Shown here in pieces: positions 1 to 64,000 of a DNA stretch of 64,000 bases. Under the pieces are notes generated by a model. It worked only from the letters and a program-made list of their open reading frames with translations. It had not been told where the DNA came from and ran no database searches. The position numbers and the translations under genes are program-made. Origin of the DNA: Dysgonomonadaceae bacterium PH5-43 (GTDB lineage Bacteria; Bacteroidota; Bacteroidia; Bacteroidales; Azobacteroidaceae). The stretch spans positions 1-64,000 of the forward strand of contig JARXWK010000015.1 of assembly GCA_029916745.1 (NCBI GenBank). The letters are read 5' to 3'. Numbering within the stretch: position 1 is the first letter of the stretch; each line of letters begins with the position of its first letter.

Positions 1-94
1 CCCGTCGTTCTTAGTAGAGAGACCTCGCCTATCTACTAAGAGAGAGAAGGGGTCTCTACTAAGAGAGACGACCCTAAGTGAAGCTTTGCATTTT
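1..94 (+). repeat. 23-base-period CTTAGTAG array, copy A (cut by window edge)
   Basis: Three complete units start at 10, 33 and 56, exactly 23 bases apart. The first has core CTTAGTAGA and the next two have the inverted core CTACTAAG. The last unit runs into the 16-base tail TGAAGCTTTGCATTTT at 79-94. Units and tail match the ends of the arrays at 19248, 34663 and 63503 (the last on the opposite strand). The array probably continues to the left of the window. The last unit can fold as AGGG-GTCTCT / AGAGAC-CCCT around a four-base ACTA loop. Function unknown. Confidence 0.9.
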
Positions 95-128
95 TTGTGC
101 TAAAAGTCAATATAATTCACTAATTTTG
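94..128 (+). promoter_or_regulatory. Possible promoter of the SLC13 transporter gene
   Basis: TAATTTTG at 121-128 fits the Bacteroidota -7 box TAnnTTTG. A TTTG at 94-97 lies 23 bases upstream, slightly longer than the usual 19-21, so the -33 assignment is weak. It overlaps the end of the repeat-array tail, so the array lies directly upstream of the promoter. Confidence 0.45.
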
Positions 129-189
129 TACCGTAAAATAAGTATAGGCTATAAGTCATTTTATTATCAAAACAAACATTATATTATTT

Positions 190-2067
190 ATGGATTCTAA
201 TTTAAATATGTATATTACTCTTGGAGTGCTTGCTTTTTCGGCAGCTTTTTTTGTGTGGGGTAAAATAAGGTCAGATATTGTGGCGTTATGTGCATTGCTC
301 GCGCTTATGCTCACAAGTGTATTAACTGTAGAAGAGGCTCTATCGGGTTTTTCAAACAGTATAGTTATAATGATGGCGGCTTTGTTTATAGTAGGAGGAG
401 GTATTTTTCAGACGGGTTTGGCTAAAATGATAAGCACAAAGATACTTGCTTTGGCAGGAAAAAGCGAAAAGAAATTATTCCTTCTTGTAATGTTGGTAAC
501 AGCTCTTATTGGTTCGTTTGTTAGTAATACTGGAACCGTAGCTCTAATGCTTCCTATAGTTATAAGTTTGGCAGCGGCAGCTAAAACAGATTCTAAAAGA
601 TTGCTTATGCCTCTTGCTTTTGCAAGTAGTATGGGTGGTATGATGACTCTTATTGGTACGCCTCCTAACTTAATTATTTCAGGAACATTAGAAGATGCTG
701 GTTACGGAGCATTGTCTTTCTTTTCATTTTTGCCAGTAGGTATAATAACTTTAACTGTAGGAGTAATTATATTATGGCCTATGAGTAAAATGCTGATTTC
801 TAAAGATAAAGATTCGGACGACAACGACTCTAAAGAGGAGAAGCTTAGCGAACTTTCGCAAAAATATCAGATAGCTCAAAACTTATATCGATTGAGAGTT
901 AATGCAAGTTCTCCATTAAACAATAAACAACTAAAGGATTTAGATATCACGGCTCGTTATAATGTTACTATCGCAGAAATAAAAAGAGATGAACAAAAGA
1001 GGTTTCATAAGTCGGTGAATGTAAATATGGCAGGTGCCGATAGTACTATTCGCGAAAACGATCTTTTATATGTGTTGGGTAAGTTTGATAATGTAGAACA
1101 TTTTGCTGCCGAAAATAATATCGCTATGATTGATTCTCACCTTGAAGAGTCGAAAGCTATGTCGGTGGGTGAAACTGGCGGAATGGATTTTAATTCTATA
1201 GGTATTGCCGAATTAGTGTTGTTGTCGACTTCTAAAATAGTAAACAAACAAGTAAAAGATTCGGGCTTCCGCAATCTCTACAATGTAAATATATTAGGAA
1301 TAAGGCGTAACGACGAATATATTCTTCAAAATTTGAAAGACGAACGAATGAAGGCTGGCGACGTGTTACTTATTCAAGGTGCTTGGAATGATATTCATAA
1401 GCTCGATCAAGAAGAAGGTGATGAGTGGGTGGTTGTAGGTGAGCCTATGAAAGAATTAGAGAAAGTGCCAATCACAATAAAGGCTCCTATTGCTGGAGCT
1501 ATAATGGTGGCGATGGTTGTTGTTATGGCTACAGGTTGGTTGCCTCCTGTTACGGCAGTGCTTATTGCTGCGGTGTTGATGATATTAACTGGTTGTTTGC
1601 GAAATGTTGAGGCGGCGTATAAAACAATTAACTGGGAAAGTATAGTTCTCTTTGCTGGTATGATACCCCTGTCTATTGCAATGGACAAAACAGGAGCTTC
1701 AACACTTATATCGGGCGGTATAGTTTCTGGGCTTGGGCAGTTCGGACCTATAGCGGTATTGGCTGGTATTTATTTGGCAACCTCATTCTTAACTTTGTTT
1801 TTGAGCAATACGGCAACCGCAGTTCTTTTTGCTCCTATAGCTTTACAATCAGCAATATCGTTAGATGTAAACCCTATGGCATTCTTGTTTGCTGTGGCAG
1901 TAGCAGCAAGTATGTGTTTTGCAAGTCCATTCTCTACGCCTCCAAATGCTTTGGTTATGTCGGCAGGAAGATACAAGTTTATGGATTATGTAAAAGTTGG
2001 AGTTCCTTTACAGTTGATATATGCAATAATAATGGTAATAGCTCTACCTTTATTATTCCCCTTTTAA
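190..2067 (+). CDS. SLC13/DASS-family anion permease with two central RCK_C (TrkA-C) domains
   Basis: Inner-membrane transporter of the divalent anion:Na+ symporter family (dicarboxylate, sulfate or phosphate type; substrate not readable). The protein has 625 residues. The N-terminal membrane half (about 1-205) carries a Ser-Asn-Thr motif near residue 112, and the C-terminal half (about 430-625) carries a second one near 539. These paired SNT motifs bind ligand and sodium in the family. The hydrophilic middle (about 225-420) looks like tandem RCK_C regulatory domains, usual in bacterial 'YfbS-like' members. It stands alone on the plus strand behind repeat copy A. Its last 15 bases overlap the end of the convergent DUF2520 gene. 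Family call is firm; substrate is open. Confidence 0.9.
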   Translation: MDSNLNMYITLGVLAFSAAFFVWGKIRSDIVALCALLALMLTSVLTVEEALSGFSNSIVIMMAALFIVGGGIFQTGLAKMISTKILALAGKSEKKLFLLVMLVTALIGSFVSNTGTVALMLPIVISLAAAAKTDSKRLLMPLAFASSMGGMMTLIGTPPNLIISGTLEDAGYGALSFFSFLPVGIITLTVGVIILWPMSKMLISKDKDSDDNDSKEEKLSELSQKYQIAQNLYRLRVNASSPLNNKQLKDLDITARYNVTIAEIKRDEQKRFHKSVNVNMAGADSTIRENDLLYVLGKFDNVEHFAAENNIAMIDSHLEESKAMSVGETGGMDFNSIGIAELVLLSTSKIVNKQVKDSGFRNLYNVNILGIRRNDEYILQNLKDERMKAGDVLLIQGAWNDIHKLDQEEGDEWVVVGEPMKELEKVPITIKAPIAGAIMVAMVVVMATGWLPPVTAVLIAAVLMILTGCLRNVEAAYKTINWESIVLFAGMIPLSIAMDKTGASTLISGGIVSGLGQFGPIAVLAGIYLATSFLTLFLSNTATAVLFAPIALQSAISLDVNPMAFLFAVAVAASMCFASPFSTPPNALVMSAGRYKFMDYVKVGVPLQLIYAIIMVIALPLLFPF

Positions 2068-2847
2068 AGAAGCTTGTTTGTGTATATCGTCGCTGAGTGT
2101 TTTATATACTGTAGCTTTTGCGCTATCGTATTTAAGCAGCTCAAGGTGTTTGTTAATAACATTGGTGTCGTAGCGCACGGCAGGTCCCGTTTGGGCATCT
2201 CTTGGGTGCATCTCCTTAATCTTTGAAGCCGTTTCTTTAATCAGGGGAAGCAGATAATCTTTAGAAAGGTTTTCTCTCTCAAGAATATCGGCGGCATTTA
2301 CATACATATCGTTAACGAAGTTACAAGCAAAAACGGCAGCTAAATGTAGTTGTTTCCTTTTTTCAGACGATAGCTTAAGAGCATTGTCGGATATGTGCGA
2401 AGCTAACTCAAGTAATAGACTTTCGTCGTTTGTATTGTTTGCTTCCACAAATATTGGGATATTCTGAAAGCTTATAACTCTATTCTTACTAAAAGTTTGT
2501 AGGGGATACAACACGCCATACCTATTATATTTATTAACATTGAAAACATCTAAAGGCAAACTTCCTGCCGTATGCACCAACAAGCCTTGCAAAGAAGGTA
2601 GTTGTTGCAATAATTGAGGAAGAGCAGAATCTTTTACCGAAAAGATATAAATATCGGCATCTTTGTTGATGTAATTAATATCATTAGTAAACGCAACGTT
2701 TAGTGTTAAGCCTAATTCTTTAGCCGATTGTAAGGTTCGACTATATACTTGTTGTATTAAAAAGCCTCTTTCTTTAAGTGCTTTGCCCAAGTGAGTTGCA
2801 ACATTGCCAGCACCTATAAGTGTAATTTTACAGTTCTTCGCCATCAT
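2053..2847 (-). CDS. Rossmann-fold DUF2520 protein (ProC/ketopantoate-reductase-like)
   Basis: 264 residues. An N-terminal nucleotide-binding motif, LIGAGNVATHLG, at residues 10-21 is followed by a Rossmann domain to about 130 and a helical DUF2520 C-terminal domain. The family resembles F420/NADP-dependent reductases and pyrroline-5-carboxylate reductase, but its reaction is not established. It follows the nitroreductase gene and overlaps its 3' end by 20 bases, so the two are probably cotranscribed. The 3' end overlaps the convergent transporter gene by 15 bases. Confidence 0.85.
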   Translation of the reverse strand: MMAKNCKITLIGAGNVATHLGKALKERGFLIQQVYSRTLQSAKELGLTLNVAFTNDINYINKDADIYIFSVKDSALPQLLQQLPSLQGLLVHTAGSLPLDVFNVNKYNRYGVLYPLQTFSKNRVISFQNIPIFVEANNTNDESLLLELASHISDNALKLSSEKRKQLHLAAVFACNFVNDMYVNAADILERENLSKDYLLPLIKETASKIKEMHPRDAQTGPAVRYDTNVINKHLELLKYDSAKATVYKTLSDDIHKQASLKGE

Positions 2848-3376
2848 AACGGAAACTTCCTATATGTAGTTTTTCCCATTTAAGTTTTTCTAAGTTTTGA
2901 GGCTTAGATTCTTTAGCCTTGTGTCCTATCGAAATTATACAATTAATAACTAACTGAAACGGAATGTTTAACAATTCGCGCACATATTCTTCCGAATCTA
3001 TACCGTCTTCTGTTTCGCGTCCGCTAATTTGTACCCAGCAACTACCTAATCCTAAGTCTTCTGCTTGTAATTGCATATAAGTTGCAGCAATGGCTGCATC
3101 TTCAATGTAAGGCATACTAAGTAGAGGGTCGCTTAATACCACAATGGCAAGGGCGCAGTTCTCAATAAAAGCCGCTCCCGTAGATTTACATAACGATAAA
3201 GCCTTTAATGTTTCTTTGTCATCAACCAAAACAAACTGGCAAGGTTTACTATTTTTAGAAGAAGGAGCCATTAAGGCTGCTTGCATAATTGTTTCGACTT
3301 GCGAAGGAGTTAATTGTTCTTCGGTGTATTGTCTTGTGCTTCTTCTGTTCTTAATTAAATCTTCAAAATTAGTCAT
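2828..3376 (-). CDS. Nitroreductase-family FMN protein
   Basis: 182 residues, typical length for a small nitroreductase. The N-terminal RRSTRQY segment (about residues 11-17) is the usual FMN phosphate-binding region, followed by LMAPSSKNSKPCQFVLV. The central segment YMQLQAEDLGLGSCWVQ is the conserved helix and FMN contact. Such enzymes use NAD(P)H to reduce nitro compounds, quinones or flavins; the substrate cannot be inferred. First gene of a two-gene unit with the overlapping DUF2520 gene. Confidence 0.9.
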   Translation of the reverse strand: MTNFEDLIKNRRSTRQYTEEQLTPSQVETIMQAALMAPSSKNSKPCQFVLVDDKETLKALSLCKSTGAAFIENCALAIVVLSDPLLSMPYIEDAAIAATYMQLQAEDLGLGSCWVQISGRETEDGIDSEEYVRELLNIPFQLVINCIISIGHKAKESKPQNLEKLKWEKLHIGSFRYDGEEL

Positions 3377-3391
3377 ACTGTTTTATTTATT

Positions 3392-3438
3392 AAAAAAGCT
3401 GATAATTTGCCAACCGTAAAGGGAAGCAAATTATCAGC
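3392..3438 (-). terminator. Strong intrinsic terminator after the 958-residue secreted-protein gene
   Basis: A perfect 13-base inverted repeat (3398-3410 with 3426-3438, GCTGATAATTTGC and its complement) is followed on the minus strand by a run of six T (3392-3397). It lies between the stop at 3482 and the nitroreductase start at 3376. A second short hairpin, CCCCT/AGGGG at 3452-3468, precedes it. Confidence 0.85.
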
Positions 3439-3481
3439 CGTTTATAAAGTTCCCCTATCTCTTAGGGGCAAAGATACATAA

Positions 3482-6358
3482 TTAGATAGAAAGTTTGTAA
3501 ACTTCTGTTCCTATTTTTACAATGTAAACACCTTTTTCAAGAGGCATAACATCTGTTCCGTTAACTGCTTTTTTGCTAATAAGCAATCCTGAAGTAGTAT
3601 AAACTTCAACAATGTATTCCTTATCTGTTGTAATAACAAGAGTGTTACCGTCAGAGTTTATCGAAATACCTTGAGCATCTATGTTATCTAACGAGTCGAT
3701 TAACTTAGCTTCTATACTTATTGTTGTATCGGCAGTAACATTACTAATAGTAACAGTGTAAATACCCTCAGCTTCAGTTGGAATAATTTCAGTTCCGTCA
3801 ACAGTAACTTTTGAAACATAGTTAGCTGCAACTGTATATTTCAATTCAAATGTTTCGTTCTCTTCAACTTCGTAAGGACTTGAGCCTTCTGTTGGAGATA
3901 CAATAGTAATTTCTTGGTCGGCAGTTACAGTTACATTGTAAGTAGTAGGAGCAACCTCAGTAGAATATTCTATTGATGGAATTAAATTAAAATCTTCAAT
4001 AGAAACAGCTCCTTCTATTGAATAGAAATCAAGGTACTTATCGGTTACAGATGTCGAATTGGCAACTATAGCCAAGCGAATAGTTCCTGTTTTGCCTATT
4101 ACATATTTAGTAACGTCAAACTCAACAATGCTACCGTTAGGATTGTTAGTTCCGTCTATTGTCATTGTTGCACCTTCTATTACGTCTCCAAGTCCTTCTG
4201 TATTTAATTCTCCATTGCCTGTCCAAGTCATATCTTCAATAGCAGTATCATTTAAAGTTTCTACCGAACGTATTTCTATGGTCATAGCACCTTTATTTAT
4301 ATCTTGCCAAGCACTGATAGCTAATTTAAGTACTGCTTTGTTGTATTCGTCAGCGTCTATTGCGTCAAATTCAACATAACCTCTTCTTACATAGTTAGGA
4401 GTATTGTAAGTAGAGTATTGTATTCTCATAAACTTTTCGTCAGGATATCCAACAGTTGCTGTTCCTCCATTAAGATAAGTATCTGCACTTGCAGGAATAA
4501 TGTTTTCTTTGAAAGCATCAACTTGAATAGTAGCCGTTTCAGTAACCGTAATCTTTAATGAATAAACGCCTTCTTCTTCAGTAACTGGTGTTATTTTGCC
4601 ATTAACAACGGCAGTAGGAGCGTGGTAACCACTAACTGTAGTAAACGACAAAGAATATTCGCTTCCATAGTCTACCTCAGTATCAGGAGTTCCTACTATT
4701 GTGATATTATCACTTATAGTTAGATCAACAGGAACTTTTTTAACAGAAGATGTAATAGTGATAACAACATCATCAGACGCAATGTCGGTAACTGGAGCCT
4801 CATACATTGTTGGAACTGGGTTAGTTATTGTGCCTAAAGTAGCATTCTTTACGTCTATTACAGGGTTTTCGTAACCGGCTTTTACCATAAACGTTAATTT
4901 AGTGCTTGATGGGGAATTGTATTGGTTGTTGTCATCTAATGGGAAAGACATAAAATGAATACCAGCGTCGCAGTTTACAGTAATTTTATATCTTTTACTT
5001 TCGGCCGAAATAACAACCTCTGCATCTTCACTTGCATTAAGAGTGATAGTGTAAACACCTTCGTTTAACTCTCCAGAGTTTGCAACTTCTCCATTAATTT
5101 TCACAACAGGAATAGAACCTTCCGTTACAGAATAACTAATAGTAAATGTTTCGCCATAATATAAATTTGCAGAAGTAGGAGTAGTTAGAGTAACGCCTGT
5201 GTTTGCAACAACATCAATGTCGAAAGCAGTTCTTTCAAACTCCCAAGTGTATTGGTTGTCGAACGTATCATAAGTTTTTTTCCAAAGAGGTAAAGTAGCA
5301 TTAACTCCATTTGAGATAATAAAATTTGTTGCGTTATCGGAATATCTTTGAGCTTTTAGGACTGCTTGATATGGTTTTTCTGCATTGTTAGTAGAATATA
5401 CGTGTTTCAAAACCCAAGCTTTTCCAGTGCTTCCTGTTGTTAATATATTATCAGCACCAAGTTCGAAAAACTCGCCTGTAGCTTTAGATACAATCTTCAC
5501 CATATAAGATTTATAGTCGCCTCCAGTATTGTAGCCTGCGCTTACAAAACCAAATAGTTGATTGTCGGAATCAGCTTTAGCAGCCAAAGAGAAGTTGTTG
5601 TCTGTGTCAACACTAAGATATAGATCGTCAGTGTCGATTGTTTTGTCTAAAGACTTGATACGGAACCACTCGTTTGGAGTAGTTGCATCTTGGTTGGCAA
5701 TGTTAGGATAGAACTTGTCAAAGATAGCTTCTTCTGTAAAGTGCCAAGCTCTTGGACTTCCAGTTGTACCATTGTCTTTAATTGCACCAGGGAAGCTTGC
5801 ATTGTTTGTTTCTATTTCAAAACTTGACCCTTGGTTAAGTGAAGCAAGGTAGTTTCCTCCCTTTCTTTTTAGAGCAATCCAAGTACTTGCAACGCCAGAG
5901 GTAGCGTGAACTGGAGTTTGTATGATTTCAAACTTGTAAGAGTCGCCATTGTCGTCTGTAGGCGCAGCTTCAACGGCAAAGCATCTAGAGTTGGTATGGG
6001 TTAGGTATCTACCTTCTTTATTAATAAGGTAATAAAATGTTGTTTCGGTACTCTCGTCGTTTGCCTTAACAATTTTCCATTTTTGAGCCTCTCTGTCTGT
6101 AAGATTGTTAAGAATAGAGTTGTGAGTTACGGCAGCGGTTTCACTTTCGGGAGCCGTAATCATAGTACAATAACGTCCGTCGCTGTCATTAATAGGGTTG
6201 CCAGTAGCGTCGCTGTTGTGTCCATTACTGATATAATACCAGTACTCATTTGTTGTGTCGCTAAGCTTTATTAAGCCTCCAGCAACTGTTGTTTGTGCAT
6301 TTGCAGATAAACCGAACAATGCAAACACTGCGATTAGAAAAGAATAAATGTTTTTCAT
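3482..6358 (-). CDS. Large secreted modular protein with T9SS sorting domain
   Basis: 958 residues with an N-terminal signal peptide ending ANAQ (about residue 22). Residues 25-375 look like beta-trefoil/lectin-type modules. Three Ig-like repeats share the pattern 'YGETFTISYSV... VKINGE... GVYTITL' (about 380-455, 545-610 and 815-895). Between the second and third lies a DNRLRE-like region (about 620-800; TYLNGGTATVG, RRGYVEFD, then paired beta strands ending in a VTKYV segment). The last 70 residues form a type IX secretion C-terminal domain (ITTDKEYIVEVYTTSG, KGVYIVKIGTEVYKLSI). Expected to be exported by Sec and then T9SS and attached to the surface. It is monocistronic and well terminated. 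Binding target unknown. Confidence 0.8.
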   Translation of the reverse strand: MKNIYSFLIAVFALFGLSANAQTTVAGGLIKLSDTTNEYWYYISNGHNSDATGNPINDSDGRYCTMITAPESETAAVTHNSILNNLTDREAQKWKIVKANDESTETTFYYLINKEGRYLTHTNSRCFAVEAAPTDDNGDSYKFEIIQTPVHATSGVASTWIALKRKGGNYLASLNQGSSFEIETNNASFPGAIKDNGTTGSPRAWHFTEEAIFDKFYPNIANQDATTPNEWFRIKSLDKTIDTDDLYLSVDTDNNFSLAAKADSDNQLFGFVSAGYNTGGDYKSYMVKIVSKATGEFFELGADNILTTGSTGKAWVLKHVYSTNNAEKPYQAVLKAQRYSDNATNFIISNGVNATLPLWKKTYDTFDNQYTWEFERTAFDIDVVANTGVTLTTPTSANLYYGETFTISYSVTEGSIPVVKINGEVANSGELNEGVYTITLNASEDAEVVISAESKRYKITVNCDAGIHFMSFPLDDNNQYNSPSSTKLTFMVKAGYENPVIDVKNATLGTITNPVPTMYEAPVTDIASDDVVITITSSVKKVPVDLTISDNITIVGTPDTEVDYGSEYSLSFTTVSGYHAPTAVVNGKITPVTEEEGVYSLKITVTETATIQVDAFKENIIPASADTYLNGGTATVGYPDEKFMRIQYSTYNTPNYVRRGYVEFDAIDADEYNKAVLKLAISAWQDINKGAMTIEIRSVETLNDTAIEDMTWTGNGELNTEGLGDVIEGATMTIDGTNNPNGSIVEFDVTKYVIGKTGTIRLAIVANSTSVTDKYLDFYSIEGAVSIEDFNLIPSIEYSTEVAPTTYNVTVTADQEITIVSPTEGSSPYEVEENETFELKYTVAANYVSKVTVDGTEIIPTEAEGIYTVTISNVTADTTISIEAKLIDSLDNIDAQGISINSDGNTLVITTDKEYIVEVYTTSGLLISKKAVNGTDVMPLEKGVYIVKIGTEVYKLSI

Positions 6359-6522
6359 CTTTTAATACGTTTAAATTGATAAATTAAATTTTTAAGCAAT
6401 GTATTGGTATACATAGTTGACTGTAAAAGTATTGAAAATAATTTAATAAACAAATTGTTATATATTTTTTGTTTTGAGGGGTGTGAATTCTGAAGTCGTA
6501 AACGTAGTGAGTTTTTGGCAAA

Positions 6523-6554
6523 TTTGCATTTGTCATTAAAACAAACTACCTTTG
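6523..6554 (+). promoter_or_regulatory. Bacteroidota-type promoter of the thioredoxin-fold gene
   Basis: TTTG at 6523-6526, then a 20-base spacer, then TACCTTTG at 6547-6554: a near-ideal -33/-7 pair. Transcription should start near 6558, leaving a leader of about 110 bases. Confidence 0.75.
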
Positions 6555-6557
6555 CGA

Positions 6558-6669
6558 CTTGTTATTAATAGGATAAAATGTTCTTAGCGAAGAATATACC
6601 CTGTTAAACTCCGAAAATCGGAGGGTCTTGCAGTGATGCGAGATTTAGTATTTACCTAAATAATGATGT
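6558..6669 (+). promoter_or_regulatory. Structured 5' leader with three consecutive hairpins
   Basis: Between the predicted transcription start and the ATG at 6670 lie three short inverted repeats. They are TTCTT-AGCG-AAGAA (6581-6594), ACC..CTCCGA-AAA-TCGGAG-GGT (6598-6626) and CT.GCA-GTGA-TGC.AG (6627-6642). No run of T follows, so this is not an intrinsic terminator. I do not recognise a known riboswitch. It may be a regulatory leader or a small RNA; both are inference. Confidence 0.4.
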
Positions 6670-7155
6670 ATGAGGTATATCTTTAGGATTGCCTTTGTTG
6701 CTGTAGTTGCTTTACTCTTTGTAGGCGCAGGCAATAAAGAAGTCCGGTTTACCGAAGGTATTCAACCGGGTAACCTTGCTCCGGCAATTAATTTGCAAGG
6801 TATTGATTTAGTGAACAGCGATTTTGTTGTGTTGCAGTTTTGGGCGGCTTACGATCCATACTCAAGAGCTGAAAATACTCTTATGCACAACGCTATCTCC
6901 AAACTAAGAAACGAAAAAGTTAAACTTGTTTCGGTTTCTTTAGATAAGAATACAGCGGTATTCAAAGGAGTAGTAAAATCAGATCGCCTAAATGAAACAA
7001 CACAGTTTAACGAGCCTTTAGGCGAAAAGTCAGACGTTTATAGAAAGTATCGTTTGAACAAAGGTTTGGGAAATTGGTTGATTAATTCTGAAGGAGTTAT
7101 TGTGGCAAAAAATGTTAGCCACGATGAAATCTTGAAACTTATTGAAAATAATTAG
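6670..7155 (+). CDS. Thioredoxin-fold exported protein lacking the CxxC site
   Basis: 161 residues with an N-terminal hydrophobic signal or anchor (about 1-20), followed by a TlpA/AhpC-like fold: 'GNLAPAINLQG', a strand into LQFWAAYDPYS (about 55-65), a helix, and LVSVSLD. Where TlpA-type proteins have WCxxC this one has WAAYDP, and no cysteine appears elsewhere. It therefore cannot act as a dithiol oxidoreductase. It may be a structural or binding member of the family. It has its own promoter and a structured leader. Function not known. Confidence 0.7.
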   Translation: MRYIFRIAFVAVVALLFVGAGNKEVRFTEGIQPGNLAPAINLQGIDLVNSDFVVLQFWAAYDPYSRAENTLMHNAISKLRNEKVKLVSVSLDKNTAVFKGVVKSDRLNETTQFNEPLGEKSDVYRKYRLNKGLGNWLINSEGVIVAKNVSHDEILKLIENN

Positions 7156-7216
7156 TTTCAAGTAATTATAAAAAAGAATCGTATAGATGATATTAATCGT
7201 TTATGCGATTTTTTTA

Positions 7217-7224
7217 TAACTTTG
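7217..7224 (+). promoter_or_regulatory. -7 box of the agmatine pathway operon
   Basis: TAACTTTG at 7217-7224 matches TAnnTTTG. It lies inside the longest possible reading frame and only five bases before the ATG at 7230. This supports 7230 as the real start and implies a leaderless or very short-leader mRNA. No good -33 box is seen. Confidence 0.55.
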
Positions 7225-7229
7225 CCGAT

Positions 7230-8264
7230 ATGCAACAAAATAGATTAAACATACAACTGCCTGCCGAATGGGCAAAGCAAAGTGCCGTGATGCTTACTTG
7301 GCCTCACGCAAATACCGATTGGCAACCTATATTGGAAGAGGTTAATGCTTGTTTTGCCGAAATAGCTAAGGCAATAATAAAGAGAGAAAAACTAATAATA
7401 GTTTGTGATTGTATCGACGATGTAAAAACCTGCTTAGGAAATATTGATTATTCTAATGTAATATTCAGAGAAATACCTTCTAATGATACGTGGGCAAGAG
7501 ATCACGGACCTATATCTGTTTGGGTTAACGAAGTTCCTTATATTCTCGATTTTACATTTAATGGTTGGGGAATGAAATTTCCAGCTAATTACGACAATCA
7601 GATAACTCGTAATCTTTACGAAAGTTCTACATTTAATTCAACTGTCGGTTATCAGAATATGATGCACTTAGTGCTTGAAGGTGGGAGTATAGAAAGCGAT
7701 GGGCAGGGTACTTTAATGACAACGGCTGAGTGTTTGCTTTCTGTAAATAGAAATGAATATAGAAATAAGTCAGAGATAGATGATTATCTTAAGATGATAT
7801 TCGATGCGAAGAAAATACTATGGCTTAACTATGGGTATTTGTCGGGCGATGATACAGATAGTCATATAGATACATTGGCGCGCTTTTGCGATCCTGAAAC
7901 AATAGCTTATGTTAAGTGCACAGATGAAAGCGACGAGCATTACGAAGAGTTGCTTAAAATGGAGGAAGAACTTAAAACATTTACTACGCAAGACGGTAAG
8001 CCGTATAAGCTGGTTCCTCTACCTATGGCTGAGGCTGTTTATTATGAAGAGGAAAGACTGCCTGCCACTTATGCCAATTTTCTTATTATAAATGAGGCTG
8101 TGCTTATGCCAACTTATAACTCTTATTTAGATGAAGAGGCAAAGGCGGCTTTGCAACAAGCTTTCCCAGATAGAGAGATTGTGGGTATTGACTGTTCTTC
8201 TTTAATAAAACAACATGGAAGTTTGCATTGTGTAACTATGCAAATTCCTGAAGGATTGATATAA
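7230..8264 (+). CDS. aguA: Agmatine deiminase
   Basis: Hydrolyses agmatine to N-carbamoylputrescine and ammonia. It is a peptidyl-arginine-deiminase-like (PPAD) enzyme of 344 residues from the chosen ATG. An in-frame ATG at 7203 would add nine residues (MRFFYNFAD) that overlap the promoter box. Visible active-site motifs are DTWARDHGPI (about residue 85), LEGGSIESDG, GDDTDSHIDT (catalytic His) and the C-terminal GSLHC with the nucleophilic Cys. It is two bases upstream of the amidase gene for the next step, so the pair forms an agmatine-to-putrescine operon. Confidence 0.95.
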   Translation: MQQNRLNIQLPAEWAKQSAVMLTWPHANTDWQPILEEVNACFAEIAKAIIKREKLIIVCDCIDDVKTCLGNIDYSNVIFREIPSNDTWARDHGPISVWVNEVPYILDFTFNGWGMKFPANYDNQITRNLYESSTFNSTVGYQNMMHLVLEGGSIESDGQGTLMTTAECLLSVNRNEYRNKSEIDDYLKMIFDAKKILWLNYGYLSGDDTDSHIDTLARFCDPETIAYVKCTDESDEHYEELLKMEEELKTFTTQDGKPYKLVPLPMAEAVYYEEERLPATYANFLIINEAVLMPTYNSYLDEEAKAALQQAFPDREIVGIDCSSLIKQHGSLHCVTMQIPEGLI

Positions 8265-8266
8265 TT

Positions 8267-9151
8267 ATGGATACAATAAAAATAGGTTTGATACAACAGA
8301 GTAATACTTCTGATAAACAAGCGAATATTACAAAGTTGATAAACAATATAAAAGATTGTGCATCGAAGGGTGCGCAGCTTGTAGTATTGCAAGAGTTACA
8401 TAATGGTTTGTATTTCTGTCAGACAGAAGATGTGGATAATTTCGATTTGGGAGAAACAATACCAGGAGAGTCAACTAATCTTTTTGGAGAGTTAGCCAAA
8501 GAGCTTAATATTGTTTTAGTTTTATCTTTGTTTGAAAAAAGAGCTCCGGGTTTGTACCATAATACTGCTGTAGTTATTGATAGTGATGGAAGTATTGCGG
8601 GCAAGTATCGTAAGATGCATATTCCAGACGACCCTGCTTATTACGAGAAGTTTTATTTTACTCCCGGCGACATAGGATTTAAGCCTATACAAACCTCATT
8701 AGGAAAACTTGGAGTATTGGTTTGTTGGGATCAGTGGTATCCCGAAGCGGCTCGCTTAATGGCTTTGGCTGGAGCAGAGTTATTAATATATCCTACTGCC
8801 ATAGGTTGGGAATCGTCAGACTCTCAAGATGAAAAAGACCGACAAAAGAATGCTTGGGTGATTTCGCAAAGAGGACACGCTGTGGCTAACGGTCTGAATG
8901 TTGTGTCTGTTAATAGGGTGGGGTTAGAAAACGACCCATCGGGTCAAACAAATGGAATACAATTCTGGGGGAATAGCTTTGTTGCTGGTCCTCAAGGAGA
9001 AATTATAACGGAAGCGTCTAACGATAAAGAAGAAAATATAGTTGTAGAAGTAAATATAAAACGTTCGGAACAAGTACGTCGTTGGTGGCCTTTTTTGAGA
9101 GATAGGCGCATTGATGCTTACGGCGACTTAATCAAACGATTTATTGACTGA
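8267..9151 (+). CDS. aguB: N-carbamoylputrescine amidase
   Basis: Carbon-nitrogen hydrolase (nitrilase superfamily) converting N-carbamoylputrescine to putrescine, CO2 and ammonia. The 294 residues are the usual length. The catalytic triad is visible: Glu43 in LQELHNGLYF, Lys near 116 in YRKMHIPDD, and Cys near 153 in LVCWDQWYPEAAR. The start follows the agmatine deiminase stop by two bases, indicating translational coupling. Confidence 0.95.
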   Translation: MDTIKIGLIQQSNTSDKQANITKLINNIKDCASKGAQLVVLQELHNGLYFCQTEDVDNFDLGETIPGESTNLFGELAKELNIVLVLSLFEKRAPGLYHNTAVVIDSDGSIAGKYRKMHIPDDPAYYEKFYFTPGDIGFKPIQTSLGKLGVLVCWDQWYPEAARLMALAGAELLIYPTAIGWESSDSQDEKDRQKNAWVISQRGHAVANGLNVVSVNRVGLENDPSGQTNGIQFWGNSFVAGPQGEIITEASNDKEENIVVEVNIKRSEQVRRWWPFLRDRRIDAYGDLIKRFID

Positions 9152-9159
9152 TAATTAAC

Positions 9160-9936
9160 TTACGCAACGGTTACTTCTATTCCGTTTGCTCTAACTTTAT
9201 CCGCAATTGTTTCTAATTCTTCTTTAGAAACTTTTTCGAGAGTTTTGCTTGGAGTTTCTCTGTCTAAAGAATAAATCATTACGGCTTTGGGTTTAATCTC
9301 TTTTATGAGATTAAGCCAGCTGTTTAAGTTTTCGGGTGTGGTATTGTCTACCGACTTACCATTGTGTTCTCCCCTTAAAAATATTGTTTGTATTGTAAGA
9401 TTTCCTTTGAATTGTTTAAGGTTATCAACTAAGCTGTCTGTGTTGAATTTATTATTTACTGGTTGGTCTATGTTCTTAATAAGAAAATCGAAGCCGGCGT
9501 CTAACTTTAATAAATTATTATCTACCTTTTCTAAAGCACTAAATACCGAAGACCTATCTATTGTAGTAGAATTAGAAAGTACTGAGATTTTAGCATTAGG
9601 GAAATATTTGTTGCGAAGAGCGATAGTATCGTTGATTATTATTTCAAAATCGGGGTGTAGGGTAGGTTCTCCGTTGCCAGAGAAAGTTATAGAGTCTACT
9701 GTTTCTTTATTTTCTTTTACCTCCTTTAGTTTGTTCTCTAAGGCTGTCTTTACTTCTTCTTTTGTTGGAAATTTATTATTGCCTTTACCGTCTATATTGA
9801 ATCCGCATTCGCAGTAAACGCAGTCGAAGGTGCAAACTTTCCTACTTATGGGAAGAAGATTTATTCCAAGAGAGGCTCCTAATCGTCTACTTTTTATAGG
9901 TCCAAATACTATTTTGTCCCAAAGAAATGTTGCCAT
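9160..9936 (-). CDS. Radical SAM protein
   Basis: 258 residues. Cys35, Cys39 and Cys42 form the CxxxCxxC motif (VCTFDCVYCECG) for the [4Fe-4S]-SAM cluster. Downstream are SFSGNGEPTLHPDF (SAM-binding GGE-like motif near 85) and a TIM-barrel-like chain to about 230. It resembles COG0731-type Fe-S oxidoreductases, whose substrate is unassigned. Convergent with aguB, with an eight-base gap and no obvious terminator between them. Confidence 0.85.
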   Translation of the reverse strand: MATFLWDKIVFGPIKSRRLGASLGINLLPISRKVCTFDCVYCECGFNIDGKGNNKFPTKEEVKTALENKLKEVKENKETVDSITFSGNGEPTLHPDFEIIINDTIALRNKYFPNAKISVLSNSTTIDRSSVFSALEKVDNNLLKLDAGFDFLIKNIDQPVNNKFNTDSLVDNLKQFKGNLTIQTIFLRGEHNGKSVDNTTPENLNSWLNLIKEIKPKAVMIYSLDRETPSKTLEKVSKEELETIADKVRANGIEVTVA

Positions 9937-10011
9937 CTTTTTTGTTGTTTATCAATTAAGGGAGCAAAGTTAGTAAAAGAGATAGATAAAAGAAAAATGT
10001 ATAGAAGCAAA

Positions 10012-10047
10012 AAAGGCTCTTAGATTAGAAATTACCTAAGAGCCTTT
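10012..10047 (-). terminator. Intrinsic terminator of the Spy-like gene
   Basis: A perfect 12-base stem, AAAGGCTCTTAG paired with CTAAGAGCCTTT, is followed on the minus strand by T residues. It starts 23 bases after the stop at 10070. Confidence 0.85.
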
Positions 10048-10069
10048 AATGATATTGTTATGTTTATGT

Positions 10070-10450
10070 TTATACCTCTGTTCCGTGAGATTGCATCCAA
10101 GTAGCTTGAGCTTCATCTACAATTTCTTGTTGTTTTTTTAAGTAAACTTTGAATTGTTCAGCAGTTAAAACTTTTTTGTACTCACCATCTCTCCATTTGT
10201 AAACTTTTTTAGCTGCAGTGTTGTTGGGAGCTTCTTCTAATTTTTGCTCTGTTTGTTTATCTATAGCTTTGATTTTGACAACTTGGTCGTCAGTTAAATT
10301 CAATGCTTCTTTGATAACTTCTAATTTTTCTTTAATAATATCTTCTGCTGCATACACTTTGTCTTGAGATTGAGCATTTGCTCCAAGAAAAGAAAAAACA
10401 ATAGCAATGCTTGCAATAAGCATACTCTTTTTAAAAAATGAATTCTTCAT
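10070..10450 (-). CDS. Small periplasmic Spy/CpxP-like protein
   Basis: 126 residues with a signal peptide ending GANAQ (about residue 27). The mature part is helical and charged. It has the 'LNLTDDQVVKIKAID' and 'VLTAEQFKVYLKKQQ' repeats typical of LTxxQ-type periplasmic chaperone or sensor proteins. The exact motif is relaxed, so the role is inferred. Monocistronic with a clear terminator. Confidence 0.6.
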   Translation of the reverse strand: MKNSFFKKSMLIASIAIVFSFLGANAQSQDKVYAAEDIIKEKLEVIKEALNLTDDQVVKIKAIDKQTEQKLEEAPNNTAAKKVYKWRDGEYKKVLTAEQFKVYLKKQQEIVDEAQATWMQSHGTEV

Positions 10451-10552
10451 AATCTTATATATTTAATTTATTATTTTGTTGTTAATATTCGCCACCCAAA
10501 CTACTCATTTGTTTTCGAACGGCAAATATAAATATTTTTTATCAAAAAAGCC

Positions 10553-11359
10553 TCATAAATCATCTTTATTAGTAGATAAAATATCGTTTGCTTCTGAATT
10601 AATAGAAAAAACTTCTTCTTTGAAGTCTTTCTCTTTTTTTATTTTTGCCAAAGCCATTTGTGAAGCTTGCTGTTGCGACTCTTTTTTAGAATGTCCAGTG
10701 CCAACTCCAGCTAACAATCCGTTTAATAAAACTTGCGTTTGAAATATAGTATTACTATGTCTATCAACAAAATTTTCTATGAGTTCAAACTCTAATGATA
10801 TTTTGTGTTTCTGACACCATTCTAATAGCTTAGATTTGAAATTTACTTCTTTCTTGGCTAAATCGTTTATATCGATGTAGGGATAGAGAATTTTAGTTTC
10901 TATAAACTTATACGTTTTTCGATATCCTTGATCTAAGTAAATGGCTCCAATAAAAGCTTCTAAGGCATTGCCTAATATATGAGATTTTGGAGAGTTTACT
11001 TGAGTTGAGGAGACAATCATTTTGTGCAAGCCTAATTCTCTTGCTATTTTATTCAATGTTTCTCGCTTAACTATTTTAGAGCGAGTATTTGTTAGGAAGC
11101 CTTCGTTCTTTTTGGGGTATTTCTTAAATAAAATATCTGCAATGACAGCATCAAGTACTGCATCACCAAGAAACTCTAAGCGCTCATTGTTAAAGTAAAT
11201 GCCATTATTGTTTTCTTTAGAAGAAGATTTGTGTCTTAATGCTTCTTCATAGAGAGTTATATCTTTAGGATAAAATCCTGAGATTTGGTACAAAAGTAAA
11301 TAAGGCCTTTCCTTTTTAGAAAGGGAAGACCTTATCTTATAAAAGATTGTTTTTACCAC
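10553..11359 (-). CDS. rnc: Ribonuclease III
   Basis: Double-strand-specific endoribonuclease for rRNA and mRNA processing. 268 residues; the RNase III domain carries the signature ERLEFLGDAVLD (about 62-73), and a C-terminal double-stranded RNA-binding domain (about 175-240) includes GTGHSKKESQQQASQMAL. The start is GTG. Its first base is the last base of the fabF stop TAG, a one-base overlap implying translational coupling. Third gene of the acpP-fabF-rnc operon, an order common in Bacteroidota. Confidence 0.95.
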   Translation of the reverse strand: MVKTIFYKIRSSLSKKERPYLLLYQISGFYPKDITLYEEALRHKSSSKENNNGIYFNNERLEFLGDAVLDAVIADILFKKYPKKNEGFLTNTRSKIVKRETLNKIARELGLHKMIVSSTQVNSPKSHILGNALEAFIGAIYLDQGYRKTYKFIETKILYPYIDINDLAKKEVNFKSKLLEWCQKHKISLEFELIENFVDRHSNTIFQTQVLLNGLLAGVGTGHSKKESQQQASQMALAKIKKEKDFKEEVFSINSEANDILSTNKDDL

Positions 11360-12624
11360 TATTTTGTAAATTTCTTAACGATAAGACAAGCATTGTGTCC
11401 TCCAAATCCGAATGTATTTGAAAGGGCTGCTCTAACTTCTCGTTTTTGAGCCTTATTAAAAGTGAAATTCAAATTGTAATCAATTGATGGGTCTTCATCT
11501 CCTTCTTCGTGATTGATAGTAGGAGGAACTATATCATTTTGTACCGCTAATACGCAAGCCATAGTTTCTATAGCTCCAGCAGCACCCAACATATGACCCG
11601 TCATAGATTTTGTAGAACTTATATTTAGCTTATAAGCACTTTCTCCAAATACTTCTTTGATAGCTTTAACTTCCGAAGGGTCTCCTACCGGAGTTGATGT
11701 TCCGTGAACATTGATATAGTCAATGTCTTCAGGAGAGAGATTTGCATCAGCAAGAGCATTCTTCATTACTAATATAGCTCCAAGTCCTTCAGGGTGAGAA
11801 GCTGTTAAGTGATAAGCATCACCTGAAGCTCCACCGCCTACAACTTCTGCATAAATCTTAGCTCCACGAGCAATTGCGTGCTCCATTTCTTCTAAGATAA
11901 GACAAGCACTACCTTCTCCGATTACAAAACCATCTCTACTTGCGCTGAATGGACGCGAAGCAGTTTCAGGAGAATCGTTTCTCGTTGAAAGAGCGTTCAT
12001 TGCGTTAAATCCTCCAACACCAGAAACAGAAACCGCAGCTTCGGCTCCACCAACAACTATAGCGTCAGCTCTTCCTAAGCGTATCATATCAAATGCAGTT
12101 ACAGCTCCATTGGTTGAAGATGCGCAGGCCGAAACAGTTCCGAAGTTAGGTCCTCTAAAGCCGTATTTTATAGAAACATGACCAGATGCAATATCACTAA
12201 TCATTTTTGGTATAAAAAACGGACTAAAGCGTGGACCCATCTCTTCGCGCAAATAGTAGCTACCTACTTCTTGTTCAAATGTGATGATGCCACCTATACC
12301 TGAAGAAATTACAACTCCAATTCTATCTTTGTCAACAGTTTCAGAGTTTGCTATTCCCGAATCTTCTATTGCTTCTGTTGCAGATACTACAGCTAACTGA
12401 GCGTAACGATCCATCTTTCGAGCTTCTTTTTTATCAATATAAGCATTAGGATCAAAGTTTTTCACTTCGCAGCCAAACTGAGTCTTGAATTTAGAAGCAT
12501 CAAATAAAGTAATGGGTCCGGCTCCGCTAACTCCATTTATCATAGATTCCCATGTGCTTGGCACATCATTACCTAAGGGAGTTATGGCACCCAGACCCGT
12601 TACTACTACTCTTTTTAATTCCAT
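11359..12624 (-). CDS. fabF: 3-oxoacyl-[acyl-carrier-protein] synthase II
   Basis: Condensing enzyme of fatty acid elongation; 421 residues. The thiolase-fold Cys-His-His set is visible: Cys in VSACASSTNGA (about 168), His in NVHGTSTPVGD (about 308) and His in KSMTGHMLGAAG (about 345). It lies 31 bases downstream of acpP, its acyl donor, and is coupled to rnc. Confidence 0.97.
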   Translation of the reverse strand: MELKRVVVTGLGAITPLGNDVPSTWESMINGVSGAGPITLFDASKFKTQFGCEVKNFDPNAYIDKKEARKMDRYAQLAVVSATEAIEDSGIANSETVDKDRIGVVISSGIGGIITFEQEVGSYYLREEMGPRFSPFFIPKMISDIASGHVSIKYGFRGPNFGTVSACASSTNGAVTAFDMIRLGRADAIVVGGAEAAVSVSGVGGFNAMNALSTRNDSPETASRPFSASRDGFVIGEGSACLILEEMEHAIARGAKIYAEVVGGGASGDAYHLTASHPEGLGAILVMKNALADANLSPEDIDYINVHGTSTPVGDPSEVKAIKEVFGESAYKLNISSTKSMTGHMLGAAGAIETMACVLAVQNDIVPPTINHEEGDEDPSIDYNLNFTFNKAQKREVRAALSNTFGFGGHNACLIVKKFTK

Positions 12625-12655
12625 AAAGGTCTAAAAATTGAGTTTAGAAGTATGC

Positions 12656-12907
12656 TTACTCAGCTCCTTCGTTTGCGTGAGCTTCGATATAAGATATAGC
12701 GTCGCCTACAGTTTGTATTGTTTGAGCTTGATCGTCTGGAATAGCTTTCATATCGAATTCTTTTTCAAAATCCATGATCAACTCTACAGTGTCTAAAGAG
12801 TCTGCACCTAAATCGTTAGTGAAGTTAGCTTCTGGTGTAACTTCTGATTTCTCTACGCTTAATTTATCAGCGATAAGATCTTTAACTCTTTCTGCAATTT
12901 CTGACAT
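12656..12907 (-). CDS. acpP: Acyl carrier protein
   Basis: 83 residues, acidic, four-helix carrier. Ser37 in [11 protein letters not shown] is the phosphopantetheine attachment site. First gene of the acpP-fabF-rnc operon. Fits the standard ACP length with a short acidic tail. Confidence 0.97.
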
Positions 12908-13050
12908 AACTTTTAATTTTTAATTAATAAATCAATATTTGTTTTTATTTTTGCAGTGCAAAGGAAAGCATTTTTCTTGAAACAAAAAAGTAATTTGTCA
13001 ATAAACTGCACAATTAAACTTTAATTGTGCATCAAAAAAAGAAACTTAAT

Positions 13051-13614
13051 ATGTATAATGTAGCTTTATTGGCCTCGGGTTCGGGGTCGAATGTAGAAAA
13101 TATAATAAACTATTTCGAAGGAAATAACTCCTTACAGTTTATCGTTTTAAGTAACAAGTCTGATGCTTATGTTCACGAACGAGCAAAGAAATTAAACGTC
13201 CCTTCTTATACGGTAACCAAACAAGGATTTGAAAACGGAGAGGCTTTAGAATTATTGTTGAATAACAACATCGACTTCGTGGTGTTAGCAGGCTTTTTAC
13301 TAAAGATACCCGATAATATTCTGAAAGCTTATCCAAATAAAATAATCAATATTCACCCGGCACTATTGCCTAAATACGGAGGAAAAGGAATGTACGGAGC
13401 GCACGTGCACGAGGCAGTGGTGGCAAACAAAGAAACCGAATCGGGAATCACTATTCACTTCGTTAACGAAAACTACGATGAAGGGAAACACATCTTTCAA
13501 GCTAAATGCGAAGTCTTGCCTACCGACTCGCCCGACGATGTAGCCGCTAAAGTACATAGTTTAGAGTACAAACACTTTCCCGAAGAAATAAGCAAACTCA
13601 TTTTTCCCTCTTGA
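13051..13614 (+). CDS. purN: Phosphoribosylglycinamide formyltransferase (GAR transformylase)
   Basis: Third step of purine synthesis: transfers formyl from 10-formyl-THF to GAR. 187 residues from the ATG at 13051; a GTG at 13027 would add eight lysine-rich residues and is less likely. Visible motifs are ALLASGSGSN (phosphate binding), IINIHPALLPKYGGKG (catalytic Asn/His) and the loop ITIHFVNENYDEG (catalytic Asp). Single gene, divergent from acpP; its last part is more GC-rich than upstream genes. Confidence 0.95.
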   Translation: MYNVALLASGSGSNVENIINYFEGNNSLQFIVLSNKSDAYVHERAKKLNVPSYTVTKQGFENGEALELLLNNNIDFVVLAGFLLKIPDNILKAYPNKIINIHPALLPKYGGKGMYGAHVHEAVVANKETESGITIHFVNENYDEGKHIFQAKCEVLPTDSPDDVAAKVHSLEYKHFPEEISKLIFPS

Positions 13615-13632
13615 AGTTTAACATCTCAGCCC

Positions 13633-14205
13633 TCACAGCAACTTTTGCATCAGCCAACTAAGCTGAATGCCCAAGTCTCTCATATTTCGCAACCCCTCCG
13701 CGTCGTTATAAACCTCGCCCGGATGCTCACCTATCCCAAAGTTCCAATATGTAGAGCCGGGAACTATCATTCCGCTGCCGAGCATAAAACGATTAAGCTC
13801 GTCGTACACCGTAACAGCTCCCCCTCGTCGAACGCTAATCACGGCAGCGCCAACCTTATGAGTAAGCGTACGCCCCTGACCGATAGTAGTCAGCCCAAGC
13901 CTATCCATAAAAGCCTTCATTTCGGCGCTCACGCTTCCGTAGTAAGTTGGAGAAGCAAGAATAATTCCGTCGGCCTGTTGCGCCTTGCGGATATATTCGT
14001 TCATACCGTCGGTTTTGATAGCGCATTGTCCGTCTTTGGTTTTGAAGCATTTGTAGCACGACGAGCAGCCACGAAGCAATTTTCCGCCCAACTGCACAAT
14101 TTCGGTATCGATCCCCGCCTCTTTTATCGGTTTGAAAACTTCTTCAATCAGTTGTTCCGTGTTGCCGCCTTTGCGCGGACTTCCATTAAAAGCTACTATT
14201 TTCAT
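13633..14205 (-). CDS. Flavodoxin-fold NAD(P)H-dependent oxidoreductase
   Basis: 190 residues. FNGSPRKGGNTEQL at residues 5-18 is the FMN phosphate loop. A Cys-rich stretch (GCSSCYKCFKTKDGQC, about 46-61) and ASPTYYGSVSAEMKAFMDR (about 85-103) are typical of FMN-reductase/iron-sulfur flavoprotein relatives. Physiological substrate unknown. By eye the gene is more GC-rich than most of the window and stands alone beside a tandem repeat, so it may be acquired. Convergent with purN (18-base gap). Confidence 0.85.
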   Translation of the reverse strand: MKIVAFNGSPRKGGNTEQLIEEVFKPIKEAGIDTEIVQLGGKLLRGCSSCYKCFKTKDGQCAIKTDGMNEYIRKAQQADGIILASPTYYGSVSAEMKAFMDRLGLTTIGQGRTLTHKVGAAVISVRRGGAVTVYDELNRFMLGSGMIVPGSTYWNFGIGEHPGEVYNDAEGLRNMRDLGIQLSWLMQKLL

Positions 14206-14313
14206 CGTATGTTTGTTTTACAGATTATTTATTCGTTCTGCAAATATACGATTAATAAACCTTTCGACAAACCCCTTCTGAGTGAAGTGTAACGCGGTTT
14301 TGAGGTTTAAGAA

Positions 14314-14445
14314 TTTTCGCACGTCTGTAAATAAATTTTCGCACGTCTGAAAAATTATTTTCGCACGTCTGAAAATATATTTACGCACGTACGAAAATTT
14401 ATTTGCGTCCGCATGAAAATTTATTTGCGTCCGTATGTAAATTTC
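14314..14445. repeat. Six-copy 22-base tandem repeat
   Basis: Six units of exactly 22 bases start at 14314, 14336, 14358, 14380, 14402 and 14424. Units 1-3 begin TTTTCGCACGTCTG. Unit 4 has TTTACGCACGTACG. Units 5-6 have TTTGCGTCCG. All continue into an AT-rich part such as AAAATTTA. Most units hold an inverted pair TTTTC/GAAAA. It lies between the flavodoxin-fold gene start and the pckA terminator. Sequence is unrelated to the CTTAGTAG arrays, but the period is nearly the same. Confidence 0.9.
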
Positions 14446-14471
14446 GGTGCTTGCCGACTGCCTTAAAACGC

Positions 14472-14499
14472 AAAAAGGGGAACCCGAAAGCTCCCCTTT
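14472..14499 (-). terminator. pckA intrinsic terminator
   Basis: AAAGGGGA and its complement TCCCCTTT flank a ten-base loop. On the minus strand a run of T follows. It lies 23 bases past the pckA stop. Confidence 0.8.
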
Positions 14500-14521
14500 A
14501 ATGTTTGTGTCGATACAATAA

Positions 14522-16108
14522 TTATAATTGTGGACCAGCTGGGATTAATGCTTCTCCTTCTGGTAGATATTGTTCGAAGTTCTTGATGTATTTTGCAGCT
14601 AACGACTTAGCTTTTTCTTCCCACTCAGATACGTTAGAGTAAGTGTCGCGAGGGTCAAGAATGTCAGATACGCCTTCCAATTTAGTTGGAACTGTTAGGT
14701 TCAAGATTGGAATATGTTTTGTTTCTGCTTTTTCGATTGATCCGTCGATAATTGCGTCGATAATTGCGCGAGTATCTTTCAATGAGATACGTTTTCCTGT
14801 TCCGTTCCAACCTGTGTTTACTAAGTAAGCTTTAGCGTTGTGTTCGTTCATTTTCTTAACTAATGTAGATGCGTACATTGTTGGGTGTAGTGTTAAGAAA
14901 GCTTCACCGAATGCTGGTGAGAATGATGGAACTGGCTCTGTGATACCACGTTCTGTTCCGGCTAACTTAGAAGTGTAACCGCAAAGGAAGTGATATTGAG
15001 CTTGGTTGTCGTCTAACATTGAAACTGGAGGAAGTACTCCGAATGCATCGGCAGAAAGGTAAACGATTTTGCTTGCGTGACCTGCTCTTGATGGAAGAAC
15101 AATCTTGTTGATTAAATAGATTGGGTAAGATACGCGAGTGTTTTCTGTTTTCGACGCTTCTTTTGAGTAGTCGGGAGTTCCGTCTTCTTTTACAGTTACG
15201 TTTTCTAATAGAGCGTCTCTGCGGATAGCTCTCCAGATGTCTGGCTCGTTTTCTTTGCTTAGGTCGATAACTTTTGCGTAGCAACCACCTTCGTAGTTGA
15301 ATACTCCGTTGTCGTCCCAACCGTGTTCGTCATCACCTATTAGGTAACGTTTTGGGTCGGCAGAAAGTGTTGTTTTTCCTGTTCCTGAAAGTCCGAAGAA
15401 TACAGCTACGTCTCCGTCTTTACCTACGTTAGCCGAGCAGTGCATAGATGCAATACCGCGAAGTGGTAGGTAGTAGTTTTGCATAGCGAACATACCTTTC
15501 TTCATTTCACCGCCGTACCAAGTACCGCCAATGATTTGTTGTTTCTCTGTAAGGTTGAACATTACATAAACTTCAGAGTTTAAGCCTTGCTCTTTCCATT
15601 GAGGGTTTGTTGTTTTTGATCCGTTAAGTACAACGAAATCTGGTTCGCCATAGTTTGCTAATTCGTAGTGTGATGGACGAATGAACATATTAGTTACAAA
15701 GTGAGCTTGCCAAGCAACTTCAACGATGAAACGAACTTTCATACGTGTATCTTCGTTAGTTCCACAGAAAGTGTCGACTACGTATAGTTTTTTTGCTGTG
15801 TTTAATTGAGCTACTGTTAATGCTTTACAATGATCCCAGATTTCTTTGTTTACTGGTTTGTTGATAGTTCCGTCCCACCAGATAGTGTCTTCTGTAACAG
15901 AATCTTTTACTATATAGCGGTCTTTAGGAGAACGTCCTGTAAATTTACCTGTGTCTACAGCTACAGCACCAGTGTTTGTTTCTACTCCTTTTTCGAAGCC
16001 TTGGTTTGCAGGGTCTACTTCTGCAACGTAAAGCTCTTGATAAGATGGGTTGTGCACAACTTCGATGTCTGCGCTAATTCCATACTTGCTTAAATCTAAA
16101 TTTGCCAT
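14522..16108 (-). CDS. pckA: Phosphoenolpyruvate carboxykinase (ATP)
   Basis: Interconverts oxaloacetate and PEP with ATP/ADP. In fermentative Bacteroidales it often runs in the PEP-carboxylating direction, feeding the fumarate/succinate pathway also encoded at 27.1-30.5 kb. 528 residues from the ATG at 16108; an upstream in-frame ATG at 16177 would add 23 unconserved residues covering the promoter. Motifs: RSPKDRYIV near the N-terminus, the kinase loop [16 protein letters not shown] (about 230-245) and [10 protein letters not shown] for metal binding. Single gene with its own promoter and terminator. Confidence 0.97.
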
Positions 16109-16176
16109 TGTTTTAATTATTTTAATTGATTGACCTATTTTTGTATGTTTATTGTATTTTCCTAAATAAAAGCACA

Positions 16177-16184
16177 CAAAATTA
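16177..16184 (-). promoter_or_regulatory. -7 box of pckA
   Basis: On the minus strand TAATTTTG matches TAnnTTTG, giving a leader of about 65 bases before the ATG at 16108. No convincing -33 box. Confidence 0.5.
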
Positions 16185-16245
16185 GTGCTTTTCTTTTCAA
16201 TAAGAAAATCTTTGAGCTATAAAAATGTATAAATCAATATATTTT

Positions 16246-18627
16246 TTATCGTATAACCATTATTTTGGTTACTGCGCCGTCGCTCCCTTCGGAGTCTACA
16301 GCAAACACAAGATAAATTCCTGCTTTTACGGGTTCTCTATTAACGTCTGTGCAATTCCATATATATTGTCCGCCTATAGATGTTCCTTCTTTTATAAGAT
16401 TGCCGGCAACGTCGGTAATCTTAACTGTGGAGTTAGATTTTAATCCTGAGATTGTTACTTCGCTATTTCTTAACGGGTAAACAGGATTTGGAGAAACTGT
16501 TATGTCTGAATAATTCGACTTGCCGTCCATAGCTGCTCCTCTGAAAGAGCATAGTCCTTTGTCGGTTCCGATAAATAGTTCTCCGTTGTTATTGTTTATC
16601 GCTAATGCAGTAACATTGTCGGAGAGTATTGAGCTGTTCATAGTGTTGTAGTTTATTATAGATAGCCCACCGTCTGATTGGTCGAGCATATATATTCCGC
16701 TACCAGTTGTTCCAAACCATTTTCTATTGGCTCCGTCTACTGCTATTGCGGTAATCTTAACTCCATCAAGAGCGTAGTATCCTAATTGAGTATCGCTGTT
16801 GGTACCTACAATTCTATAGCAAAACTTATCTCTAACTTGTGTTGCGGAAGTAAAGTATATCGGACCATCGTTTGTTCCTACCCATACATTGCCGTTTAAG
16901 TCTTCGGTTACGCAATTGTATGCACTCGAAGAGAAAGAATTATTGGCTTGGTCGGTAAACGAACTTGCGAAGTAATAGCCATCGTCGGAGGTATTATCTA
17001 CAGTGCCGTTGTTTCCGTACACGTATATACCGACCTTGTTGTGTCGGTAAACATTACCCCACAGTACATTATTTTTGGTAATTATTAATTGATTAGTCCA
17101 AGCCGTAGTACCCGACACTTCGGGATTGTAGTAAGATGTCCAGGTATTATCATTCTTAAGAACCGATATGGTATTTGTAGCTTCAAGATTAGTCATATAA
17201 AGATTATTCTTGCTGTCGAAAGTAATTCCATCTATTCTTATAAATTGGTAAGGCCTAGAGCTGCTGGAAGATTCCAAAGAGCTATTGCCGTATGTGTGTA
17301 GTTTTATCAGCTCAAAATCGGTATTGGTTTTACTTAGTTCGTAAACTCCTTCTCCAAAACTCGAGACGAAATAATGATCGGTGTTGCGAGGATCTACAAC
17401 TGCCGACATAAGGTCTAAGCAATTTATATTGTTGACTCCTGTTTGTTCGCGAATAGCGGTTGTCATTGCTTTGTAATCGAGATTATACCACTTGTTGTTT
17501 TCGTAAACCATAAAAGTTCCTGCTACAGAGTATCTATCGCTTTTTCTGTTGCCCCCTGTAACTAAAAGCTTATTGTTGCTATAGTTAAGGGCGAATATAC
17601 TATTCCGTATCGGACTGTTTAGTGTTAAGTTTTCGGTTGTTATAGTGTATTCGGAAGAGTTTTTGCTCTTGGAAAAACCTATTATGCCATTCTCTAAAGC
17701 AGTTAGCCAATACTCTCCATTTTTCTCCGAAGCTATAGTCTCTCCTTTAATATCAATAGTCGTAAAATTATTTAGGTCTGAATAGAAAAGTATGTTATTG
17801 TTTTTAACTATAACTAATTCTCCATTTAATAACTTCATACTTTTGTGAGAGTCGTGTATCTTTTTTACTGATAGATTCTTATCGGCTATCCAAATAGCAT
17901 TGTCATCAGTAGCAAAAATCAAGTTGTCGTTGAATACTATTAATTGTTTGATTTGTTTGTCCTGTCCTGAAGTTCCGAAGCTAATCGATTGCTTTTTCCA
18001 GTTCTCGATGTCTTGCATATTTGACTTGGGGTTTGCCTTTAATAATCCAAGTTCCGAAGATGCGTACATATAACCTTGCCAAGAACAAAACGATGTTACT
18101 TTTTTGTTTAATGATTTCAAATCTATTTTTACTTCACTTCTGGTTAGGTCTAAAACTAAAGCTCCAAAGTTACCGGCTATATAGGCATAATCGTTTACAA
18201 AGTCGATGTTGTTTATGGTCTTATTTGTTACGGCAGGACTGTCTTTCAAGTCTGCAATATTTACAATGTCGTTTTCTCCATAATATAGGTCAATATTACC
18301 ATTTTCGTAAATAATAACTAAGCATTTCGCAACCGAATTATATCCTATCTTAACAATATTACAATCGTTAAGCCCATTCTCGACAGAAATAGTTTTAACT
18401 TCGTTGTATTCTGGAGAATAAGAAAGTAAAGAACCTCCTTCTTCTAAGCTTCCATCTCTGTTTGTTGCGCTTTTGTATATTGCAAAAACATTATTGGGAG
18501 TTGCTTCAACAGAAACTGCATTCTGATAAGACCTGTAAGACTTCCATTTGTTGCTTTGCGCTATTGCATTTGTGCTAAATACGAAAAAAACAACCAAAAC
18601 AAGTAGTATTGATTTATATGTTTTCAT
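16246..18627 (-). CDS. porZ: PorZ-like two-propeller T9SS protein
   Basis: 793 residues with a signal peptide ending AIAQ (about residue 24). The body consists of WD/Kelch-like blades characteristic of 'two-component regulator propeller' proteins, for example [26 protein letters not shown] and [13 protein letters not shown]. The last 85 residues form a T9SS-type C-terminal domain ([34 protein letters not shown]). Size and order match PorZ, the surface component of the type IX attachment complex that delivers A-LPS to PorU in Porphyromonas. The start overlaps the end of rdgB by 14 bases. A generic propeller cargo protein is the alternative. Confidence 0.75.
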
Positions 18628-19198
18628 CTAAAAAAGTTTTTAAGTTCTTAACGGCTTCTGCTCTATGGCTTATATTGTTCTTAATATCGTTGCCTAATTC
18701 AGCAAAAGTTTCGTTATATCCTTTAGGTACAAATATTGGGTCGTATCCAAAACCCTCACCACCTCTTTCTTCTTCTATTATTTGTCCTTCTATAATACCA
18801 TCGAAGCAATATTCTTTTTCTCCTTGTATTAAAGCAATAACTGTTTTGAAGTGACAATCTCGACTGCTCTTACCCTTTAGTTCTCTTAATAGTTTACGCA
18901 TATTGTCTTTAGGATCTTTGGCTTCACCTGCATATCGTGCAGAGTATATTCCAGGGGCATTGTCTAAAGCATAAACTTCCAGCCCTGTATCGTCAGCAAA
19001 ACAATCATAACCATAGTTGTTTTTAACGTATCGAGCTTTTATTAAAGCATTTTCTTCTAACGTAGAACCCGTTTCGGGTATGTCTTCTTCGCAATTAATA
19101 TCTTTTAGTGATAGTATATCGTAACTATTGCCAAGAATTTGGCGCACCTCCACTAACTTATGCTGATTGTTTGTAGCAAACACTAATTTATCTTTCAT
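18614..19198 (-). CDS. rdgB: XTP/dITP diphosphatase (non-canonical purine NTP pyrophosphatase)
   Basis: 194 residues. Ham1/RdgB family: [16 protein letters not shown] at the N-terminus for nucleotide binding, [22 protein letters not shown] for catalysis, and [13 protein letters not shown] in the C-terminal half. Removes inosine and xanthosine triphosphates from the nucleotide pool. First gene of an overlapping pair with the porZ-like gene and divergent from porE across repeat copy B. Confidence 0.95.
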
Positions 19199-19247
19199 AT
19201 TGTTTTAACGTAAAAGTTATCTAAAAATTATATACCTCATTTCTTAT

Positions 19248-19516
19248 CTTATTAAACACCCCTTACCGTTGTTACTATATACCCCTTGCCGCTCTTAGTA
19301 GATACCCCATGTCGCTCTTAGTAGAAACCCTTCCTCTCTCTTAGTAGATAGGTGAGGTGCTTCTTAGTAGATACCCGATGCCTCTCTTTATAGAACCGCC
19401 TAATCTCTCTTAGTAGAACCTCCCCGTCGTTCTTAGTAGAGACACCTCGCCTATCTAGTAACAACGACGAGGGGTCTCTTAGTAGAGAGGAGCCCCTAAG
19501 TGAAGCTTTGCATTTT
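19248..19516 (+). repeat. 23-base-period CTTAGTAG array, copy B
   Basis: Eleven units start every 23 bases at 19248, 19271, 19294, 19317, 19340, 19363, 19386, 19409, 19432, 19455 and 19478, followed by the tail TGAAGCTTTGCATTTT (19501-19516). Seven have the exact core CTTAGTAGA; the rest are degenerate (CTTATTAAA, GTTACTATA, CTTTATAGA, CTAGTAACA). The 14-base variable parts are mostly C-rich (ACCCC) or their complement. Units at 19363-19432 match copy C (34755-34824) almost base for base. The array fills the divergent region between rdgB and porE. The last unit folds as AGGGG..TCTCT-TAGT-AGAGA..CCCCT. Confidence 0.95.
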
Positions 19517-19688
19517 TAGGAGAAAAATACAACGAAAAACACCTCATTGTTCTTCCTAAGTTATGTAAACTTTTAGTTGTTTCATCGGTGTGCAAAACTA
19601 CAAAAAATAGAAATATCTTGCACTACTAAAGACCTCATTACAATATTTTTAGATAAAAGCTGTTTAAACACATAGAAAATCAGAGTAG

Positions 19689-21662
19689 ATGAATAAACAT
19701 ACATATATATATATAGGTGTAGGAATATTAATATTGTTATTGATACACTCGTGCAAGTCGGCTAAGCTTAGTGATGCGGTGGAGCGTCACGAAAGAGGCG
19801 AATATTACGAGGCTGCACAAATATATCGTAGAGTTTATCAAAAAACTTCTTCTCAAAAAACTCACCTAAGAGGAAGTATCGCCTTTCATATGGCGGAATG
19901 TTATCGGGAAATCAACAATCCTAACAAGGCTCTTAGTGGTTATACGAATGCTATACGATACGATTATACAGACAGTACAATGTATCTGCATCAGGCTCAA
20001 ATGAATCATAAGCTTAGTAAATATGGCGATGCTATTAAGCAGTATGATAAGTTCTTAACAATAGACTCTTTGAGTTTATTGGCAAAGTACGGTATTGAAG
20101 GTTGCTTGCTATCTCCTGATTGGAAAAAGAATCCTACTCGATATGTTGTTAAGAAAATGGATAAATGGAACTCTCGTAACGGGGAGTTCTCGCCAATGCT
20201 TTACGGCGAAGAATTTGACCAACTATATTTTACCTCATCAAGGAAAGACGCTACTGGAGATGAAAATAGTTTAATAACAGGAGTGAAGAATAACGATTTC
20301 TTTGTTATTAAACAAGATGAGAAAAAGCAATGGATAAAGCCCGAAAAGATAGAAAGTGGTGTGAATACGGAAAACGATGAAGGAACTGCTTCTTTCACTG
20401 CCGATGGCTCTCAGATGTATTATACTTATTGTCATTCGGCAGTAGATGCTGATTATACTGCAGAAGTAAGAGTGTCGAGTAGGTCGGGTGCACAATGGAG
20501 TGCAGGAACGAGAGTAGAGATATTCAAAGATACCACATTTATGGCGGCACACCCAGCTGTAGGAGCTGATGGATACTTATATTTCGTTTCGGATATAATA
20601 GGAGGTTACGGAGGTAAAGATATTTATCGAGTACCTATAGATGGTATAGGTGTTTTGTTTCCTGAGAATTTGGGTCCTGAAATAAATACTTCAGGAGATG
20701 AAATGTTTCCTTATATGAGAGCCGACAGTGTTCTTTTCTTTTCGTCAGACGGACACCCTGGTATGGGAGGCTTAGATATATTTAGAGCTACAGAATATAA
20801 GGGTAAATGGAGAGTGGAAAATATGAAAGCTCCTATAAATAGTTCGGGAGATGATTTCGGTATAACCTTTAGAGGAGTTGAAGAATCGGGTTATTTCAGC
20901 AGTAATAGAAACGATGGTAGGGGTTCCGACCATATTTATTCGTTTGAGTTACCAGGTATTTATAGATATGTAGAGGGCTGGGTGTTAGATAAAGACGAAA
21001 ACGAAATAACAGGAGCTGCTGTTCGTATAGTGGGGAAAGACGGAACTAACGAACGTATATTTACTCGCGGCGATGGGACTTATTTTATGGAAGTTAAACC
21101 AGGAGTAGAGTATGTTATGATGGGAAGTGCGCCAGGTTATCTAAACCAAAAACAAACATTAACGGTGCCAGATGAAGAAAAAAGTGCTAACTATTATGTC
21201 GATTTTTATTTGTCGTCAATATCTAAGCCTGTGCTTATAGAGAATATATTTTATGATTTCGACAAAGCTACTCTTCGCTCTGAATCAAAAGAAGCCTTAG
21301 ACGAATTAATTGCAATGCTTGAAGATAATCCAAATGTTACTATAGAACTTATGGCTCATACCGACCGTAAGGGTAAAGATGAATATAATGATAATCTGTC
21401 TCAACGAAGAGCGCAATCGGTAGTCGATTATCTTATCCGATCGGGAGTTGAGGCTGATAGACTTACCGCTAAAGGATATGGCGAGTCAACGCCAGCTACA
21501 GTAAGTAAGAAAATAGCCGAACAGTATGATTTCTTGCCTGAAGGACAGTTGCTTGACGAAGCTTTTATCGAAACTCTTGATCCGGTACAACAAGCTCGAG
21601 CTGACCAAATAAACAGAAGAACAGAGTTTAGGGTTCTTTCAACAAATTACAAGTTGATGTAG
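19689..21662 (+). CDS. porE: PorE-like lipoprotein (TPR, PD40 propeller, CarboxypepD_reg, OmpA)
   Basis: 657 residues. The N-terminal hydrophobic segment ends in a lipobox-like IHSC with Cys22, so it is a probable outer-membrane lipoprotein. In order: TPR helices (about 30-150), a PD40/WD40-type propeller (about 160-415; blades include LYFVSDIIGGYGGKDIY and LFFSSDGHPGMGGLDIF), a carboxypeptidase-regulatory-like domain (about 425-505), and an OmpA peptidoglycan-binding domain (about 515-655; MAHTDRKGKDEYNDNLSQRR). This four-domain order and length match PorE, which anchors the type IX secretion machine to peptidoglycan. Monocistronic, downstream of repeat copy B. Confidence 0.85.
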   Translation: MNKHTYIYIGVGILILLLIHSCKSAKLSDAVERHERGEYYEAAQIYRRVYQKTSSQKTHLRGSIAFHMAECYREINNPNKALSGYTNAIRYDYTDSTMYLHQAQMNHKLSKYGDAIKQYDKFLTIDSLSLLAKYGIEGCLLSPDWKKNPTRYVVKKMDKWNSRNGEFSPMLYGEEFDQLYFTSSRKDATGDENSLITGVKNNDFFVIKQDEKKQWIKPEKIESGVNTENDEGTASFTADGSQMYYTYCHSAVDADYTAEVRVSSRSGAQWSAGTRVEIFKDTTFMAAHPAVGADGYLYFVSDIIGGYGGKDIYRVPIDGIGVLFPENLGPEINTSGDEMFPYMRADSVLFFSSDGHPGMGGLDIFRATEYKGKWRVENMKAPINSSGDDFGITFRGVEESGYFSSNRNDGRGSDHIYSFELPGIYRYVEGWVLDKDENEITGAAVRIVGKDGTNERIFTRGDGTYFMEVKPGVEYVMMGSAPGYLNQKQTLTVPDEEKSANYYVDFYLSSISKPVLIENIFYDFDKATLRSESKEALDELIAMLEDNPNVTIELMAHTDRKGKDEYNDNLSQRRAQSVVDYLIRSGVEADRLTAKGYGESTPATVSKKIAEQYDFLPEGQLLDEAFIETLDPVQQARADQINRRTEFRVLSTNYKLM

Positions 21663-21681
21663 GTGACTTTTTCTTTGAAAT

Positions 21682-21712
21682 TTTGCACTTTCAAATATTC
21701 CTTTTACCTTTG
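21682..21712 (+). promoter_or_regulatory. Promoter of pyrH
   Basis: TTTG at 21682-21685, a 19-base spacer, and TACCTTTG at 21705-21712. Leader of about 35 bases to the ATG at 21751. Confidence 0.75.
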
Positions 21713-21750
21713 AAGGTTGGTGTAATTAAAGATAAATTTATAAATAAATT

Positions 21751-22458
21751 ATGAAGTACAAACGCATACTACTAAAACTTAGCGGCGAATCGCTAATGGG
21801 AGAAAAGCAATATGGTATAGACGAAAACAGACTTGCCGACTATGCAAAGCAAATAAAAGAAATTGCCGATATGGGTGTTCAAGTTGCTATTGTTATTGGT
21901 GGTGGAAATATTTTTAGAGGACTTAGTGGTGCTTCTAAGGGATTTGACAGAGTAAAAGGCGATCAGATGGGAATGTTGGCTACGGTTATAAACAGTCTTG
22001 CTTTATCGTCGGCTTTAGAAAAAGAGGGGATAAAAGGAAATGTATTTACAGCAGTTCGTATGGAGCCTATTGGTCGTTTGTACACAAAACAAGATGCAAT
22101 AGATGCACTTAATAACGGCGAAATAGCCATAGTGTCGGGAGGTACAGGAAATCCTTTCTTTACTACAGATACGGCTTCGGCACTTCGAGCAGTAGAACTC
22201 GAAACTGAAGTTATGCTTAAAGGTACTCGTGTTGATGGTATATATACCGCCGACCCAGAAAAAGACCCAACAGCAACTAAATTTGATGAGATTACTTACG
22301 ACGAGATATACAATCGAGGATTAAAGATAATGGATCTTACGGCAACTACTTTGGCAAAAGACAACAATCTTCCAATAATTGTTTTTGATATGGATACTGT
22401 AGGAAATCTTAAAAAGGTATTAACAGAAAAAAACATAGGTACCTTGGTTCATAATTAA
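21751..22458 (+). CDS. pyrH: UMP kinase
   Basis: Phosphorylates UMP to UDP. 235 residues, amino-acid-kinase fold: LKLSGESLMG at the N-terminus, VIGGGNIFRG near 50, DQMGMLATVINSLAL and GGTGNPFFTTDTASALRA, all diagnostic of PyrH. First gene of a pyrH-frr-rsgA-YitT group. Confidence 0.97.
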   Translation: MKYKRILLKLSGESLMGEKQYGIDENRLADYAKQIKEIADMGVQVAIVIGGGNIFRGLSGASKGFDRVKGDQMGMLATVINSLALSSALEKEGIKGNVFTAVRMEPIGRLYTKQDAIDALNNGEIAIVSGGTGNPFFTTDTASALRAVELETEVMLKGTRVDGIYTADPEKDPTATKFDEITYDEIYNRGLKIMDLTATTLAKDNNLPIIVFDMDTVGNLKKVLTEKNIGTLVHN

Positions 22459-22479
22459 ATGTTTTTGTGAAATAAGATA

Positions 22480-22487
22480 TATATTTG
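22480..22487 (+). promoter_or_regulatory. -7 box upstream of frr
   Basis: TATATTTG matches TAnnTTTG 37 bases before the frr ATG, so frr and downstream genes may have their own promoter besides pyrH read-through. No good -33 box. Confidence 0.45.
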
Positions 22488-22524
22488 CAGAAAATTACTC
22501 TTGCTTATTATAAACTAAAATAAA

Positions 22525-23085
22525 ATGACAACAACAAAAGAGATTTTTGGAAGCGCAGAAGAGAAAATGATTCACTCTTTGGCTTATTTGGAAGATGTAT
22601 TGTCGAGAATACGTGCAGGGAAAGCTAACGTTCATATATTAGATGGCGTAAAGGTTGAGTATTATGGCGGTATGGTTCCGTTATCAAATGTTGCTACAAT
22701 TTCGGCTCCTGATGCTAAAACGATAACTATTCTTCCTTGGGAAAAGACAATGATTAGACCTATTGAAAAAGCAATTCAGGATTCTGATGTAGGTATTACT
22801 CCCGAAAACAATGGTGAAATAATTCGTTTGGGAATACCTCCTCTTACCGAAGATAGACGTAAACAATTGGTGAAACAAACAAAAGCAGAAGCTGAAAACG
22901 CTAAGATAGGAGTTCGTAATGCTCGTCGTGATGCTAATGAAACTATCAAAAAAGCAGTTAAAGACGGTATCTCGGAAGATGAAGGAAAAGACGTTGAAGG
23001 ACAGGTGCAAAAACTTCACGATAGATATCTTAAAAAGATAGAAGAGGTATTGAGTGCAAAAGAAAAAGAAATAATGACTGTATAG
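22525..23085 (+). CDS. frr: Ribosome recycling factor
   Basis: 186 residues, normal length. Signature segments: [20 protein letters not shown] near the N-terminus, [27 protein letters not shown] and [10 protein letters not shown]. Splits post-termination ribosomes together with EF-G. Followed two bases later by rsgA. Confidence 0.97.
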
Positions 23086-23087
23086 TT

Positions 23088-24020
23088 TTGAAAGGACTTG
23101 TTGTAAAGAATACAGGAAGCTGGTATCAGATAAAAGCCGATGATGGCAAGCTGATAGAAGCTAAGTTAAAGGGGAACTTTCGACTAAAAGGGATTCAAAG
23201 TACTAATCCTATTTCGGTAGGGGATATTGTTTTTTTTGAAGAGAACCAAGAAGGTACTGCTTTAATATACAAAATTGAAGATCGGAAGAACTATATTGTT
23301 CGCCGGTCTTCAAATCTTTCAAAACAGTCGCACATAATAGCTGCAAATGTAGACCAAGCCTTTCTCGTTGTTACTATAAACCACCCGGTAACATCAACTA
23401 CTTTCATAGATAGATTTTTAGCAACCACAGAGGCTTATCGTATACCTGCGTCTATCTTTTTTAATAAAATAGATCGTTACAGTGAAGATGATATTGAGTA
23501 TATGGAAGCTGTAATAAATCTATATGAAAACATAGGTTATCCTTGCTATAAAATATCGGCGATAGAAGATTCGGACCTTTCGTTTATCGACGAATTGTTG
23601 AAAAATAAAATAACATTATTCTCTGGGCATTCAGGTGTTGGTAAATCAACACTTATAAATAGACTTATACCAGAGGCTAAACAAAAAACTCAGGAAATAT
23701 CGGAATATCACAACAAAGGAATGCATACTACAACTTTCTCTGAAATGATAGAAATACCAGAGGGTGGATATATTATTGATACTCCGGGTATAAAAGGTTT
23801 TGGTGTTTTTGATATGGAAGGAGTAGAAATATCTCATTATTTTCCGGAAATATTTAACTATTCTCATAATTGTAAGTTTAATAACTGCTCGCATCGTAAA
23901 GAGCCTGGTTGTGCGGTGTTAAAGGCTGTTGAAGAACACTATATAAGTGAATCCCGCTACAAAAGTTATATAAGTATGCTCGAAGATAAAAACGATAACA
24001 AATATAGAGAAGCGCAATAA
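23088..24020 (+). CDS. rsgA: Ribosome small-subunit-dependent GTPase
   Basis: 310 residues. The start is TTG at 23088, two bases after the frr stop; it encodes the conserved beginning [13 protein letters not shown] of the OB-fold domain. Circularly permuted GTPase: NKIDRYSE (G4) precedes the P-loop [14 protein letters not shown] (about 180-193), then DTPGIKGFG (G3). The C-terminal zinc site has Cys/His in [16 protein letters not shown]. Helps maturation of the 30S subunit. Cotranscribed with frr. Confidence 0.95.
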
Positions 24021-24027
24021 TAATATT

Positions 24028-24891
24028 ATGAAAAGAGGAGAGCTAATACAGGAAGTAAAAGACTACGCATTTGTGCTTTTAGGCTTGTTGTTGTATGTAA
24101 TAGGTGTAACAGGTTTTTTTCTTCCATCTGAAATAACTACAGGAGGACTTACGGGTGTAACTGCGCTTATCTTTTACGCGACTGATATTCCTGTTTGGAT
24201 TAGTTACCTTAGTATAAATACGGTGTTACTATTGTTCTCGATAAAGATATTTGGCTTTAAGTTTAGTCTGAAAACTATTATTAATGTTGTAATCTTAACA
24301 TTGTTGTTGTCGGTCTTTCAGTCGTTGATAACAGAGCCTATAGTGCAGGGAGAACCTTTTATGAGTTGTATATTAGGCGGTGTACTGTGTGGTACAGGCT
24401 TAGGATTGGTCTTAAACTTTAAGGGAAGTACAGGAGGTACAGATATAATTGCTCTTATTATAAGTAAGCATAGTAATATGTCTATTGGTAGGGCTTTTTT
24501 ACTTTGTGATGTTTTAATAATATGTTCATCGTACTTTATATTTCAAAGTGTAGAGAAAATAGTTTATGGCTTAGTAACAATGGCGGTAATGTCTTATGTT
24601 ATTGATTTAGTTCTTGAGGGAGCAAAGCAATCGGTTCAATTTTTCATCTTCTCATCAAAGTATGATGAAATAGCAGATGCTATATTTAAGGAAATAGATA
24701 GAGGCTGTACAATATTAGAAGGTACGGGTTGGTATACTAAAAAGAATGTGAAAATAGTAATGGTTATAGCAAGAAGAACCGAATCGACTACCATATTTCG
24801 CATAATAGACAGGATAGACCCTAAGGCTTTTATCTCGCAGGGCTCAGTTAGAGGAGTTTATGGAGAAGGCTTTCAGAAGATAAAATCTTGA
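24028..24891 (+). CDS. YitT-family membrane protein
   Basis: 287 residues. Five or six membrane helices (about 12-195) with the family motifs FFLPSEITTGGLTGV and NFKGSTGGTDIIA, then a cytoplasmic DUF2179 domain (about 205-285; GCTILEGTGWYTKK). YitT proteins are abundant, but their transport role is not established. Seven bases after rsgA, so last gene of that transcript. Confidence 0.9.
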   Translation: MKRGELIQEVKDYAFVLLGLLLYVIGVTGFFLPSEITTGGLTGVTALIFYATDIPVWISYLSINTVLLLFSIKIFGFKFSLKTIINVVILTLLLSVFQSLITEPIVQGEPFMSCILGGVLCGTGLGLVLNFKGSTGGTDIIALIISKHSNMSIGRAFLLCDVLIICSSYFIFQSVEKIVYGLVTMAVMSYVIDLVLEGAKQSVQFFIFSSKYDEIADAIFKEIDRGCTILEGTGWYTKKNVKIVMVIARRTESTTIFRIIDRIDPKAFISQGSVRGVYGEGFQKIKS

Positions 24892-24932
24892 CAAACAATG
24901 CAATCTCTTTATATTAAATTTTTAGTATTGTT

Positions 24933-25610
24933 CTATGTTAAGATTTTCTTTGTTTTAATGCTTTTGTCTTTATTGTAAACACGAATAATATAAACGCCTT
25001 GCGGCAGATAGTCCAATTCAAATAACGAAATCAGAGAAGGGTTTACCATTTTAATTGTTCTTCCATTGATATCGACAATCTCTAAATGTGAAATGTTTTT
25101 ATTGTCCAGAATAACAATAGACTTAGTCGTATTGTCGTAAATGAAATCAGCATCAGAAGCTTCTATTGTGTTTATTGAAATAGGGAATGCTACGTCTACG
25201 AAAGATTCAATGTTTGAAGGTGTTGAGTGTTTAATTTCTCCATTAATATTATAAACTGCCACAACCCAAATTTCTCCAATAAAACTGCCGCAATAGTTAT
25301 GATGAGTATCTTCAGTTTCAAATAGAATAAAAGTATCTTCTTCTATGAGTTCGCCTAAATAGTTTCTGTATTTTACCAGGCCATAAACTATATACTTCTC
25401 TAATATAGCATCTGTATTTTCTATATTGGGCGCACTCCAGGTAAAATCTAATGTGTACGCAGGTCCTGCGACCCATTTGTCTCCGCACTCTCCTCCTTCT
25501 TCTAAGCCGATGTAACCTAAACAGGCCTTAAAATCATAAGGCGGATTTAATTCGGCAAAAACATAGTTAGTAACTAACAATAATGTAAATAAGGTAAACA
25601 TCTTTTTCAT
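24933..25610 (-). CDS. Secreted protein with T9SS sorting domain, function unknown
   Basis: 225 residues with a signal peptide ending VFA (about residue 19). The middle (about 25-135) is a beta-rich region that may be a single FN3-like domain (LDFTWSAPNIENTD, IVYGLVKYRN, GEIWVVAVYNINGE). The last 75 residues are a type A C-terminal sorting domain (IVDINGRTIKMV, YLPQGVYIIRVYNKD, KTKKILT). Expected surface-attached or released cargo of T9SS. Convergent with the YitT gene. Confidence 0.75.
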   Translation of the reverse strand: MKKMFTLFTLLLVTNYVFAELNPPYDFKACLGYIGLEEGGECGDKWVAGPAYTLDFTWSAPNIENTDAILEKYIVYGLVKYRNYLGELIEEDTFILFETEDTHHNYCGSFIGEIWVVAVYNINGEIKHSTPSNIESFVDVAFPISINTIEASDADFIYDNTTKSIVILDNKNISHLEIVDINGRTIKMVNPSLISLFELDYLPQGVYIIRVYNKDKSIKTKKILT

Positions 25611-25697
25611 AACTCTATTGTTTAATAATTAATATGCAAATATAGTCTTTTTCTTAAAAACTATCGCATATAATATATGCTGATTGATAAAATCAAC

Positions 25698-25705
25698 TAA
25701 CTTTG
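25698..25705 (+). promoter_or_regulatory. -7 box of thyA-folA
   Basis: TAACTTTG, 23 bases before the chosen thyA ATG. It lies inside the longer possible reading frame that starts at 25684, supporting the later start. Confidence 0.6.
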
Positions 25706-25728
25706 TATTCAATATAAGTAAATCAAGA

Positions 25729-26523
25729 ATGAAACAATATCACGAGTTATTAGAGAGAGTTCTCCACGAAGGAACAGAGAAAGAAGATAGAACGGGAACA
25801 GGAACTATTAGCATTTTCGGGCATCAAATGAGATTTAATATGGCAGATGGATTTCCCGTATTGACTACAAAGAAATTACATCTGAAATCTATTATTCACG
25901 AACTGCTTTGGTTCTTAAATGGAGATACAAATATAAAATATCTTAAGGATAATGGCGTGCGTATTTGGGACGAATGGGCAGATAATAATGGCGATTTAGG
26001 TCCTGTGTATGGTTATCAGTGGCGTTCGTGGCCAGACTACTCGGGCGGACATATTGATCAGATAACAGAAGTTGTAAATACAATAAAGAACAATCCAGAC
26101 TCTCGCCGAATTATTGTTTGCTCGTGGAATGTAGCTAATATCCCAGATATGAAACTGCCTCCTTGTCATTGTTTCTTTCAGTTTTATGTAGCCAATAATA
26201 AGCTTTCGTTACAATTATATCAGCGCAGTGCAGATATATTTTTAGGAGTTCCTTTTAATATTGCATCTTATGCCTTATTGCTGAAAATGATGGCTCAGGT
26301 GACAGGATTACAAGAGGGAGAGTTTATTCATACATTTGGTGATGCTCATATTTATACTAATCATATAGAACAAGTGAATTTACAGCTTTCGCGTGAAGTT
26401 CGCCCTCTTCCTACGATGAAAATTAATCCGGAGATTAAAAGTATTTTTGACTTTAAGTTTGAAGATTTTGAGTTAGAGGGATACGACCCTCACCCACATA
26501 TTAAAGGAGTTGTTGCAGTATGA
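25729..26523 (+). CDS. thyA: Thymidylate synthase
   Basis: Methylates dUMP to dTMP using methylene-THF. 264 residues from this ATG, identical to the usual length; an earlier ATG at 25684 adds 15 residues overlapping the promoter. Motifs: [12 protein letters not shown] at the start, the catalytic Cys in [12 protein letters not shown] (about 146), and [20 protein letters not shown]. The stop overlaps the folA start by four bases (ATGA). The coupled pair regenerates the THF consumed by ThyA. Confidence 0.97.
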
Positions 26524-27011
26524 TTATTTCACTAATAGTAGCTATCGGTAAAAATAATGAGATAGGTAAAGATAACGGAATGCTTGTGCATTTACCTGCC
26601 GACTTAAAGCATTTCAGAGAAAAAACAACAGGGCATACGGTTGTGATGGGACGGAAAACTTTCGACTCTCTACCTAAAGGTCCTCTTCCTAATAGAAAAA
26701 ACATTGTAATAAGTAGAAATCAAGACTTAAATATAGATGGAGCATTCGTTTATCCCTCTATCGATTATGCTCTACTAAAAGTGATGGACGAAGAAGAAGT
26801 ATTTATTATGGGAGGTGCTGAGATTTATAGGCAAACAATTAAAGATGCCGATAAGCTTTATCTGACTAAAATATATGCAGAGTTTCCAGATGCTGATACT
26901 TTTTTCCCTGAAATAAATTATAATGATTGGCAAATTGTAAGTCAAGAATTCTTTGCTCCAGATGAAAAAAATCCATTCGGTTATTCTTTTCTGGAATTAG
27001 AAAGAATATAA
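26520..27011 (+). CDS. folA: Dihydrofolate reductase
   Basis: 163 residues. N-terminal [20 protein letters not shown] with the Met20-type loop, [14 protein letters not shown] for NADPH binding and [14 protein letters not shown] near 100 are the standard DHFR blocks. Reduces the dihydrofolate produced by the adjacent thymidylate synthase. ATGA overlap with thyA. Confidence 0.97.
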
Positions 27012-27037
27012 ACAAGTAATATTTTGCACTATGGGTA

Positions 27038-27068
27038 TTGCTTATTGCGGTTTTTTAACCTACTTTTG
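27038..27068 (+). promoter_or_regulatory. Promoter of the fumarate reductase operon
   Basis: TTG at 27038-27040, 20-base spacer, TACTTTTG at 27061-27068. Leader of about 50 bases to the ATG at 27120. Confidence 0.7.
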
Positions 27069-27119
27069 CAGTTTACTATTAAAACTAAGTATAATCTAAA
27101 TAATTAAAAACAAAATTTT

Positions 27120-27806
27120 ATGTATTGGCTATTTAATTCTTCTATTGGTAGGAAGCTTATCATGAGTATCTCAGGTATCTTCCTTATTTTGTTTTTGCTT
27201 TTTCACATGTGCATGAATTTGGTTCTGTTATTTTCTGCAGAAGCTTATAATTGGATAGGTGAGATGTTGGGAGCTAATTGGTATGCTATTGCAGGAACAT
27301 TGGTTATTGCAGCGGGTGCTGTTATACACATTGTTTATGGAACAGTTTTAACTCTTCAAAATCAGAAAGCAAGAGGAGCCGACAAATACGCTTCTTCAAA
27401 CAAAACGAAGACAGAGTGGGCGTCGAAAAACATGTATGTGTTAGGTCTAATAATCTTATTAGGTTTAATCATACACATGTGGAACTTCTGGTATAAAATG
27501 CAATTTGCAGAATTATTGCATTTGGACTTTGCAGAACACCAAATTGCAAATCCGGTAATTCAGTTGTTTGCTAATCCGGTATATTCTTTAGTGTATCTTG
27601 TGTGGTTAGGAGCTCTTTGGTTTCATTTAACTCATGGTGTTTGGAGTGCTTTCCAAACTTTAGGTTTTAACAACAAGGTGTGGTACTCTCGTATTAAGTG
27701 CATCTCAAATGTTGTTGCAACTATTATCATGATTGGCTTTGCGATCGTTCCTATTTTCTTTACTATTAAAGCTTTCATTGAAGGAAGCATTTGGTGGGGA
27801 ATTTAA
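27120..27806 (+). CDS. frdC: Fumarate reductase/succinate dehydrogenase cytochrome b subunit
   Basis: 228 residues with five membrane helices, the single-subunit di-heme type B anchor used in Bacteroidota quinol:fumarate reductases. Candidate heme-ligand histidines lie in FLLFHMCMNL, AVIHIVYG, LIHMWNFW and WFHLTHGVWS. Exchanges electrons between menaquinone and the FrdB clusters. First gene of C-A-B. The sdhC name is equally possible, since direction cannot be told from sequence. Confidence 0.93.
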   Translation: MYWLFNSSIGRKLIMSISGIFLILFLLFHMCMNLVLLFSAEAYNWIGEMLGANWYAIAGTLVIAAGAVIHIVYGTVLTLQNQKARGADKYASSNKTKTEWASKNMYVLGLIILLGLIIHMWNFWYKMQFAELLHLDFAEHQIANPVIQLFANPVYSLVYLVWLGALWFHLTHGVWSAFQTLGFNNKVWYSRIKCISNVVATIIMIGFAIVPIFFTIKAFIEGSIWWGI

Positions 27807-27838
27807 TTTAGTTTCAACTTCATTTAATTTTAGTAATT

Positions 27839-29782
27839 ATGACAAAATTAGAAGCAAAAATTCCACAAGGGCCTTTGGCTGACAAGTGGACTAATTATAA
27901 AAATAACCAGAAATTGGTTAATCCGGCAAATAAACGCCGTTTAGATGTTATTGTTGTTGGAACAGGTTTGGCAGGAGCTTCAGCTGCTGCATCATTAGGA
28001 GAACTTGGTTTCAATGTGCTTAATTTCTGTATTCAAGATTCTCCTCGCCGTGCTCACTCTATTGCAGCGCAAGGAGGTATAAATGCCGCTAAGAATTATC
28101 AAAACGATGGCGACTCTGTTTATCGTTTATTCTATGATACTATTAAAGGAGGGGACTATCGCGCTCGTGAGGCTAATGTTTATCGTTTAGCTGAAGTGTC
28201 GAATAGCATTATTGACCAGTGTGTTGCTCAGGGAGTTCCTTTCGCTCGCGAATATGGCGGTTTGTTAGATAACCGTTCTTTTGGTGGAGCTCAAGTTTCT
28301 CGTACTTTCTATGCTAAAGGTCAAACAGGACAACAGTTATTGTTAGGAGCATATTCTGCTTTAAGTCGTCAGGTAAACAAAGGTACAGTTAAGTTGTATA
28401 CTCGTTACGAAATGGTTGACTTGATTATCGTTGAAGGACGAGCAAGAGGGATATTAGCTCGTAACTTAGTTACTGGTAAAATCGAAAGATTTGCAGCTCA
28501 CGCTGTTGTTATAGGTACTGGGGGATATGGAAACGCATTCTTCTTATCAACTAACGCAATGACTTCAAATGGTTCGGCTGCTGTTCAGTGTTATAAAAAA
28601 GGTGCTTTATTTGCAAATCCTGCATTTGCTCAAATTCACCCTACTTGTATTCCTGTTCACGGAGAGTTCCAGTCTAAACTTACTTTGATGTCGGAGTCTT
28701 TACGTAACGATGGACGTATTTGGGTTCCTAAGAAAAAAGAAGATGCAGAAGCTATTAGAGCTGGTAAACTTAAACCTACTCAAATAGCTGAAGAAGATAG
28801 AGATTATTATTTGGAAAGAAGATACCCCGCTTTTGGTAACTTGGTTCCTCGTGATGTGGCTTCTCGTGCAGCTAAAGAAAGATGCGATGCTGGCTTTGGT
28901 GTAGGTACTACAGGTTTAGCTGTATATTTGGATTTTGCAGATGCTATAAATCGCTTAGGTCTAAAGGCTGTTGAGGCTCGTTATGGAAACTTATTCCAAA
29001 TGTACGAAAAGATTGTAGATGACAATCCTTATGAAACTCCAATGATGATTTACCCTGCTATTCACTATACTATGGGTGGTATTTGGGTTGATTATGAATT
29101 GATGACAACTATACCTGGTTTATTTGCTATAGGTGAAGCTAACTTCTCAGATCACGGAGCTAACCGTTTAGGAGCATCTGCTCTTATGCAAGGTTTGGCA
29201 GATGGATATTTCGTTCTTCCTTATACAATACAAAACTATTTAGCAGATCAAATCCGTGTTCCTCGTTTCAGTACTGATTTACCAGAATTTACAGAAGCTG
29301 AAAAAGCTGTGAATGATAAGATAGCAACTCTTATGAGTGTGAAAGGGAAACGTTCGGTTGATTCTATTCATAAAGATTTAGGTCATATTATGTGGGATCT
29401 TGTAGGTATGGCTCGTTCAAAAGAAACTTTAACAGAAGCTTTGGAAAGACTAAAAGCTTTGAAGAAAGAATTTTGGAGCAATGTGTTTATACCAGGTGAA
29501 GCTAATTCTTTAAACGTAGAATTAGAAAAAGCTTTGCGTGTAGCAGATTTCCTTGAAATAGGTCAGCTTATGGCATTAGACGGTTTGGATCGTAATGAAT
29601 CTTGCGGAGGACACTTCCGTCTTGAGTATCAAACTCCAGAAGGAGAAGCTTTACGTGATGACGAGCACTACTCTTATGCTGCTTGTTGGAAATATGAGGG
29701 AGAAGATAAAGAGCCGGAACTTATTAAAGAGCCGCTTGATTACGAGTTTGTTGTTCGTCAACAAAGAAACTATAAAGCATAA
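27839..29782 (+). CDS. frdA: Fumarate reductase/succinate dehydrogenase flavoprotein subunit
   Basis: 647 residues. N-terminal FAD motif [19 protein letters not shown] (about 41-59), and the covalent FAD-histidine segment [16 protein letters not shown] (His about 75). Active-site blocks [11 protein letters not shown] and [10 protein letters not shown], and near the C-terminus [15 protein letters not shown]. Interconverts fumarate and succinate. With pckA this fits anaerobic succinate production. 32 bases after frdC and five before frdB. Confidence 0.96.
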
Positions 29783-29787
29783 CAGTA

Positions 29788-30543
29788 ATGGATAAAGATA
29801 TCAATATAATTGTAAAAGTTTGGCGTCAGAAAGGTCCTAAAGCCAAAGGTAATTTTGAAGAGTATAAATTAAACCAAATTTCAGGAGGAACTTCTTTCTT
29901 GGAAATGTTGGATATACTTAATGAACAATTAGTAAGTGAAGGAAAAGAGCCTATTGTATTTGATAACGACTGTCGCGAAGGTATTTGCGGTATGTGTTCT
30001 TTATATATAAATGGACATCCTCACGGACCTGATTCTCTTATTACTACTTGTCAGTTGCATATGCGTACGTTTAACGACGGAGATACTATAACAATTGAGC
30101 CTTGGCGTTCGGCAGGTTTCCCTGTAATAAAAGACTTAATGGTAGACCGTAATGCTTTTGATAAAATTATTCAGGCAGGAGGTTACGTCAATGTTAATAC
30201 AGGAGGTATTCCTGATGCTAATGCAATTCCTATCTCTAAGATAGATGCTGATGAGGCTATGGATTCGGCTTCTTGTATTGGTTGTGGTGCTTGTGTTGCA
30301 GCTTGTAAAAATGGTTCTGCTATGCTTTTTGTTTCGGCTAAAGTTAGTCAGTTGGCTTTGTTGCCACAAGGTAGAGTAGAGGCTAAAGCGCGTGCAAGAG
30401 CTATGGTGTCTAAGATGGACGAATTAGGTTTTGGTAACTGTACAAACACAAGAGCTTGTGAATTAGAATGTCCAAAAGGAATTTCTATCAGCAATATTGC
30501 TCGTTTGAATAGAGAGTTTCTTAAAGCTAAATTCAGCGAATAG
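29788..30543 (+). CDS. frdB: Fumarate reductase/succinate dehydrogenase iron-sulfur subunit
   Basis: 251 residues. The [2Fe-2S] site is [17 protein letters not shown] with a further Cys in ITTCQLH. The C-terminal 4Fe/3Fe sites are [16 protein letters not shown] and [13 protein letters not shown]. Passes electrons between FrdA and the cytochrome b subunit. Last gene before a strong terminator. Confidence 0.96.
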
Positions 30544-30562
30544 AATATTCTAAATTAATAGG

Positions 30563-30597
30563 AAAGCGTAAAACTTTTAGTTTTACGCTTTTTTTTG
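30563..30597 (+). terminator. Terminator of the frdCAB operon
   Basis: AAAGCGTAAAAC, loop TTTTA, and GTTTTACGCTTT, followed by T residues. It begins 20 bases after the frdB stop. Confidence 0.9.
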
Positions 30598-30731
30598 TTA
30601 AGAATTGATTACTTTTTCTTACTTTTGTATCTTTGTGCAGTTGTTCGATTGAAAATACTAAATATTTATCTTTGATTGCATGGTTACTTATGTTGCTAAA
30701 TAACAATATTATAAATTAAATTTATTTTAAA

Positions 30732-31928
30732 ATGAAAAACAAATTCTTATTCATTATGGTATTAATGATTGTAGCATTTCAAAATCTATCTGCTCAATCG
30801 GCTTTACCATTACCGGAGGCTAGTACCGCAGCCGAACCCAAGTGGTATTACATTCAAGTAGTAGGAGACACTGGACGTGAAAACAGAGTGTTTGCTGCTT
30901 CTGGCAGTTATTTAATCGGAGAAGCTATTAGCAAAACAAAAGATGCTCAACTTTTTCGCTTCGAGAAAAGTGGAGACAACTACATTATTATTAATAAATC
31001 TACAGGCAGTAAAGTTAATGTAGGAAAGAATGGCTCCGATGATGCGTTGGTTCTTAGTGATGCTGGTTTGGAGTTTAAGTTGGATTACCTAACCAGTTCT
31101 AAACTTTATTATCAAATAAAAGCTACAAGTCCTGTAACTGGAGGTGATGCCTCTAAATTGTGGGCGCACCAAGCAAATAGCAATAGTTCTTACAAAATCA
31201 TTCTTGTAAATACAGCTTGGAATACTGGTATAAATTCTCAGTTTTCTTTTATCCCTTACGAAAACTATGTTTTTGAGTATAGTACAGACACAAACGACAT
31301 TTACTATACAATAGAAAGTCAGGGTGCAAATTCTGGTTGCATTACTGATGCTTCTGGTGCAAATTCTGGTAAACTAACAGTTGAAGAACTTCAAGCAAAT
31401 AAAGACAATCAGCTTTGGAAAGTTTCTTTGAATGGCACAAAGGTAAATTTCATCAATAAGGCAACAGGTAATGTTATAAATACAGAGTCGGCTATTGACG
31501 AAAATAATATGATGTATAACTTTACTCAATTATCTACAAGTGCTACATCTTCTAATGCTTGGACTTTATCTCACGTTCGTGCTGGACAGCACACAATAGC
31601 AGGTATCGAAACCGACAATGTTACAAGATACTTAAATGCTGCTTTAGATGGAACAACTCCTGATGTTTACGATTCTGCTGATTTAATTAATTCTAACTTT
31701 GCGTGGATTCTTAATAAGAAGAAAGTTACTTCATCTCTTCCTGAAGTTCAAGAAGTAGGAGAGGGTATAAACATTTATTCTATCAATAAAAGAATATTTG
31801 TAGAAGGAACAGATAGTTTTGAGGTAAGAAACTTACAAGGCATAACAGTGAACAAAAACACAGAACTTTCTACAGGTGTTTATTTAGTTACCGTTAGCGG
31901 AGTAACAAAAAAAGTAATGGTTAAATAA
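30732..31928 (+). CDS. Secreted protein with beta-trefoil-like repeats and T9SS sorting domain
   Basis: 398 residues with a signal peptide ending LSAQS (about residue 22). Two similar modules (about 35-175 and 180-330) alternate short strands with Gln-Leu-Trp/Phe motifs (DAQLFRFEKSGDNYIIINKSTG; NQLWKVSLNGTKVNFINKATG). This resembles ricin-type/RICIN_2 carbohydrate-binding trefoils and the N-terminus of the 958-residue protein at 3482. Residues 335-398 form a T9SS C-terminal domain (GINIYSINKRIFVEG, STGVYLVTVSGVTKKVMVK). 17 bases upstream of the metallophosphatase gene, probably one operon. Confidence 0.75.
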   Translation: MKNKFLFIMVLMIVAFQNLSAQSALPLPEASTAAEPKWYYIQVVGDTGRENRVFAASGSYLIGEAISKTKDAQLFRFEKSGDNYIIINKSTGSKVNVGKNGSDDALVLSDAGLEFKLDYLTSSKLYYQIKATSPVTGGDASKLWAHQANSNSSYKIILVNTAWNTGINSQFSFIPYENYVFEYSTDTNDIYYTIESQGANSGCITDASGANSGKLTVEELQANKDNQLWKVSLNGTKVNFINKATGNVINTESAIDENNMMYNFTQLSTSATSSNAWTLSHVRAGQHTIAGIETDNVTRYLNAALDGTTPDVYDSADLINSNFAWILNKKKVTSSLPEVQEVGEGINIYSINKRIFVEGTDSFEVRNLQGITVNKNTELSTGVYLVTVSGVTKKVMVK

Positions 31929-31944
31929 TAAAAAACAAATAATA

Positions 31945-34578
31945 ATGAAAAATATAAATATCTTAAGTTTAGTTGCATTGTTTATTTTGAGCTCGTTGTC
32001 GTTATCGGCTCAAACTAAATTTGTAACCTCTGTAGCTTCTAGTGAAGCTACTACTTTGACTATTAATGACGAAGACGCAACAAAGAATTTCTTCAGTTCG
32101 GCATCAAGTCAAAAATTAAAAGTAACATCTAATTTAGAACTATTTGTTAAATCTGATGTAAAATGGTGTAAGCCTACAATAAAAGCAGACACTAAAGAAG
32201 TAACTATATCTGTAGATGCAAATACAAGTAAAAGCACTCGATATGCAGATGTTACTATATATGGTAAAGATAATAAATCTGCCATCGTTAAAGTTGTTCA
32301 ATTAGGAACTGAGCCTGCTATCTTAGTAAATCAAACAAGTGTATATGTAGATAATTACGCAAAAACATTTACTATAGGTATTTCAAGTAACATAGAATTT
32401 ACAGTAGAAAAACCTACATGGATTACAGGTCCTGATAAAACTCCTGCAATTGGATTTAATGACTATGTGTTTACTCTTACTGAAATTAAAGATCCATATA
32501 CACAAAACAAAGGTAATATTGTAATTAAAGCAAAAAATGGAGAAGTTGATCCCATTACTATACCTGTTGTTCAGGAACACGTAGGGTATCCTCGTTTTGC
32601 TGTTATCTCTGACGTTCACTTCGGAAACTCTAAAGGAGAAGGTCCGTTGGTTAAAATCCCTAAAGCATTAAAGAATATTACTTCTCATGGTAAATTAGAT
32701 GCGCTTTTTATTGTTGGAGACTTAACTGAAAGCGGAACAGCTGCTCAGTATGCTCAGTTAGTACCTGTAATGCAGAATAAAGCTAACTATACAAATCCAA
32801 TTGATACAATATTTTATATGCTAGGTAACCACGATAACTATTCAAATGGAGCTCACACTATTTACCAAGAAGGGCTTAAACCATTGAATGGCGGTAAACT
32901 TTATCCTCTAGATCAATATGTTGTAATCAAGGGTTATCCATTTATTATGATAAGTCAACGTAGTAGTTCAAATACTGATGCTACTAATGCATCTAACGGA
33001 ACAGGCTCTTATCCTCAAGCGGTGCAAGATACAATAAGCAGTTGGATGGCAAGAGCTGCAAAAGAATGTCCTGGAAAACCAATCTTCTTCTTTACTCACG
33101 TCCCTCTTAAGTTTACTTGTTATAGTTCTTGGCCTAATGAAGGCGACGGAACAAGCTGGCCTACTTGGAGTATGAAAACATTAAATCCTATTTTGAATAA
33201 ATATCCTCAAACAATAGCATTTGGAGGACATAGTCACTATCCTATCGGAGACCCTCGTTCTATTCACCAAGGAGTTAACCCTAACTCTTCTCGTGAGAAT
33301 TTCTTTACAGGTATAAACACAGGTAGTTCTACTTATAGTGAAGTTCATCGCCCATCGGTGGAAGAAGGTATTCACCCTAAATATTACGACTATGTAACAG
33401 AAGCTCTAATGCTACAAATTTTAGCTAATGGTGATGTTGAGATTAGAAGATTAGATTCTTATCGTAATGTAGAGATGCTTCCTGAAAAGCCTTGGATAGT
33501 TAAAGCTCCTCATGATGGATCTATGTTCCAATACGCAGATAAGCGTGATGCTGATGATACAAATAAGGGAAATTATACTTTGCGCACAGGTTTGCCTGCG
33601 CCTGAGTTTAAGACAGGAGATGCAATAACTATTGATGAAGTTACTATGAGTACAGTTAAACTTACTTTCCCTCAGGCAACTGATGATGAGTGTGTATTCC
33701 GTTATAAAGTAGCAGTTAAAGATGAAAAAGGAGTTGAGAAAAAATCTACTTTCCAATTCTCTTATTTCTACTTAACAAAAGAAATGCCAGAAACGCTTAC
33801 CGTTACTTTAAGTGGGTTGAAGGCAAAAACAAAGTATACAATAGAAGTTACGGCTTACGACTCGTATGATAATATTTCAAAAGCGATTACCAAAGAAATA
33901 ACTACAGAAGACGATACAGATCCAGCAAATCAACCTCCTGCAGCTAAAGGCTTATGGTTGTTTGATGATACTTCTAATTTGTTGAAAGCAACAACAGGAG
34001 CGGCTTTAGTGCCAGGAACAGAAACAACTTCTGGAGGTGTAACAGTGGTGGCTTCTGCAGCTGATGCGAATATTGTAACTACTGCAGGTCCTACTGCTAG
34101 CAATAAAGCAGTATTAGTGCCTAAGGCAGCGTTGTTAAAAATGGTACACGGATCTTCAACAGGAGTTGGTTCATACACTTTAATGTATGATGTTAAGATA
34201 ACTACAGCTTCTAAATATCGTTGTTTATTACAGACAACTCTTACAAATAAAAGTGTTGATGGAGACTTGTTTATAAATGAAAGTAATTATGTAGGTCTTA
34301 GTGCTTCTGGTTTTGGTTACGGCTCTACTAAGTTACAAGTAGACACTTGGTATCGTATAGTGTTTACAGTAAATAATGGTGTGCCTTCTGTTTATTTAGA
34401 TGGTTCGATAGAAAAAGCAGGAACAGGGGCTAATGATAGATGGAAGCTTCCTATTAATGAAGTGTTGTTCTTCGCGGATAATAACGGAGAAGACAATGAT
34501 ATCGAAGTTGCTGAAATTAGATATTGGGATTCTGTTCTTACTGTAAACCAAATAGCAAATTTAGGTTCGGTTGAGTAA
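31945..34578 (+). CDS. Exported BACON / calcineurin-type phosphoesterase / FN3 / LamG protein
   Basis: 877 residues with a signal peptide ending LSAQ (about residue 24). Two BACON-like domains (about 25-120 and 120-210), then a metallophosphatase core (about 213-505). Its metal motifs are ISDVHFGN, IVGDLTESG, MLGNHDNYS, FFFTHVPLKF and FGGHSHYP, all intact. An FN3-like domain (about 555-655) and a C-terminal LamG/concanavalin-like domain (about 670-875) follow. No T9SS C-terminal domain is visible, unlike its upstream partner. Predicted periplasmic or surface phosphodiester or phosphomonoester hydrolase; substrate unknown. Last gene before a terminator and repeat copy C. Confidence 0.85.
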   Translation: MKNINILSLVALFILSSLSLSAQTKFVTSVASSEATTLTINDEDATKNFFSSASSQKLKVTSNLELFVKSDVKWCKPTIKADTKEVTISVDANTSKSTRYADVTIYGKDNKSAIVKVVQLGTEPAILVNQTSVYVDNYAKTFTIGISSNIEFTVEKPTWITGPDKTPAIGFNDYVFTLTEIKDPYTQNKGNIVIKAKNGEVDPITIPVVQEHVGYPRFAVISDVHFGNSKGEGPLVKIPKALKNITSHGKLDALFIVGDLTESGTAAQYAQLVPVMQNKANYTNPIDTIFYMLGNHDNYSNGAHTIYQEGLKPLNGGKLYPLDQYVVIKGYPFIMISQRSSSNTDATNASNGTGSYPQAVQDTISSWMARAAKECPGKPIFFFTHVPLKFTCYSSWPNEGDGTSWPTWSMKTLNPILNKYPQTIAFGGHSHYPIGDPRSIHQGVNPNSSRENFFTGINTGSSTYSEVHRPSVEEGIHPKYYDYVTEALMLQILANGDVEIRRLDSYRNVEMLPEKPWIVKAPHDGSMFQYADKRDADDTNKGNYTLRTGLPAPEFKTGDAITIDEVTMSTVKLTFPQATDDECVFRYKVAVKDEKGVEKKSTFQFSYFYLTKEMPETLTVTLSGLKAKTKYTIEVTAYDSYDNISKAITKEITTEDDTDPANQPPAAKGLWLFDDTSNLLKATTGAALVPGTETTSGGVTVVASAADANIVTTAGPTASNKAVLVPKAALLKMVHGSSTGVGSYTLMYDVKITTASKYRCLLQTTLTNKSVDGDLFINESNYVGLSASGFGYGSTKLQVDTWYRIVFTVNNGVPSVYLDGSIEKAGTGANDRWKLPINEVLFFADNNGEDNDIEVAEIRYWDSVLTVNQIANLGSVE

Positions 34579-34610
34579 ATATTCTAAATAGTTTTTATCT
34601 ATATTAATAC

Positions 34611-34645
34611 AACGCCTTGTGTCGAAATGCACAAGGCGTTTGTTG
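34611..34645 (+). terminator. Terminator after the metallophosphatase gene
   Basis: Perfect 11-base stem, AACGCCTTGTG with CACAAGGCGTT, around an eight-base loop, followed by a short T-rich stretch. Confidence 0.8.
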
Positions 34646-34662
34646 TTTACTACTATTGCTAT

Positions 34663-34908
34663 CTTATAAGAACACCACAGTTTCTCTTAGTAGAAAGGTG
34701 AGCTGCTTCTTACTAGATAACCCTCGCCTTTGTTAGTAGAAAGGCGAGCTGCTTCTTAGTAGAGACCCGATGCCTCTCTTTATAGAACCGCCTAATCTCT
34801 CTTAGTAGAACCACCCCGTCGTTCTTAGTAGAGACACCTCGCCGATCTACTAAGAGAGAGGAGGGGTCTCTTAGTAGAGAGACGACCCTAAGTGAAGCTT
34901 TGCATTTT
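34663..34908 (+). repeat. 23-base-period CTTAGTAG array, copy C
   Basis: Ten units start at 34663, 34686, 34709, 34732, 34755, 34778, 34801, 34824, 34847 and 34870, each 23 bases apart, then the tail TGAAGCTTTGCATTTT (34893-34908). Variant cores are CTTATAAGA (34663), CTTACTAGA (34709), GTTAGTAGA (34732), CTTTATAGA (34778) and the inverted CTACTAAGA (34847). It begins 18 bases after the preceding terminator and points toward the accessory island. Confidence 0.95.
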
Positions 34909-35043
34909 AAGGTGAAAAATACTTACTGAAAAGAGAGATTTCTCCTCCAAAATCAATTTCTCTTATTTGATTAGGTGGGCTTGCTTTTTATAAGGGTATA
35001 AAGTAATTTGCTTTTTTCATACTTCTACATTTCAGAGATTTAC

Positions 35044-35125
35044 TATCTTTGAGGACGGATTAGGCTGTGATAATTTGCGAAAATTGAGAACATCGCTCTG
35101 CGTCAATCTGCCGAACGTTATGAGC
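35044..35125 (+). promoter_or_regulatory. Possible promoter followed by attC-like right half-site (E1)
   Basis: TATCTTTG at 35044-35051 fits the -7 box. At 35107-35125 the sequence ATCTGCCGAACGTTATGAGC closely matches the right end of the element at 37406 (ATCTGCCGAGCATTACTAGC). GTTATG here is the exact complement of CATAAC in the left half-sites at 35875 and 37413. A promoter in front of a recombination site would resemble an integron platform, but no integrase gene is visible. The interpretation is tentative. Confidence 0.4.
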
Positions 35126-35176
35126 AGGCTAAGTGCGGGTTCAAGAAAATGATTATGAATTTGATACGAAATTAAA

Positions 35177-35860
35177 ATGAATAGGAAAACGATTATTTTG
35201 TTTATTTTGTGTGTATTCTCAGTAAGTTTGTGTGCACAGCAAACGGAAAACGAAAATGATTTATATTGGCAACCAGACAGAAAGATTACTTTTTCAGACT
35301 ATCAGTCAGAATCAGATACAATCTGTGTAAAATATAATAAGAAATATGGTATGCAAATGCAGTCAAGCATTGGTTTTAGATGGGTTGTTGATGTCCCTAA
35401 AAAACGAAAAGGAAAGATTGATAAAGGTTATCTTGTTCCTGTTTTTTGCAAAAATTGTTCTTGTATTCTATCCGAAGATTCATTAGGACTGAAAACAGAC
35501 CAATTATTATTTGATATTACAGAGGTTTGTGCAAGAAATGCGCGTAGAGAATTAGACGCTTTTCAACAGTCTGGTAATATAGATAATCCCAATGAAATGT
35601 TTTTTGTATCTGTTAAAAATAAATGGGAAGAAAATAAGAGTTCATTTTTTGCAACTGCAATTCGAGAAATATTAATTGAAAAACAAGAAGGAGCTTATGA
35701 AAAATGGAGAGCGACAACCGACGAATTGTTAGAAAAAACAAAAGAATATGCAACTAAGCCAGAAGATTGTTATAGATTTATTGTAGGCAAACCAATAGAG
35801 AAAGGTTATAAAAAGGCAAAAAATATTGTCGGAGATCTGAGAAATAAAAACGAAAAATAG
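35177..35860 (+). CDS. Exported hypothetical protein
   Basis: 227 residues with a signal peptide ending SLCAQQ (about residue 20). The mature part begins LYWQPDRKITFSDYQSES, then a beta-rich segment with Cys-rich CKNCSC (about 95-100). A long charged helical C-terminus follows (RRELDAFQQSGN, KWEENKSSFFATAIREILIEK). The opening resembles Bacteroidota DUF922-type proteins, but I cannot assign a family. It sits between two attC-like half-sites, so it may be a mobile cassette gene. Confidence 0.65.
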   Translation: MNRKTIILFILCVFSVSLCAQQTENENDLYWQPDRKITFSDYQSESDTICVKYNKKYGMQMQSSIGFRWVVDVPKKRKGKIDKGYLVPVFCKNCSCILSEDSLGLKTDQLLFDITEVCARNARRELDAFQQSGNIDNPNEMFFVSVKNKWEENKSSFFATAIREILIEKQEGAYEKWRATTDELLEKTKEYATKPEDCYRFIVGKPIEKGYKKAKNIVGDLRNKNEK

Positions 35861-35865
35861 ATAGA

Positions 35866-35912
35866 ACGCTATCCCATAACAAGCGATTTGTTGAATGGGG
35901 TACGTATTCTTG
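35866..35912 (+). repeat. attC-like left half-site (E2)
   Basis: CCCATAACAAGCGATTTGTT followed by GAATGGGGTACGTA aligns with 37407-37443: CATAACAAGC, TT, G, then TGAATGGGGT and G.A are shared. It lies six bases after the stop of the preceding gene, as attC sites do. The right half is not recognisable here; the ATPase promoter lies where it would be. Confidence 0.5.
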
Positions 35913-35932
35913 CAGAAAGTCTTGTCTGACTG

Positions 35933-35962
35933 TTTGAGAACAGAAAAATAGTTGTAATTTTG
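35933..35962 (+). promoter_or_regulatory. Promoter of the ATPase gene pair
   Basis: TTTG at 35933-35936, 18-base spacer, TAATTTTG at 35955-35962; leader about 15 bases to the ATG at 35982. The pair therefore seems independently transcribed. Confidence 0.6.
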
Positions 35963-35981
35963 AGAAAAAATAATTAATGAT

Positions 35982-36902
35982 ATGGCAATAAGTAGAATAA
36001 CAATAAAAGATCTTTTCGTTTTTAACGGCGAATTTACCGCTCAATTTTGTTCGGGAGTAAATGTTTTTACAGGCGGAAATGGCACAGGTAAAACAACACT
36101 GTTGCGTGCAATAGCAGTACGACCGATTTTAGGTTTCCCGTATCAGCCATTTGATAATACCGCCTTTTTGAATACTCCTGGTTTGAGAAATGTAAAACTA
36201 GTGGGAAAAGGGAGCGTAGAAGTTGAACCGTTTCAAGACGAGAAGTATGATAAGAATAAACATATTTTTATTCCTGTTAATGATATGCTCAGTCATCCCG
36301 AATTGTATCCTATGGCTCAACAATATCGTTTGTCGTATAACAATTCGGAAATAGATATTATAGGTAATGCTATACTTCCAATCACAAATGAAATAACTCC
36401 AAATGCCACAAAGATATTAGATATAATAAAATCAATCATTGGAGGAGAAGTCATTTATGAAAAAGATACTTTCTATATTGCAAAATCTGATGGTGCAAAA
36501 ATTCCATTTGTTCTTGAAGCAAGTGGTTTTCGGAAATTTGGATTATTGTGGAAATTACTTCGTAATGGATTGCTAGAAAGCGAAAGTGTGTTGTTTTGGG
36601 ATGAGCCAGAAAATAGTTTAAATCCAGAGCTTATACCTGTGCTTGTTGATATTCTACTTGAATTATCACGAAATGGCGTGCAAATATTCATAGCGACACA
36701 TAGCGAAATGCTAGCAAGTTATTTTTCTGTTAATCAACAAAAAGGCGACAATGTAATGTTTTATTCGTTATACAAAAATGAACAAGAAGAAGTGAAAATA
36801 GACTCAAATGACCGTTTCGATTTGCTTAAACAGAACAAATTGACAGAAGAACCCGTAAAACTATATGAAAAAAAAATTGAAAAAGAACTAGGAAATGACT
36901 AA
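35982..36902 (+). CDS. AAA/ABC-type ATPase (RecF/AAA_15/21-like), possible defence component
   Basis: 306 residues. Walker A is GGNGTGKT (Gly31-Thr38). An ABC-signature-like segment, LEASGFRKFGLLWKLL, lies near 185. Walker B is VLFWDEPENSLNP with Asp207/Glu208, and the H-loop IATHSEML is near 240. It lacks the long coiled coil of SMC/RecN and the Toprim of OLD proteins. Single-domain ATPases of this class are common drivers of phage-defence modules, usually paired with an effector. The 3' end overlaps the next gene by eight bases, so the two act together. It lies between attC-like elements. Confidence 0.85.
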   Translation: MAISRITIKDLFVFNGEFTAQFCSGVNVFTGGNGTGKTTLLRAIAVRPILGFPYQPFDNTAFLNTPGLRNVKLVGKGSVEVEPFQDEKYDKNKHIFIPVNDMLSHPELYPMAQQYRLSYNNSEIDIIGNAILPITNEITPNATKILDIIKSIIGGEVIYEKDTFYIAKSDGAKIPFVLEASGFRKFGLLWKLLRNGLLESESVLFWDEPENSLNPELIPVLVDILLELSRNGVQIFIATHSEMLASYFSVNQQKGDNVMFYSLYKNEQEEVKIDSNDRFDLLKQNKLTEEPVKLYEKKIEKELGND

Positions 36903-37383
36903 GAGGATTACAGAAAGTGGTATGTGTTTTATTGCTGATAATACTTTTCATATAGAGAATTCAGTCTCTTATGCTACGTTAAAAGAAAGCATAAAAACTG
37001 TAGAGTTTATTAGGGCTAAAGATGATAAACTGTTGTTTATGGAAGCAAAATCCTCTTTCCCTAATCCGAACAATCCTGTAAGTACAGCTAAATTTCAATC
37101 AGCGGTTGATGATATTTGCAACAAATTTATTCATTCTTTAAATTTATATGCCTCAATTGCGATTGGTGTAAATGGAGAATTTCCACCAGACTTCAATCCT
37201 GCAATCAAGGTATCTCTGAAATTCATCTTGATAATTAATAATTTTGAACAAAAATGGTGTATTCCGATTGAAAAAGCATTAATAAATCAACTTCGCAAAT
37301 CGGAGTGTATAGCAAAAATATGGAAACCAACTGTATTTGTTATGAATCATAAAATTGCTTCAAAGCAAAATTTCATTCAATGA
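36895..37383 (+). CDS. Small ATPase partner with a possible PD-(D/E)xK nuclease motif
   Basis: 162 residues, no signal peptide. Segment VEFIRAKDDKLLFMEAKSS (about 36-54) gives Glu37, then Glu50-x-Lys52, in the strand-turn-strand setting of PD-(D/E)xK nucleases. A preceding helix (YATLKESIK), a following helix (AKFQSAVDDICNKFIHSL) and a strand (KVSLKFILIIN) fit the core fold order. This is pattern reading only; I do not recognise a named family. Its start overlaps the ATPase gene by eight bases, suggesting ATPase sensor plus effector. Confidence 0.6.
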   Translation: MTKRITESGMCFIADNTFHIENSVSYATLKESIKTVEFIRAKDDKLLFMEAKSSFPNPNNPVSTAKFQSAVDDICNKFIHSLNLYASIAIGVNGEFPPDFNPAIKVSLKFILIINNFEQKWCIPIEKALINQLRKSECIAKIWKPTVFVMNHKIASKQNFIQ

Positions 37384-37405
37384 TAAAGCAATGAAAATAA
37401 AAAAA

Positions 37406-37493
37406 GCTACTCCATAACAAGCAGTTAGCTGAATGGGGTGTGAACTCTTAAGAATCCCCTCACTACATCTGCCGAGCATTACTAGCAAGCTTT
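37406..37493 (+). repeat. attC-like element with both halves (E3)
   Basis: The left half, CCATAACAAGCAGTTAGCTG then AATGGGGTG, matches E2. The right half, ATCTGCCGAGCATTACTAGC, matches E1. The interior pairs imperfectly (GGGG with CCCC at 37455-37459; GCAG with CTGC; TAA with TTA), as in attC hairpins with bulges. It starts about 25 bases after the stop of the preceding gene and separates two accessory genes. Confidence 0.55.
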
Positions 37494-37527
37494 CTGTGCG
37501 AATATTAAAATCTAAAATTGAACAGAT

Positions 37528-38352
37528 ATGAATAAAGTAATTAAATTTTTGATTATTGTATTATTGAGTGGTTTTTCAACACTTTCATTTTCTCAGGAAA
37601 TGACTCAAGAAAATTTCGATAAAGAAAGAACTGAAATTTGGGCAGATGAAGAAAGACAAATGCAGAGTATTAATGAAATATTCAGTACAAATCCAGAAAA
37701 GAAAGATAGTTTACTTGTTGAAGTCGGTAAAATTGAAAGTCAAACATATCAGAAAATGCTTAATTTGTCAATCAAATATTTATCACTTCCAGGTACTCTG
37801 AATTTTATATACAATATTCGAAATAATGTATCTAAAGATTCTCTGCAAACAGTATTAGATGTATTGCCTCTTGAACTGAAAGATTCTGAATATGTTACGC
37901 TTATTCAAAAACATATTGAAACAAATCAAGTGAAAGAAGGAGATCGCTTTTCAGACTTTGAGGCGACAGACCTAAATGGAGACCTATTCAAATTATCGAC
38001 ACTTCAAAATAAAAATATTCTTTTCTTATATGGAGGCTTAGGCTGTATGGGTGAAAGCGGACGAAATTATCTTAAAAATCTTTACGATTCTACTTCTCGA
38101 GAAACCTTTGAAATTGTCATATATTGTGCCGTTGAGAGTTTGGATAAATTAAAAGAAGAGAAAGAAACATTTTCCACAAATTATAATCTTGTTTCAGATT
38201 TCTTGCTGGATCATAGTCCCATTAAAATAAAATATGGAGCGCAAGCTACTCCAACTTGTTTCTTTATAAATAAGAATGGGATTATAGATATTATTTCGAT
38301 AGGTTTACCTGTGAATCAATTGAATAAACTGTTTGAGATGAAAGAGTTATAA
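37528..38352 (+). CDS. Exported thioredoxin/peroxiredoxin-fold protein
   Basis: 274 residues with a signal peptide ending SFSQ (about residue 23). A helical N-terminal region (about 25-130; TEIWADEERQMQSINEIF) resembles the DUF4369/DUF5106-type extensions of Bacteroidota thioredoxin-like proteins. The TlpA/AhpC fold follows: EGDRFSDFEATDLNG, ILFLYGGLGCMGESG and TPTCFFINKNGIIDII. At the active-site position only one cysteine is present (GCMGES), so it is not a classical CxxC oxidoreductase. It follows attC-like element E3 and may be cassette-borne. Confidence 0.7.
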   Translation: MNKVIKFLIIVLLSGFSTLSFSQEMTQENFDKERTEIWADEERQMQSINEIFSTNPEKKDSLLVEVGKIESQTYQKMLNLSIKYLSLPGTLNFIYNIRNNVSKDSLQTVLDVLPLELKDSEYVTLIQKHIETNQVKEGDRFSDFEATDLNGDLFKLSTLQNKNILFLYGGLGCMGESGRNYLKNLYDSTSRETFEIVIYCAVESLDKLKEEKETFSTNYNLVSDFLLDHSPIKIKYGAQATPTCFFINKNGIIDIISIGLPVNQLNKLFEMKEL

Positions 38353-38373
38353 TAATCAGCCAACTTACAAAAA

Positions 38374-38406
38374 AGCCCCAAGTGTTAAACGAAACACTTA
38401 GGGCTC
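38374..38406 (-). terminator. Terminator of the nagB/PIG-L gene
   Basis: AGCCCTAAGTGTT and AACACTTGGGGCT (minus strand; one mismatch) around a short loop, followed by six T. It serves the minus-strand gene ending at 38436 and may stop the convergent gene too. Confidence 0.85.
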
Positions 38407-38435
38407 TTCAATTATATAAGACTATTATCTACTGA

Positions 38436-40349
38436 TTATTCTTGATCGAAACGATAACGAACAAATAGCTCCATAGCCTGATATTCAGCCATACCCAACT
38501 TGTCATAAGTAACAGCAGTTGCGTTGTTACGGTCTTCTGCTCTTTGCCAGAACTCGCGAGGGTCTGTTCCTGGGAATAGAGGACGGTCTTTTTGAGATTG
38601 GTGTTTGAATATCGCCATACGTTTAATGCGGCTTTCTTCTGGACTTAAAGGAACTGCCATTTGCACTTCTGCAACGTCCCATTCTTGCCAAGCTCCACGA
38701 TACAACCATAGGTAACAATCGTCTAACCAAGCTTCTCCTTTTAGTTGACGAAGAGCTTCAAGTATAGCGATGAAACATACACGGTGAGTTCCGTGAGGGT
38801 CAGATAAGTCGCCAGCTGCAAATATTTGTTGAGGTTTTACCTCTTGCAATAACTTTTTAATAATGTCGATGTCAGCCTGACTTACAGGTGCTTTTTTAAC
38901 TGTACCTGTTTCGTAGAAAGGAAGATTTAAGAAGTGAGTTCTTTCTTCTGGTATACCTAAGTAACGACAAGCCGAACGAGCTTCACCCTGACGAATTGCT
39001 GTTTTACAAGCTGCAATATAAGGAAGATCTACTTCTCCTGGTTTTTTGTTTTTGAAGAAGTCAAGCGTGTCAGCATAAGCTGTTTGTGCTTTACTTTCAT
39101 CAAATTTATAAAGAGGAGCGATGTCGCGAATGAAGTCTAAGAAGCGAGTTACCTCATCATCAAACACTGCGATGTTACCAGATACTTGATAAGCAACGTG
39201 CACTTCGTGTCCGTGTTCAGATAAACGAGCAAGAGTTCCTCCCATCGATATAACGTCATCATCTGGGTGAGGACTGAATACTACAACTTTCTTAGGAAAT
39301 GGATTAGCTCTTTCAGGACGAGTGCTATCATCTGCGTTAGGTTTTCCACCTGGCCAGCCAGTGATAGTGTGTTGTAAATCATTAAATACTTTAATGTTTA
39401 TCTTGTTAGCAGGTCCGAATTGAGATACTAATTCGCCCAAACCGCTATCGTTATAATCTCTTTCTGTAAGTTTAAGAATAGGCTTTTCTAATTTGTCGCA
39501 CAACCAGAAAACTGCTTTTCTTATTAGTTTGTCGTCCCAAGCAACCGAGCCTATTAACCAAGGAGTTTTAATACGAGTAAGTTCGGCAGTAGAAGCAGTG
39601 TCGAAAATGAAAGCTGTGTTTGGGTGTTGTTGAAGAATAGAAGCTGGAAGCATTTCTGTAACGCCACCTTCTATTACTTTGCGTATAGTTTTAGCTTTTC
39701 CTTCACCCCAAGCCATAATGATTATTTTCTTAGCTTCCATAATAGTTCCTATACCCATTGTTATGCTGTGGTTTGGAACATTTTCTTCGCCAAAGAACGA
39801 ACTTGCAGCACCCATACGAGTAGAGTAGTCCATAGTTATTAAGCGAGTGCGAGAAGTAAACATAGAACCAGGTTCGTTAGAACCTATTTGTCCGCGTCCG
39901 TCTAATCCTAATAACTGTAAATCGATTCCACCTACCTCTTGAATAAGCTTTTCGTAGCTTTCGCAGAATGTAGATATTTGATCTTTGTCTAAATCGCCAG
40001 GGATAAGATGAATGTTTTCGGGTAGAATGTCTACTTCATTAAAAAGATATTCGTGCAAGAAGCGATAATGGCTTTGATACGAATCTTTTTCGATAGGATA
40101 GTATTCGTTTATGTTAAAAGCTATAACATTTTTGAAACTAAGACCTTCAGTTTTGTGAAGCTCAGTTAAGTGTTCGTAAACACCTACAGCCGTAGAGCCT
40201 GCAACTAATCCTAAAACACACATTTCGCCAGCTTGCGCTTTTTCTTTAATCAAGTCGGCAACTTGTTTGGCAACTAATTCCGAAGCCACATCTGCATCTG
40301 AAAAGATTGAGATAGGCACTTTTTCGTAACGCTTTTCAATATTTTCCAT
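38436..40349 (-). CDS. nagB: Glucosamine-6-phosphate deaminase fused to PIG-L deacetylase domain
   Basis: 637 residues. N-terminal NagB/sugar isomerase domain (about 1-270; LGLVAGSTAVGVYEHL, LLGLDGRGQIGSNEPG) converts glucosamine-6-P to fructose-6-P and ammonia. C-terminal PIG-L/LmbE zinc deacetylase-like domain (about 345-615): FSPHPDDDVISMGG carries metal ligands, and DPHGTHRVCF the third His. This fusion is common in Bacteroidota; the deacetylase substrate is not known. In the NagB part the family's DGH motif reads DGR (Asp-Gly-Arg), a possible catalytic difference. Divergent from the antiporter gene. Confidence 0.9.
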   Translation of the reverse strand: MENIEKRYEKVPISIFSDADVASELVAKQVADLIKEKAQAGEMCVLGLVAGSTAVGVYEHLTELHKTEGLSFKNVIAFNINEYYPIEKDSYQSHYRFLHEYLFNEVDILPENIHLIPGDLDKDQISTFCESYEKLIQEVGGIDLQLLGLDGRGQIGSNEPGSMFTSRTRLITMDYSTRMGAASSFFGEENVPNHSITMGIGTIMEAKKIIIMAWGEGKAKTIRKVIEGGVTEMLPASILQQHPNTAFIFDTASTAELTRIKTPWLIGSVAWDDKLIRKAVFWLCDKLEKPILKLTERDYNDSGLGELVSQFGPANKINIKVFNDLQHTITGWPGGKPNADDSTRPERANPFPKKVVVFSPHPDDDVISMGGTLARLSEHGHEVHVAYQVSGNIAVFDDEVTRFLDFIRDIAPLYKFDESKAQTAYADTLDFFKNKKPGEVDLPYIAACKTAIRQGEARSACRYLGIPEERTHFLNLPFYETGTVKKAPVSQADIDIIKKLLQEVKPQQIFAAGDLSDPHGTHRVCFIAILEALRQLKGEAWLDDCYLWLYRGAWQEWDVAEVQMAVPLSPEESRIKRMAIFKHQSQKDRPLFPGTDPREFWQRAEDRNNATAVTYDKLGMAEYQAMELFVRYRFDQE

Positions 40350-40411
40350 AATATTCTGTTTTTTATTTGTTTTTAAGCAACAAAGATAATCCTTATTTTC
40401 CTTATTTTTAT

Positions 40412-40450
40412 TATTTTTGCGAGAATCCTCTGCGATTAGAGGCTTTTTTT
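40412..40450 (+). promoter_or_regulatory. Promoter box followed by attenuator-like hairpin in the antiporter leader
   Basis: TATTTTTG at 40412-40419 fits the -7 box. Directly after it, CCTCT (40427-40431), a six-base loop, AGAGG (40438-40442) and a C plus seven T (40443-40450) form an intrinsic-terminator shape. This ends only 14 bases before the ATG at 40465. A terminator cannot serve the divergent gene from here, so leader attenuation is plausible. Confidence 0.5.
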
Positions 40451-40464
40451 AAGTTTGGTCCAAT

Positions 40465-41982
40465 ATGAATATATCAACAGAACTTCTTCTTTTAGTTATA
40501 TCGGTTCTTTTCTTTATTAGTCTTTTGGCTACAAAGACTGGTGCGCGCTTTGGCATTCCGGTATTATTATTGTTTTTGGGTATAGGTATGATGTTCGGAA
40601 CCGATGGTTTCGGAATAGAATTTCACAACTACGGTATCGCTTCATCTATAGGCTCTATTGCCTTGTGTGTTATATTATTCTCTGGCGGTTTAGATACCAA
40701 GATACAAGACATTAAGCCTGTGGCCGCTCAAGGAATACTTTTAGCTACGTTAGGCGTATTGCTTACTGCTCTTATTACAGGTAGCTTTATTTATTATTTA
40801 ACTCTGTATTTCTTTCCCTCGTTAAGTCTTTCGTTTCTCGAATCATTGTTGTTGGCTTCTGTGATGTCGTCGACCGATTCGGCTTCTGTCTTCTCGATAT
40901 TAAGGGGCAATGGCATAAGGCTTAAAAATAACCTCCGACCTATGTTAGAGTTAGAGAGCGGAAGCAACGACCCTATGGCTTATATGCTCACTATAATTCT
41001 TATTCAACTTATAGGAAGCGTTGATGTGGGAAGCCCAGATTATACCAAAGCTCTGTTAGACTTCTTTTTGCAGTTCTCTATCGGTATTGTTGCAGGATAT
41101 ATATTAGGACGCTTAGCTGTTATCGTTATTAATAAAATCAACTTAGACAACGATTCGTTATACCCCATACTGCTTTGCACTTTCGGCTTTTTCATCTTCT
41201 CGGCAACCTATTTCCTTAAAGGGAACGGATACTTGGCAGTTTATTTAGCCGGTTTAGTGTTAGGCAATTCCAAGTTTGTTCATAAGAGGTCGTCATTGCG
41301 TTTCTTCGATGGTTTGGCGTGGATAAGTCAGATGCTAATGTTCTTAACCTTAGGGCTTTTGGTTAATCCTAAAGACTTAGGACCCGTTACGGTAGTTGCT
41401 CTAATAATAGGTGTGTTTATGATTGTTGCAGGGCGACCATTATCGGTATTCATTTCTTTATTGCCATTCCCGAAGATGAAGGTTAACGACAAGTTATTTA
41501 TCTCGTGGGTAGGGCTTAGAGGAGCCGTTCCTATAATATTTGCGATACTTCCTTTAGCTGCGGGCTTAGAAAAGGCTCCGGTAATATTCAACATAGTGTT
41601 TTTTATAACCTTACTGTCGCTGCTTGTGCAAGGAACCACTCTTAGCCGTGTGGCAAGTTGGCTGAATTTGGCAAAGAAAGGGAAAGACTTCTCGACGTTT
41701 AAGGACTTTGATGTCGAGTTTTCGGAAGATATTAAATCTACAATGACAGAAATAAGCTTAACCACCAATATTCTTGCTAATGGTAATCGCCTAATGGATA
41801 TGCCGCTGCCCGACCAAACATTAGCCGTTATGGTAAAGCGAGACAATCAGTACTTTATTCCTAAAGGGAACACCGAATTGCACTCGGGCGATAAACTGCT
41901 GGTTATTACTAATGACGAAAATGCTCTTATAGAGACTTACAAAAACTTAGGTATTAAAAATTATAGATTAAGACGTAATTAA
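40465..41982 (+). CDS. K+/H+ antiporter, CPA1 family, with RCK_C tail (CvrA/NhaP2-like)
   Basis: 505 residues. About 12-13 membrane helices (1-395) with family motifs FGTDGFGIEF, MSSTDSASVFSIL and ELESGSNDPMAY (ion-binding Asp), and WVGLRGAVPIIFA near 350. A cytoplasmic RCK_C domain (about 420-500) ends the protein. Exchanges K+ or Na+ for H+ across the inner membrane. The start lies 14 bases after an attenuator-like hairpin. Followed four bases later by the GH109-like gene. Confidence 0.92.
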   Translation: MNISTELLLLVISVLFFISLLATKTGARFGIPVLLLFLGIGMMFGTDGFGIEFHNYGIASSIGSIALCVILFSGGLDTKIQDIKPVAAQGILLATLGVLLTALITGSFIYYLTLYFFPSLSLSFLESLLLASVMSSTDSASVFSILRGNGIRLKNNLRPMLELESGSNDPMAYMLTIILIQLIGSVDVGSPDYTKALLDFFLQFSIGIVAGYILGRLAVIVINKINLDNDSLYPILLCTFGFFIFSATYFLKGNGYLAVYLAGLVLGNSKFVHKRSSLRFFDGLAWISQMLMFLTLGLLVNPKDLGPVTVVALIIGVFMIVAGRPLSVFISLLPFPKMKVNDKLFISWVGLRGAVPIIFAILPLAAGLEKAPVIFNIVFFITLLSLLVQGTTLSRVASWLNLAKKGKDFSTFKDFDVEFSEDIKSTMTEISLTTNILANGNRLMDMPLPDQTLAVMVKRDNQYFIPKGNTELHSGDKLLVITNDENALIETYKNLGIKNYRLRRN

Positions 41983-41986
41983 AACT

Positions 41987-43291
41987 ATGTTGTATTCTGC
42001 CAATTCTCCCAAGCGATACGCCGAACAAAAAAGCGTATTAGGTTTAACCTGCCCTCCTATAGATTGTGTTAAAATAGGAATTATCGGACTCGGAGTTAGA
42101 GCCACAAGAGCTATAAAACGCTTTATGCACATCGAAGGCGTAGAGATAAAAGCTATTTGCGATGTTGTTCCTCTTAACATAAGTCAGGCGCAAAGCATAA
42201 TATCTCAGCACAACAAACCTAAAGCCGACGAATATGTGGGCGATGATGCTTGGAAGCTTGTTTGCCAACGAACCGACCTACACCTTATATATATATGCAC
42301 CGATTGGAAAAGCCATACGCCAATGTCGGTCTACGCAATGGAATGCGATAAGCACGTAGCCGTAGAAGTGCCTGCCGCAACAACCGTCGACGAGTGTTGG
42401 CAGTTGGTAAACACAGCCGAAAGAACGCAAAAGCACTGTATGATGCTCGAAAATTGTTGCTACGATGCCTTCGAACTTACCACCCTCAATATGGTAAAAC
42501 AAGGCTTGTTCGGAGAAATAATACACGCCGAAGGAGCATACATTCACGACCTAAGAGAGCGCATACTATCGAACGAATTCGGAATGCGAAGAGGTGGTAA
42601 TTGGCAAACAAACTACAATGCCCAACATACCGGAAATCCTTACCCCACACACGGATTTGGTCCGATATGTCAAGCCCTAAACATTCATAGAGGCGATAAA
42701 CTGAAAAGACTTGTCTCTATGTCGTCCAAAGCAATAGGAATGACGCTCTATGCCGAAGAAACGTATGGACAAAACTCGCCCGAAGCCAATCAGAAATACA
42801 AACTCGGAGATATGAACACCACTCTTATCTACACCGAGCAGGGAAAAACCATACTCATTCAGCACGATATATCAAATCCGCGCCCATACAGTCGCATACA
42901 CCTGCTGAGCGGAACAAAAGGCTATACACAAAAATATCCGGTTAAGCAATTCGCATTTCACCCCAACCCCGATTACGTTCTTAACGAAAAGGAGATGAGG
43001 GATTTGCTGGAGCAATATCAACACCCATTCTTAACCACGTATGGAAAGCAAGCCAACGAAATATGTCCCGATCGCCCTTGGGATTTCATAATGGACTCAC
43101 GACTAATACATTGTTTGCGCAACGGATTACCATTAGATCAAGATGTTTACGATGCCGCCGAGTGGTCGTGCCTGGTAGAGCTTACCGAGGAATCAGTTCT
43201 GGGAGGAAATATCCCTATTGAGATACCCGACTTTACAACCCTTGAGTCGCAGGGCTTACGACCCTTGAGTCGCAAGGCTTGCAACCCTTGA
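41987..43291 (+). CDS. Gfo/Idh/MocA oxidoreductase, GH109-like
   Basis: 434 residues. N-terminal NAD-binding motif KIGIIGLGVRATRAI (about 27-41), CDVV after the second strand, and the EVPAATTVDECW segment (about 125). The C-terminal half has NWQTNYNAQHTGNPYPTHG and GPICQALNIHRGDKL, characteristic of the GH109 subgroup (NAD-dependent alpha-N-acetylgalactosaminidase). No signal peptide is evident, whereas many GH109 enzymes are Tat-exported. The last 18 codons are encoded inside a 23-base tandem repeat, giving an altered C-terminus (LESQGLRPLSRKACNP). Confidence 0.85.
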   Translation: MLYSANSPKRYAEQKSVLGLTCPPIDCVKIGIIGLGVRATRAIKRFMHIEGVEIKAICDVVPLNISQAQSIISQHNKPKADEYVGDDAWKLVCQRTDLHLIYICTDWKSHTPMSVYAMECDKHVAVEVPAATTVDECWQLVNTAERTQKHCMMLENCCYDAFELTTLNMVKQGLFGEIIHAEGAYIHDLRERILSNEFGMRRGGNWQTNYNAQHTGNPYPTHGFGPICQALNIHRGDKLKRLVSMSSKAIGMTLYAEETYGQNSPEANQKYKLGDMNTTLIYTEQGKTILIQHDISNPRPYSRIHLLSGTKGYTQKYPVKQFAFHPNPDYVLNEKEMRDLLEQYQHPFLTTYGKQANEICPDRPWDFIMDSRLIHCLRNGLPLDQDVYDAAEWSCLVELTEESVLGGNIPIEIPDFTTLESQGLRPLSRKACNP

Positions 43292-43350
43292 GTCGCAAGG
43301 CTCGGAACCCTTGAGTCGTAAGGCTCACGACTCAAGAGTCGCAAAACGCC
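43238..43350. repeat. Four-copy 23-base tandem repeat running through the GH109-like stop codon
   Basis: Units of exactly 23 bases start at 43238, 43261, 43284 and 43307. The common part is ACCCTTGAGTCGCAAGGCT, with four variable end bases. Each holds CCTT...AAGG inverted symmetry. A partial inverted unit, GACTCAAGAGTC (43329-43340), caps the array. Units 1-2 are coding, and unit 3 supplies the TGA stop at 43289-43291. Because 23 is not a multiple of three, each unit is read in a different frame. Confidence 0.9.
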
Positions 43351-43419
43351 CTACTAAGCACGCCCCTTCGCCATTGTACTTGAAAAAAGTTCCTTTTCGT
43401 TGAATATTTCATACTTTCT

Positions 43420-43450
43420 ATTGCAATTATTAAAAAATTAGATACCTTTG
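43420..43450 (+). promoter_or_regulatory. Promoter of the VTC/DUF4956 operon
   Basis: ATTG at 43420-43423, 19-base spacer, TACCTTTG at 43443-43450. Leader about 50 bases to the ATG at 43506. Five genes follow with gaps of 5-16 bases. Confidence 0.7.
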
Positions 43451-43505
43451 GGCTGTGGTATTGTATACCATAAAGATTATATAATAAAAATACATTAAAT
43501 AAACC

Positions 43506-44228
43506 ATGAAAATATATCGTTATTTGCTATTGTTGCCTATGCTTTGTTTGCTTTACTCTTGCAACAACGACGAAGGCTTTGGAGGTAGCTCAACCTTAGA
43601 AGGTTATGTCTATAAAATTGTTCACTCTGATGATAATTTTGCATTCGCAACAGATACATTCCCCGCTTTAGACGAGAGGGTTTTTCTTCAATACCCCGAC
43701 GATTTAGAAGACATACGAACCGACTCGGCAGGTAAATACAGAGTTAATTACTTAAGAAGTGGCACTTACTCAGCTTACGCAATATCGAAGTATGCCGACG
43801 ATAGCCAACAAGCAGAAGTTGTGAAGGTAAAAGTTAGCGGTAGCCTTACCGTAGCCGATACCATATTTATACATACAGGCAAAGCAAACGGAACGGCTAT
43901 GATTAGAGGTTCGGTTTATGCAACCTATTGGCACAATGGCAAATATCAAGGACAAGGTCCTGCATTGGGCGAACGAGTATTCATAAAACACGCCGGACAA
44001 GATGCCTATTTCGACGACATTAGAGTAAGCGATAAAGGAGTGTTCATCTTTCAAAAGCTAACACCAGGCGTATACGAAATCCACGCAATTACAACCGACA
44101 AAGACACTCGCGTGCCAGCAACAATAGTGCAAACAATAGAGATAACTGAAACAGGTATTATCTACGACTTGCCTAAAGAAATAGAGGTAGGCGACGAGCA
44201 ATATACCTTTCACATTAGTGTAATATAA
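43506..44228 (+). CDS. Lipoprotein with two carboxypeptidase-regulatory-like domains
   Basis: 240 residues. The hydrophobic leader ends LLYSC with Cys19, a probable lipidation site. Two similar beta domains follow (about 30-125 and 130-220). Each reads as variable beta strands, an 'ERVFLQ/ERVFIKH' strand, then DSAGKYRVNYLRSGTYSAYAI or a DKGVFIFQKLTPGVYEIHAI equivalent. This is the SdrD-B/CarboxypepD_reg pattern. First gene of the polyphosphate-type operon; role unknown, perhaps an envelope accessory. Confidence 0.75.
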   Translation: MKIYRYLLLLPMLCLLYSCNNDEGFGGSSTLEGYVYKIVHSDDNFAFATDTFPALDERVFLQYPDDLEDIRTDSAGKYRVNYLRSGTYSAYAISKYADDSQQAEVVKVKVSGSLTVADTIFIHTGKANGTAMIRGSVYATYWHNGKYQGQGPALGERVFIKHAGQDAYFDDIRVSDKGVFIFQKLTPGVYEIHAITTDKDTRVPATIVQTIEITETGIIYDLPKEIEVGDEQYTFHISVI

Positions 44229-44233
44229 CAACA

Positions 44234-44683
44234 ATGAAACTTATAAAACAATATTTGGCAGGGCTAATAATAGTCTTACTTGTGGGAGCTTACTTTGTAA
44301 ATATAGTAGCTCAGAATCATCTCGACAGTCCGGGCATAGACCCAAAGCGAGAAGACCGTAAAAATATGACTCTTAAGGAGTTCAATATGGACGCTAAAGG
44401 TAAACGTAAGTGGTTAGACCGTGAAGCTACTTGGAATGCCGACGGATATAAAATAGAAGATATTGAGTATGCTGTTTACGGACAAAAAGAGCGTATAACA
44501 TACGAATACAACGACAAAAATCAGTGTATACGTGAGAACGTTTATAACGATAAGAATAAACTATCGAGAATACGCAAGATTGAATATCACGAAAACGGTA
44601 GAAAGAAGATGCAGTATAACTATAATCCCGACGGAAAGCTCTTCTCTACCAAAACGTTTGAATATACACAACGCCCAGAATAG
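44234..44683 (+). CDS. Membrane-anchored hypothetical protein
   Basis: 149 residues. An N-terminal hydrophobic segment (about 8-27) is an anchor or signal. The rest is charged, with repeated beta-hairpin motifs such as ITYEYNDKNQCIREN, RIRKIEYHENGRKKM and YNYNPDGKLFSTK. This is the YD/MORN-like repeat style seen in 'toxin-antitoxin YwqK' antitoxin-like folds. Five bases after the lipoprotein gene, 16 before the VTC gene. Function not recognised. Confidence 0.65.
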   Translation: MKLIKQYLAGLIIVLLVGAYFVNIVAQNHLDSPGIDPKREDRKNMTLKEFNMDAKGKRKWLDREATWNADGYKIEDIEYAVYGQKERITYEYNDKNQCIRENVYNDKNKLSRIRKIEYHENGRKKMQYNYNPDGKLFSTKTFEYTQRPE

Positions 44684-44699
44684 TATAAATATATATTAG

Positions 44700-45458
44700 A
44701 TGTTGACAAGAATTACAGCTATTTTAGAAGAGATGGACTCCATTACGTTAGACGAAATGAAAGATATTCGTTTGATGGACCGTATCGACTCTAAGTTTGT
44801 TGCTTCGGTGGAGCATCTGCCAACCTTATTGGAGATGATGAAACCTTATTTTAAGGTGCAGGTAAACAACGGAACAAGGATAGCGCCTTATACGACTCAA
44901 TATTTAGACACTCCCGAAAAGGATATGTTTGTTATGCACCAAAACGGGAAGCTTAACAGGCAAAAGATAAGGATACGCTCGTATGTCGATTCTAATATAT
45001 CGTTCTTAGAAATAAAGAACAAAAACAATAAGGGAAGAACCAAGAAGATACGTGTGCCAGTAGATATGACACATATCGAAACTATTAAAGACTTAGAAGC
45101 TAACATAGAGTTTCTGGATAAGAATGCCAACTTCGAGGCTTTAAGCCTACAGCCTTCTTTGGCAAACACTTTCAATAGAATAACGTTGGTTAATAATCGC
45201 AAAACAGAGCGTATAACTATAGACTTAAATCTTAAGTTCTCTAACTATAAAACAGGAGAGGAAAAGGATTTAGGCGAAATAATGGTTCTCGAACTAAAGC
45301 AAGATGGCTGGCAACATTCCGACTTTAGAGATATATTAACAGAACTAAGAATAAAAAAGACTCCATTTAGTAAATACTGTATGGGAATGGTTTATACCGA
45401 CCCCGATATTAAAGCTAATAGATTTAAGCCACGACGCATTAGAATAAATAAACTATAA
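44700..45458 (+). CDS. VTC-domain (polyphosphate polymerase-type) protein
   Basis: 252 residues. VTC/CYTH tunnel fold: DRIDSKFVASVEHLPTLLE near the N-terminus, QYLDTPEKDMF, basic strand RQKIRIRSYVDS, acidic-basic strand FLEIKNKNNKGRTKKIRV (about 100-117), and GEIMVLELKQDG near the end. In yeast Vtc4 this fold makes polyphosphate from ATP. Bacterial homologues paired with DUF4956 are inferred to do the same. The DUF4956 membrane protein follows in 13 bases. Confidence 0.88.
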   Translation: MLTRITAILEEMDSITLDEMKDIRLMDRIDSKFVASVEHLPTLLEMMKPYFKVQVNNGTRIAPYTTQYLDTPEKDMFVMHQNGKLNRQKIRIRSYVDSNISFLEIKNKNNKGRTKKIRVPVDMTHIETIKDLEANIEFLDKNANFEALSLQPSLANTFNRITLVNNRKTERITIDLNLKFSNYKTGEEKDLGEIMVLELKQDGWQHSDFRDILTELRIKKTPFSKYCMGMVYTDPDIKANRFKPRRIRINKL

Positions 45459-45470
45459 CAATCAAATAAA

Positions 45471-46178
45471 ATGACTCAAGCAGATTACGATCCTACTATT
45501 GTTCAGGAATTCACTCAGGCTTTAGCCGAAAAAGGACCTTCGTTTATGGGGGTATCTCTTTATGACCCAAATATCTTGTTAATGCTATTAATAAGATTTG
45601 CCGCTAACTTGTTAGTGTGTTGGATAATCATTCAGTTCTTCTATTACAGAAAGAGTGTAAGAAAAGATTACTACTTCACTTTTATGTTGTTTAGTTGTAC
45701 CATCTTCTTACTTCTATTCATTCTTCAAAACCTTTCGATGGAGTTTGGCTTCGCATTAGGGCTATTCTGTATCTTCGGAATGATAAGGTATCGAACCGAA
45801 ACGGTCGCCATTAGAGAAATGACTTATTTATTTGTGATAATAGGTATCTCGGCAGTGAATGGTTTGTCGATGGACGTAGACTACACTACATTAACTGTGG
45901 CTAACTTACTATTCATAGCTATAATATGGGTATTAGAAAGTAATAAGTTTGTAAAACACACTTCAACTAAGATAGTTCTTTACGAGAAGATAGCATTAGT
46001 AAAGCCCGACAAACACGCCGAACTTATTGCCGACTTGAAAGATAGAACTGGATTAGATGTAACCAAAGTTGAAGTTGGACATATAGACTTCCTTCGTGAT
46101 GTAGCTTTCTTGAAGGTATATTACAAAGTAAACAGCGACGAAATAAATACAATAGATACTATTACTCGCTTTTCTTAA
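45471..46178 (+). CDS. DUF4956 membrane protein
   Basis: 235 residues with four to five membrane helices (about 30-165) and a soluble C-terminal domain of about 70 residues. Conserved FGMIRYRTETVAIREMTYLF (about 100-119) in the membrane part is typical of DUF4956. These proteins almost always sit beside VTC-domain genes, so a role in moving or anchoring polyphosphate synthesis is inferred. Confidence 0.88.
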   Translation: MTQADYDPTIVQEFTQALAEKGPSFMGVSLYDPNILLMLLIRFAANLLVCWIIIQFFYYRKSVRKDYYFTFMLFSCTIFLLLFILQNLSMEFGFALGLFCIFGMIRYRTETVAIREMTYLFVIIGISAVNGLSMDVDYTTLTVANLLFIAIIWVLESNKFVKHTSTKIVLYEKIALVKPDKHAELIADLKDRTGLDVTKVEVGHIDFLRDVAFLKVYYKVNSDEINTIDTITRFS

Positions 46179-46185
46179 AGCTTAG

Positions 46186-46866
46186 ATGAATAAAAGACAC
46201 ACCATATTATTAATTATAATCTTTTCTTTTTGCGCTTCCATTGCGAATGCTCAGAAGGATACCGACTTGGGGGCTTCTCTATCGTTTGAAGCCGATAAGG
46301 AACTAAGCCGCTTCTTCAGACTCTCTTTTGAAGAGGAGATACGTTTAGTGAATAGTAATAGATATGGTTTCGACAGAAGTGCTACGGCATTGGGTCTCGA
46401 TTATTCGTTCTTAGAGAAAAAGGCTAAAGTAGGTGTGGCGTATTCGTTTCTGTATTTATACAATAGCGACTATTTGTTTGAGTCTCGTCATCGTTTCTAT
46501 GTAAATCTGTCTTACAAAGAAGATGTTGGTAGTTTTACTCTTTCTTGGAGAGGACGTTTTCAAGGAACAGTGCGCGACGAAAACAGAGGTAGTTACAATG
46601 TAAATCCTAAATATGTTTTAAGGAACCGCTTTCAAGCCGAATATAACTTTTGGAAATCTCGCTGGACTCCCTTTGTTTCTTGCGAAATAACTAATCCTGT
46701 TAATGATTCTCGTTACGATCTTTCTCGTTTGCGTTTCCAAGGAGGAACGGAATACAGATTATATCGCAATACTTACTTAAGCGGATATGTTCGTTACGAT
46801 GTTAATTACGAAAAGGCGGACAATAATCGCCTATCGGTAGGGTTTACTTATAGAATAAAGTTGTAA
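46186..46866 (+). CDS. DUF2490 outer-membrane protein
   Basis: 226 residues with a signal peptide ending IANAQ (about residue 22). The rest alternates amphipathic beta strands (FRLSFEEEIRLV, RHRFYVNLSYK, FTLSWRGRFQG) and ends with RLSVGFTYRIKL, the aromatic-rich C-terminal strand of a barrel. DUF2490 family; often the last gene in VTC/DUF4956 clusters of Bacteroidota. Eight bases after the DUF4956 gene. Confidence 0.82.
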   Translation: MNKRHTILLIIIFSFCASIANAQKDTDLGASLSFEADKELSRFFRLSFEEEIRLVNSNRYGFDRSATALGLDYSFLEKKAKVGVAYSFLYLYNSDYLFESRHRFYVNLSYKEDVGSFTLSWRGRFQGTVRDENRGSYNVNPKYVLRNRFQAEYNFWKSRWTPFVSCEITNPVNDSRYDLSRLRFQGGTEYRLYRNTYLSGYVRYDVNYEKADNNRLSVGFTYRIKL

Positions 46867-46873
46867 AACAATA

Positions 46874-47869
46874 CTATCTTACTTCAAAGTCTATCAATAT
46901 AGGCAAATGATCACTAAATCCTTTCTCGTGCTTGTAGCCGTGAAAGGATTTTTTAGGTCGTAAACCACCGTTGGTTTTGTCGGGAGTAAGAAGGAAATCT
47001 GCCTGAAAGATGCGAGCGGAGTTTGTTTTGATGTGGAATCTTTTATCCGCGTCTAATAGAGTAGTCGAAACCAGAATTTGATCTAAGAAGTTCCACTCAC
47101 CTTGATATTTATAGCTCCCAACTTTACTTTCTTGCTGTAGTGCGCGAAAGGGATTATACATCTGCGATTCGCATAACAAAAGCATACTCTTGTCGGAAGG
47201 CTGGTCGTTAAAGTCGCCCAACACAATAATATTTGCATTGTCTCTTAGTGCAAACAAGCTATCAATCTTTTGTTTTAAGATAGAAGAAACATACATTCTA
47301 TCGTTTTCGGTTTGCTGGTGTCCTCCTCTTCGTGAGGGGAAATGGCAAACAAACACATCTAAAGTATCGGAAGTCTTTATCAATCCTGTAACATAGAGAA
47401 TGTCTCGGGTTTTCTTCTCTCTGTTATCAGGGAAAGATACTTGTATGGCATTGTGATAAAGATACTTGAATTGATGACACTGGTAAAGCAGGGCAGTGTT
47501 GATACCTCTGGCATCTGGCGAGTTTGTTATAATATAATTGTATTTTGCATTGCGAATAGGAGAGTGCTTAGTTAGCTTAATAAGCACGCTGTCGTTTTCT
47601 ACCTCACATAAACCAATCAAAGCCGGGAAACTCCATTCACCTGCCGAAGTAATTACTTTAGATAAGTTGTTAATCTTTGTGTAGAAGCGACTGTTAGTCC
47701 ACCGTCTCAAGCCATTGGGAGTAAATTCATCGTCTTGCTTGTCTGGGTTATCCTTAGTGTCGAAGAGATTTTCCACATTATAAAACATCACTCTAAAGTC
47801 TTCGTTCTGAGCTATAGATGAAGACGTAAACAAAAGAAAAAGAATGATTAAGTATAGGTTTGGTTTCAT
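46874..47869 (-). CDS. Exported endonuclease/exonuclease/phosphatase-family protein
   Basis: 331 residues with a signal peptide ending SIAQ (about residue 20). EEP fold: FRVMFYNVENLFD (metal-binding Asn/Glu near 33), LIGLCEVEND, VFVCHFPSRRGG, NIIVLGDFNDQPSD (about 217-230) and a C-terminal GFSDHLPILIDF with the catalytic Asp-His. Likely metal-dependent phosphodiesterase or nuclease in the periplasm. Follows the beta-helix lipoprotein gene by 15 bases. Confidence 0.88.
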   Translation of the reverse strand: MKPNLYLIILFLLFTSSSIAQNEDFRVMFYNVENLFDTKDNPDKQDDEFTPNGLRRWTNSRFYTKINNLSKVITSAGEWSFPALIGLCEVENDSVLIKLTKHSPIRNAKYNYIITNSPDARGINTALLYQCHQFKYLYHNAIQVSFPDNREKKTRDILYVTGLIKTSDTLDVFVCHFPSRRGGHQQTENDRMYVSSILKQKIDSLFALRDNANIIVLGDFNDQPSDKSMLLLCESQMYNPFRALQQESKVGSYKYQGEWNFLDQILVSTTLLDADKRFHIKTNSARIFQADFLLTPDKTNGGLRPKKSFHGYKHEKGFSDHLPILIDFEVR

Positions 47870-47884
47870 CGGGTTTTAGTTTGG

Positions 47885-49390
47885 TTATGGTTCTGTGTTA
47901 GCAGTTTCGATGTATTCATTTGCCCCTATGTCGGGATTTTCATCTGTAAGTCTGCTATTTCCTTTGATGTCTAAAGGTAAAGTATTTGCTATCGCTTTAT
48001 TGGCTTTGCTTCGAGCTGGCGACTTCTCGGTAAGAGAAAAGTCGTATTTAAATGTTACTTTGTTGTCTTTGTCGATTAACAAAGCATTAAACTCTGGGTT
48101 TTCTCCTATCACACAATTAACAACACTCGCTTCGGGGCTGTCGGGGTTGTCGTTCTCTCCGTTAGGTATCAAGCAATTTTCAAAGAAATAAGACAGATTA
48201 GCCTTGTCGCTCTCATAGATAGTTATTCGGGACGAAGTTTTATCTTTAGTTCCCCAAACCAAACTATTAAAGAAATTCGCTTCTAAAGGATAGAAAACAG
48301 AGTCGGTCTTCGAATCTATCTCTGTAATATGCTTATTACTTAAGAATACGGTTTGATTGTCAGAAGTGCCCCAGCCGTATTCGTTGCTACTGAAGTAATG
48401 GTTAGCTATAGTGCAATGAGTAAAGTTGTAGTTTCCTCCTATTAAATTCAGCAAGGTTTTTTGAGAATTAGTAAACTCGCAATTCTCAGCGTTTATATTG
48501 CAGTTGACAGAATTAATAAGATAGCCTTTGAAGTTAGTAAGAACAACATTATTCAAAGACGCTTTAATTGAAGAAGTCTCCGACTCTTTAAAGTTTAATC
48601 CGTAATAGCCATTGCGAATATGAGTGTGTTCAAGTTCATTATTGTAGCTGTCTTCGCCGAAAGTGATGCCGCCCCATTGACCAGGTATTAGGTCGTACGG
48701 AATATTTACCATACTGTCGAATCTGTCGGCTCTTATAACAATCGGCTTCTCTAAACTTCCTTTAGCCTTTAGCGTACCGTCTATTTTTATTTTAGAACCG
48801 CCGTGCATATAAAATACCGTTCCTTCAGTGATGTTTAGGGTAACATTTTTATCAACAACCAGACTATCGTAAATCAGATAAGGCTTGTTGTTAAGCAGAG
48901 TAGAGTCTGTGTTTATAATCATACCATTGCATACGTAAACATCTTGTGCCGACGCTTCTATAATAACTTTCTGATTAACGCCATTGGTGGTAAACACAAT
49001 GTTGTCGGAAATGTGTTTGGGTTCGTTGGTGTTGTTTTCTATTGGTTTTGCATCAATAAACACATATATACTGTCGTTCTTTTTAATCTCTATATTACTG
49101 ATATCCTGCCCTGCCTTCCCATTTACATTTATCTTAAAAACACTATTACTTCCTCCCTCTAAGTAAACGGAAGATATAAGTAAGTTTTCTGAGTTCTTAT
49201 TATACACCTTGAAAGATTTGAAAGGAGTATTTATTGTAGAAATAATTGTGTCGAAAGCTATTGTATCGGTTGAGAAAGTAAGTCTTTTATTAGGGTTTGT
49301 AGAATAGTTTTCAAACCCATCGTCGCACGAATACAAGATGGAAGCCAAAACAAATACAATGGGAAGTAATAATATATATATATAGCGCAT
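47885..49390 (-). CDS. Right-handed beta-helix lipoprotein
   Basis: 501 residues. Leader ends ILYSC with Cys22, a lipobox. An N-terminal Ig-like domain (about 30-150; TFSTDTIAFDTIISTINTPF) is followed by LTIEGTVFYMHGG-type turns of a parallel beta-helix (about 165-400), with repeating hydrophobic turns such as LNNVVLTNFKGYLINSVNC and CEFTNSQKTLLNL. The end, DIGANEY, is seen in many pectate-lyase-like Bacteroidota proteins. Enzymatic activity cannot be inferred. First gene of a two-gene unit. Confidence 0.8.
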   Translation of the reverse strand: MRYIYILLLPIVFVLASILYSCDDGFENYSTNPNKRLTFSTDTIAFDTIISTINTPFKSFKVYNKNSENLLISSVYLEGGSNSVFKINVNGKAGQDISNIEIKKNDSIYVFIDAKPIENNTNEPKHISDNIVFTTNGVNQKVIIEASAQDVYVCNGMIINTDSTLLNNKPYLIYDSLVVDKNVTLNITEGTVFYMHGGSKIKIDGTLKAKGSLEKPIVIRADRFDSMVNIPYDLIPGQWGGITFGEDSYNNELEHTHIRNGYYGLNFKESETSSIKASLNNVVLTNFKGYLINSVNCNINAENCEFTNSQKTLLNLIGGNYNFTHCTIANHYFSSNEYGWGTSDNQTVFLSNKHITEIDSKTDSVFYPLEANFFNSLVWGTKDKTSSRITIYESDKANLSYFFENCLIPNGENDNPDSPEASVVNCVIGENPEFNALLIDKDNKVTFKYDFSLTEKSPARSKANKAIANTLPLDIKGNSRLTDENPDIGANEYIETANTEP

Positions 49391-49511
49391 AATTTACTAA
49401 TTGAATTAAAGATAAAACGATGAAAGTTGAGTTTTATTGTAGTGCTTTCGTGGATAAAACCGTATCTTTGCGCATCAACATATTTGTTTTTTATTAGAAA
49501 ATAAGCTGTTT

Positions 49512-49670
49512 ATGGAAGTTTTTCACGGAGGATATAGTCCCGTTGCGAGTCCTGAAATCAGGGAAGGAAAGTATGCCAAATTCAAACACCCAACGCATCA
49601 GATAAATTTGTGTACTCCAGCAGCATTAGAATGTTTAACCTTTATAACAAGCGAGGAGGTAGAGAAATGA
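49512..49670 (+). pseudogene. DUF3990 remnant with internal deletion
   Basis: A 52-codon reading frame begins MEVFHGGYSPVASPEI, like the N-terminus of DUF3990 proteins (VFHGS...). It continues directly to HQINLCTPAALECLTFI and SEEVEK, like the C-terminal end of that family. The central part with the usual FGxGFY region and about 80-100 residues is missing, without a frameshift. DUF3990 belongs to the ADP-ribosyltransferase-like fold and is found in toxin-antitoxin-like loci. A promoter box TATCTTTG lies at 49463-49470. The stop overlaps the next gene by four bases (ATGA). Confidence 0.65.
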
Positions 49671-50122
49671 TAGGAAGAGAAAAGAAAGAATATAATGACC
49701 TTTTCTTTGTTTGCAGTCTGATAGAGTATATTGGACGTAAAACAAAAAATCATCGCAATGTAGTTGTTAATGCAATAGGTAAAGAGAAGTTGCAGCATTT
49801 ATACGATTTGGCTGATGTGTATCATAGCGAGAATATAGATAAATTAAGCGATGAGTTAACAGCAGAATATGCCATAGAAAAAGGGCAGTTCGATAATGTT
49901 GCGGCAGGGAAATATGCTATCCCCACTCATTGGGATATTGGCAAGGTGTACAAACGCTTAATCGTTGATGTTGCCGAAAAACAAAACAAGGAACCGATTG
50001 ATGCTCTTGTGGAAGTGTATAACTCGTGGCTCTCTCCTAAAATAGAAGATTTTAATAGTAGCCTTTACTACGAAAGCCCTGGTTACTTATACGCATCATA
50101 CAGCGAAGGTGAAGTTTTGTAA
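49667..50122 (+). CDS. Hypothetical protein linked to DUF3990 loci
   Basis: 151 residues from the ATG at 49667. This start overlaps the DUF3990 remnant stop (ATGA) and has a GAGGAGG ribosome-binding site eight bases upstream. A longer frame from 49610 would run inside the remnant. The protein is helical and acidic: EYNDLFFVCSLIEYIGRKTKN, YDLADVYHSENIDKLSDELT, YAIPTHWDIGKVYKRLI. Homologues of this kind accompany DUF3990/DUF3791 genes in Bacteroidales (recollection, not searched). It appears intact although its partner is gutted. Possibly an antitoxin or immunity factor. Confidence 0.6.
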   Translation: MIGREKKEYNDLFFVCSLIEYIGRKTKNHRNVVVNAIGKEKLQHLYDLADVYHSENIDKLSDELTAEYAIEKGQFDNVAAGKYAIPTHWDIGKVYKRLIVDVAEKQNKEPIDALVEVYNSWLSPKIEDFNSSLYYESPGYLYASYSEGEVL

Positions 50123-50278
50123 TCCGAAGTTGTCGCTTCGCGCCAGTTCTTAGTTCTTCACTCTGTCCCCGTAGGCAACGCTTCGCTCGCCGTACGGCTA
50201 TGGAATTTTTACCCTTTGGTAGCCCTAACTTTTAGTTTTTATCTTTTAACTTTTAACTTTTTTTCTTGCTTGTCTGTC
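50123..50278. repeat. Dispersed repeat fragments shared with 56700-56930
   Basis: Three segments recur 6.6 kb away. GTCGCTTCGCGCCA (50130-50143) recurs at 56889-56902. GCGCCAGTTCTTAGTTCTTC with CACTCT recurs as its reverse complement near 56704-56735. CTTTTAGTTTTTATCTTTT recurs at about 56909-56927. No coding frame is evident. Looks like remnants of a non-coding mobile or MITE-like element. Confidence 0.6.
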
Positions 50279-50458
50279 GTTTCATACTAATGAAACAGGT
50301 TGTTTTGTTAGTATGAAACAAAGTGTTTCACCTATATGAAACAAGTGTTTTCAAACCGAGAAACGAATTATATCAAACCGCGAAACGGATCGTTTCAAAG
50401 TATGAAATGGATTATGTCTATGAAACAAAAAGCGAAACGGCTTGAAGTAGGCTGTTTC
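50279..50458. repeat. GAAAC/GTTTC array with 22-23 base period
   Basis: GAAAC starts at 50292, 50315, 50338, 50360, 50382 and (as GAAAT) 50404, spacings 23, 23, 22, 22 and 22. Further copies at 50422 and 50434 are out of phase. Several units carry GAAAC-N5-GTTTC (50315, 50382; GTTTTC at 50338), a 15-base inverted repeat. GTTTC at 50279 and 50454 bounds the array. No gene is supported in 50123-50550: a 69-codon plus-strand frame at 50336-50545 is made of the repeat itself. Confidence 0.8.
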
Positions 50459-50551
50459 GCTAATGTTGTTATGAAGTTAAAGTTTTACCGGACAGCAATA
50501 CAAAATAATAGAAAAAAGAGAAGTCTTGTGAAAATAAGTAAGTAGAGAAAA

Positions 50552-50583
50552 TAAAAAAACCGCTAAGATTATCTCTCAGCGGT
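50552..50583 (-). terminator. Terminator of the PepD-type dipeptidase gene
   Basis: On the minus strand, ACCGCTGAGAGA, loop, then TCTTAGCGGT followed by seven T. The GAAAC array begins about 90 bases beyond. Confidence 0.8.
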
Positions 50584-50659
50584 ATACGTGTTTTGTTTAC
50601 ACAAAGATACAATATGAAAAGGCGTTTGTCAAGTGTCGATTAACAAACGTTTACAACTG

Positions 50660-52120
50660 TTAATGTGTTAACCCTTCGCTACTTAAAATCTTTATCAAGA
50701 AGTTCCACCATTTTTCGACTGAAGAAATTTGCATCTTCTCGTCGGGCGAGTGCGCCCCGGTAATTGTTGGTCCGCAAGAGATGGCGTCTAATTTAGGATT
50801 TTTCTCTAAGAATAAACCACATTCCAAACCCGCGTGTATCGAAACGATGTGAGGTTCTTTGCTTTCCAACTCTTTATACACATTATTAAACACCTTTAGA
50901 ATAGGAGAGTCGGCGTTAGGTTTCCAGCCCGGATAGCCATCTGTAGAGTAGGCTTCTGCTCCTCCTAATAAAAATGCGGCAGTTATCATATCGGCGGTAT
51001 TGTTCTTGGCAGAGGCGGTAGAACTTCGCTGACTTGTAGTAACTACTATCTTATCATCTCCTCTCATTTTTACCGAAGCAAGGTTTGTAGATGTTTCTAC
51101 AGTACCAGGCATATCGAAGTTCCAACCCATTACTCCGTGAGGAAGAGCGTAAAGGGTAAGAATAAGTTTGTGTCCTGTTTCGTTATCAATGCAACATTGA
51201 GGAGCCTCAGTAGATGAAATGCTTAATTTTACTGCTCTATCTTCCATAGGAAGTTCAACTTCTAAATCGGCTTGTAAAATGTTTAACAAAATAATAGCTC
51301 TTTCTTTATGAGAAGACGGAATGCCTGCTCTAACGCGCGCTTCGCGAGCAATAGCATTGTGAAGATTTCCTCCATCGATACCAGATAAAACAATATTAGT
51401 TTCTTTCATCAAAGAATATAAATAGCGTGCCAGAATTTTATTAGCATTACCTAACTCTTTATGAATATCGCTTCCCGAATGTCCTCCTTTTAGATTTGAA
51501 ACAGTAAACTCGAACCAGAAATATCCTTCAGGAGCCTGAGTTATTTCGTAAGAGAAAATCCCCAAAGTGTTTTTGCCTCCAGCGCAGCCAATACAGAACT
51601 CTCCCCAATCTTCATTGTCTAAATTTATAAGAATATCTCCATCTAAAAACTTAGGCGAAATATTGTTTGCTCCATTAAGTCCGGTTTCTTCATCGGTTGT
51701 AAATAAAGCAACTAAAGGTCCGTGTTCTATTTCGTCAGAAGCTAATATTGCTAACGAAGCAGCAATGCCTATGCCATCATCTGCACCAAGAGTAGTCCCT
51801 TTTGCTTTAACCCAATCTCCATCAATGTATGTTTGAATAGGATCAGAGTCAAAATCAAAGTCAACATCATTGTTTTTCTCACAAACCATATCAACGTGCG
51901 ATTGTAAGATTATTGTTTTATAATTCTCTCTGCCTTTGGTTGCTGGTTTCTTAATAATAACATTAAGAGCTTCGTCTTTCTCGACTTCTAAATTATGCTC
52001 TTGAGCAAACTTTATTAAGAAATCGACTATCTTACCTTCTTTCTTAGAAGGACGAGGAATTTTAGTTACTTTGTCGAACAACGACCATAATGCAACAGGC
52101 TTTATATCTTTAACTTCCAT
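50660..52120 (-). CDS. pepD: Aminoacyl-histidine dipeptidase (PepD-type, M20)
   Basis: 486 residues, standard PepD length. Zinc motifs: ILQSHVDMVCEKN (His near 78), LGADDGIGIAASL (bridging Asp near 115), TTDEETGLNGA (Glu near 145), and the lid-domain GGHSGSDIHKELGN. C-terminal IHAGLECGLF and GPTITGAHSPDE complete the site. Cytosolic, hydrolyses dipeptides including Xaa-His. Monocistronic. Confidence 0.95.
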   Translation of the reverse strand: MEVKDIKPVALWSLFDKVTKIPRPSKKEGKIVDFLIKFAQEHNLEVEKDEALNVIIKKPATKGRENYKTIILQSHVDMVCEKNNDVDFDFDSDPIQTYIDGDWVKAKGTTLGADDGIGIAASLAILASDEIEHGPLVALFTTDEETGLNGANNISPKFLDGDILINLDNEDWGEFCIGCAGGKNTLGIFSYEITQAPEGYFWFEFTVSNLKGGHSGSDIHKELGNANKILARYLYSLMKETNIVLSGIDGGNLHNAIAREARVRAGIPSSHKERAIILLNILQADLEVELPMEDRAVKLSISSTEAPQCCIDNETGHKLILTLYALPHGVMGWNFDMPGTVETSTNLASVKMRGDDKIVVTTSQRSSTASAKNNTADMITAAFLLGGAEAYSTDGYPGWKPNADSPILKVFNNVYKELESKEPHIVSIHAGLECGLFLEKNPKLDAISCGPTITGAHSPDEKMQISSVEKWWNFLIKILSSEGLTH

Positions 52121-52223
52121 AAATTATTTATTAAGTATTTATAAAAACTTATTTGAAACGATAAAGAAACAAAAAAAAGATACAATAATCAACTAAAACA
52201 TATTTTTTAATAATAAAAACTTT

Positions 52224-52231
52224 TATATTTG
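52224..52231 (+). promoter_or_regulatory. -7 box of the small membrane protein/ompH-like operon
   Basis: TATATTTG matches TAnnTTTG and ends four bases before the GTG at 52236, predicting a leaderless or almost leaderless message. Confidence 0.5.
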
Positions 52232-52235
52232 CGAC

Positions 52236-52472
52236 GTGAAAACAATAGCTGTAGTACTTATATTATCTTTTATACTTCTAACTGCAAGTATGTTGCTCTT
52301 AGGAATTAATGTTTTCTTCACAAAGAAGAGGAAGTTTCCTAACACTCACGTTAGTGGAAATAAAGCGTTACGAGATAAAGGTATTCACTGCGCAACAACT
52401 CAAGATAGAGAGGAAAGAAAGAAAAAGAATCTCTTTGAGTTAATGGACAAACAAACTAATGCTCAAATATAA
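52236..52472 (+). CDS. Small conserved single-pass membrane protein
   Basis: 78 residues starting with GTG. One membrane helix (about 4-29: AVVLILSFILLTASMLLLGI), then a basic cytoplasmic tail with FPNTHVSGNKALRDKGIHC, a conserved-looking block with a single Cys, and a charged end. An ATG at 52290 would cut the helix, so GTG is preferred. Four bases upstream of the OmpH-like gene. Seen in many Bacteroidota as an uncharacterised protein (recollection). Confidence 0.65.
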   Translation: MKTIAVVLILSFILLTASMLLLGINVFFTKKRKFPNTHVSGNKALRDKGIHCATTQDREERKKKNLFELMDKQTNAQI

Positions 52473-52475
52473 ATT

Positions 52476-53075
52476 ATGACAAACGTAAAGAAAATCTTCG
52501 GTGGGATTTTTACAATGGCAGCGTTATTGCTGTTTACACAATGTGAAAATAAAGAAACTCAAACTGTTTCCGAAACAGTTAAATTTAACGATACAATCCC
52601 TTGTCGTTTACCTATTGCATACGTAGATCAAGATTCGTTATTGTATCACTTCGATTTGTATAATAGTATGCAAAGAAGTTTGGAGAATAAGTACAATAAA
52701 TACCAAAACTCGCTAAGTTCAGAGGCTAAGAAGTTTCAAGACGAGGTAAATCTATTTCAACAAAAACTTCAAAACAATGCTTTCCTTACTCAGGATAGAT
52801 TCAGTCAAGAAGAGACTCGACTTCAAAGAATGCAACAAGATTTAGAAAAGAAAAATTATCAGATACAACAGGATATGGCACTTGAATATAAGGTTATGGA
52901 AATGCAACTTGCCGATTCTGTGAGATTAGGTATGAAGGAATATAATAACCCTCAAAAGTATCAACTTATATTGGCTAAGCATAGCGGACTTTTAGTGTTT
53001 TATGCCGACGATCAATATGATATAACTAACGAAGTAATTGAGTTTTTCAATAAACGCTTTAAAGTCGAAAAGTAA
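52476..53075 (+). CDS. OmpH/Skp-like periplasmic coiled-coil protein
   Basis: 199 residues. N-terminal export signal ending near LLLFTQCEN (Cys25; -1 Gln is unusual for a lipobox). Mature part starts with the OmpH strand IAYVDQDSLLYHFDLYN. A long coiled coil follows (about 65-150; NKYQNSLSSEAKKFQDEVNL, FLTQDRFSQEETRLQRMQQ). The C-terminal strand is KYQLILAKHSGLLVFYADD. Likely chaperone for outer-membrane proteins. Ends at a terminator. Confidence 0.82.
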   Translation: MTNVKKIFGGIFTMAALLLFTQCENKETQTVSETVKFNDTIPCRLPIAYVDQDSLLYHFDLYNSMQRSLENKYNKYQNSLSSEAKKFQDEVNLFQQKLQNNAFLTQDRFSQEETRLQRMQQDLEKKNYQIQQDMALEYKVMEMQLADSVRLGMKEYNNPQKYQLILAKHSGLLVFYADDQYDITNEVIEFFNKRFKVEK

Positions 53076-53094
53076 TTGATTTTTTCATTTTTAT

Positions 53095-53141
53095 ACCCCT
53101 GTTTGTGTAATTAAACAATTAGCAAGCAGGGGTCTTTTTTT
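53095..53141 (+). terminator. Terminator after the OmpH-like gene
   Basis: ACCCCTG and CAGGGGT with a partly paired TTG/CAA extension and a long loop, followed by C and seven T at 53134-53141. It ends six bases before the glycosyltransferase ATG, so read-through would control the next operon. Confidence 0.8.
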
Positions 53142-53147
53142 ATTATT

Positions 53148-54263
53148 ATGAATATAAGAGTTGTTATACCTTGCTACAATGAGCCAACAATGTTGTCTAC
53201 TATTGAAAGTCTTCTGCTATGTAATAAAGAGGATATACATATAGAGGTTATTGTTGTTGTCAACTCTTATCTTATTTCTTCATCTGAAATAATAAAACAA
53301 AACCAAAACACTTACACACAATTAAAGAGTGTTGCGCAAGCAAATAATAGCTCTACGTTTTACATTACACCTTTATATATAGATAATATACCAGGACATC
53401 AAACCGGGGCAGGGCTTCCTCGAAAGATAGGAATGGATAAAGCGGTTAATGATTTTTATGAAGAAAATAATCCGGAAGGAATTATCGTAAGTCTTGATGC
53501 CGATACAACAGTAGAGTTAAACTATTTCGAAGAGATATATTACAACTTTAAGAAATATAATCTAAAGTCGGCAACAATAGAGTATCATCACCCTACCGAA
53601 CATCTTCCAGAAAATGATAAGCTAAGAATAGCTACCGAAGCCTACGAAGAATATCTTAGATATTATCGTGCCGCATTAGAATATGCAGGTTATCCTTATG
53701 CTTACTATACTATAGGCTCGGCATTTGCAGTAACGGCAAAAACTTACAAACAGGTGGGAGGTATGGGAAAGCAACAAGCTGGCGAGGATTTTTACTTTCT
53801 ACAAAAAGTATTTCCTTTAGGTAAAACAAAGTTTATAAACACAACTAAGGTTTATCCTGCGGCTCGCATATCAGATAGAGTTCCCTTTGGTACAGGTCCG
53901 GCAATAGCAAAAATGTTAGAAGAAAATCAATTATATAAACTTACCTATCAAGTTAAAGCTTTCGAAGAGCTGAAACAATTGTTTGACTTACTCGATTCGT
54001 TTTTCAAACAGACTTCCGAAGATGTTGTTATGCAGTGCAAAATATTGCCAAAGCATCTTCAAGCCTTTTTGTTGGAAGACGATTTCTTTTCTAAAGTAGA
54101 AGAAATAAATCAACATACCTCATCTGTAAATAATTTTAAGAAACGCTTCTTTAATTACTTCAACGCATTTAAGATACTTAAATATCTTAATGCCGTACAC
54201 CCAAACCCTTACCAGTTAACGCAAGTGAAAGAACAAATAAGTCTTATCTTGCCCATTTTATAA
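53148..54263 (+). CDS. Family 2-type glycosyltransferase
   Basis: 371 residues. GT-A fold: MNIRVVIPCYNEPTML at the N-terminus, VVVNSYLISSSE, the DxD-type metal site IVSLDADTTVEL (about 117-128), and acceptor/base region QQAGEDFYFLQKVFP (about 205-219). No membrane helices, so a soluble or peripheral enzyme. Sugar unknown. Followed by a flippase and an acyltransferase, suggesting surface polysaccharide or glycolipid assembly. Confidence 0.85.
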   Translation: MNIRVVIPCYNEPTMLSTIESLLLCNKEDIHIEVIVVVNSYLISSSEIIKQNQNTYTQLKSVAQANNSSTFYITPLYIDNIPGHQTGAGLPRKIGMDKAVNDFYEENNPEGIIVSLDADTTVELNYFEEIYYNFKKYNLKSATIEYHHPTEHLPENDKLRIATEAYEEYLRYYRAALEYAGYPYAYYTIGSAFAVTAKTYKQVGGMGKQQAGEDFYFLQKVFPLGKTKFINTTKVYPAARISDRVPFGTGPAIAKMLEENQLYKLTYQVKAFEELKQLFDLLDSFFKQTSEDVVMQCKILPKHLQAFLLEDDFFSKVEEINQHTSSVNNFKKRFFNYFNAFKILKYLNAVHPNPYQLTQVKEQISLILPIL

Positions 54264-54273
54264 AAAAGTTGTG

Positions 54274-54281
54274 TAATTTTG
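54274..54281 (+). promoter_or_regulatory. Possible internal -7 box before the flippase gene
   Basis: TAATTTTG, 20 bases before the ATG at 54301. TTG at 54249-54251 is 22 bases upstream, slightly long. Confidence 0.4.
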
Positions 54282-54300
54282 TTTACTCTATAAATAAGGT

Positions 54301-55581
54301 ATGAGCAAGTGGAATAACTTCAAAACAAAATACTCTTCAGAATTTTTCAAACATTCTGCTACATTGTTGTCGTCGAATGTGGTTTCGCAGATTATATCTT
54401 TTGCTGTTTACCCAGTGTTAACGCGACTTTACAATCCTGATATTTTTGGTAACTTTGTTTGGCTTGTTAGTGTGTCAAGTATACTAACGATTCTATTTAC
54501 TGGTAGATATGAATTAGCTATAGTTTTACCCAAGTCGAAAAAAAAAGCAATGTCGTTATTTCAACTTGCATTTATTATAAACATATCCTTTTTTGTAATT
54601 TCTTTTATCTTGTTTGCTTTAGGCGGAAATAGATTTGCGGTGTTTTTAGAGGAGGAGAGTTTGACATCTTTGTTGCCGTTAGTGCCAGTGTTTGCTTTTT
54701 TGGGGGCATCGTGGCAAATTCTAAATCATTTTTTTATAAGAGAAAAAAGATATTATAATATTAGTAGCTACAATGTTGTACAAAGCATAACTAACGCATC
54801 GGTAAAATGTTTTCTTGGGATAAAAGGATTTGTTAAAACGGGCTTGATAATAGGACAGTTATCTGCTCAATTTTTAGCTTTAACAATAAGTGTATTGTTG
54901 GGGCAAAAAGCTTTTAAGGGATTTTTCAGTATTGATAGGAGTTTGATAAAAGAAGTGGCAAAAGAGTATTCTAATTTCCCTAAATTTTCTCTGCCTCACG
55001 GTCTTTTGAATATATTAAATTTGCCTGTTTTGATTTTGCCTTTTTATTTTGATATGGAATTGGTGGGATTGTTTTCGTTGGCAATCACAATAGGGCAAAG
55101 TCCGGTAGTTCTACTTGGCGGTTCGGCTTACCAAACATTATTACAGCGAATTTCTAAAAAAGTGCAGACGTTACAAAATATAAAAACAGATTGTATCAAG
55201 TTTTGTAAAACTTGTAGTTTTGTGCTTGTTCCTCTTCTAATTCTATTTATGTTTATTCCAGAAGGAGTATTTACTTGGGCATTTGGAGCTGAGTGGAGTG
55301 GAATAGGTCTTGTGTTTAAGCTCATAGCACCTTGGTTGTTTGTTCGTTTACTTGTAAATGCATTGTCTTTTATCCCAGATATATTTTTCAAACAAAAAAC
55401 AACTATGATAATAGAAGTGTTTTTTGTTTTGTCTCGAATAGGCGTTTTGTTTGTTGGTGTTTATTTTAATAGCTTTATCTTGTCGGTAGCTTTATTTTGC
55501 ATTTTGTCGTTTGCTGTTATACTGGGTAAGCTTATTTGGTATTTTTATTTAATTGGAAAATATGAATTGTCATTAAAATAA
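54301..55581 (+). CDS. Oligosaccharide flippase (Wzx/RfbX, MOP superfamily)
   Basis: 426 residues, about 12 membrane helices. N-terminal HSATLLSSNVVSQIISFAVYPVLTRLYNPDIFG (spread over residues 17-50) is the hallmark of polysaccharide biosynthesis flippases, and the central FSLPHGLLNILNLPVLILP begins the second half. Moves lipid-linked sugars across the inner membrane. Four bases before the acyltransferase gene. Confidence 0.9.
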   Translation: MSKWNNFKTKYSSEFFKHSATLLSSNVVSQIISFAVYPVLTRLYNPDIFGNFVWLVSVSSILTILFTGRYELAIVLPKSKKKAMSLFQLAFIINISFFVISFILFALGGNRFAVFLEEESLTSLLPLVPVFAFLGASWQILNHFFIREKRYYNISSYNVVQSITNASVKCFLGIKGFVKTGLIIGQLSAQFLALTISVLLGQKAFKGFFSIDRSLIKEVAKEYSNFPKFSLPHGLLNILNLPVLILPFYFDMELVGLFSLAITIGQSPVVLLGGSAYQTLLQRISKKVQTLQNIKTDCIKFCKTCSFVLVPLLILFMFIPEGVFTWAFGAEWSGIGLVFKLIAPWLFVRLLVNALSFIPDIFFKQKTTMIIEVFFVLSRIGVLFVGVYFNSFILSVALFCILSFAVILGKLIWYFYLIGKYELSLK

Positions 55582-55585
55582 TATT

Positions 55586-56152
55586 ATGAAATCTATCTTA
55601 AACAATATAGCAAAATTTATTATCCATCGAGCTTATCCTCAGTTTAAGCGTCGTAAAGAATATGCTTCTTATGGATTAATACTTAAACGATATTTCTTTC
55701 TTCAGAAAATAATAGGATTTAATCGTAGTGTGCCTTGGCCTGTCCATTTTACTTCTGTTGTTAGAGGTTGGGAGAGTATCGAAAAAGGAATTTGTTGCGA
55801 CCCTGGCGATAATCCGGGTTTGTATATAAATGCTTCTGGCGGATTAAAACTTGGTAATAATGTAGCGATAGGAGCAAATACCTCCATAACTACGGTAAAT
55901 CATTATAAATACGACCATAGAAAACAAGGATATAAAAAGGGAATCACAATAGGCGATAATGTGTGGATAGGTGCAAATTGTTCTATAACAGCAGGAGTAA
56001 CTATAGGTGATAATGTAGTAATAGGAGCAGGTTGTACAGTAAGAGAAAATATTCCGTCGAATGTTGTAGTTATTGGTTCGGCGAGCAACTTAGAGATTAT
56101 TCCTAAAAAGAAAGATTATGAATGGGATTGTACTAAAGAAGAATTAATGTAA
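55586..56152 (+). CDS. Left-handed beta-helix acyltransferase
   Basis: 188 residues. Hexapeptide repeats from about 80: LKLGNNVAIGANTSI, then ITIGDNVWIGANCSITAGVTIGDN (split here by position, about 124-147), VVIGAGCTVRENIPSN. Catalytic-type His in TTVNHYKYDHR. Resembles serine/maltose O-acetyltransferases that decorate surface glycans. A basic N-terminal region (about 1-50) is unusual and may contact the membrane. Third gene of the glycan group. Confidence 0.85.
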   Translation: MKSILNNIAKFIIHRAYPQFKRRKEYASYGLILKRYFFLQKIIGFNRSVPWPVHFTSVVRGWESIEKGICCDPGDNPGLYINASGGLKLGNNVAIGANTSITTVNHYKYDHRKQGYKKGITIGDNVWIGANCSITAGVTIGDNVVIGAGCTVRENIPSNVVVIGSASNLEIIPKKKDYEWDCTKEELM

Positions 56153-56163
56153 AAAATATAATT

Positions 56164-56697
56164 ATGATTTTGAACGAAAGAGAAACAAGACGCCAACATA
56201 TTTTGGAAGTGGCGAAACAAATGATGACAGCGGCACGCACCGCTCCAAAGGGTAAGGGTATAGATATTATAGAGATAATAACAGTGGAAGGAGATGATAT
56301 TAAAACTCTTTCGGAGAAAACATACAGTTTGGGCGAAGAAAAAGGCTTTAAGTTTATGTTTCGCGATGCCGAGAATATTTTATCTGCAGAAGCTGTAGTT
56401 CTTATTGGAACACGCTCGCAAACTCACGGACTTAATTGTGCTCATTGCGGATTTGATACTTGTGCCGAAAAACCAGAACATATTCCTTGCGCTATAAATA
56501 CTATAGATGTGGGTATTGCTATTGGTTCGGCTTGCGCTACCGCTGCCGATTTACGGGTAGATTCTCGAGTTATGTTTTCTGTTGGTTTGGCTGCTCAAAA
56601 GCTAAACTGGCTTAAAGGTTGTGGTTCGGTAATGGCTATTCCTATTAGTGCCGGTAGTAAAAATCCTTTCTTCGATAGAAAAAGGAAAGAAAGCTGA
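56164..56697 (+). CDS. DUF2148 ferredoxin-like domain protein
   Basis: 177 residues. Opening LNERETRRQHILEVAKQMMTAARTAPKGKG is typical of the family. Two Cys groups follow: HGLNCAHCGFDTCAEKP (Cys near 97, 100 and 105) plus CAINTIDVGIAIGSACATAADL. This fits an iron-sulfur binding DUF2148 protein with a nitroreductase-like role not yet assigned. Eleven bases after the acyltransferase, but metabolically unrelated to it. Confidence 0.85.
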   Translation: MILNERETRRQHILEVAKQMMTAARTAPKGKGIDIIEIITVEGDDIKTLSEKTYSLGEEKGFKFMFRDAENILSAEAVVLIGTRSQTHGLNCAHCGFDTCAEKPEHIPCAINTIDVGIAIGSACATAADLRVDSRVMFSVGLAAQKLNWLKGCGSVMAIPISAGSKNPFFDRKRKES

Positions 56698-56699
56698 GA

Positions 56700-56950
56700 G
56701 CTAAGAGTGAAGAACTAAGAACTAAGAGTTGGCGCAAAGCGAAGTCAATCGTAATGCGCAGTAGAGACGTGGCGGCGTGCCGCGTCTCCAGAGATAATGC
56801 GCTAAGCGGCGCGTACCTTATAACCGTAGATAACGCTTACCGCTCGTCATACGCCTATGCAAATATTACTCTTTGGGTAGATGGTAGAGTCGCTTCGCGC
56901 CAACTTTTAACTTTTAGTTTTTATCTTTTCTGTACTGTGTTACAAAAAAA
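56700..56950. repeat. Non-coding region with dispersed repeats and a GC-rich palindrome
   Basis: 56704-56735 and 56889-56927 match segments of 50123-50278, the first in inverted orientation. At 56764-56788 GAGACG-T-GGC, loop, GCC-G-CGTCTC forms a strong hairpin of the GTAGAGACG...CGTCTC type known as a dispersed palindrome in many bacteria (recollection). The whole stretch is more GC-rich than its surroundings and has no convincing coding frame. Confidence 0.6.
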
Positions 56951-56951
56951 A

Positions 56952-57009
56952 CTCAGTGTGTTTTTTAATAAACATGGTGTGTTGAGAAGAGAAAAACACT
57001 GAGCTTTTT
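56952..57009. terminator. Bidirectional-looking terminator before the fimbrillin operon
   Basis: CTCAGTGT (56952-56959) plus TTTTT pairs with AAAAA plus ACACTGAG (56996-57003), across a loop of about 30 bases; CTTTTT follows and a run of A precedes. It separates the DUF2148 transcript from the fimbrillin promoter. Confidence 0.65.
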
Positions 57010-57049
57010 CTGTAGCACACGGCTGTTTTATGCGAAAATATAGCAGATG

Positions 57050-57081
57050 TTTGGTAAATTGGAGAAAACACTGTAACTTTG
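57050..57081 (+). promoter_or_regulatory. Promoter of the fimbrillin operon
   Basis: TTTG at 57050-57053, 20-base spacer, TAACTTTG at 57074-57081: a textbook Bacteroidota promoter. No inverted repeats flank it, so I see no sign of an invertible promoter. Confidence 0.8.
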
Positions 57082-57151
57082 CACCCCCAATAAAAAGGCA
57101 GGGTATAAAGGAGGCATATATTTGAACATCTTTAGTAATATTATTTTTATA

Positions 57152-58474
57152 ATGAATAAGCCGTTATTAGGTTTAATGCTATTTTGTTGTTGTGTTTTAG
57201 ACTCATTAAGTGCAACAACGGTAATAGCAGATAATGATTTTGCAGAGGTGCTCTTGAATGTTGAAGCAAGCGCAGAAAGTCCACCTCGAGAATCTCATTA
57301 TCGAACGGTGCGTATTTATTATCGTGTAAACCGAACGGAAATAGATGCCACTTATATGGGTAATGATAGCACGTTAAGTGTTGTCGATAGATTGTTTGAT
57401 AATACTATATTGAAAGATGGAGACTTTGTTGTTATAACCGCTACAGCATCTCCCGAAGGTCCTCTTAAAAATAATCAACGTTTAGCTATAGAAAGAGCGC
57501 TCGCTCTTAAAAACTACATTACACAGAAATATCCAGAAATAAAAGAAAATCAGTTTGTTTTGCTTCCCGAAGCCGAAGATTGGACAGGGCTTAAAGAAAT
57601 GGTTGAAGAGGACGAACAGGTTCCTTTCCGTGAGCAGTTACTTGATATACTCAATAGTAATCTGAATACAGAAACCCAAAAGAAAAGAATTCGAAAATTA
57701 GCAAAGGGGGCAACCTATAGGTATTTGTTAAAACATATTCTACCTTATTTGCGAGGTAGTGCTACCAGTACTATTTATCTTAAGGAAGACATTCCTGTTG
57801 AGCCTGAAATTATTGTTAGGGTCGATACTGTTTATGTAGATAGAGAAGTGTTGCGTATAGACACGGTTTGTCCAGAAAAAGAAATATTCAAAGCTCCAAG
57901 AAACTTTGTTATTGCAGTAAAGACTAACTTGCTTTACGATGCTGCTTTATTGCCTAACTTAGCAATCGAGTATCCATTCGGAACAGATTACAGATGGTCG
58001 GTAGGCGTAGAGGGAAATTGGTCGTGGTGGAATACGAATGCAGATAGCTATTATTTTCATCGAATACAAATAGCTGGACTTGAATTGCGCCGTTGGTTCG
58101 GAAATAAAACTGGAAATCCTTTGAACGGTTGGTTTGTGGGAGCCTATGGATATGGAGGAACTTATGATATTAGGTTGTTTACTGATAAAAAAAGCGACGA
58201 AGGACAACTTAGTAACTGGACTTATTCTGCTGGTTTGACTTTCGGCTATGCTATGCCTTTAGCCGAACGTTTGAATCTTGAGTTTAGCTTAGGGGTAGGT
58301 TATTTGGGTGGCAAATATTACAAATATACGATAGGTTCGTGCGAAGAATGTATTTTTCCTTGGAAGAGCACGCATATTAGAAGTTACGTTGGACTTACTG
58401 ATGCGAATATCTCATTGGTATGGTTGATAGGAAACGTTACTAATAAAAATAAAGGAAAGGAGGCGCAGCAATGA
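57152..58474 (+). CDS. DUF3575 outer-membrane protein with OmpA-like N-terminal region
   Basis: 440 residues from ATG 57152, which gives a classic signal peptide (MNKPLLGLMLFCCCV to SLSA). A TTG at 57122 has an ideal AAGGAGG ribosome-binding site seven bases upstream and would add ten hydrophobic residues, so it is a real alternative. Residues 40-170 look OmpA-like (VRIYYRVNRTEIDATYMGN, VVITATASPEG, NNQRLAIERALALKNYI). Residues 240-440 are the DUF3575 barrel (FVIAVKTNLLYDAALLPNLA). Such proteins head Bacteroidales fimbrial operons. Stop overlaps the next start (ATGA). Confidence 0.85.
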   Translation: MNKPLLGLMLFCCCVLDSLSATTVIADNDFAEVLLNVEASAESPPRESHYRTVRIYYRVNRTEIDATYMGNDSTLSVVDRLFDNTILKDGDFVVITATASPEGPLKNNQRLAIERALALKNYITQKYPEIKENQFVLLPEAEDWTGLKEMVEEDEQVPFREQLLDILNSNLNTETQKKRIRKLAKGATYRYLLKHILPYLRGSATSTIYLKEDIPVEPEIIVRVDTVYVDREVLRIDTVCPEKEIFKAPRNFVIAVKTNLLYDAALLPNLAIEYPFGTDYRWSVGVEGNWSWWNTNADSYYFHRIQIAGLELRRWFGNKTGNPLNGWFVGAYGYGGTYDIRLFTDKKSDEGQLSNWTYSAGLTFGYAMPLAERLNLEFSLGVGYLGGKYYKYTIGSCEECIFPWKSTHIRSYVGLTDANISLVWLIGNVTNKNKGKEAQQ

Positions 58475-59451
58475 GAAATGTTCTGGTATTGTTTTTATTC
58501 GCCATTGTTCTTATTTCGTGCGAGAATAAAAGCCTGTGCGATGCCGGATTGTGCGACAAAGCTGCTGTTGCTATAAAGGTTGTCGTTAACTGGGAGAAAA
58601 CCTCTGATGTCAGAGCTATGCGAATGAATATATTCTCTTTAACAGATGAAGTATCCGATTATGGGCGAGATAATATTCCAGTGAGTGGAGAAAAAATGAT
58701 TAAGTTGCCCAACTACTCTTCGCATCTTCCTTTTTGTTACGATAATTATGCGAATATTTATTTTAAGAACGAAACAATTCTTGGTTCGTTCCAGGCTTAT
58801 TGTTTAGAAACCATACGGCAGACATACAATACATTGGCTACTCCTGTAGAGGGAGAGAAAACAGTAGAAGATCCTCGAGGAAATTTCTTCGTGCATTCGT
58901 GGCAAGAGCCCTTTGATGTTATGTTTTGTAATGATTGTGAAGATCTGTTGATTTTGAACTTCTATCCGAAGAATATACTTCGAGAGTTCACTTATCGGGT
59001 CAATAATATAGAAGGGGCTAAGAATGTTGGTGAGGCTCGAGGAGCTACGTCAGGAATGGCGGCAACTTATTTCTTCCGAACAGATGAATTAACGACGGAG
59101 CGTTCGACTGTTTTGTTTGTGAATTCGACCGTAGGAGTCGATGATAATGGCGTCGGCTACATTGAAGGTTCTTTCTTTACGTTCGGTCCTGTTCCTCCTT
59201 ACACCAATCGGTTTACGATAGAAGTTCTGTCGAAAGCTGGAGCGTACTATACTGCCTATTGGGATGTGTCGGGACAAATAAGCGAATCTATGGCAAACCG
59301 TGAAGCCAAGTTGGCTCGCGACGGATACGATATTTTAATTGAAAACAAATCAGACATTCCAGAAATACCCGATCCGGGCGAGACTCCCGAAGGAGGCGGA
59401 GGCTTTGAGATCGGTGTAGACGAGTGGGATAATGTAGATGTATATTTATAA
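58471..59451 (+). CDS. DUF5119 lipoprotein (Mfa2-like anchor candidate)
   Basis: 326 residues. Leader ends VLISC with Cys17, a lipobox. Body is beta-rich (VAIKVVVNWEKTSDVRAMRMNIF, YDNYANIYFKNETILGSFQAY) and ends with an acidic, Gly/Pro-rich tail. In fimbrillin operons of Bacteroidales, DUF5119 proteins sit between the DUF3575 barrel and the fimbrillins. A role in anchoring or terminating the fibre is inferred from position. Four-base overlap with the upstream gene. Confidence 0.82.
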   Translation: MRNVLVLFLFAIVLISCENKSLCDAGLCDKAAVAIKVVVNWEKTSDVRAMRMNIFSLTDEVSDYGRDNIPVSGEKMIKLPNYSSHLPFCYDNYANIYFKNETILGSFQAYCLETIRQTYNTLATPVEGEKTVEDPRGNFFVHSWQEPFDVMFCNDCEDLLILNFYPKNILREFTYRVNNIEGAKNVGEARGATSGMAATYFFRTDELTTERSTVLFVNSTVGVDDNGVGYIEGSFFTFGPVPPYTNRFTIEVLSKAGAYYTAYWDVSGQISESMANREAKLARDGYDILIENKSDIPEIPDPGETPEGGGGFEIGVDEWDNVDVYL

Positions 59452-59483
59452 ATAACTTTAGTATAAACTTAATTTTTAAAAGA

Positions 59484-61580
59484 ATGAACAAAGGATTATT
59501 ATCATTCGCAACCTTAGTAATGGTTGCATTAACGTTGGTATCTTGTTCCAACGACGACAATTTGGATTCTCTTATCGAACAGACTAAGGGAGAGGGTATT
59601 GAGTTTCGCACTTTGATGGATAAACCATCAAACGGTCTTCGTGCGGCTATAACAAACGAAGATAACATCTTGAGCTTTCAAGTAACAGGTATTAAAATGA
59701 ACGGCGCTTCTCCTGTAACAGAAGCACCATATCTATTTAATGCTTTCGGTATTACACGTGGAGAAGATGATAGCTGGAATTATACTCCTAAGCGCTATTG
59801 GCCAGAAGGTCTTAAAGTCGACTTTTATGCTTACAGCCCAGCTTCGTCAAAGAATATTGAAACAGGTAAAGGTATTGCTGACTATGTTGCTGGTGCTTCT
59901 CCAATCACTTATACAGTGCCTCAAGTGAGCGAAACAGATGCGCAAGAAGATTTCTTGGTGGCAAGAATTAAAGGTCAAGACAAAAACTCTGGAAATGTTA
60001 AGTTGAACTTCCTTCACGCACTATCTCGTATTAAATTCTACGCGAAAACTTCGCAAAAGAATATTACTTATACTATTGAAAGTGTAGAATTAATGAACTT
60101 GAATACAAAAGGAGAATTGAACTTAGATGATGCTGGAATTGTAGAAGCGGGCTCATTGGTTTACGATCCTAGTGCAGATCCTACTGTAATATGGGAGAGC
60201 CAAGGTCCTTCCGACGATTATATTGTGGATATGGGAACAGCTCCTATCTATTTGCTTAACGAATACAGATCTATTTTAGGTAAAGCAGGTGCTATTTTGG
60301 TAATGCCACAAGTTACTAAACTTTCATCAAAAGGAACGGGGAAAGTAGAGCCTGGCACTGGAGAATTCGCAATAAAAGTATCATACAAAGCTTTTGTTGA
60401 TGATATCTATTATGCAGGAAGTGCAACGACTCCAGAAGTGAAATACTTTGCTGTAAAAGATATTGACGGAAGAAAAGATAGTGGCAATGATTTAGGTATC
60501 GCATTCGAAATGGGACGCCAATACAACTTCTACCTTGGTTTTGGTGAAGATGTAAACGGTGAAATTAAATTCGAAGTAGGTGTAAGCGACTGGAATGACA
60601 CTCCGGATCAATATATCCCGGAACCAACCAACTATTATGGTATTATCAGTAACGATTTGGCAAAAATGGCAAACAAAGATTCTGATGTAACTAAAGAAGT
60701 AACCTTAGCTCAGATAGAAGCTATTGCGTCATTATCACTATCAAATAAAACTTCTTTCGACTTTACAGGAATAGAATACTTCAGAAAAATGACTTCAATT
60801 TCGCTTACTAATGTTCAAGCGGGAGATTTGGATGCGTCAAAAACTCCATTACTTACAACAGTAACTATTAGTGGTTCTACACTTGGGAACGTTAATTTGT
60901 CGAATGGTAAACTTACTACACTTACTCTTTCTGGAAACAATACATTTGCATCATTTGATGCTTCAAAGAACAAGCTAACATCTGTAACATTTAGTTCAAC
61001 TCCTAAAATTGACGGTAGCTTGAATCTGTCGGGTAACACTACATTGACAACGATAAATCTTACAGGTGTAGAGTATATTGCCTCTAAAACATTTGATTTG
61101 GATTTATCTAATTGTGGATTGACAACAGCTACTCTTTCTTCAACTAAAATGTCAGACTTAAACATGTCTAACAACCAGTTAGCTACTCTTACAGTTACAA
61201 CGTCTACTTTCGAAAACTTGGATGTATCGAATAACAAGTTGACTGATGTGAAGTTTGATAAGAGTTCTGTTAAAACTGGAACTGGAACCGGGCTACTGAA
61301 TGCAAAAGGAAATGCAGCTTTGGAAACATTCTTAACGGTTACTGAAGGTTCTTCTAATAATGCTTATGTGATAGATAACTTGAATGTACAAGACAGTAAG
61401 GGGATCACAAAAATAGACGTTAAGAAAGGTTATACAATAGATACTTTAACAGTATGGGATGGATGTACTAATGCGTATTTAACCGCTTCGCCCGCATATA
61501 TTCTAAACAAACATAGTAGTGGTGGTCTTTTTGGCTATGTGAACAATATTAAAACGCCAAATGGAACGCCAATTCCATAA
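59484..61580 (+). CDS. Fimbrillin-family lipoprotein with C-terminal leucine-rich repeats
   Basis: 698 residues. Leader ends LVSC with Cys21. Fimbrillin (Mfa1/FimA type) domains occupy about 30-385: FQVTGIKMNG, YWPEGLKVDFYAYSPAS, EDFLVARIKGQD, LNFLHALSRIKFYAKTS and FEMGRQYNFYLGFG. From about 415 to 610 the chain becomes leucine-rich repeats (LTNVQAGDLDASKTPLLTT, LSNGKLTTLTLSGNN, LDVSNNKLTDVKF). An LRR tip on a fimbrillin suggests an adhesin or tip subunit. Lipidation and later protease cleavage at an Arg are the known assembly route for this class. Confidence 0.85.
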   Translation: MNKGLLSFATLVMVALTLVSCSNDDNLDSLIEQTKGEGIEFRTLMDKPSNGLRAAITNEDNILSFQVTGIKMNGASPVTEAPYLFNAFGITRGEDDSWNYTPKRYWPEGLKVDFYAYSPASSKNIETGKGIADYVAGASPITYTVPQVSETDAQEDFLVARIKGQDKNSGNVKLNFLHALSRIKFYAKTSQKNITYTIESVELMNLNTKGELNLDDAGIVEAGSLVYDPSADPTVIWESQGPSDDYIVDMGTAPIYLLNEYRSILGKAGAILVMPQVTKLSSKGTGKVEPGTGEFAIKVSYKAFVDDIYYAGSATTPEVKYFAVKDIDGRKDSGNDLGIAFEMGRQYNFYLGFGEDVNGEIKFEVGVSDWNDTPDQYIPEPTNYYGIISNDLAKMANKDSDVTKEVTLAQIEAIASLSLSNKTSFDFTGIEYFRKMTSISLTNVQAGDLDASKTPLLTTVTISGSTLGNVNLSNGKLTTLTLSGNNTFASFDASKNKLTSVTFSSTPKIDGSLNLSGNTTLTTINLTGVEYIASKTFDLDLSNCGLTTATLSSTKMSDLNMSNNQLATLTVTTSTFENLDVSNNKLTDVKFDKSSVKTGTGTGLLNAKGNAALETFLTVTEGSSNNAYVIDNLNVQDSKGITKIDVKKGYTIDTLTVWDGCTNAYLTASPAYILNKHSSGGLFGYVNNIKTPNGTPIP

Positions 61581-61587
61581 ATTTATA

Positions 61588-61651
61588 CTGCACACACACT
61601 TGTGCAGATATAACTAACCTAAGCCGGAAGGGGTTGAATGTCCCCTTCCGG
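61588..61651 (+). promoter_or_regulatory. Two hairpins between the fimbrillin genes
   Basis: CTGCACA/TGTGCAG (61588-61607) is followed by a perfect ten-base stem, CCGGAAGGGG/CCCCTTCCGG (61624-61633 with 61642-61651), with an eight-base loop. No T run follows, so mRNA processing or stability control between subunits is more likely than termination. Confidence 0.65.
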
Positions 61652-61672
61652 TTACTAATAACGCAAAATAAT

Positions 61673-62551
61673 ATGATGAACAATATATGCAAAGTCAATG
61701 CTTGGGGGATGCTTTTCTGTGTTCTGATCATTTTGTTTTCTTCCGGATGTTCCAATGAGGAGAGTGAAATGGAGAGCCGTGCTATTGCTTTCGACTGTTC
61801 GACTGTAGCTTTGCGTGCCGCCTCTTCCTCTGTCGAGGAGATGCAATACTTTCGTGTATCGGCTTTCTGGAATAAGGGCGCCGACGGTTGCGAAACTTTT
61901 ATGAACGATCAACTCGTAGAAAAACGAAACGGAAGTTGGGTCTATTCCCCCATGAAATATATGCCGGGATATGGTTCGGTTAGCTTTTTCGCTTATGCTC
62001 CCGCTTCTTCTGCTGGATTTGATGAGCCTGTAGAGATAACACCCGCGAGTAATCGTTTTTCAATAAAATACACTGTAAGTAACGACTACCAGCAACAAGA
62101 AGACTTGATGGTAGCAACTAAACTTAACAAAACAACAAGTCCTATTAGTCTGAGTTTTAAGCATGCCCTTTCTTTCGTTAACTTTCAGATAAGGAGTGAG
62201 TCTACAAATATAGATTATCGTATCTCGAAAGTGGAGTTGGTAAACTTATATAGTCAAGGCGAACTTATAGGAAAGGAAAATGACGAAAAAACATCTGATT
62301 GGTATTGGGAAGAAGATGTTTTATCTGCAACTACTTATACCGTTTATCAGAAGTATCCGATTGATACCCACGGTACTACTTTCCAAGATATTGGTGATGT
62401 GATGGTGCTTCCGCAAAAGCCTATTGATTTTAAGATAGTTGTAACTTATAGCGAAATAGGGTCTGGTTCAGAGCTAATGAAAGATCTCTTCCTTGATCCA
62501 GATTTTGTATTTGAAATGGGTAAAAGGTATACGTTTTTCCTTAGATTGTAG
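61673..62551 (+). CDS. Fimbrillin-family lipoprotein
   Basis: 292 residues from ATG 61673; an earlier ATG at 61634 lies in the loop of the preceding hairpin and would give an untidy leader. Leader ends FSSGC, a good lipobox. Same fimbrillin landmarks as the upstream protein: YFRVSAFWNKGA, MPGYGSVSFFAYAPAS, QQEDLMVATKLNKT, LSFKHALSFVNFQIRSE and FEMGKRYTFFLRL. A paralogue without LRRs, about the size of a single fimbrillin, so perhaps a shaft or accessory subunit. Last gene of the operon. Confidence 0.85.
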   Translation: MMNNICKVNAWGMLFCVLIILFSSGCSNEESEMESRAIAFDCSTVALRAASSSVEEMQYFRVSAFWNKGADGCETFMNDQLVEKRNGSWVYSPMKYMPGYGSVSFFAYAPASSAGFDEPVEITPASNRFSIKYTVSNDYQQQEDLMVATKLNKTTSPISLSFKHALSFVNFQIRSESTNIDYRISKVELVNLYSQGELIGKENDEKTSDWYWEEDVLSATTYTVYQKYPIDTHGTTFQDIGDVMVLPQKPIDFKIVVTYSEIGSGSELMKDLFLDPDFVFEMGKRYTFFLRL

Positions 62552-62570
62552 GTGTTGAATTAAAACTTAT

Positions 62571-62619
62571 AAAAAAAGTCTTCCTGAAAGAAATATAATT
62601 TCCATAGGAAGACTTTTTT
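62571..62619. terminator. Bidirectional terminator between fimbrillin and prohibitin-like genes
   Basis: AAAGTCTTCCT and AGGAAGACTTT with A and T runs on both sides, lying between two convergent genes; serves both. Confidence 0.85.
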
Positions 62620-62637
62620 ATTTTCTTACACTTACTA

Positions 62638-63375
62638 TTACTTAACAGTAATAAAAGGCAATTTGTCTCCCGCCATATACTGAGGCAGTTTTCCGTCCCA
62701 CTTGTTTATAGCCATTTCTTGAATAACTAAAGGCGATAGAGAAGCTTGTTTTATAACCTGAGCCTCAGCTTCCAGCTTCATACGTTCTAAAGTAAACTTA
62801 GCAGCAAGAGCACCTTGTTCTGCTATTTTCTTGTCTTCGATAGCTTTGTTAAACTCGTCGCTGAAATCGTGATTAGTAATAAGAAGAGTTTTAACAGAGA
62901 TGCCGTTACCTTCAACCTGATCAGCAAAAGTAGTTCTTATACGATTTGATATTTCCGCTCTTTTCTCTACGAAAGCTTCGATAGGATATTCGGCAATAAC
63001 AGCATTTACTTTTTCAGCAAGAGTAGGGCGAACCAGTGTTTCTTCAATTTTAGTACCGTAAGTTTGGTAAATACTACCAACTTGAAGAGGGTTAAGGGCA
63101 TACACTAACCCAACTTCTACCGAAATAGTTTGAATGTCGCTTGATGAAACTTCAGTTTTTAGAGTTAAATTTCTGTCTCTTATTGATAATTTGTGAATTT
63201 CATCAACATACGGAATTTTCATATGCAATCCTTCGCCAGTAACACCAGTTAGTCTTCCTAATCTTAGTACAACAGCTCGCTCTCCTGTGTTTATCGTATA
63301 GAAACTACCAGATAAAAAGAATGCGGCAATGAGGGCTAAGACTACCCAAGTAATAAATTTTTTGTTTAGATTCAT
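62638..63375 (-). CDS. Prohibitin/SPFH (HflC-like) membrane protein
   Basis: 245 residues. An N-terminal membrane helix (about 8-28: FITWVVLALIAAFFLSGSFY), then the SPFH domain: INTGERAVVLRLGRLTGV, EGLHMKIPYVDEIHKLSIR, then QTISVEVGLVYALNP. A coiled-coil helix (about 175-225) rich in Ala/Glu/Lys closes it. Scaffold protein regulating FtsH-type proteolysis or membrane domains in other bacteria. Downstream, in transcription direction, of repeat copy D. Confidence 0.9.
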   Translation of the reverse strand: MNLNKKFITWVVLALIAAFFLSGSFYTINTGERAVVLRLGRLTGVTGEGLHMKIPYVDEIHKLSIRDRNLTLKTEVSSSDIQTISVEVGLVYALNPLQVGSIYQTYGTKIEETLVRPTLAEKVNAVIAEYPIEAFVEKRAEISNRIRTTFADQVEGNGISVKTLLITNHDFSDEFNKAIEDKKIAEQGALAAKFTLERMKLEAEAQVIKQASLSPLVIQEMAINKWDGKLPQYMAGDKLPFITVK

Positions 63376-63402
63376 TTGTCTTTGTTTTAATGTTTATCGG
63401 AA

Positions 63403-63436
63403 CAAAGATAAATAAAAAATCTAATTACACTACAAA
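63403..63436 (-). promoter_or_regulatory. Possible promoter of the prohibitin-like gene
   Basis: On the minus strand TATCTTTG (63403-63410) with TTTG (63433-63436) 22 bases upstream, slightly long. It lies between the array tail and the ATG. Confidence 0.5.
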
Positions 63437-63486
63437 AAGTTGCAATTGCTTCAGCTGCAATGAAATATTATTTTGTTTTTCTCTTA

Positions 63487-63731
63487 AAAATGCAAAGCTT
63501 CACTTAGGGTCGTCTTTCTACTAAGAGACCCCTTCTCTCTCTTAGTAGAAAGGCGAGGTCTCTCTACTAAGAAAGGCGGGGTGCTTTAAGTATTAAGGCG
63601 GGGAGGTTCTACTAAGAGCGACGTCGGGTCTCTACTAAGAACGGCAAGGGGTATCTAGTAAGAGCGGCGAGGGGTATCTACTAAAAAGCAACTCGCCTCT
63701 TCTAGTGGTAACAACAAGGTGTTCTTATAAG
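63487..63731 (-). repeat. 23-base-period CTTAGTAG array, copy D (minus strand)
   Basis: Reading the minus strand from 63731, ten units end at the tail TGAAGCTTTGCATTTT (63502-63487). Units occupy 63709-63731, 63686-63708, 63663-63685, 63640-63662, 63617-63639, 63594-63616, 63572-63593, 63549-63571, 63526-63548 and 63503-63525. All are 23 bases except 63572-63593, a degenerate 22-base unit. The unit at 63526-63548 is identical to copy A unit 33-55, including its inverted core. It lies 33 bases after the stop of the barrel-protein gene. Confidence 0.95.
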
Positions 63732-63763
63732 AAGAGGCGAGAGGTTATAATGTTGGCTATTTA

Positions 63764-64000
63764 TTAGAAAGCAGGAGGGCCGCCTCCTCCTCTGTTGCCT
63801 CCTCCCATCTCCATTCTTCTTCTCATACTTTCGGGGTTGGGACCTCCTTCTTCTCCACCTCTTGAGCGTTTAGCAGAGTTGTTTTCGAAATTAGCGAATT
63901 TATAAATAACACTTGCCATAAAGTAGCTAGGCAATGAGTTAGATTCGGAAATTCGATAACCGTTATTGGTGTAAGATGCCGAGATGCTATTTCTATCTTG
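63764..64000 (-). CDS. C-terminus of an outer-membrane beta-barrel (TonB-dependent receptor-like) protein, partial
   Basis: The last 78 codons are in the window; the start lies beyond 64000. Visible are SISASYTNNGYRIS and FMASVIYKFANFENNSAK, the final barrel strand, then a Gly/Arg/Pro-rich tail (RSRGGEEGGPNPESMRRR, GGGNRGGGGPPAF). Such tails after the last strand are typical of Bacteroidota 'outer membrane beta-barrel family' (OMP_b-brl_3) proteins. Stop codon at 63764-63766, then repeat copy D. Confidence 0.7.
   Translation of the reverse strand, partial: QDRNSISASYTNNGYRISESNSLPSYFMASVIYKFANFENNSAKRSRGGEEGGPNPESMRRRMEMGGGNRGGGGPPAF

Follow-up and report, generated by a model that had tools for sequence, protein, structure and literature searches.

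Tandem arrays of a 23-base-pair unit form one intergenic, non-coding repeat family in a Dysgonomonadaceae bacterium

What kind of element is a tandem array that keeps a rigid 23-base register and recurs several times between genes of the same contig? The question is raised by positions 19248–19516 of the window, by which we mean the whole stretch analysed here (64,000 nucleotides, positions 1 to 64,000 of contig JARXWK010000015.1 of Dysgonomonadaceae bacterium PH5-43). A first-pass annotation, made from the letters alone, had described four such arrays and listed a regulatory platform, a structured RNA, a protein-binding ladder and a mobile non-coding element as possible readings. We find that they belong together as a single interspersed, non-coding family, present in one Bacteroidales species and lying between its genes, and we set out below which account of their origin the evidence favours.

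The 23-base register and the extent of the family

Within the window, CTTAGTAGA occurs 22 times (shuffled sequence: mean 0.76, maximum 3), and all 17 core-to-core distances of 10–36 bases equal 23 when at most one mismatch to the 10-base core TCTTAGTAGA is allowed on either strand. The first pass had correctly seen a constant core, which is 10 rather than 9 bases long and is used in both orientations, its reverse complement keeping to the same 23-base spacing, as it does at 34846 and 63540, among other places. The intervening parts, described as 14 variable bases, are 13 bases long and not free; they belong to a few recurring types in a largely common order, and the recurrence of the same series between arrays is real. 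The near-identity claimed for 19363–19432 and 34755–34824 was confirmed (2 of 70 bases differ) and extends over 19363–19516 and 34755–34908 with 11 differences in 154 bases; whole arrays were copied, as had been proposed, and not just the core. CRISPR repeats measure about 24 bases or more and are separated by unique spacers; given a 10-base core and 13-base parts that recur in many arrays, we rejected that reading, in agreement with the first pass. The copies and related features of the window are as follows.

1–94, plus strand: right end of one copy, truncated at the start of the contig and retaining the last three cores and the right terminus AAGTGAAGCTTTGCATTTT
19248–19516, plus strand: array copy without leader; right-hand module 19375–19516; left limit approximate
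34663–34908, plus strand: array copy without leader; right-hand module 34767–34908
50482–50498, minus strand: exact copy of the IS4-type terminal repeat, TTGCTGTCCGGTAAAAC, closing a separate (GAAAC/GTTTC) array of 22–23 bp period
50501–50552, minus strand: fragment of the main family's leader, 94% over 52 bases
63487–63731, minus strand: array copy of a subfamily with one 22-base unit; right-hand module 63487–63627; left limit approximate

The coordinates first given for the three larger arrays stand, the last of them on the minus strand; the fourth proved to be the right end of a truncated copy. Two type IX secretion genes, PorZ-like (16246–18627) and PorE-like (19689–21662), flank a gene and the array at 18614–19516.

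The register holds across the genome, which comprises 2,537,984 bases (2.54 Mb) in 46 contigs. A genome-wide search with the core at 23-base spacing, proposed in the first-pass annotation, found 184 paired cores at a gap of 12–14 bases (93 forward, 91 reverse), compared with none for the backwards control, and the single core gave 486 matches compared with 11. From the genome loci and the window we took 58 distinct arrays, the basis of the array counts given here; the window copy at 1–94 stands outside them, since the whole of its short sequence also lies within another array. Among 388 gaps between neighbouring cores, 359 are multiples of 23, a further 25 fall short by one base (owing to a 22-base unit, in most cases the one that a subfamily has in common) and four are irregular (24, 37, 44 and 73). 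The periodic spacing first claimed by eye is thus borne out both in the window and genome-wide, and 57 of the 58 arrays span 7–12 units.

The right end is common to all 58 arrays and is best kept over its last ~140 bases, as judged from an alignment of 57 of them (L091 left out). Conservation drops sharply past ...GTGAAGCTTTGCATTTT, and fades on the left side of the arrays. The right end is not perfectly clean, as bases beyond it are common to subsets of copies and the flank sequence 20 bases beyond the array end is partly common to 32 of 58. Many right ends are followed without a gap by other interspersed repeats (AAAAACTAAAAGTTAA... and AACTAAGAGTGAAGAACTAAGA..., then GCGCGAAGCG-like), for example in L096, L103 and L095. 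A leader of ~240 bases lies left of the array in 19 of 58 cases, starting at one common place in 17 of these 19, where conservation again drops sharply. Genome-wide, the leader has at least 40 matches; among the matches listed, 38 are of at least 181 bases, one is of 116 bases and one is the 52-base fragment noted above, and some of the long ones lie outside the collected array loci. The closest array pairs are ~95–96% identical, so that no copy pair is very recent; a near-identical, recently moved pair was not found among the 58.

A model of the right-hand 142 positions recovered at least 75 full-length matches in the host genome, all with E<1e-24. Taking in 43 of the family's 45 genomes (the host and 42 others), the same model gave a single borderline match (E 0.009, 31.5 bits) and nothing else in the 42 others, under stricter filters. 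None of the 37 further genomes searched in the genus, nine of which reach 90% completeness with no more than 5% contamination, has the exact paired core; beyond the relatives there were three chance-like single-pair matches in unrelated organisms, and two more such matches in viral contigs. One array compared against plasmids and phages gave no match.

The arrays are intergenic and non-coding. When reading frames were called by a simple method, one array of the 58 shared more than 60 bases with a frame at least 80 amino acids long, which is probably spurious, and the frame next to one further array reached 21 bases into its right end. Neighbouring genes on both sides could be called for 52 arrays, and their arrangement (19 convergent, 22 tandem, 11 divergent) revealed no gene-orientation rule.

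Ends of the copies and a candidate transposase

MITEs are multicopy elements of 50–1000 bp without a transposase gene, with inverted repeats at both termini, a target site duplication and an autonomous partner whose ends match; the copies described here measure about 250–540 bp, contain no large frame and number at least 75. We consider it fairly probable that the arrays are a MITE-like interspersed repeat, non-autonomous and probably once mobile, that has a 23-bp minisatellite as its interior, and thus favour the mobile non-coding element among the options first listed. Under this account, copies would have spread as whole units through a transposase acting in trans, and would have diverged after insertion.

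The ends of the copies offer a candidate for that transposase. In 13 of 58 arrays, the left end agrees with the motif TATTGCTGTCCGRTAAAAC at no fewer than 14 of its 19 positions (reversed motif, 0/58), the 14/19 cases being borderline; one of this score begins at 34654, beside the window array at 34663–34908. The other 45 left ends fall below 14/19, and another common left module is present in seven arrays. This score is partly circular because some of the very copies scored had drawn attention to the motif; independent evidence comes from its occurrences elsewhere, with the insertion-sequence matches. At the right end, no full inverted terminal repeat was found in the 58 arrays (best 15/19, compared with 13 for the control), and a 10-base likeness, ACAGCAATAA at 9 or more of 10 positions, is present in six of 58 compared with none in the control. 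Visual inspection of 11 arrays revealed no recognisable target duplication.

Elsewhere in the host genome, the motif bounds a ~58-bp mini-element, whose two ends are alike but for one base, as well as a ~140-bp element and a GAAAC array of 22–23 bp period. The exact motif is present in six of 393 genomes of the order, the host included, and a transposase frame lies beside it in two of the five others (the remaining three being G063, G208 and G355). In one of the two (L193), the neighbouring reading frame carries DUF4372 and DDE_Tnp_1; in the other (L194), the motif stands at both ends, beside a frame with DDE_Tnp_1 only. The host genome itself has three transposase relatives, the best of which is 411 amino acids long without an internal stop. 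The 1409-bp element that carries it reads TATTACTGTCCGATAAAA at either end, which departs from the motif by a single base in 18, and is flanked by a 9-base target duplication, GTTGAGAAT. The mobilising enzyme would most likely be that of an IS4-type (DUF4372 + DDE_Tnp_1) element, the match of its terminal repeat being confined to the left ends of some of the arrays.

The units are semi-palindromic (TCT....AGA), which may let the core flip in place, plausibly via hairpin-driven template switching during replication. At the rightmost core position, 57 copies carry three forms (39 TCTTAGTAGA, 14 TCTACTAAGA and 4 TGTAGTAAGA), and the next position from the right has five. Any effects on neighbouring genes, such as termination, promoter activity or protein binding, would be incidental or acquired under the same account.

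Alternative explanations of the arrays

The period itself could be the primary feature, if some sequence-independent process of this lineage builds and keeps 22–23-bp semi-palindromic tandem arrays; we regard this as unlikely. At least four unrelated families of intergenic or near-intergenic arrays in the host genome have a period of 22–23 bp, represented by TCTTAGTAGA, GAAAC/GTTTC, TTTTCGCACGTATGAAAA and CCTTGAGTCGCAAGG, and the window, which was not picked for them, contains, besides the main family, three arrays of unrelated sequence and 22–23-base period (14313–14444, 43233–43344 and 50281–50460). Repeats of 22 and 23 nt have also been reported for P. gingivalis (PMC4596501). Six relatives (628 kb sampled) gave seven tandem-repeat rows with a 22–23-base unit, at 1.9–2.8 copies, a comparison that is not even-handed because the host's own loci were picked around arrays; among the 23 rows of 22–23 bases in those loci, eight are main-family variants, and rows and loci overlap. 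If the process were real, the period would come not from descent but from a length-setting machine, such as the footprint left by replication or recombination or a protein that requires a spacing of two turns.

The further arrays of the window differ in their make-up. The one at 14313–14444 consists of six copies of a 22-bp unit (ATTTTCGCACGTATGAAAATTT), with a similar array in L008 (1239–1340). At 43233–43344, five copies of a 23-bp unit with the hairpin CCTTG-AGTCG-CAAGG overlap the 3′ end of the frame 41987–43291. The array at 50281–50460 is made of GAAAC/GTTTC palindromes at 22–23-base spacing; it ends in the exact IS4-type terminal repeat, is adjoined by the main-family leader fragment, and has counterparts in L072, L093, L104 and L181. 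Two longer tandem repeats of 69 bp, or 23 codons (L104, 5–649; L108, 110–507), have the look of leucine-rich-repeat coding sequence.

Alternatively, the arrays could be DNA-binding ladders, with each semi-palindromic 23-bp unit a putative site at fixed helical spacing and the whole a nucleoid or boundary platform under selection. The near-perfect register, the narrow range of unit numbers (7–12 in all arrays but one) and the intergenic position of copies throughout the genome would suit such a platform. We nevertheless think it improbable, since core orientation and identity differ between copies at homologous positions, and relatives without detected copies manage without them; moreover, we know of no candidate protein. 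Gaps per substitution (0.19 and 0.24 in arrays, 0.09 in the leader) do not support a constraint on spacing; we do not lean on this comparison, as flipped cores produce spurious gaps in the alignments.

That many loci are transcribed into a structured RNA, a terminator or an attenuator is, in our estimation, quite unlikely. Folding energies lie well under those of dinucleotide shuffles (58 arrays, 25 shuffles each; mean z of -4.8 forward and -4.2 reverse, and z below -2 in 55 and 53 arrays, respectively), a result that follows from brick types being complementary to each other. Arms of the left-end hairpin of leaderless copies likewise co-vary modestly (9.9 compared with 9.2 pairs, reached by 13 of 5000 swaps), as scored in the 24 of 39 leaderless copies that have the motif used for this comparison, some picks probably not being the true end. 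Against this reading, a consensus fold computed from the 143 best-kept columns gives a covariation term of -0.1, with one of 17 pairs changed on both sides, and native arrays are no stabler than recombinants of their units (33 natives and 150 recombinants, P of 0.63 and 0.44; the 33 are the arrays with a single register, the other 25 being left out). A conserved fold, and with it the structured-RNA option of the first pass, is thus supported by neither the covariation nor the unit-recombination control. Furthermore, no Rfam family matched the window at gathering score, the only match at that score over five array loci was a tRNA in L096, outside the array, and the arrangement of neighbouring genes follows no rule.

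Finally, REP/BIME-type palindromes moved by a RAYT transposase share with the arrays the use of short palindromic units and a GTAG within the core, and are highly improbable here: the units are rigid 23-bp tandem bricks, unlike the 20–40-bp palindromes described for REP (PMC3733652), and we rejected the candidate because no Y1 tyrosine transposase (Y1_Tnp, PF01797) was found in the genome by a search that was positive in 5 of 14 control genomes.

Comparison with described repeat elements

Set beside described repeats, the MITE-like repeat with an internal minisatellite that we favour is not without parallel. Among the matches listed in our literature search, no comparable element was on record from hosts other than Porphyromonas. 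BOX elements are known from Streptococcus pneumoniae (PMC3049150). Their host belongs to a different phylum; they are likewise modular intergenic repeats with a middle module in variable number, their module lengths and sequence differing from those of the arrays. Passages in PMC5771137 and PMC10969869 added nothing on the present host.

The first-pass annotation knew of no described element with this design, a statement that is not supported because BrickBuilt of P. gingivalis (PMC4596501) has the same one, that of a MITE in which a leader and a tail enclose a 23-nt minisatellite. Our family resembles it in design and is not wholly new, the two being likened by description. BrickBuilt (found also in P. 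gulae) and the arrays have in common an intergenic, non-coding nature, direct 23-nt tandem repeats without spacers, predicted long stem-loops, a restricted host range and, in part, leader and tail flanks and terminal repeats resembling those of a resident insertion sequence. In the present genome, the spacer-free 23-nt repeat and the intergenic position are both observed, and leader and tail may have their counterparts in the leader (19/58) and the common right end (58/58).

Several features set the two apart, BrickBuilt being taken as described in PMC4596501. The terminal repeat is IS4/DUF4372-like here, at one end and in a subset, and IS5-like (GAGACCTTTGCA) in BrickBuilt; the latter repeat was tried on our arrays and rejected (at least 10/12 in two of 58, compared with five of 58 for the reversed control). 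Copies number at least 75 here and 19 for BrickBuilt, whose arrays have 1–22.8 units compared with 7–12 in 57 of our 58. A common series of brick types together with orientation flips is a further difference. MITE464/PgRS of P. gingivalis, again likened by description from that source (PMC4596501), is also a MITE with internal tandem repeats, of 41 nt compared with 23 here, and carries two internal-repeat types under similar terminal repeats, reminiscent of the GAAAC array in the window. Taken together, these comparisons suggest that the BrickBuilt design, a MITE combined with a 23-bp minisatellite, extends beyond Porphyromonas and can be paired with the ends of different insertion sequences, and the present family, with at least 75 copies, a common brick order and flips in place, provides a good data set on the inversion and homogenisation of hairpin bricks.
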